IMG/VR virus record: IMGVR_UViG_3300002242_001627
Span: 1 to 21,644 of that record
DNA from: a virus
Strand: one strand, 5' to 3'
Length of the DNA: 21,644 bases
Shown here: positions 1 to 21,644 of the stretch, piece by piece
Position numbering within the stretch: position 1 is the stretch's first letter
Layout: each line of letters opens with the position of its first letter
Translations under genes and position numbers: made by a program
Notes under the pieces: model-generated
What the model was told of the DNA's origin: nothing
The model's input: only the letters and a program-made list of their open reading frames with translations
Databases searched by the model: none

Positions 1-570
1 AAGGCTTTGTCTAGGTGTATCTTCAAAGCACTTGATGGTAAAGATGGAGCTTACCCACCACAAGCTAGGACACTTAAAGTGTTTCAAAAGACAGCATGTG
101 ACGCAGTTAAGGATGCTAAAGATGTGTACTTATCTTGGAAGACACCTACTAACTTTACAGCATTTCAAGGTTATGGCCAAATACATACTGAAAGGTTAAG
201 AGTAAGGTTTGGTGATAGAAGATTGATGATAACAGTAGCCTTCGGCTATAAGGGTATTCTAAAGAAAAGACATAAGACAGGCATCTCAGCTAATATTGTT
301 CATTCACTTGATGCCTCTCTCATGGCTATGGTCTTGTCTAAGTTGGGCCGCATTGGGGTCACTGATTTCATGATGATTCATGATCAGTTCAGTGTCCCTG
401 CGAGTCACGTAGATACCCTATTTGACGAGTTTAAGATGATCTTCATAGACACTATAGGGTCAGGTACTTTGTCTTCTATATTGGAAGATTTGGGATCCGA
501 TGACTCTGATATTGTCTATGGAGATGTGACTGACGATGAAGTCTTACATGCTAACTACATCATCAGTTAA
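1..570 (+). CDS. T7-type DNA-directed RNA polymerase, C-terminal part (5' end outside window)
   Basis: The reading frame is open from base 1 and stops with TAA at 568-570, so the 189 residues seen are the C-terminal part of a single-subunit phage RNA polymerase. The segment ISANIVHSLDASLM followed about 25 residues later by MMIHDQFSV matches the end of T7 gp1, where the His-Asp of 'VHDSFG' (H811/D812) lies at the catalytic centre. The terminal extension (YGDVTDDEVLHANYIIS) does not show the FAFA foot of T7 RNA polymerase. In this family the enzyme transcribes phage genes from short dedicated promoters, and three candidates lie at 855-878, 1114-1141 and 1995-2022. The gene converges with the minus-strand gene at 577-828 with only six bases between the stops and no visible terminator. 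Family assignment is firm. The internal TTG at base 7 is not a real start. Confidence 0.93.
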   Translation, partial: KALSRCIFKALDGKDGAYPPQARTLKVFQKTACDAVKDAKDVYLSWKTPTNFTAFQGYGQIHTERLRVRFGDRRLMITVAFGYKGILKKRHKTGISANIVHSLDASLMAMVLSKLGRIGVTDFMMIHDQFSVPASHVDTLFDEFKMIFIDTIGSGTLSSILEDLGSDDSDIVYGDVTDDEVLHANYIIS

Positions 571-576
571 TCTTAA

Positions 577-828
577 TTACTTATAAGACTTCTGATTACC
601 TTGCTCGTAGTGGGCAGGGAAATTGTGATCGTGCTTATTATTAGTATTATCAAATTCATTCAATAAGTTATCAGCTTCTTTCACATACCAACGTGGCTCC
701 CACATTTCATTATGGTTGTATCCAAAGAATCCATTGTCTTTGTATGAGCCGTCACCGAAGTTATCAAAGAATCCTGCTGATGCAGACATAGATGCTACTA
801 AAGTAGCGATTGCAATTAGTTTTGTCAT
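577..828 (-). CDS. Small secreted protein, sulfur-globule-protein-like (tentative)
   Basis: This gene encodes 83 residues. The N-terminus MTKLIAIATLVASMSASA is a clear Sec signal peptide, with a predicted cut after ASA. The mature part is small, rich in Asn, Phe, Asp, Gly and Trp, and has no Cys. The string GFFGYNHNEMWEPRWYVKE followed by an acidic LLNEFD stretch recalls small periplasmic proteins of gammaproteobacteria annotated as sulfur globule proteins. That likeness is from memory and only moderate. A good Shine-Dalgarno site (AGGAAA, six bases before ATG) supports the start, and a candidate phage promoter lies 27 bases upstream of the start on the same strand (855-878). It is the only minus-strand gene in the left arm and sits next to the RNA polymerase. 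Exported phage proteins may act in superinfection exclusion or envelope physiology. The function here is unknown. Confidence 0.75.
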   Translation of the reverse strand: MTKLIAIATLVASMSASAGFFDNFGDGSYKDNGFFGYNHNEMWEPRWYVKEADNLLNEFDNTNNKHDHNFPAHYEQGNQKSYK

Positions 829-854
829 TTTTAGTTTCCTATAGTTATATTAGT

Positions 855-878
855 GTTTCCTTCTATAGGTGAGCCAGC
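855..878 (-). promoter_or_regulatory. Candidate phage RNA polymerase promoter P1 (minus strand)
   Basis: Read on the minus strand, the sequence is GCTGGCTCACC then TATAGAAGGAAAC. The 11-base core is identical to copies at 1114-1141 and 1995-2022. CTCACC-TATAGAAGGA resembles the T7 consensus CTCACTATAGGGAGA and the SP6 initial sequence TATAGAAG. It would start a leader of roughly 30 bases ahead of the secreted-protein gene. A second CTATAGGAAACT lies just downstream (833-844) and includes that gene's ribosome site. Assignment rests on the repeat, its position and resemblance to the family. Confidence 0.7.
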
Positions 879-921
879 TATATAAGAGTCTTCTAATATA
901 GTGTACTGAATAAGGGGAGTA

Positions 922-983
922 GAGTAAATAGCATATTAGTGGTTCCTCAAGGTAGGCCTCTTCTCGTTGTTGACTATTTACTC
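922..983. repeat. Inverted repeat in control region
   Basis: GAGTAAATAG at 922-931 is the exact reverse complement of CTATTTACTC at 974-983, separated by 42 bases. There is no T-run, so it is not an intrinsic terminator. It could be an operator-like site or a structured element in an origin or leader. Function is unknown. Confidence 0.5.
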
Positions 984-1027
984 CCTCTTGCCACTTTCTA
1001 CTAGTGACAAATCAATTCATGATGCTG

Positions 1028-1050
1028 ACAACCAACCCTCGTTAGGTTGT
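1028..1050. other. Short hairpin in control region
   Basis: ACAACC at 1028-1033 pairs with GGTTGT at 1045-1050 around an 11-base loop. No U-tract follows on either strand, so it is not a standard terminator. It may be chance; it lies immediately before an AT-rich stretch. Confidence 0.3.
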
Positions 1051-1113
1051 AAAACATATCAATGATGTGGGAAATTATATCATCACTTTCTAATATGTCA
1101 AGATTAATTTTAA

Positions 1114-1141
1114 GGCTGGCTCACCATTGCAGGAAACAAAC
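1114..1141 (+). promoter_or_regulatory. Candidate phage RNA polymerase promoter P2
   Basis: The sequence is GGCTGGCTCACCATTGCAG followed by GAAACAAAC. It differs at one base in 28 from the copy at 1995-2022 and shares its 11-base core with the minus-strand copy at 855-878. It ends 19 bases before the exonuclease ATG. It is most like T7-family promoters in the CTCAC block. Initiation is expected near the ATTGCAG segment, but the +1 base cannot be fixed from sequence. Confidence 0.72.
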
Positions 1142-1160
1142 AGAAATTAAAGGAGTTTCA

Positions 1161-1994
1161 ATGAAGGCATTAATTGATGGTGATGTGTTGGTTTACCAAT
1201 TAGGATGGTCAGCACATAATAAAGAATGGGTAGTAAAGAATGACAAAGGTGACATACTAACTACCGAGAGTACTAAGACAGCCTGTAATAGTTTTATTAA
1301 AGAGATGTCTCAATTCACTCAAGCTGCTGAAGGTTTCAATGTAGAGCTACAGAAGGAATGGTGTAACCCACTAGAGGAAACCTTTGAGGCTTTGGATAAG
1401 AAGATCGCTTGGATTGCTAAGAGGGCTAAGTGTACTCTTTATCAGTTATACATCTCAGGTCATACTAACTTTAGAAACGATATAGCTAATTTACAACCTT
1501 ATAAGGGTTCCAGATCAAGTGAGAAACCAGATCAATACCACGACATTAGGAAGTACCTTAAAACTAAGTATGAGGCTAAGGTAAGTGAGAATGAAGAGGC
1601 TGATGACCTATTGGGTATAGACCAAACAGAGGATACATGTATATGTACTATTGATAAAGACCTGTGGACGGTACCAGGTTGGCACTATGACTTTAGGACT
1701 GACTGTCTAGATTGGGTCAATGAGAAAGAGGCCGAGTATCACCTGCAGTATCAATTCATATTAGGTGACAGGGTAGATAACATACCAGGAATTAACGGAT
1801 TAGGAAAGGTCAAGACTAAGAAACTACTTGAACCTTCTACTAATAGGTGGGCTGATATAGCCGACCAATATAGAAACCAATATGGTGAGACTTGGGAAAA
1901 GTCTATGCTTGAGGTAGGAAGACTTCTGTATATACGTCAGAAGAAAGATGAAATGTGGGAAATCCCAGAAGCCTGTTACAGCAGGGTTAAATAG
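1161..1994 (+). CDS. T7 gp6-like 5'-3' exonuclease (FEN family)
   Basis: This gene encodes 277 residues. Flap/5' nuclease motifs appear in order: LIDGD near residues 4-8 (first metal-binding Asp), YKGSR at 114-118, EADD at 146-149, IDKDL at 164-168, and GDRVDNIPGINGLGKVK at 202-218, the helix-hairpin-helix region after the last metal-site Asp. The length is close to T7 gp6 (about 300). In T7 the enzyme degrades host DNA and removes RNA primers. The start at 1161 is chosen because AAAGGAG lies six bases upstream and the protein then begins with MKALIDGD, as expected. An in-frame ATG at 1062 would add 33 unrelated residues upstream of the promoter. The gene lies directly behind candidate promoter P2, and its stop codon abuts P3. 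In T7 the homologue follows the polymerase; here it comes first. Confidence 0.92.
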   Translation: MKALIDGDVLVYQLGWSAHNKEWVVKNDKGDILTTESTKTACNSFIKEMSQFTQAAEGFNVELQKEWCNPLEETFEALDKKIAWIAKRAKCTLYQLYISGHTNFRNDIANLQPYKGSRSSEKPDQYHDIRKYLKTKYEAKVSENEEADDLLGIDQTEDTCICTIDKDLWTVPGWHYDFRTDCLDWVNEKEAEYHLQYQFILGDRVDNIPGINGLGKVKTKKLLEPSTNRWADIADQYRNQYGETWEKSMLEVGRLLYIRQKKDEMWEIPEACYSRVK

Positions 1995-2022
1995 GGCTGG
2001 CTCACCATTGCAGAAAACAAAC
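1995..2022 (+). promoter_or_regulatory. Candidate phage RNA polymerase promoter P3
   Basis: The sequence GGCTGGCTCACCATTGCAG then AAAACAAAC begins one base after the exonuclease stop codon and lies about 70 bases before the SSB start. It has one mismatch in 28 bases to P2. The near-identity of two intergenic copies, while the surrounding DNA is unrelated, argues for a selected site. Confidence 0.72.
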
Positions 2023-2053
2023 GGAGTACGTGAACAGCTTTAGTTTGTTTCTG
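2011..2053 (+). promoter_or_regulatory. Leader hairpin at the expected 5' end of the SSB transcript
   Basis: CAGAAAACAAAC (2011-2022) pairs with GTTTGTTTCTG (2043-2053), giving an 11-base-pair stem with one bulged A and a 20-base loop. It begins inside the initial region of candidate promoter P3, so the RNA would start with or very near this stem. It is followed by an AU-rich unstructured segment leading to the SSB ribosome site. No U-tract follows, so it is not a terminator. A stabilising 5' hairpin is the simplest reading. Confidence 0.55.
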
Positions 2054-2092
2054 TATTTAAAATAATATAATAATAATCGTGAGGAAATAAAG

Positions 2093-2638
2093 ATGGCACA
2101 AGAAAAGAAAGTACTTAGAGATGTAGAGTTACATTGGTGTTCGGTAGATCCTGCCAACCCAACTGAATCATTTGAGAAATTGGTTTGGACTGTGACGGCA
2201 CATGTAGATAAAGATACAGCAAAGGCCTTGAAGAAGGACAAACTTATCCGTAACTTGAAAGAAGTTGAGGATGAGAATGGTGACGAAACTGGTATGTATA
2301 AAGTTAATATCAATAAGTTAGCAGTATCAAGAGAAGGAAAGGAATTGATCCCACCAGGATCATTCATTTTAAATGAAGCAGGTAAGATGGAACCATTAGA
2401 CACAAGTAGTGTTGGTATTGGTAATGGCTCTAAAGGTCATGTTTCTTATACAACATATGATTGGTCATATAATGGAAAGAAAGGTAAATCCATGAGTCTT
2501 GCCAATGTAGTTGTAACTAGTTTAGTTCCTTATGTCAGATCGGACGGTGTAGACGAATTCGGTTTTGAGAAGGAAGCAGGTAGTGAGTTTTCTCATAATG
2601 AGATTACAGAAAAAGTCACTGAAGCTGATGTGTTCTAA
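2093..2638 (+). CDS. Phage single-stranded DNA-binding protein (gp2.5-like)
   Basis: This gene encodes 181 residues. No catalytic motif is present. The body is beta-rich and charged, with repeated Lys-rich strands and an aromatic/Gly patch (GHVSYTTYDWSYNGKKGK, near 125-142). The C-terminal stretch is acidic and ends in a Phe (EKVTEADVF), the hallmark of T7 gp2.5, whose acidic tail with terminal Phe contacts the polymerase and helicase. Length and position between exonuclease and primase-helicase fit. GAGG lies eight bases before the ATG. Upstream are candidate promoter P3 and a leader hairpin; downstream is a strong terminator at 2662-2695. This makes a possible one-gene high-level transcript for a protein needed stoichiometrically. 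The fold is inferred from context and tail, not from strong sequence identity. Confidence 0.8.
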   Translation: MAQEKKVLRDVELHWCSVDPANPTESFEKLVWTVTAHVDKDTAKALKKDKLIRNLKEVEDENGDETGMYKVNINKLAVSREGKELIPPGSFILNEAGKMEPLDTSSVGIGNGSKGHVSYTTYDWSYNGKKGKSMSLANVVVTSLVPYVRSDGVDEFGFEKEAGSEFSHNEITEKVTEADVF

Positions 2639-2661
2639 GTACAGATAAAATATAAATAAAG

Positions 2662-2695
2662 ACCCCATATCTTACTTAGGTGTGGGGTTTTTTTT
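2662..2695 (+). terminator. Intrinsic terminator after the SSB gene
   Basis: ACCCCATATC (2662-2671) pairs with GGTGTGGGGT (2679-2688) as a 10-pair stem including two G-U pairs around the loop TTACTTA, followed by a T-run to 2695. It lies between SSB and the primase-helicase start at 2712. No promoter is visible between it and that gene, so downstream genes probably depend on read-through. Confidence 0.85.
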
Positions 2696-2711
2696 ATGCC
2701 TGAAGGAAAAT

Positions 2712-4394
2712 ATGAATGAAGATAAGGGAAGACTAGTTAAGTCAGACCAACCGTGTGATTTTGACGGTTGTGACTCATCTGATGGCAAAGCATATTACGA
2801 TAACGGAGATAAGATTACTTCTTTCTGTTTTGTATGTAGACAGTCTAAAGTAGAAGAATACAAAGATAGCTATAAATGGGAGGCCCCCAAAGTGACAACA
2901 GATTTTGAAGATGTAGAAGCAGTAAATGATATTAAGAATGATTTTGAGATAAGAGGTTTTGAAGAAAGAAAGATACCCAAGATCATATCAGAGGCTTATG
3001 GTGTTAAGGTGGGGTACGATAATAATAGAAACATCAGGTACCACTACTACCCCGTATTAGGCCAGAATAACCAAATAGAAGGCTATCAAAGAAGGGATGT
3101 AGAAAACAAGAAGTTTATAGGAATAGGTGACGTAGGTAATGAGCAGCAGTTGATCGGGTCTGACGTATCTAGTTCTAAAAACATACTAGTTATTACGGAA
3201 GGTGTACTTGATGCAATGTCTTATCAGACAGTGTTATATAAGAAGTACAAGAGGTTCTTTCCCGTAGTCAGTTTAATTAATGGTACAGGTGGTGCCAAGA
3301 AACAAATCGCCCACAACCTTGAATTCATCAATACCTTTGAGAAGGTAGTACTTATGTTTGATACTGATGAACAAGGAAGAGAGGCAAGCTATCACTGTGC
3401 TAAGATGATTAGGACGGGTAAAGCTTATATAGCTGAACTTGGTAAACACGGTAAAGATGCCTCTGACTATCTCATGGATGGTAAAGATAAAGAGTTAAGC
3501 AATGCTGTATGGGAGGCTAAACAGTATTCCCCTGCAGGTATTATCAACTCCAAAGATACTTATGATGAGTTTGTCAAGGATAGGAGAGAAGATTCAGTAC
3601 CGTACCCTGATTGTTTTGGTAATGTGAATGCTATGACATATGGCAGACGTACAGGTGAGTTGACTATCTTTACAGCAGGTACTGGTGCAGGTAAGTCTAC
3701 TTTCTCTAAGGAAGACATCTATCACCTACTAATGACTACTGAAGATAAGGTGGGTATTGTATCTCTGGAGGAAAGTATAAGAGAGACAATGGATAGAGTT
3801 GTAGGTGTCCATATCAACCAACCTATCTATTTACCTGATTCAGATTTTGACCGTAAGGGAGAGGAAGGTAAGAAGGCTTGGGAAGAGACAATGGGGTTAG
3901 GTAGATTAACTCTATTAGACCACCAGGGGTCTGTAGCTGATGATTCACTTATGACTAAGATGGAATACATGGTGGCCTTAGGTTGTAAGTGGTTGTACTT
4001 AGATCACATTACTATGGCTGTGTCTGAGGTTGATGGTAATCAGAACCAAGCTATGGATAAGGTTATGTCTGACTTACTTAAGTTATGTAAGAAGCATGAT
4101 GTATGGATTGGTGTTGTATCTCACTTGAGGAAGGCACCTTCTGGTGGTAAATCATTTGAGGCAGGTGCTGAGATTACTGAAGATGACTTAAAAGGATCTG
4201 GTTCACTTAAGCAGATCTCAATGCAGACTATAGCCTTCTCTAGAAACAAACATGCTGATACAGATGATAAGAGACAAGAGGTTAAGGTTTCTGTACTTAA
4301 GAATAGATTCTCAGGAACTATTGGTCCTGCTGGTAAGGCTAGGTATGACAGTGCCACAGGGAGGTTGTACAAAGTACTTAGTGAATTTGAATAG
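2712..4394 (+). CDS. Bifunctional DNA primase-helicase (T7 gp4-like)
   Basis: This gene encodes 560 residues, close to T7 gp4 (566). The N-terminal zinc-binding module has C15/C20 and C39/C42. A TOPRIM primase domain follows, with ITEGVLDAM (E163) and the metal-binding DTDEQGR (D217, D219). The RecA-like hexameric helicase has Walker A GTGAGKST at 323-330, Walker B WLYLDH near 427-432, and the LKGSGSLKQ segment at 493-501 before an Arg-Asn pair typical of the DnaB/gp4 family. The protein primes lagging-strand synthesis and unwinds DNA ahead of the polymerase. The ATG at 2712 is preferred (AAGGAA just upstream; begins MNEDKG). An in-frame GTG at 2682 lies inside the terminator stem and would encode its T-run. 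The C-terminus LSEFE is acidic with a penultimate aromatic residue, reminiscent of the gp4 tail that contacts polymerase. Confidence 0.96.
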   Translation: MNEDKGRLVKSDQPCDFDGCDSSDGKAYYDNGDKITSFCFVCRQSKVEEYKDSYKWEAPKVTTDFEDVEAVNDIKNDFEIRGFEERKIPKIISEAYGVKVGYDNNRNIRYHYYPVLGQNNQIEGYQRRDVENKKFIGIGDVGNEQQLIGSDVSSSKNILVITEGVLDAMSYQTVLYKKYKRFFPVVSLINGTGGAKKQIAHNLEFINTFEKVVLMFDTDEQGREASYHCAKMIRTGKAYIAELGKHGKDASDYLMDGKDKELSNAVWEAKQYSPAGIINSKDTYDEFVKDRREDSVPYPDCFGNVNAMTYGRRTGELTIFTAGTGAGKSTFSKEDIYHLLMTTEDKVGIVSLEESIRETMDRVVGVHINQPIYLPDSDFDRKGEEGKKAWEETMGLGRLTLLDHQGSVADDSLMTKMEYMVALGCKWLYLDHITMAVSEVDGNQNQAMDKVMSDLLKLCKKHDVWIGVVSHLRKAPSGGKSFEAGAEITEDDLKGSGSLKQISMQTIAFSRNKHADTDDKRQEVKVSVLKNRFSGTIGPAGKARYDSATGRLYKVLSEFE

Positions 4395-4402
4395 GAGGAA
4401 GT

Positions 4403-5356
4403 ATGAGTATCCCAGACGTGAAGACGTATCACTTAGATCCAAAAGATAAGATACTTAGAGCTTGTGATGACTATGTGACATCTAATGCTTGGATGTTAGG
4501 AGCAACAGGTTTTGGTGCTAAATCTACTTGGGGCGGTAACCCAGATCAAGTACTTGATCAAGATGACCCGAATAATGAAGAGTGGTTCGGTATGTACAAC
4601 CAAGACGAGACAGGCTTTCAATGTGTCTTAAACTCTGATGGGACGGTGTATGGTAGTGAGAAGATAAAAAGATTACCTGCTGTTTCTGGGGTTTGGAGAC
4701 AGCCTTATGGTTGGGATGACAAAAGTGTTAAGAGAAGAGCAGCCCCAGTGTGGGATCTGTTTGATTATATAAATAGTAAATTCTTCAACAATGCATTTTG
4801 TTTAGACGGTTTCGGTGAGGAAGTGGGTGGTACTCGTCCTTATTGGAGTCCTAAGTGGGGTGACCCAGACATACCTGGTTTTGGCACTATGCCTGAGAGA
4901 GGTGACCCACCATCTATATGGACAGCATACTGCACAGGTAAAACAGGAGGGGTTAAATTCAGACACCCACAGGGTGGTAGACCTAGGCAGACTAAGAAGA
5001 TGATGAGGCACTCAGCAGGACCGCATAGGGATGCTAGTGTTGATACGGAAGAGGAATGTGAAGGCTATTTCTCTATTGTGGTTGTTATGAACCCATTTTG
5101 GAAACCATCATGGGAAGGGGCTACTTTTTACCATGAAACTGTAGACCCTAAAGATGCTATAGAAGTTCATCATAAGAGGGGTTATGGTATTGGTTGGCAA
5201 AAGGTATGCACACCACAACAACCTGGAAATGTCTATCTTGTACCATCATCCGCTATACACACAGCATTTGATAGATATGTTCCTAATAGGACTGATTACC
5301 AAAGAAGAATGATGTTCAGGGTTAGATATAAAGATTTATTAAACGAAGACTTGTAG
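4403..5356 (+). CDS. Putative 2-oxoglutarate/Fe(II)-dependent oxygenase
   Basis: This gene encodes 317 residues. The C-terminal third looks like a double-stranded beta-helix oxygenase. The motif SAGPHRDAS gives H208-x-D210, followed by beta-strand-like segments (SIVVVMNPFW, GNVYLVPSS), a distal His at H286 (SSAIHTAFD), then Arg residues R301/R302/R306 in a YQRRMMFRVRY strand where the 2-oxoglutarate-binding Arg is expected. The order and spacing (HxD, about 76 residues, H, about 15-20, R) fit the superfamily. The N-terminal 200 residues are Trp/Gly/Pro-rich and unrecognised. GGAGG lies five bases before the ATG, nine bases after the helicase gene and eight bases before the polymerase. The location suggests a role in DNA metabolism, such as base oxidation or repair, but the substrate is unknown; a protein hydroxylase is an alternative. 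The family call rests on motifs only. Confidence 0.6.
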   Translation: MSIPDVKTYHLDPKDKILRACDDYVTSNAWMLGATGFGAKSTWGGNPDQVLDQDDPNNEEWFGMYNQDETGFQCVLNSDGTVYGSEKIKRLPAVSGVWRQPYGWDDKSVKRRAAPVWDLFDYINSKFFNNAFCLDGFGEEVGGTRPYWSPKWGDPDIPGFGTMPERGDPPSIWTAYCTGKTGGVKFRHPQGGRPRQTKKMMRHSAGPHRDASVDTEEECEGYFSIVVVMNPFWKPSWEGATFYHETVDPKDAIEVHHKRGYGIGWQKVCTPQQPGNVYLVPSSAIHTAFDRYVPNRTDYQRRMMFRVRYKDLLNEDL

Positions 5357-5364
5357 GGGGTTAT

Positions 5365-7329
5365 ATGAGGTTGATTTTTGATCTAGAGGCAAATGGCCTC
5401 ATGGAAGAGGTAGATAAGCTTTGGTGTATTGTAGCTTATGATCTGGATTCTCAAAAGACCCATGTGTTTACTGATAACGACAGAGGGTGTAAGGGTATAT
5501 CTGAAGGTCTTGCTCTACTACAAAAGGCTGAAACACTTATAGGACATAACATAATAATGTATGACTTGCCTGTTCTTGATAAGTTGTTCGGTATAAAGTT
5601 AGAAGGCAAGATTATTGACACCTTCCTACTTAGTCAAATGTTGGACTTCAATAGAAGACTTAAGTTCTCACAAGGTAGGCACGGTCTTAAGAATTGGGGT
5701 GAATACTTTGACGTACCTAAGCCTAAACAAGAGCAATGGACTAAGTGGGAACCAAACATGCTCCACAGGTGTATAGAGGATGTACGTATTAACGTACTAG
5801 TCTATAGACATCTTATTAAAGAACAAAAGAATGTCCAGATACCTAAAAGTACCATGCTTAGGGAGATGGAGGTTGCCTCTATCAGTGCCCAACAGGTTAA
5901 GAATGGTTGGTTGTTTAATAGAAGGTTAGCTGAGAGACATATTAACTTCTTAGATAGAGAGCTAGAGAGGATAGCTAATCTAGTAGAACCCCTGCTGCCT
6001 AATGTAGTCAAATGTAGGGATACTTGGATTACTAATGAAGAGTGTAATGAGTTGTTAGGAACTGAGGGTGTTTCGTATGACTTCGGTTTAGAGAATAAGA
6101 AACTAAGAGAGCCTAAGACTAAGTTATTTACTATGTCAGGAAAGATACATAGTAATACAGCTAAGTGGTTCAATATATCACCTGACGATGTGCACCTAAT
6201 AGGTGGTCCATACTGCAGGGTTGAGTTTATACCTGTCACCATGACTCAAACTTCTGAGATAAAGAAGTTCTTGTTTACTCAAGGGTGGAAGCCCACTCAG
6301 TGGAATATGAAGATCAATGAGGACGGTGAGAAGGTAAGAACTTCAGCTAAACTTACTGAGGATTCTTTTGAATCTATTGAAGGTGATATTGGTAAAGATC
6401 TGGCCTTACACGCTATCTACCGACACAGAAGAAATACCATTCTTAATATGAAGAACGATAAGAAAGGTTGGTTAGGTGTTATGAGAGATGACTCTAGAGT
6501 GGAGTGTGTGCCATTTACGTTAGGTACTGCTACAGGTCGTATGTCACATAGGAAGCTTGTTAATGTACCAGGGGCTAAATCAGTCTTTGGTAAGGAAATG
6601 AGAGAATTGTTTATAGCGCCTAGAGGGGATGTCTTAGTAGGATGTGATCTATCATCTGCTCAGTTGAGGTTGTTAGCCTCTGCAATGGAGGATGACGATT
6701 ACTCTGAAACAGTACTTACAGGTGAAGAGGCTAATGGTACGGATATTCATACTGTAAATGGTATTTCAGCAGGTCTAATTGACCCAAATTGGCCTTTAGA
6801 TAGTCAAGAGAGATCTAGTGGTAGGTCGAACAGTAAAACATTCATCTACGCTATGTTATTTGGATCTGGTGATGCCAAGATTGGGACTATTGTTGGTGGT
6901 ACATCAAGGGATGGTAGGAAACTTAAGAGTAAATTCCTTAACAACCTACCCTCCCTAAGTACATTGATAAACAAACTTAAGGATCAATACAAAGAGTCAG
7001 GTAAGAAGTTTATTAAGCTACAAGACGGTAAGAAGATACAGGTGGATTCTGACCATAAAATACTTAACTATAGGTTGCAAGGTGATGAAGCTACACTTAC
7101 TAAGGAATGGATGTGTGTATCTGATAAGAGGATTAAGAAGGAAGGGTTAAGATGTAATCTTCTTGCTGTTATGCACGATGAGCAGAACTTTGAATGTCAT
7201 CCTGATGATGCAAAAAGGTTGGCTAAGTTATTAGAGGAAACAGCTACTGAGGCAGGGGAGAACTTAGGTTTTAACTGTAGGATGGACGGTAGTTCTAAGA
7301 TAGGTAAAAATTGGTATGAGATACATTGA
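5365..7329 (+). CDS. Family A DNA polymerase with 3'-5' exonuclease domain (T7 gp5-like)
   Basis: This gene encodes 654 residues (T7 gp5 has 704). The proofreading domain has Exo I FDLEANGL (D6, E8), Exo II IGHNIIMYDLP (D67) and Exo III CIEDV (D139). The position where a Tyr usually stands four residues before D139 is Arg (R135). Polymerase motif A is GCDLSSAQLR (D428), with Gln433 where T7 and Pol I have the Glu sugar-selectivity residue. Motif B is RSNSKTFIYAMLFG (R487, K491, Y495). Motif C is AVMHDEQ (H604, D605, E606). The protein ends NWYEIH, matching the C-terminal His of family A enzymes. The 50-residue shortfall appears to fall in the thumb region, where T7 carries its thioredoxin-binding loop. 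GGGGG precedes the ATG. It lies directly behind the oxygenase-like gene in the replication block. Confidence 0.95.
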   Translation: MRLIFDLEANGLMEEVDKLWCIVAYDLDSQKTHVFTDNDRGCKGISEGLALLQKAETLIGHNIIMYDLPVLDKLFGIKLEGKIIDTFLLSQMLDFNRRLKFSQGRHGLKNWGEYFDVPKPKQEQWTKWEPNMLHRCIEDVRINVLVYRHLIKEQKNVQIPKSTMLREMEVASISAQQVKNGWLFNRRLAERHINFLDRELERIANLVEPLLPNVVKCRDTWITNEECNELLGTEGVSYDFGLENKKLREPKTKLFTMSGKIHSNTAKWFNISPDDVHLIGGPYCRVEFIPVTMTQTSEIKKFLFTQGWKPTQWNMKINEDGEKVRTSAKLTEDSFESIEGDIGKDLALHAIYRHRRNTILNMKNDKKGWLGVMRDDSRVECVPFTLGTATGRMSHRKLVNVPGAKSVFGKEMRELFIAPRGDVLVGCDLSSAQLRLLASAMEDDDYSETVLTGEEANGTDIHTVNGISAGLIDPNWPLDSQERSSGRSNSKTFIYAMLFGSGDAKIGTIVGGTSRDGRKLKSKFLNNLPSLSTLINKLKDQYKESGKKFIKLQDGKKIQVDSDHKILNYRLQGDEATLTKEWMCVSDKRIKKEGLRCNLLAVMHDEQNFECHPDDAKRLAKLLEETATEAGENLGFNCRMDGSSKIGKNWYEIH

Positions 7330-7505
7330 TGGAAAGTGAATCTATTTGCATAGAAGAGGCTCTTGAACGTATGTCGCATATGAAGGATAGGTGTGAAAGG
7401 GGTGAAGATTGGGAACTGTACCTCAGTATGGAAACAACACTTAACCTTCTTAAAGAGATGGGTTTCAAGAGAATATCAAAATATAAGGGAAATGATTATG
7501 AATGA
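7329..7505 (+). CDS. Small acidic protein of unknown function (58 aa)
   Basis: The start overlaps the polymerase stop (TGATG), and the end overlaps the next gene by eight bases. Both arrangements are typical of translational coupling in this operon. The 58-residue product begins MESESICIEEALERM and is mainly helical, with charged residues and two Met-rich turns (RMSHMKDR, LLKEMGFKRISKYK). No motif or membrane segment is seen. No strong Shine-Dalgarno site is present, consistent with coupling to the polymerase. It fills what would otherwise be a 168-base gap in a region without other gaps. No family is recognised. Confidence 0.6.
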   Translation: MESESICIEEALERMSHMKDRCERGEDWELYLSMETTLNLLKEMGFKRISKYKGNDYE

Positions 7506-7701
7506 AGTTTATGTGCTGATGGGTGCTGTCTGCATAGCAGGTGCGTGGTACACACATTGGTCTAATGGTAAAGCCTATGATAGGGGTCTGATAGATGCCA
7601 TTCAGATGCACAATGAGGGAAGACTCACATACAAGTCTAGTTATGACGATGAGGGTGTGGAGGTGTTAGATATAAGAATAGAGCCTGAGGATTTAGAATG
7701 A
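7498..7701 (+). CDS. Small single-pass membrane protein (67 aa)
   Basis: This gene encodes 67 residues. A hydrophobic segment near residues 4-20 (VYVLMGAVCIAGAWYTH) should form one transmembrane helix, followed by a charged soluble tail ending EVLDIRIEPEDLE. The ATG at 7498 is chosen because AAGGGA ends seven bases upstream; ATG 7492 is too close to it, and a longer frame from 7393 has no ribosome site. It overlaps the preceding small gene by eight bases and the RNR large-subunit gene by four (ATGA). Similar short membrane proteins with a Tyr-His end to the helix occur in other marine phages, but no function is known to me. Confidence 0.75.
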   Translation: MNEVYVLMGAVCIAGAWYTHWSNGKAYDRGLIDAIQMHNEGRLTYKSSYDDEGVEVLDIRIEPEDLE

Positions 7702-9479
7702 AGACAGGCTATATAGGTATAACGATAGATCGTACTAGAGACAAGATTATGTCTGAACAGGCAAGAGAACTTGTTAAAGGTTACTATCTAAGGGGGAACG
7801 AGAAGAGTCCACAGGAGGCCTACGCTAGAGCCTCTGTTGCTTATTGTGGAGGTGACTTATCTCTAGCACAGAGGTTATATGACGCTGTATCAAATGGTTG
7901 GTTTATGTTTAGTAGTCCTGTACTTAGTAATGCTCCTATGCCAGGAGGGGAAGCTAAGGGATTGCCTATCAGTTGTTTTCTTTCTTACATCCCTGACACT
8001 CTTGATGGTCTTATTGGACACCAATCCGAGCTTGCTTGGTTATCCGTTAAAGGTGGTGGAGTCGGCGGTCACTGGTCTGATGTAAGAGCTGTTAGTGATA
8101 AAGCACCATCACCAATACCATTTATTAAAGTAGCTGATTCAGCAATGACAGCTTATAAACAAGGACAAACTAGAAAGGGGAGCTATGCGGCATACATGGA
8201 CATCAGTCATCCAGACATTATCGAATTCTTTAACATTAGAGTCCCTACGGGAGGCGATCCTAACAGGAAGTGCTTTAATCTTAACAATGCTATCAACATT
8301 ACTGATGATTTTATGGATACCGTTGTTGCTGATGGTGATTGGAGCCTTATTGATCCCCATGATGGTTCTGTACGTGATATGGTACGGGCTAGGGATTTGT
8401 GGCAAAGAATTATCGAAACTCGTTTCAGAACGGGTGAACCGTACCTTAACTTCATTGATGAAGCTAACAGACATCTTCCGAAAGCACTAAAGGATCATGG
8501 TCTCTCGATTAAAGGCTCGAATCTCTGCAATGAAATTCATCTACCGACAGATGAGAAAAGAACAGCCGTGTGTTGTTTGTCTTCTCTCAATCTTGAAAAG
8601 TTTGATGAGTGGAAAGACACATCTTTAGTAGGTGACTTAATCACTATGCTAGATAATGTTCTTACAGAGTTTATATCAAGTGCCCCTGATGTACTCAAGA
8701 AGGCTGTAAATTCGGCAACTACTGAGAGGAGCCTAGGGTTGGGTGCAATGGGGTTCCATTCGTACCTACAATCGAAGAATGTGCCCTTTGAGAGTGGTAT
8801 GGCTACAAGTCATAACAGGAGGATGTTTAAGACGATTAAGGAACAAGCTGTAGCATGTACAGAAGCCTTAGCTGATTCCAGAGGAGAGTACCCTCTAGGT
8901 GAAGGAACAGGTAGACGTAACTCACATTTACTAGCTGTAGCACCTAATGCCAACAGTGGGATTATCTTAGGAACATCACCTTCAATAGAACCACTCAAGT
9001 CTAATGCATTTACACATAGGACTAGAGTAGGTGCCCATTTAGTTAAGAATCCTCATCTAGAGAAGGTCATGGAAGAACACAGACTTAGACTAGGTAAGGA
9101 CCAAGATTGGCTTACTAAAGAGTGGAAGAATATCATCCATCATGAGGGTTCGGTTCAACAGTTAGACTACTTGACTGAATATGAGAAGGATGTGTTTAAG
9201 ACAGCCTTTGAGTTAGACCAAGAATGGGTTGTTGAGCACGCTGCACAAAGACAGGAGTTTATCTGTCAGGGTCAGAGTGTTAACTTATTCTTCCCTGCTG
9301 GTAGTGATAAGGCTGTAGTTAATAAGGTACATCTTAAGGCTTGGAAAGACCGTTTAAAAGGTCTTTACTACTTAAGGACTTCAACAGGGCATACTGCTGA
9401 GCAAGTAGGACAAAAGGTAGAAAGAGTAGCACTACAGGACTTTGCAGAAAGTGATGAGTGTATGAGTTGTCAAGGATAA
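7698..9479 (+). CDS. nrdA: Class I ribonucleoside-diphosphate reductase, large (alpha) subunit, short form
   Basis: This gene encodes 593 residues, much shorter than E. coli NrdA (761) or NrdE (about 714). The N-terminus runs almost at once into the ten-stranded barrel, so the ATP-cone activity site is missing. Active-site features are present: PISCFLSY (C93), SNLCNEIHLP (N275, C277 thiyl-radical Cys, E279), AVCCLSSLNL (C292/C293, partner of C93), GLYYLRTST (Y557/Y558, radical relay) and a C-terminal CMSC pair (C588, C591) for re-reduction. The enzyme reduces ribonucleotides to deoxyribonucleotides with NrdB. The start at 7698 overlaps the previous stop (ATGA); a second in-frame ATG at 7749 (MSEQAREL) is an alternative. 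The nrdB gene follows 12 bases later. Confidence 0.95.
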   Translation: MKTGYIGITIDRTRDKIMSEQARELVKGYYLRGNEKSPQEAYARASVAYCGGDLSLAQRLYDAVSNGWFMFSSPVLSNAPMPGGEAKGLPISCFLSYIPDTLDGLIGHQSELAWLSVKGGGVGGHWSDVRAVSDKAPSPIPFIKVADSAMTAYKQGQTRKGSYAAYMDISHPDIIEFFNIRVPTGGDPNRKCFNLNNAINITDDFMDTVVADGDWSLIDPHDGSVRDMVRARDLWQRIIETRFRTGEPYLNFIDEANRHLPKALKDHGLSIKGSNLCNEIHLPTDEKRTAVCCLSSLNLEKFDEWKDTSLVGDLITMLDNVLTEFISSAPDVLKKAVNSATTERSLGLGAMGFHSYLQSKNVPFESGMATSHNRRMFKTIKEQAVACTEALADSRGEYPLGEGTGRRNSHLLAVAPNANSGIILGTSPSIEPLKSNAFTHRTRVGAHLVKNPHLEKVMEEHRLRLGKDQDWLTKEWKNIIHHEGSVQQLDYLTEYEKDVFKTAFELDQEWVVEHAAQRQEFICQGQSVNLFFPAGSDKAVVNKVHLKAWKDRLKGLYYLRTSTGHTAEQVGQKVERVALQDFAESDECMSCQG

Positions 9480-9491
9480 TAGGGGAATACT

Positions 9492-10445
9492 ATGAGTACT
9501 ATGGAGGAATCAAGGGTATACAAACCCTTTAAATACCCTTGGGCTATGGAAATGGCCGAGGATCATGAGAAGATCCACTGGGGTACTTGGGAGTTAAAGT
9601 TACAGGAAGATGTAGATCAATGGAAGAATGGTACTATCAGTAAGGTTGAAAAGAATCATATTACCCAGATCTTAAGGTTGTTTACTCAATCAGACGTGCA
9701 AGTGGCACAGAACTATTGTGACTTATTTATCCCTAAGTTTAAGAACAATGAGATACGTAATATGTTGTTGTCTTTTGCTAATAGGGAAGGCACACACCAG
9801 AGAGCGTACGCTTTACTCAATGACACATTAGGTTTTCCTGATAGTGAGTATTCTGCATTTCTTGAATATAAAGAGATGGTTAAGAAGATTGAGTTTATGC
9901 AAGATAATGATACAAGTACGTTGCATGGCCTAGGAAAGGCTATGGCACAAACTTGTGTTAATGAGGGGATGTCGTTGTTCTCGGCCTTTGTGATGTTATT
10001 GAATTATCAAAGATTCGGTAAGATGAAGGGTATGTGTGAGGTTGTTGAGTGGTCTATCCGAGATGAGACAAAGCATGTCGAAGGTATGACTAAATTGTTT
10101 AGGGAGTTTACAAATGAGCATCGTAGAATTGTTACGGATGAGTTTAAAAAAGATATATATAACATGTTCAGGGAAGCTGTCAAGCTTGAAGACAAAGTTA
10201 TCGATCTGGCTTATTCAATGGGAAATATCGAAGGTCTTGAAAAAGATCAAGTCAAAGATTACATAAGGTACTTAGGTGATAGGAGACTTATTCAGTTGGG
10301 TTTAAAACCTAATTGGGGAGTAAAGAATAACCCACTAGAATGGGTTGATTGGATTGTAGCAGGAGATAGTTTCAAGAACTTCTTTGAAGGGACGGTTACT
10401 GATTACTCTGCTGCAGGATTAGAAGGAGATAGTTGGGGATGGTAA
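9492..10445 (+). CDS. nrdB: Class I ribonucleoside-diphosphate reductase, small (beta) subunit
   Basis: This gene encodes 317 residues. The di-metal ligands can be assigned by motif: D68 (FTQSDVQ), E99 and H102 (REGTHQRAY), E158 (VNEGMSLF), E192 and H195 (RDETKHVEG). Y106 sits where the radical Tyr122 of E. coli NrdB is found, so this looks like a tyrosyl-radical enzyme rather than a Tyr-less class Ic form. The product generates and stores the radical for the alpha subunit and acts as a cytoplasmic alpha2beta2 complex. AGGGGAA lies before the ATG, 12 bases after nrdA. The C-terminus ends AAGLEGDSWGW; the tail that docks on NrdA is probably this segment. Confidence 0.95.
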   Translation: MSTMEESRVYKPFKYPWAMEMAEDHEKIHWGTWELKLQEDVDQWKNGTISKVEKNHITQILRLFTQSDVQVAQNYCDLFIPKFKNNEIRNMLLSFANREGTHQRAYALLNDTLGFPDSEYSAFLEYKEMVKKIEFMQDNDTSTLHGLGKAMAQTCVNEGMSLFSAFVMLLNYQRFGKMKGMCEVVEWSIRDETKHVEGMTKLFREFTNEHRRIVTDEFKKDIYNMFREAVKLEDKVIDLAYSMGNIEGLEKDQVKDYIRYLGDRRLIQLGLKPNWGVKNNPLEWVDWIVAGDSFKNFFEGTVTDYSAAGLEGDSWGW

Positions 10446-10597
10446 AGGTTATGAAAAGTGCCTTAATCGTATCATTTGTTGTTATGATTTCAGGTTGCTC
10501 TTTAGGGAGTGCGTGGGATGTTATGACTAACCCAAACACATATGAGTACCATGTAAATGATGATGGTACTACAACGACCTATATTAGGTTTAATTAG
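10439..10597 (+). CDS. Small lipoprotein (52 aa)
   Basis: The 52-residue product has a lipoprotein signal peptide: a basic start (MVKVMK), the hydrophobic stretch SALIVSFVVMI, and a lipobox ISGC with the lipidated Cys at residue 20, followed by SLGSAW. The mature part is about 32 residues and Thr-rich. AAGGAG lies ten bases before ATG 10439, inside the end of nrdB; a second ATG at 10451 is possible. It overlaps nrdB by seven bases. The next gene is a small membrane protein. Phage lipoproteins act in lysis (Rz1-like) or superinfection exclusion, but the proline-rich Rz1 pattern is absent. Function is unknown. Confidence 0.7.
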   Translation: MVKVMKSALIVSFVVMISGCSLGSAWDVMTNPNTYEYHVNDDGTTTTYIRFN

Positions 10598-10607
10598 GAG
10601 AAAGAAG

Positions 10608-10718
10608 ATGGACGAGTTAAAGAAGATATATGAAGACAATAAGAATATCGTTAAACTTACTGCATTTGTTATTGTAATTGTTGTAGCAATGATCTGGGGG
10701 GAGGCACCAAGTGTTTGA
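10608..10718 (+). CDS. Very small membrane protein (36 aa)
   Basis: The product is 36 residues: a charged start (MDELKKIYEDNKNIVK), then one hydrophobic helix (LTAFVIVIVVAMIW) and a short GEAPSV tail. GGAGAAAG ends a few bases before the ATG, a good ribosome site. It lies 10 bases after the lipoprotein gene and overlaps the next gene by eight bases. The size resembles short phage membrane proteins such as spanin or holin accessories, but nothing specific supports that. Confidence 0.65.
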   Translation: MDELKKIYEDNKNIVKLTAFVIVIVVAMIWGEAPSV

Positions 10719-10908
10719 GAAACCAATGAACCAAGACCTTAGCTCTAACGACTACGGTAACAGAGTACACAACAGAAACAACGAACCTATGGAGACCAGA
10801 GGATTTACTCAGAGTACCTACGTTAATCCAAGGAATAACTTAGAGAAATCTATGGAGGGTATGGGTAAGGACAGTGATAGAACTGTAAGACGTAAGTGGG
10901 CTGGTTAA
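10711..10908 (+). CDS. Hypothetical hydrophilic protein (65 aa, GTG start)
   Basis: This gene encodes 65 residues. GGAGG lies six bases before GTG 10711, which favours this start over ATG 10726. The protein is Asn/Arg/Met-rich and looks mostly disordered (for example NRVHNRNNEPMETRG), with a basic end (RTVRRKWAG). No membrane segment, Cys pair or known motif is present. It overlaps the 36-residue membrane protein gene by eight bases, so the two are probably co-translated. No family is recognised. Confidence 0.65.
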   Translation: MFEKPMNQDLSSNDYGNRVHNRNNEPMETRGFTQSTYVNPRNNLEKSMEGMGKDSDRTVRRKWAG

Positions 10909-10940
10909 GTCCCAACAACAGATATAACCTGAAACAATTT

Positions 10941-11033
10941 ATGTATTGGGTTATCTTTTATTCTATACAAATACCCTCACTTGTCTTAATGTACTGGGGG
11001 TATTACTTATTATGGAGATGGTCAATTGAGTGA
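10941..11033 (+). CDS. Possible 30-aa membrane peptide
   Basis: This is a short frame of 30 residues, strongly hydrophobic and aromatic (MYWVIFYSIQIPSLVLMYW), with a basic/acidic end (LLWRWSIE). It would make one membrane helix. Its last codons overlap the TTG start of the next gene by eight bases, the overlap length seen repeatedly in this operon. Against it, no Shine-Dalgarno site precedes the ATG. Treat it as possible only. Confidence 0.3.
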   Translation: MYWVIFYSIQIPSLVLMYWGYYLLWRWSIE

Positions 11034-11202
11034 TATACCTAAAATCCCTACTTATGGGGAACTACAGGATAAGTTGAAGGACTTAGAGAATGAGAATGAA
11101 ATACTAGGTCGTAGGTATGAAGACCTTTGTAGGACAATCAGGAAACAAGGGAAAGATAGGGTGGACAGTGGGGATGATTTCCTGTTTGGTTATTGGAATT
11201 GA
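11026..11202 (+). CDS. Small coiled-coil-like protein (58 aa, TTG start)
   Basis: This gene encodes 58 residues, starting at TTG 11026 with GGAG about eight bases upstream. Residues 10-40 form a charged heptad-like helix (ELQDKLKDLENENEILGRR), suggesting a short coiled coil. The C-terminus is acidic and then aromatic (DDFLFGYWN). No ATG is available in a sensible position, so the TTG start is inferred from the ribosome site and from the coding character of the frame. It fills the space between 10908 and 11206. Function is unknown. Confidence 0.6.
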   Translation: MSDIPKIPTYGELQDKLKDLENENEILGRRYEDLCRTIRKQGKDRVDSGDDFLFGYWN

Positions 11203-11205
11203 ATT

Positions 11206-11553
11206 ATGGAAGTAAAAGAAGATGAAAGTGGTTTGTTTATAGAACTGAATGACTCAGAGGTTGCTATGTTTGCTGAGATAGGTGTTAATCACGCCCTCAG
11301 AGAGGGCCTTGATGTGATACGCCCCAGAAAGGGCTCTAGGTTCGGAACACAGGATGATGAGTGGGATGAGGAAAGGATGGATGTAGTAGGTCAGAATGGT
11401 AATGATGGTCTTCACTACCCACCACATGCTGACTACATAATGGACAACCCTACTGAAGAAGAGAAGGAAGCCAATCTTAGGAGATACCACGAAAGGTTGA
11501 ATGCTATGAACGAGAGACATGAGAGGCTTAAAGATAATGACGTATACATATAG
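11206..11553 (+). CDS. Hypothetical acidic protein (115 aa)
   Basis: This gene encodes 115 residues, very acidic overall. The N-terminal half (MEVKEDESGLFIELNDSEVA) may be a small alpha/beta unit; the C-terminal half is a long charged helix (TEEEKEANLRRYHERLNAMN). It starts three bases after the preceding stop; only a weak GGAA site is present, so translation is probably coupled. Its last 17 bases overlap the start of the zinc-ribbon gene at 11537. No known family is recognised. Confidence 0.75.
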   Translation: MEVKEDESGLFIELNDSEVAMFAEIGVNHALREGLDVIRPRKGSRFGTQDDEWDEERMDVVGQNGNDGLHYPPHADYIMDNPTEEEKEANLRRYHERLNAMNERHERLKDNDVYI

Positions 11554-11710
11554 GTGTAATAAATGTGATCATGTACAAGATGAAATAAGAAGAATGGACG
11601 ATAGGAATAGAGAGGGTGTTTGTAATAAGTGTGAAGGAACTACAAGCAAAATATTCAATACCACTTATATAAAACCTGGGGGAGGCGGACATAGTGGTTC
11701 AATAAGATAA
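11537..11710 (+). CDS. Small FmdB-like zinc-ribbon protein (57 aa)
   Basis: This gene encodes 57 residues. Two CxxC knuckles (CNKC near residues 6-9, CNKC near 29-32) around a 19-residue loop, beginning with MTYTYRCNKC, give the pattern of FmdB-type regulatory zinc ribbons. The tail is Gly-rich (KPGGGGHSGSIR). ATG 11537 is chosen because GAGAGG lies about ten bases upstream and the family starts right before the first knuckle; an ATG at 11519 would add six residues. It could bind nucleic acid or protein; the role is unknown. Confidence 0.75.
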   Translation: MTYTYRCNKCDHVQDEIRRMDDRNREGVCNKCEGTTSKIFNTTYIKPGGGGHSGSIR

Positions 11711-11717
11711 GGGATTT

Positions 11718-11927
11718 ATGGAAGAAGACGATAGAGTCATAACAAATATAGACCTGACTGACGTAGCTAAGTATTGGGCTGTTACACTTACAGACGGTAC
11801 TCCTAACGAAGAGGATGAACTTTTAGCATTATGTTACTTAACACTTTATGACATAGTTAAAAGAGAGTGGGATATAGACGAGTGGTCTATAACTAATGTT
11901 ACTAATTTAAGCACCAAGGAACATTGA
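11718..11927 (+). CDS. Hypothetical acidic protein (69 aa)
   Basis: This gene encodes 69 residues, rich in Asp, Glu and Thr, with a likely helix around LLALCYLTLYDIVKREW. AAGGGA lies a few bases before the ATG. Its stop TGA shares a base with the ATG of the PhoH-like gene (TGATG). No known motif is recognised. Context in the accessory part of the replication operon suggests an early or middle gene. Confidence 0.7.
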   Translation: MEEDDRVITNIDLTDVAKYWAVTLTDGTPNEEDELLALCYLTLYDIVKREWDIDEWSITNVTNLSTKEH

Positions 11928-12628
11928 TGAGTAGAAAAAAGAGAGGTTCAGATTTAGTTGCTAAGTTAAATCTTAAGTTGAAGGAAATAGAGCCTATGAC
12001 TAAGGCACAGGGTAGGTTTTTTAGCAACTACGATAGTGGCAAGAGTCAACTGCTTATAGGTTATCCTGGGACAGGTAAGACATTCTTAGCTATCTTTAAG
12101 GCCTTAGAAGAACTAACTACTAACAAAGATTTAAACAGGATTGTTATTGTAAGGTCTGCTGTACCTACTAGAGACCTAGGTTTCCTACCAGGGGGTTTAG
12201 ATGAGAAAGGTGAGGTTTACGAGTTACCATATAAGCAGGTTTGTACTGACCTGTTCGGTAGAGGTGATGCATATGAGATACTTAAGAAACATGGTTTGAT
12301 TACCTTCTTAACTACATCGTATGTAAGAGGTGTTACACTAGACCACACAGTGGTTATTGCAGATGAGTTTCAGAACTTTACAGCCCATGAGGCCGATAGT
12401 ATTGTTACTAGGTTGGGTAAGGGTTCCAAGATACTCTTCTGTGGTGACTTCTTTCAAACTGACTTAACCAAATCTAAGGATCTGGACGTTTACAAGTTTG
12501 TGGAGGTTCTAGAGAGTATGGATAATTGGTTTGATGAGAATAACTTTGAAGTACAGGATATTGTCAGAAGTGGGCTTGTTAAGGCCTATATAACTTCTAA
12601 ATATATAGTACATAGGGAGGGTTTTTAA
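11927..12628 (+). CDS. phoH: PhoH-like ATPase
   Basis: This gene encodes 233 residues. It contains a P-loop domain with Walker A GYPGTGKT (45-52), a conserved IVRSAVPTRDLGFLPG segment (near 74-89), Walker B VVIADEFQN (142-150) and the sensor-like FCGDFFQTDL (171-180). This set and order are diagnostic of PhoH-family ATPases, and the length matches single-domain phage forms. PhoH is common in marine phages. It is named for phosphate-regulon membership in E. coli, but its activity (RNA- or nucleotide-related ATPase) is not settled. AAGGA lies six bases before ATG 11927, which overlaps the previous stop by one base. The next gene again starts on the last base of its stop. Confidence 0.93.
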   Translation: MSRKKRGSDLVAKLNLKLKEIEPMTKAQGRFFSNYDSGKSQLLIGYPGTGKTFLAIFKALEELTTNKDLNRIVIVRSAVPTRDLGFLPGGLDEKGEVYELPYKQVCTDLFGRGDAYEILKKHGLITFLTTSYVRGVTLDHTVVIADEFQNFTAHEADSIVTRLGKGSKILFCGDFFQTDLTKSKDLDVYKFVEVLESMDNWFDENNFEVQDIVRSGLVKAYITSKYIVHREGF

Positions 12629-12795
12629 TGTTATACCACACAGAGAAAGATTGCTTTGTTAAGCTGTTAGCTATCGATGGTAAGTTAGAGAGTATGAAAG
12701 TAGATGTCAGTGACGCTATAGATGTTTATGCTATCGAGGACATACAGTCCCTAGTGTTGGATCTTATGAGGGCAATGGAGAAACATGAGAAATAG
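12628..12795 (+). CDS. Small hypothetical protein (55 aa)
   Basis: This gene encodes 55 residues. GGAGG lies seven bases before ATG 12628, which overlaps the phoH stop (TAATG). The product starts MLYHTEKDCFVKLLAIDGK and continues as a charged helix ending RAMEKHEK. It overlaps the endonuclease I start by eleven bases and carries that gene's ribosome site. No motif is recognised. Strong translation signals at both ends support it. Confidence 0.72.
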   Translation: MLYHTEKDCFVKLLAIDGKLESMKVDVSDAIDVYAIEDIQSLVLDLMRAMEKHEK

Positions 12796-13186
12796 AAGGT
12801 GGAGGAAAGGTGCCAGAAAGGCAGACTCTAAGTGGGAAGGTGAGCTAAGGGATACAGTACTTAAGAGTTGTGATTATCACCCAGATCGTATCCCTTATAC
12901 GACAGAACATACATACCAACCTGATTTTAAAACAGGTGATATACTGATAGAGGCCAAGGGCAGGTTTATGGATTCGTCCGAAGCCTCTAAGTATGTGTGG
13001 GTTAGAAAGGCTTTACCCGAAGGAGTAGAGCTGATCTTTCTATTTTATAACCCTGAGACACCAATGCCTAATGCAAAGGTGAGGAAGGACGGTACCAAGA
13101 GGACCCACAGGGAGTGGGCTGATAAGAACGACTTTAGGTGGTTTACTAAGGACAATATAGGAGAGGTTTTATGTATGAAGAAGTGA
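12785..13186 (+). CDS. T7 endonuclease I-like Holliday junction resolvase (gp3-like)
   Basis: This gene encodes 133 residues (T7 gp3 has 149). The catalytic core is readable: a Glu in SKWEGELRD (E18, aligned with T7 E20), HTYQPDFKTG (D47, T7 D55), and ILIEAKGRF (E56 and K58, T7 E65 and K67). This is the PD-(D/E)xK fold of endonuclease I, a dimeric nuclease that cuts branched DNA, resolves recombination and packaging intermediates, and helps break down host DNA. A basic N-terminus (MRNRRWRKGARK) fits DNA binding. GGAG precedes the ATG within the upstream gene. In T7 the gene precedes the primase-helicase; here it is near the end of the arm. Confidence 0.92.
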   Translation: MRNRRWRKGARKADSKWEGELRDTVLKSCDYHPDRIPYTTEHTYQPDFKTGDILIEAKGRFMDSSEASKYVWVRKALPEGVELIFLFYNPETPMPNAKVRKDGTKRTHREWADKNDFRWFTKDNIGEVLCMKK

Positions 13187-13251
13187 AGGAGATTTATAAC
13201 CTACCAGGTTGCTTGGTTATTATCTATAAGGGGAAAAAAGATGCCTCTTAA
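13171..13251 (+). CDS. Possible 26-aa peptide overlapping endonuclease I end
   Basis: This short frame has a strong ribosome site (AGGAGAGG ending four bases before the ATG). The product is MYEEVKEIYNLPGCLVIIYK plus six residues. It overlaps endonuclease I by 16 bases and the next gene by 11, and covers the 54-base gap between them. Size and overlaps fit the neighbouring pattern of coupled tiny genes. No function is recognised, and chance remains possible. Confidence 0.5.
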   Translation: MYEEVKEIYNLPGCLVIIYKGKKDAS

Positions 13252-13435
13252 TATGAAGGTAACAGTACAGGTGGTTAACACAGGAGTACCTTGGGATAAC
13301 ACGGTTATACATTCTGTAGAGAATTTAGAGGTAACTGAGACAGAGATAGATCAGTTATTAGGTTTCTTAATGCAGATCAAGGAAGGTGATATTGCTAAAG
13401 AAGAGGATGAGAGTAAAATTATAATGGAGAAATAA
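13241..13435 (+). CDS. Hypothetical protein (64 aa)
   Basis: This gene encodes 64 residues. AGGGGA lies seven bases before ATG 13241. The N-terminal half looks like beta strands (LNMKVTVQVVNTGVPW), the C-terminal half is an acidic helix (ETEIDQLLGFLMQIKEGD). No motif is recognised. It overlaps the next gene by one base (TAATG) and sits near the 3' end of the rightward operon. Confidence 0.72.
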   Translation: MPLNMKVTVQVVNTGVPWDNTVIHSVENLEVTETEIDQLLGFLMQIKEGDIAKEEDESKIIMEK

Positions 13436-13635
13436 TGTCAGATGATAAAGGATGTCTAGTGAAGTCTATTGCGGACTCATTAGATACAGCAGTTACTATT
13501 TACAATGAAGTTAAATTCAACACAGCAGAAGATAGTACTGAGTTTGAAGGTAATATGGTAGAAGAGTTAGAAGTGACTATTTTAGGTCTTATTAAGAGTC
13601 TTAGAATATCAGCATTTAGAGCAAGCGATAGTTAA
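13435..13635 (+). CDS. Hypothetical protein (66 aa), last gene of the plus arm
   Basis: This gene encodes 66 residues. GGAG lies six bases before the ATG, which overlaps the previous stop by one base. The product is mostly helical and acidic (SIADSLDTAVTIYNEVKF, MVEELEVTILGLIKSLRIS). No membrane segment or motif is recognised. It is followed within ten bases by the bidirectional terminator that ends the arm. Confidence 0.72.
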   Translation: MSDDKGCLVKSIADSLDTAVTIYNEVKFNTAEDSTEFEGNMVEELEVTILGLIKSLRISAFRASDS

Positions 13636-13643
13636 ACAAAAAT

Positions 13644-13687
13644 AAACCCCAGACGGGTCCTAAATTGGACTTATCTGGGGTTTTTTT
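13644..13687. terminator. Bidirectional intrinsic terminator between convergent arms
   Basis: AAACCCCAGA (13644-13653) pairs with TCTGGGGTTT (13674-13683), with an inner GTCC/GGAC stem (13657-13660 with 13667-13670). A T-run follows on the plus strand (to 13687). On the minus strand the stem is followed by a T-rich tract read from the A-rich bases 13636-13646. It would end both the rightward replication operon and the leftward virion operon. Confidence 0.9.
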
Positions 13688-13692
13688 ATGGT

Positions 13693-15333
13693 TTATCTGC
13701 CAAAATTGGAATTGAAATCATCATCTAGTTTCTTCTGACTTTTAGTCCTGAAGTTCTCACGGAACGATTTATCTAACTCAGCCTTCTCCTTTTCAGATAC
13801 ATGTTTTCCATAGAAAGCAGCACCTGTAACCGTGGCAGCACCTGTTGTTGTGTAACCTAAAGTAGTATCTAAGACTCTCCTAGCAGAAGCTTGGTCACCT
13901 TTCATGATCTTAGTTAGGGCACTTAAGGCCACACTAGGTTTAGGTGGGTTCTTAGAGAACTGTTTTACAGCCCAAGTTTGGAAACCCTTAGAGTTGAATA
14001 ACTTACTAGCACCTAAGGCACCACCAAGTCCTGAGATAAGAGTACCTACAGCACTTCCACCCTGAGCACCGACAGTACCACCAAGGGCCATACCGAATAC
14101 CTTAGACATCCAACCACTCAAATTGCCCGATAAAGTCTCTGTCTCCTTAAAGATTCTACCCCAGTCATCGAAAGACTTTTTGTGTTCTGGCCACAGCTTT
14201 TTAAGTGCAGCCCTTCCACTTGGGTGTGTTATGTAGTTCTTGAACGTACTAGATTCACCATGAAACAAGTGTGAACCCATAGCATCTTTTAGGTTACCCA
14301 TCTGTTGAGTGGCAAAACCTTTACTCCCAGAAAGACTCTCTAGTGTCTTCATATCACGATGAAATTCATCAATAGAATGTACTGCCTTCTTGGGGTTGGT
14401 CTGTATTCTTGATATTAAGTTATGTGCTTCTGAGTTTTTACCCTCTTCACCTGCTCGGAATATAGCCTTATTCTTTTTAAAATCAAAGTGTCTGGAGTAT
14501 CTATCATCGAGTGCTTTCACTTCTTTAGCGAAATTAGGGTTACCCAGGTCTTTACCTACAATATCTGCTTGAGATCTAAAGACCTCTCTAGAATCGTTTT
14601 GTAGGTTTTTGAGAGACATCTCTGCATTCCTAAGCTCCTTAGGTCCCATGTTCCTTCTTGAGTCTGTTAACAGCCTACCAGTGAGTGCCCTGTACTTTCT
14701 TAAACCCTTAGATGGGGAGATCTCGCCATTCTGTATTGCTTTTACAATATCCTCCAGATCCTTAACAATAGGGATACCTTTTTGACTGTGAAACTTAGTA
14801 GTAAGCTCTTCTAGTTTGTTGGCAATCCTGTTTGGTTGAGACTTAGACTGCATGTTGTACTTCTTGAAACCTTCTTTAAAACCATTCTCCATTTGTTTAA
14901 TAGAGTCATGTAGGTTCGTTTGGAAGTTATCGACAGCTTTATGGAAAGAAGTAGTAGGTTGAATCACATCCTCTGCTAAATTCTTAACACCACCTCTGAT
15001 AGCAGGCTCACCACCTAGTTGTGTTGCGACAGATTGTTTAGTACCTTTATATAAATCCTTTGTGAATTTGAAAGGCCAAGACACAAATTTACCCGTACCA
15101 GAACCTACCTTGTTTAAGGAAGGCTTACCCTCAGGGTACACTGCTGCATCATCGAGTATCAAAGCCTCGTCTGTCTGTTTTGTTATATCTTCTGCATTAT
15201 CAGCCCCGTTAGCTTTCCTAGCCTTAGCTCTAGCTGCGTTTGCAAGATCTTGTAGGGGTGTCTTTGATTTGGTCTTAGAAGCATCACGACCAAGATCTTT
15301 TACAATCTCCCCTGCTTTTTTCCTAATACTCAT
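13693..15333 (-). CDS. Putative internal virion / DNA-ejection protein (546 aa)
   Basis: This gene encodes 546 residues. The N-terminal 60 residues are basic and Ala-rich; residues 120-330 are long charged helices (LTTKFHSQKGIPIVKDLEDI and similar). There are two hydrophobic, Gly/Ala-rich stretches near 411-446 (KVFGMALGGTVGAQGGSAVG) and 490-508, followed by a charged tail ending NSNFGR. Helical proteins with late Gly-rich hydrophobic segments are typical of podovirus ejection proteins that insert into the host envelope. AAGGAG lies eight bases before the ATG, which overlaps the previous stop (ATGA). It is the last gene before the shared terminator. No enzymatic motif is seen. Role is inferred from composition and position. 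Confidence 0.6.
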   Translation of the reverse strand: MSIRKKAGEIVKDLGRDASKTKSKTPLQDLANAARAKARKANGADNAEDITKQTDEALILDDAAVYPEGKPSLNKVGSGTGKFVSWPFKFTKDLYKGTKQSVATQLGGEPAIRGGVKNLAEDVIQPTTSFHKAVDNFQTNLHDSIKQMENGFKEGFKKYNMQSKSQPNRIANKLEELTTKFHSQKGIPIVKDLEDIVKAIQNGEISPSKGLRKYRALTGRLLTDSRRNMGPKELRNAEMSLKNLQNDSREVFRSQADIVGKDLGNPNFAKEVKALDDRYSRHFDFKKNKAIFRAGEEGKNSEAHNLISRIQTNPKKAVHSIDEFHRDMKTLESLSGSKGFATQQMGNLKDAMGSHLFHGESSTFKNYITHPSGRAALKKLWPEHKKSFDDWGRIFKETETLSGNLSGWMSKVFGMALGGTVGAQGGSAVGTLISGLGGALGASKLFNSKGFQTWAVKQFSKNPPKPSVALSALTKIMKGDQASARRVLDTTLGYTTTGAATVTGAAFYGKHVSEKEKAELDKSFRENFRTKSQKKLDDDFNSNFGR

Positions 15334-16004
15334 TTGTCTTTCTCCTTTTGGAACTTACTAAAATCAGGTTGGTAGGTGTTCTCCCTATTAGGGTTAACCA
15401 TATCTAAAGGAACCCCATCTGAATCAACACCACCACCTGTGGCTGGTGGGTAAAGAGCGCTTAGTACGCCCGAACCAATTTTAACACCCGACCTAAACAA
15501 AGCATCAGCTGCCGCATAAAACCCTGTTTCAGATGCAGATTCTTTAGCGGCCCCTTCGTAGTCTGGGTTAGCCTTCAAGGACTCTTTATATAATTGCACA
15601 GGCATATCTACTAGACCGAAGGCACCACCTGTTTTTAAGGGCTGAAGTGGTGGTTTGGTCTTAAGACCAGTTACCACTGCTGCGATATCACCTAACACAT
15701 CTGAACCAGAGTGAATGTTTGTTTTAACATCATTCATATTAGTGTCATATAGGTCTGAGAATGTCCCTTCAGTGAAGTAAGGGGTGAGGTCGTTTTTATC
15801 CTTGTCTATAATTGGCTTCCCACTTTTAGCAGCCTCTAGTCTTTTCCTAGAGTACCAATCGGTGAGACCTTTAGTGTCATCACCTTCGTAATTCTTTCTA
15901 GTCGAAAGGTAGTATAGACTCTTTAACTCGTTAAAGGAGTCTTCCCTGTCTTGCCTACGTTGTTGTCTACGTTGTTCCAACATTCGGTTGGTAATTTTTG
16001 GCAT
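15330..16004 (-). CDS. Hypothetical virion-module protein (224 aa)
   Basis: This gene encodes 224 residues. The N-terminus is very basic and Gln/Arg-rich (MLEQRRQQRRQDRED), followed by helices and a moderately hydrophobic middle (VLGDIAAVVTGLKTKPPLQP, near 103-122). A Gly/Ala-rich stretch (SGVKIGSGVLSALYPPATGG) precedes a hydrophilic tail. AGGAGGT lies five bases before the ATG. It shares four bases with the next gene and follows the 906-residue protein gene by eight bases, so it belongs to the same transcript. Probably an internal or ejected virion component; no family recognised. Confidence 0.55.
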   Translation of the reverse strand: MPKITNRMLEQRRQQRRQDREDSFNELKSLYYLSTRKNYEGDDTKGLTDWYSRKRLEAAKSGKPIIDKDKNDLTPYFTEGTFSDLYDTNMNDVKTNIHSGSDVLGDIAAVVTGLKTKPPLQPLKTGGAFGLVDMPVQLYKESLKANPDYEGAAKESASETGFYAAADALFRSGVKIGSGVLSALYPPATGGGVDSDGVPLDMVNPNRENTYQPDFSKFQKEKDK

Positions 16005-16012
16005 ATAACCTC

Positions 16013-18733
16013 CTATTTAAACTTAGACAACGCATCCATTGCAGCCCGTTTCTGAGCATCAGTTGGGTTCTCCATACCATTAACAATAGACCTTAACTCA
16101 TCCGCAGATGTAGCATTATTTATAGCATCTATAGAGGTTTTCTCCACCTCAGTCACCTCAACATGTTTAGCCTTAAGAGCTGCCTCGACCTCACCAGAAG
16201 TAGGAAGTTCTATTCTGTTATCTAGATCCCATTGGTGTGTAAATGACTCCAATCCTTCCATAGAAGGGGTTCTCTTTTCTCTTTTCACCTTAGCAATCCA
16301 ATCGTTGATAGCTTTGTTTCTTCTAATATCGTTATCAGCAAATCTATCCGCTGTCTCAAGGATAAGTCTAATACCAGCAGGGGTCATATGCAGTCCTGCA
16401 GATGCTTTCCTGAACTGATCCATTTCTGCATTAGAGATAGCACCCTTAGTGTCAGAGATATAAAGTAGCATAGACTCTAAGGTTTTCTGCATAATAAGCT
16501 CACCAGATGCTGCTTCCTCTGTCTCTATCCCCAAAAGCTCAGATGCAAGAGTTCTAGCAGATTGTCTTAAGTTGCCTAAGAACTTACCAGTCCCTATTTC
16601 AGACTCTTCTAATACTCTTCTGAACTGTGAAGAGTTTGCCTGAGTTTTTCTAGCTCTATCTGTCTCTCCTCTAAGTACCTCTTGGTACTCGATCACTTTC
16701 TTCTCAGAAGTTTCATCACCCTTAGCCCTAGTATCTATAGTAGTCCTATCTTCATGTGCACCCGTATCGATAACTGTCTTATCTTCATGTTCACCCACAT
16801 CGATTTTGGATTGGCCTTGTTTGAGTAGTAATTTCTCAGCTAAAGTAAGAGAATCGTTTCCAACAGTTCTATCTAGTGAAGCCATATCTTCTACATAGCC
16901 TGGGTTCTCTTTATCACCCTTATACTTAGCAAGAATCTTAGACTGCTCTTTCTTATAATATTGATGATCTTTCATCTGTGCGGTCCAACCATCTTGAACA
17001 CCCTCAGCGAAACCCTTAAAGGCAAACTCAGCAGAATCATGAGGACTGTAACCGAATAGGCGAGAACCTGCATACAGCACTAAAGCTCTCATAATCTCTT
17101 GACTTGTAATACCTGTTAACTCTGTAAAACCTGCCATTAGATCAGAAATCCAAGATGTAGCATCCTTGTCTTCACCACCATCGGCCATCTTCTTAAGGTC
17201 TTTCTCAGCACCCTCTTCACTTGAGAATAAATCAGTAACACCGTCAATAACAGCTCCAGCAGCTACAACAGGGGCACCTACAACAGCCATTACAGCATTA
17301 CCTGCAGTGTCTAGTAGCCACTCACCTGCTTCGGCAAGTACATTACCTGCCTGGTCAACAAGTTCACCACCGTCAGTTTCCATCCATTCACCTGCGGATG
17401 CAATTAACTCACCTGCTGTCTCACTTGCACTGTCTATACCCTCACTAACAGCACTCTCTAATTCACCAGCTGCATTCTCAACCCAATCACCTGCTTCAGC
17501 AATAATAGCTCCTGCTTCATCGATAGCATTACCTGCTTCATCGACAACCCAATCACCTGCTTCAGCTAGGGTAACAACACCTGCCCCTGCAGTTATCTTA
17601 GCAGCGTTAGACGCATCACTTAGTAGTTCAATACTGCCGTCAGCTAATGCCTGTGCAACTTCATCTACTTTAGCAACAAAGTCATTAACAGCTTCAATAG
17701 TAACAGGGTTGTCAATTTCACCTGTGTTAACCAATGCTTGCTCTAAGTTAGCCGTAGCTAATTCAGGACTCTCTACGATCTCTAGTACCTTCTCCTCTGA
17801 TAAATCCACTGTTTCAGGGGCATGCTCTGTAATGACTTCTTCTTGACCTAAGTCAACCATTTCAGGAGCAACCTGTGATGCAATAACATCCTCAGGAGAC
17901 TCTAATACTTCTTCTGGAGCAAAGGCCTGTGTAAGATCTAAAGGAGTCTCTTCTGGACCACCTGTAGGGACCATCATTTGCTCATTTAATCCTTGATCAT
18001 TAAGCTGTCGATCCATTGTCTCAACAAACTTACTATCGTCCACAGGTTGTCCAATTTGGGCCTGTAGAGGGTCTAATGTAGGGTCTATTGTAGGCTCTAA
18101 CGTAGGTAGTAATGCGGCTATATCTTGCTCTGTAATAGGGGCTTGTTGTACTTCACCTTGTTGTACTTCACCTTGTTGTACTTCACCTTGTTGTACATCA
18201 CCACCACTTAGGAAGTCTGTGACAGCCTCAGGAGTACCTGTTGCAGCCTCTTTCTTGCCTTCTGTAGTAGTTCCTGCAACAAATGGTGTGGATGCTGTAA
18301 TTTGGTTATTCTTAGCATCTTTATTGGGTCTGTTGTTCTTGAACTCAAACTTACCACCGTCAAGGGTCTCACCAGAGATCTTCTCCAGATCATTATCGTT
18401 ATCTGTGACAGTCTTAAACATGTCTTCTAGACCACCTTTATTCATGACAGTCTTAGAGTCCTCTGCTTCTTGTTCTGCTATTAATCCATCTATAACGGCT
18501 TCTTTTTCAGCTTCTACAATACTGTCTAAGGAGATAACATCACTAGGGATAATATCAAAACCGTCTCTCGTAATTGGTGCTTCGACAGTCTGTGCTGTAT
18601 CGTCTACCAAGCTTTCTTCTACCCATTGGTAGCCATTACCTTCACAGGTACCTTGACTCTCATAGATACCACCGTAATTCTCGACAGTATCACTGAGTCT
18701 CTCACCAGTATTTGGGTTTACACAATATCCCAT
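16013..18733 (-). CDS. Large repeat-rich putative internal virion protein (906 aa)
   Basis: This gene encodes 906 residues. Residues 1-40 form a small Cys module (GYCVNPNTGERL, then C30 and GYQWV). Residues 40-350 are acidic, low complexity and probably disordered, and include a VQQGE tandem repeat at 180-197. Residues 378-500 are an Ala/Gly-rich array of degenerate repeats with recurring AEAGDW/AGEW and DEAGN units ending in a hydrophobic VMAVVGAPVVAAGAVIDGV. Residues 525-600 are helical (LVLYAGSRLFGYSP); 642-674 hold three 11-residue repeats (IDTGAHEDRTT type); the remainder is long charged helices. AGGAG precedes the ATG. The size and helical ends suggest a counterpart of T7 gp15/gp16 ejection proteins, but no lysozyme-like catalytic motif is visible. 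Tape-measure or scaffold-like roles are alternatives. Confidence 0.6.
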   Translation of the reverse strand: MGYCVNPNTGERLSDTVENYGGIYESQGTCEGNGYQWVEESLVDDTAQTVEAPITRDGFDIIPSDVISLDSIVEAEKEAVIDGLIAEQEAEDSKTVMNKGGLEDMFKTVTDNDNDLEKISGETLDGGKFEFKNNRPNKDAKNNQITASTPFVAGTTTEGKKEAATGTPEAVTDFLSGGDVQQGEVQQGEVQQGEVQQAPITEQDIAALLPTLEPTIDPTLDPLQAQIGQPVDDSKFVETMDRQLNDQGLNEQMMVPTGGPEETPLDLTQAFAPEEVLESPEDVIASQVAPEMVDLGQEEVITEHAPETVDLSEEKVLEIVESPELATANLEQALVNTGEIDNPVTIEAVNDFVAKVDEVAQALADGSIELLSDASNAAKITAGAGVVTLAEAGDWVVDEAGNAIDEAGAIIAEAGDWVENAAGELESAVSEGIDSASETAGELIASAGEWMETDGGELVDQAGNVLAEAGEWLLDTAGNAVMAVVGAPVVAAGAVIDGVTDLFSSEEGAEKDLKKMADGGEDKDATSWISDLMAGFTELTGITSQEIMRALVLYAGSRLFGYSPHDSAEFAFKGFAEGVQDGWTAQMKDHQYYKKEQSKILAKYKGDKENPGYVEDMASLDRTVGNDSLTLAEKLLLKQGQSKIDVGEHEDKTVIDTGAHEDRTTIDTRAKGDETSEKKVIEYQEVLRGETDRARKTQANSSQFRRVLEESEIGTGKFLGNLRQSARTLASELLGIETEEAASGELIMQKTLESMLLYISDTKGAISNAEMDQFRKASAGLHMTPAGIRLILETADRFADNDIRRNKAINDWIAKVKREKRTPSMEGLESFTHQWDLDNRIELPTSGEVEAALKAKHVEVTEVEKTSIDAINNATSADELRSIVNGMENPTDAQKRAAMDALSKFK
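16712..16810 (-). repeat. Three 33-base units encoding 11-residue repeats
   Basis: Within the 906-residue protein, residues 642-674 read as SKIDVGEHEDK, TVIDTGAHEDR, TTIDTRAKGDE: three imperfect 11-residue units. Hendecad repeats favour a coiled coil. The DNA copies are diverged but alignable. Confidence 0.6.
18142..18201 (-). repeat. Four tandem 15-base repeats
   Basis: On the plus strand the unit CTTGTTGTACTTCAC occurs four times head to tail; the first three are identical and the fourth has one change. It encodes the VQQGE pentapeptide array of the 906-residue protein. Being in-frame and near-identical, it is a probable site of recent slippage expansion. Confidence 0.9.
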
Positions 18734-18754
18734 ATATTTCTCCTAATTTGTTGT

Positions 18755-19234
18755 TTATGCACCTGCACCAGCAAGCATTTTAAAGATAGCCATATAGTCA
18801 ATATCTTTCAAGACCTCTCTGGTATTACCCTGAGCATCGGCCATCATTCTAGAGTCCTTAGCTGGGTCTGCCGCAGTAGCTTTAGCTACAGTCGGGTCTA
18901 CTGTTATTCCACCCGTATTCTGTGTAACACTTGTAGGACCACCCTCTGTAAACACCTTACTTTCTAGTTTATTAGATAAGGCAGCAGGTGCCTCTGTTGG
19001 ACCCATGTTGACTGCTTTAGATAGGGAACCGACATCTTTTATACCGTTAGCGAGTACTTCATCTTGTTGATCCAACATATCTGTAGTTGGAGGTGGTGCA
19101 GTAGGTGATGGTGGTGGTGTTATTTTTGTATCCCCAAAAGGGCCCTTCTCACCACCTATATTACCAGTACCTACAGTCTTTTCAGACAACTCTTTAAGCT
19201 TTTGCTTAAACATAGGATCGTTCATAAAATTCAT
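18755..19234 (-). CDS. Hypothetical virion-module protein, Pro/Ala-rich (159 aa)
   Basis: This gene encodes 159 residues. After a short helical start (MFKQKLKELSEKT) there is a Pro/Thr linker (ITPPPSPTAPPPTTD, near 38-52), then Ala/Thr/Gly-rich, probably disordered sequence, and a short C-terminal helix (DIDYMAIFKMLAGAGA). GGAGG lies six bases before the ATG. The stop is 21 bases before the 906-residue gene start, in the same transcript. No motif is recognised. The composition resembles flexible structural or linker proteins. Confidence 0.6.
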   Translation of the reverse strand: MNFMNDPMFKQKLKELSEKTVGTGNIGGEKGPFGDTKITPPPSPTAPPPTTDMLDQQDEVLANGIKDVGSLSKAVNMGPTEAPAALSNKLESKVFTEGGPTSVTQNTGGITVDPTVAKATAADPAKDSRMMADAQGNTREVLKDIDYMAIFKMLAGAGA

Positions 19235-19243
19235 AATACCCTC

Positions 19244-19786
19244 CTATTTATTGTATAGTTCATTGTAAACAGCTCTTGCAGCTAACTCACCGTTCTTCAT
19301 AAATGCCTCACCCACCTTACCACCAACACTTTTAATCCAATCAGGTGTGTCATCAGGCCAACCGAACTCAAAGGACTCATAGTGTCCATGTTTGTCTAAA
19401 GGACCCTCTAAAGGCCTATTACCAGGGTGTTTCAGTTTGTCAGGGTTGTTACTGCCTAAGATTTTATTATCGATTTGATTATAAGCATCCATCTTCTCAT
19501 TATACTTTTGAAACTCTTCATTCCTCTCACCTAAGACACCCTGTAGTTTACTTCCAGCACTGTTAAATAAGTTACCAAGTACACCCATACCAGTCTCTAG
19601 TAAGACCTTCTCCCCCTCACCAGGTGGTAGTATTGCACCAGGACCCTTCATACCCTCATTTATTTGTGTACCCTTTTCGGTACTAAATTGGGAACCTTGG
19701 GCAAGTAGGGCCTCCATTTGTCTCTTCTCTTCTGCTAGTCTCTCAGCTTCTGTATAGAACAGTTTTCTATTTTCTTGTTCAGGCAT
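19244..19786 (-). CDS. Hypothetical virion-module protein (180 aa)
   Basis: This gene encodes 180 residues. It starts with a charged helix (FYTEAERLAEEKRQMEALLA), then a Gly/Pro linker (MKGPGAILPPGEGEK), an amphipathic segment (TGMGVLGNLFNSAGSKLQG) and a C-terminal domain with His, Trp and Asp (GHYESFEFGWPDDTPDWIK). GGAG lies eight bases before the ATG. It lies between two other low-complexity genes of the leftward operon. No family is recognised. It may be a minor virion component. Confidence 0.6.
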   Translation of the reverse strand: MPEQENRKLFYTEAERLAEEKRQMEALLAQGSQFSTEKGTQINEGMKGPGAILPPGEGEKVLLETGMGVLGNLFNSAGSKLQGVLGERNEEFQKYNEKMDAYNQIDNKILGSNNPDKLKHPGNRPLEGPLDKHGHYESFEFGWPDDTPDWIKSVGGKVGEAFMKNGELAARAVYNELYNK

Positions 19787-19804
19787 TATTATTCTCCAAA
19801 ATTA

Positions 19805-20419
19805 CTAAAAGTCACTCACAGCAGAGTCATCCTCTTCTGAGTTAGAAAAACCACCTAACCCCTCAGCAGTACCAAAACTACTATCACCAGAGTCACTATA
19901 ACTACCTGAATCAGAACCACCATAACTACCTGAGTCGGAACCACCATTATCTCCTGAGAAATAAGAGTTGTCTTGGTTCACATCTTGGCCATAGTATGAG
20001 TTGTTTTGACCATTACTGAGCACACCTGTACTGTTACCAGGGGCAGTATTAGCCTTAGTGTTGTTCTTATTGATACCAGAGATACTAAATGGGCTCTTGT
20101 CCCCACCCATGTAGTTAATGGTATTATGCTCAGGGAGAGTACTACCTAATGTGTTATGCTCAGGGGCATTACTACCAAACGTAGTCTTACCACCCCAGAA
20201 TTCACCTAAGAAGTTACCTAGGTCGAAGTCAGGCATGTCGTTATCACCTATAAAGGATGTTTGACCACTATTTTTAAACTGTTGATACTCGGATCCTGGA
20301 TCGGTACTCCAAGCTGGACGCATTAATCTGTCGTAGTTGGTGTGGGGTGCTGTGGGCATATTGTCATGGTCCCAGTTTTTAGGAGCCCATTCATTACTTA
20401 GAAAACCATTAACAGCCAT
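19805..20419 (-). CDS. Low-complexity Gly/Ser/Asp-rich virion-module protein (204 aa)
   Basis: This gene encodes 204 residues. The N-terminal 70 residues carry Trp/Asn/Asp motifs (NEWAPKNWDHDN, NFLGEFWGGK). Two 10-residue repeats with PEHNT follow near 82-101. The last 80 residues are almost all Gly, Ser, Asp, Asn and Tyr, with repeated SGSYGGSD units, ending acidic (SEEDDSAVSDF). No hydrophobic segment is present. The ATG is two bases after the previous stop, and the ribosome site (GGCGG) is weak, suggesting coupling. Low-complexity tails like this are often disordered. Function is unknown. Confidence 0.6.
   Translation of the reverse strand: MAVNGFLSNEWAPKNWDHDNMPTAPHTNYDRLMRPAWSTDPGSEYQQFKNSGQTSFIGDNDMPDFDLGNFLGEFWGGKTTFGSNAPEHNTLGSTLPEHNTINYMGGDKSPFSISGINKNNTKANTAPGNSTGVLSNGQNNSYYGQDVNQDNSYFSGDNGGSDSGSYGGSDSGSYSDSGDSSFGTAEGLGGFSNSEEDDSAVSDF
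19898..19945 (-). repeat. Two tandem 24-base units (SGSY/GGSD repeat)
   Basis: ATAACTACCTGARTCRGAAC followed by CACC occurs twice head to tail (19898-19921 and 19922-19945) with two differences. It encodes the GGSDSGSY octapeptide repeats in the 204-residue protein. Confidence 0.8.
20121..20180 (-). repeat. Two tandem 30-base units (PEHNT repeat)
   Basis: Units 20121-20150 and 20151-20180 share TTATGCTCAGG and ACTACC and encode FGSNAPEHNT and LGSTLPEHNT in the 204-residue protein. The copies are clearly related but diverged, indicating an older duplication than the 15-base array at 18142. Confidence 0.7.
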
Positions 20420-20421
20420 GA

Positions 20422-21168
20422 CTATTTACCGCCAGTCTGTACAGTGTTGTTCTCTCTTGGAATAATACCTTGGTACATACCTGATACATTCTGTAAACCC
20501 TTAAGTACAGAGTCTAATTGAGCCTGATCTTGAGATTGAATAACCTGACCTACTTGTCCTAATGTCTGGGCACCCATAGTTTCAATACCCTGTTGAGCAC
20601 CTGTAGCCTGTTGGTAACCTGCTGCAGCCTGTGCTTGTCTATTAAGCTCTTGATTCTCAATGTCATAGAAAGCTCTTCCTAAGTCATTCTCCATACCCAT
20701 ACGGCTCAATGCTTGTCTAGAACCACCTAGGTTACCTGAGGCACCTGCTGATCCTAATAGTTTATTCATACCCTGTTGGGCACCCATCATAGCCATATTA
20801 CGGGCAGCAGAGGTATCTCTAGCTCCCATATCAGACTTAATACGATCTAACGCACCTCTAGACTCTACAGCCATCTGGTCTTGTCTATCCGCAGCACCAC
20901 GACCCCTCTGTAGGGCCTCTAGTTGGTCTGCTGATAAGTCTGCAACCTTACTCAGGTCACCTGCATTGTAGGCATTTTGAGCATTCTCCATAACCTGAGT
21001 TATGTAAGGAAGGAACTCCTTAGGATAACTTGAGGTTGAGGTCGTTGTCTTCTTTCCTTTGCATTCTGCAATCTCTACATCTTCAGGTATAAAGTAGAAG
21101 TTTTCCTTCTCTAAGTACATACCTTCGTCTGTCATTTGCCAAGTGGCTCCAGTCGTAATCTTACGCAT
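20422..21168 (-). CDS. Gln/Ala/Gly-rich internal virion protein (gp14-like, tentative)
   Basis: This gene encodes 248 residues. After a 45-residue N-terminus, residues from about 50 on are helical, with YPKEFLPYITQVMENAQNAY, then Met/Gln/Ala/Gly-rich stretches (AMMGAQQGMNKLLGSAGASG, QAAAGYQQATGAQQG) and a Gln-rich helix to the end. This composition and its place right after a gp13-like gene fit T7 gp14, a small Gln/Ala-rich ejection protein that enters the outer membrane. No identity is claimed beyond composition and order. AAGGAG lies seven bases before the ATG, which overlaps the upstream stop by eight bases. Confidence 0.6.
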   Translation of the reverse strand: MRKITTGATWQMTDEGMYLEKENFYFIPEDVEIAECKGKKTTTSTSSYPKEFLPYITQVMENAQNAYNAGDLSKVADLSADQLEALQRGRGAADRQDQMAVESRGALDRIKSDMGARDTSAARNMAMMGAQQGMNKLLGSAGASGNLGGSRQALSRMGMENDLGRAFYDIENQELNRQAQAAAGYQQATGAQQGIETMGAQTLGQVGQVIQSQDQAQLDSVLKGLQNVSGMYQGIIPRENNTVQTGGK

Positions 21169-21616
21169 CTGATTCTCCTTTTAATTCCATATCCATTGTG
21201 ATATATTGTTCCTTCCAGCCAATACTTTTAAGTTTCCTCAACCAACCTCTTCTTCCTGTAAACTCAATTCTATCAAGACCAGCCTCTCTAGCCATCTTAA
21301 TAACGGGCTCTAAAGCCTCCTCTTGATAGTCTTCCCATCTTATATCTTCATCAGTATCTACATTAGCTAATGTGATAATATGAAGTGATGAGAAAGAGCC
21401 ATAATTGATAGATCTGGTACTTGCCAAAGCAACTACCTTACCATCATTAGATATTTCCCACAGGTGAAATAATAGTGGTTGTACCATTATCTCTTTTAGT
21501 ATTTCATTAGAAGTCCACTCACCCCTAGAGTAGGCCAAAGCTTTCTCTAAGTAGGGCTTAATGTGGACCCATCTGTCTAAACATTCATCTTGTGTTAACA
21601 TTCTTATATCGTACAT
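21161..21616 (-). CDS. gp13-like internal virion protein with GNAT-type fold (tentative)
   Basis: This gene encodes 151 residues. The C-terminal half has the alternating strand/helix pattern of a GNAT acyltransferase-like fold (GKVVALASTRSI, then LHIITLANVD, AREAGLDRIEFTGRRGW, LKSIGWKEQYITMDMEL). T7 gp13 (138 residues) has a similar end in which Phe-Leu-Lys-Thr-Ile-Gly precedes a Glu-Glu-Tyr strand. The usual acetyl-CoA loop (Q/RxxGxG/A) is not visible, so catalytic activity is doubtful and a structural use is likely. ATG 21616 is chosen because AAGGAG lies upstream; the frame continues to 21643, but those codons overlap what looks like an upstream stop (TAA at 21633-21635, read on the minus strand). 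It is the first complete gene of the leftward arm in this window. Confidence 0.6.
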   Translation of the reverse strand: MYDIRMLTQDECLDRWVHIKPYLEKALAYSRGEWTSNEILKEIMVQPLLFHLWEISNDGKVVALASTRSINYGSFSSLHIITLANVDTDEDIRWEDYQEEALEPVIKMAREAGLDRIEFTGRRGWLRKLKSIGWKEQYITMDMELKGESDA

Positions 21617-21644
21617 TCCTTCTCCTTCTTTCTTAGTAACCATC

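Follow-up and report, generated by a model that had tools for sequence, protein, structure and literature searches.

The gene between the primase-helicase and DNA polymerase genes of the uncultured virus IMGVR_UViG_3300002242_001627 very probably encodes a 2-oxoglutarate (2OG)/Fe(II) oxygenase of 317 amino acids, as judged from its sequence and a predicted structure. The reading we favor, at a probability of about 0.82 for its two parts jointly, is that of an intact PHD/EGLN-like Fe(II)/2OG oxygenase encoded by a laterally acquired accessory gene. The enzyme class, which a preliminary description of the same DNA had proposed from a pattern of residues, is now strongly supported by conservation of the iron ligands, a jelly-roll model, sub-threshold matches to a Pfam oxygenase family, and profile alignment to cyanophage oxygenases.

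Genomic context of the oxygenase gene

We analyzed positions 1 to 21,644 of the record, referred to here as the window. The oxygenase gene (4403..5356, plus strand, ATG start) was assigned from the ORF list, a family alignment, an AlphaFold model, and a structural match to PHD2. When its coordinates were checked, the gene was found as previously described, with 8 bases separating it from the stop of the upstream primase-helicase gene (phrog_239; 2682..4394, plus strand) and another 8 from the start of the downstream family A DNA polymerase gene (phrog_17; 5365..7329, plus strand). A putative Shine-Dalgarno sequence, AGGAGG (4393..4398, plus strand), overlaps the helicase stop codon and, from its position, would serve the oxygenase gene. 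Profile matches show that the flanking genes, neither of which is part of the oxygenase system, encode a T7-type primase-helicase and a family A polymerase. The early region of the window also encodes an exonuclease, a gp2.5-like single-stranded-DNA-binding protein, the end of a phage-type RNA polymerase, ribonucleotide reductase, PhoH, and endonuclease I, and the whole is autographivirus-like.

Sequence and profile searches

The window protein alone had no match in Pfam, PHROGs, or NCBIfam and no significant match in sequence searches of the PDB, and tblastn searches with it and then with its relatives against 50,697 phage records found nothing. Degenerate-pattern scans of viral contigs also yielded no relatives; a pattern from the N-terminal part then succeeded, and N-terminal patterns, followed later by family-motif patterns, identified relatives in uncultured viral contigs that are 30 to 62% identical to the window protein. 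Pattern-based scans of 84,980 bacterial and archaeal genomes found no relative, so a host origin is unsupported.

Most of the relatives have sub-threshold matches to PF13640 (2OG-FeII_Oxy_3) or PF13661 over the iron-binding region, the best at 5.6e-5. The scores are at most 24.4 bits, in a relative, against a cut-off of 27; the C-terminal part of the window protein scores 15.3 bits, and the full-length protein gives no match. No curated family model scored above its cut-off for the window protein or its relatives. The PHROG 61 profile, which matched three cyanophage positive controls, had no match in the window record. When we used hhalign to compare the family with eight PHROG 61 oxygenases of cyanophages, collected as a control, the alignment had a probability of 81% (P = 1.3e-5) and placed H-x-D on H-x-D and the distal H on H.

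Conservation of the iron-binding residues

The residues highlighted in the preliminary description (H208, D210, H286, R301, R302, and R306) are located at these positions in the window protein. As a bare pattern they are weak evidence and within chance, since an HxD...H...R pattern with loose spacing occurred in 1,547 of 5,000 shuffles of the protein (31%). The question therefore had to be settled by conservation and fold. The pattern becomes significant because the ligands are conserved in relatives. In the family alignment of paralogues and orthologues, H208 and D210 of the H-x-D motif (H208-R209-D210; 5024..5032, plus strand), the distal ligand H286 (5258..5260, plus strand), which aligns with the His of the cyanophage oxygenases, and R306 do not vary among the 13 sequences that cover them, whose identity to the window protein is 30 to 61%. 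Position 302 (5306..5308, plus strand) is R in 12 of these 13 and K in the one divergent copy, so that a basic residue, a feature of the superfamily, is always present at the start of the model strand spanning residues 300 to 309. In the same divergent copy R301 is replaced by Gln, which makes R302 the better candidate for the 2OG anchor.

In the predicted active site, H208, D210, and H286 would hold iron, and R302 (or R301) would anchor 2OG. By analogy with the superfamily, decarboxylation of 2OG with O2 would be coupled to hydroxylation of a substrate.

Other conserved positions distinguish the family. A signature at residues 258 to 264 (KRGYGIG; 5174..5194, plus strand) is absent from the cyanophage PHROG 61 enzymes and from a distant family member (L102). 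Family-specific invariants in the N-terminal part comprise W104, S108, R111, R112, N124, E139, and IWTxY at positions 172 to 176, with W104 and R111 scored as nearly invariant; A113 is conserved as well. In the clade of the window protein, Ala replaces the acidic residue of a WGG(E/D) motif found in the paralogues, so the substrate of this clade may differ from theirs.

Predicted fold

An AlphaFold model built on a 15-sequence family alignment (pLDDT 79, pTM 0.83) is a double-stranded beta-helix, in agreement with the beta-rich context proposed earlier and with the jelly-roll core expected of 2OG oxygenases. A model built from the single sequence had a pLDDT of 29 and was discarded. The preliminary description had named two findings that would count against it, a fold lacking a jelly-roll core and variable iron ligands; both were checked, and both checks favored the oxygenase reading. 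The jelly-roll model resembles PHD2, OkaE, WelO5, and Tpa1. In Foldseek searches of the PDB, the top matches were all 2OG oxygenases, with the best E-values for OkaE, WelO5, and FtmOx1, and the named matches among viral structures were mostly 2OG oxygenases as well. Whole-fold comparison ranked the HIF prolyl hydroxylase PHD2/EGLN1 first (Z = 12.5; root mean square deviation, 4.2 Å over 177 residues). This match spans model residues 2 to 315 and includes N-terminal elements, so the N-terminal 200 residues (4403..5002, plus strand) appear to be mostly a PHD-type scaffold of helices and strands. The part viewed earlier as unfamiliar is thus largely of a known type, plus an insert at residues ~34 to 69 that is predicted with low confidence; it also carries the family-specific invariants. 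The window protein is only about 10% identical to PHD2, the substrate-recognition loops of the two are not comparable, and the regulatory context of PHD2 is missing in the phage.

Two uncharacterized proteins of uncultured Caudovirales in BFVD, A0A6J5T324 and A0A6J5LYG4, match the window model over its whole length (E = 1.4e-14 and 2.3e-13, respectively) at 16 to 17% identity. EGLN3-like phage proteins have been described in the Phold paper (PMC12774648), and a 2OG-Fe(II) oxygenase has been reported on SUP05 phage contigs (PMC4164917). Phage PHD-like oxygenases are therefore already known, and the window gene is a sequence-divergent member. The cyanophage enzymes of PHROG 61 share with the window family the jelly-roll HxD...H arrangement, a PHD/EGLN-like fold, occurrence in several copies per phage, and marine hosts. 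In contrast, they are only ~180 to 240 amino acids long, and neither the KRGYGxG insert nor the extended conserved region at the N terminus is present in them.

Relatives in tandem arrays of T4-like phages

The relatives with visible genomic context belong to T4-like phages, in which the gene order is portal, prohead protease, major capsid, tail tube, oxygenase array, UvsY, UvsW-type helicase, and late sigma factor. The oxygenases in these uncultured marine phages (loci L080, L081, L082, L083, L086, L088, and L092) are 39 to 62% identical to the window protein and have its domain layout, ligands, and KRGYGxG motif in common. They differ from it in number and place: arrays contain two (L088/L092 and L082), three (L080), or four (L086) paralogues after the tail-tube gene, whereas the window has a single copy at the helicase-polymerase junction. 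The last array copies also have a Cys-rich, zinc-ribbon-like C-terminal tail (L080:5635-6825, L082:1113-2162, L083:2-751, and L088:6125-7384) that the window copy lacks. The family makes up a well-delimited clade that forms arrays and whose invariant residues are clear.

A 79.5-kb T4-like contig carries an additional copy away from the array, a divergent third oxygenase (L102:2504-3346) without the KRGYGxG insert. As judged by eye from translations, the genes near it encode an asparagine-synthase-like enzyme, a TRAP-type solute-binding protein, and a radical-SAM enzyme. Immediately 3' of the array in L088, an ORF (L088:7384-7959) appears by eye to encode another short 2OG oxygenase relative, with H-D-N in place of H-x-D; it has no Pfam match.

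In a phylogenetic tree, the window gene falls within the diversity of the T4-like paralogues, where its sister group is the clade formed by the last copies of the arrays (support, 96/97). Metagenomes that yielded T4-like carriers also yielded close relatives of the window phage (taxon codes 3300001392 and 3300001680) or a more distant relative (3300001679). We also considered a mosaic origin, with an N-terminal part from the last copy and a C-terminal tail like that of the middle copies; sliding identities do not require a mosaic.

Insertion at the helicase-polymerase junction

Among 72 related contigs that contain both neighbors, the gap between helicase and polymerase is 8 to 293 bases and holds no oxygenase gene, even in relatives whose polymerases are 86 to 93% identical to that of the window. 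The junction sequence is otherwise unchanged, so that the insertion extends from after the helicase stop to before the polymerase ribosome-binding site. These close relatives with and without the gene constitute a natural plus/minus pair. In one relative, whose polymerase is 91% identical, an HNH endonuclease gene (L002:12136-12597; HNH_3, E = 3.9e-17) lies between nrdA and nrdB, where the window has none. The presence of this gene at another junction of the same operon indicates that such junctions accept cargo.

The simplest account of these sequence comparisons is that the window oxygenase gene is laterally acquired accessory cargo from a T4-like lineage. At its helicase-polymerase junction, an autographivirus-type phage would have gained one oxygenase gene equipped with a ribosome-binding site of its own; this gene shares its lineage with the last array copy of co-occurring T4-like phages. 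From the few genomes available, we infer transfer from T4-like phages to the window phage. The case would be an example of T4-like and T7-like phages from the same waters exchanging accessory genes. It also cautions that a replisome location is a poor guide to function. The preliminary description had inferred function from this location, an argument that does not stand: the insertion is lineage specific, and the other relatives have virion genes as neighbors in T4-like phages. The flanking replisome genes therefore do not by themselves point to a role in DNA metabolism.

Possible substrates of the oxygenase

2OG oxygenases are numerous in marine phages, and the published accounts that we found give no tested substrate. 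Within this superfamily, the fold does not reveal the substrate class. Our leading guess, held at slightly below even odds, is that the enzyme modifies a protein side chain of host or phage by prolyl-type hydroxylation, a view suggested by the predicted fold, through the match to PHD2, and by the known phage EGLN-like proteins (PMC12774648). A more elaborate version seems quite unlikely: a distinct phage protein-hydroxylase family, multiplied in tandem among T4-like phages and handed on to a T7-like phage, would act during infection on a protein of replication, the ribosome, or the virion, and its inserted copy would be co-expressed with the replisome to modify it. Not far behind a protein side chain comes hydroxylation of a small molecule, sugar, or lipid, acting on host metabolites or surface glycans, which we consider less likely than not. 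Many 2OG enzymes act on natural products and glycans, the best PDB E-values are those of natural-product oxygenases, sugar-nucleotide genes (e.g., a UDP-glucose-dehydrogenase-like gene) occur near the T4-like arrays, and three relatives have weak matches to the FlmC family (E = 0.017). However, the first rank of PHD2 in the whole-fold comparison argues against a small-molecule substrate, as does the lack of a glycan or biosynthesis gene adjoining the window copy.

A DNA or RNA base is a less likely substrate. A TET/JBP-like or AlkB-like DNA-base oxidase, working with the neighboring replisome genes to modify or repair phage DNA, would fit the adjoining helicase and polymerase, the recombination genes uvsY and uvsW that follow the T4-like arrays, and a chemistry common to the superfamily. 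We consider it improbable and without specific support, because the replisome position is not conserved and the T4-like arrays are directly 3' of the tail-tube gene. In addition, the AlkB motif R-x-N-x-T-x-R of the last strand has no counterpart in the window protein, which has RRMMFRVR there, conserved in relatives. No DNA methyltransferase or glycosyltransferase partner was recognized among the genes scanned in the window, itself a fragment, and AlkB and TET/JBP models were not among the profile matches reported, an absence that is weak evidence. Slightly more improbable still is that the enzyme drains 2OG to tune host nitrogen signaling, with its product secondary. Sullivan 2010 (PMC3037559) put forward such a role for the 2OG oxygenases of cyanophages and for their multiplicity; that work and the report from SUP05 phages (PMC4164917) make 2OG oxygenase genes a known feature of marine phages. 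Several copies per genome are found in the T4-like relatives too. Against control of 2OG levels, the diverged N-terminal part has invariants of its own, which implies that selection has favored a specific substrate; in addition, uncoupled turnover by 2OG oxygenases is normally slow, and no 2OG-sensing regulator was seen here.

Minus-strand genes of the window

For the minus-strand genes at positions 13693 to 21643 of the window, no PHROG family is convincing. The first of them is only 26% identical to the gene at the same place in a related contig (L001), compared to 88 to 97% for most replication genes, which suggests exchange or fast evolution of the minus-strand module.
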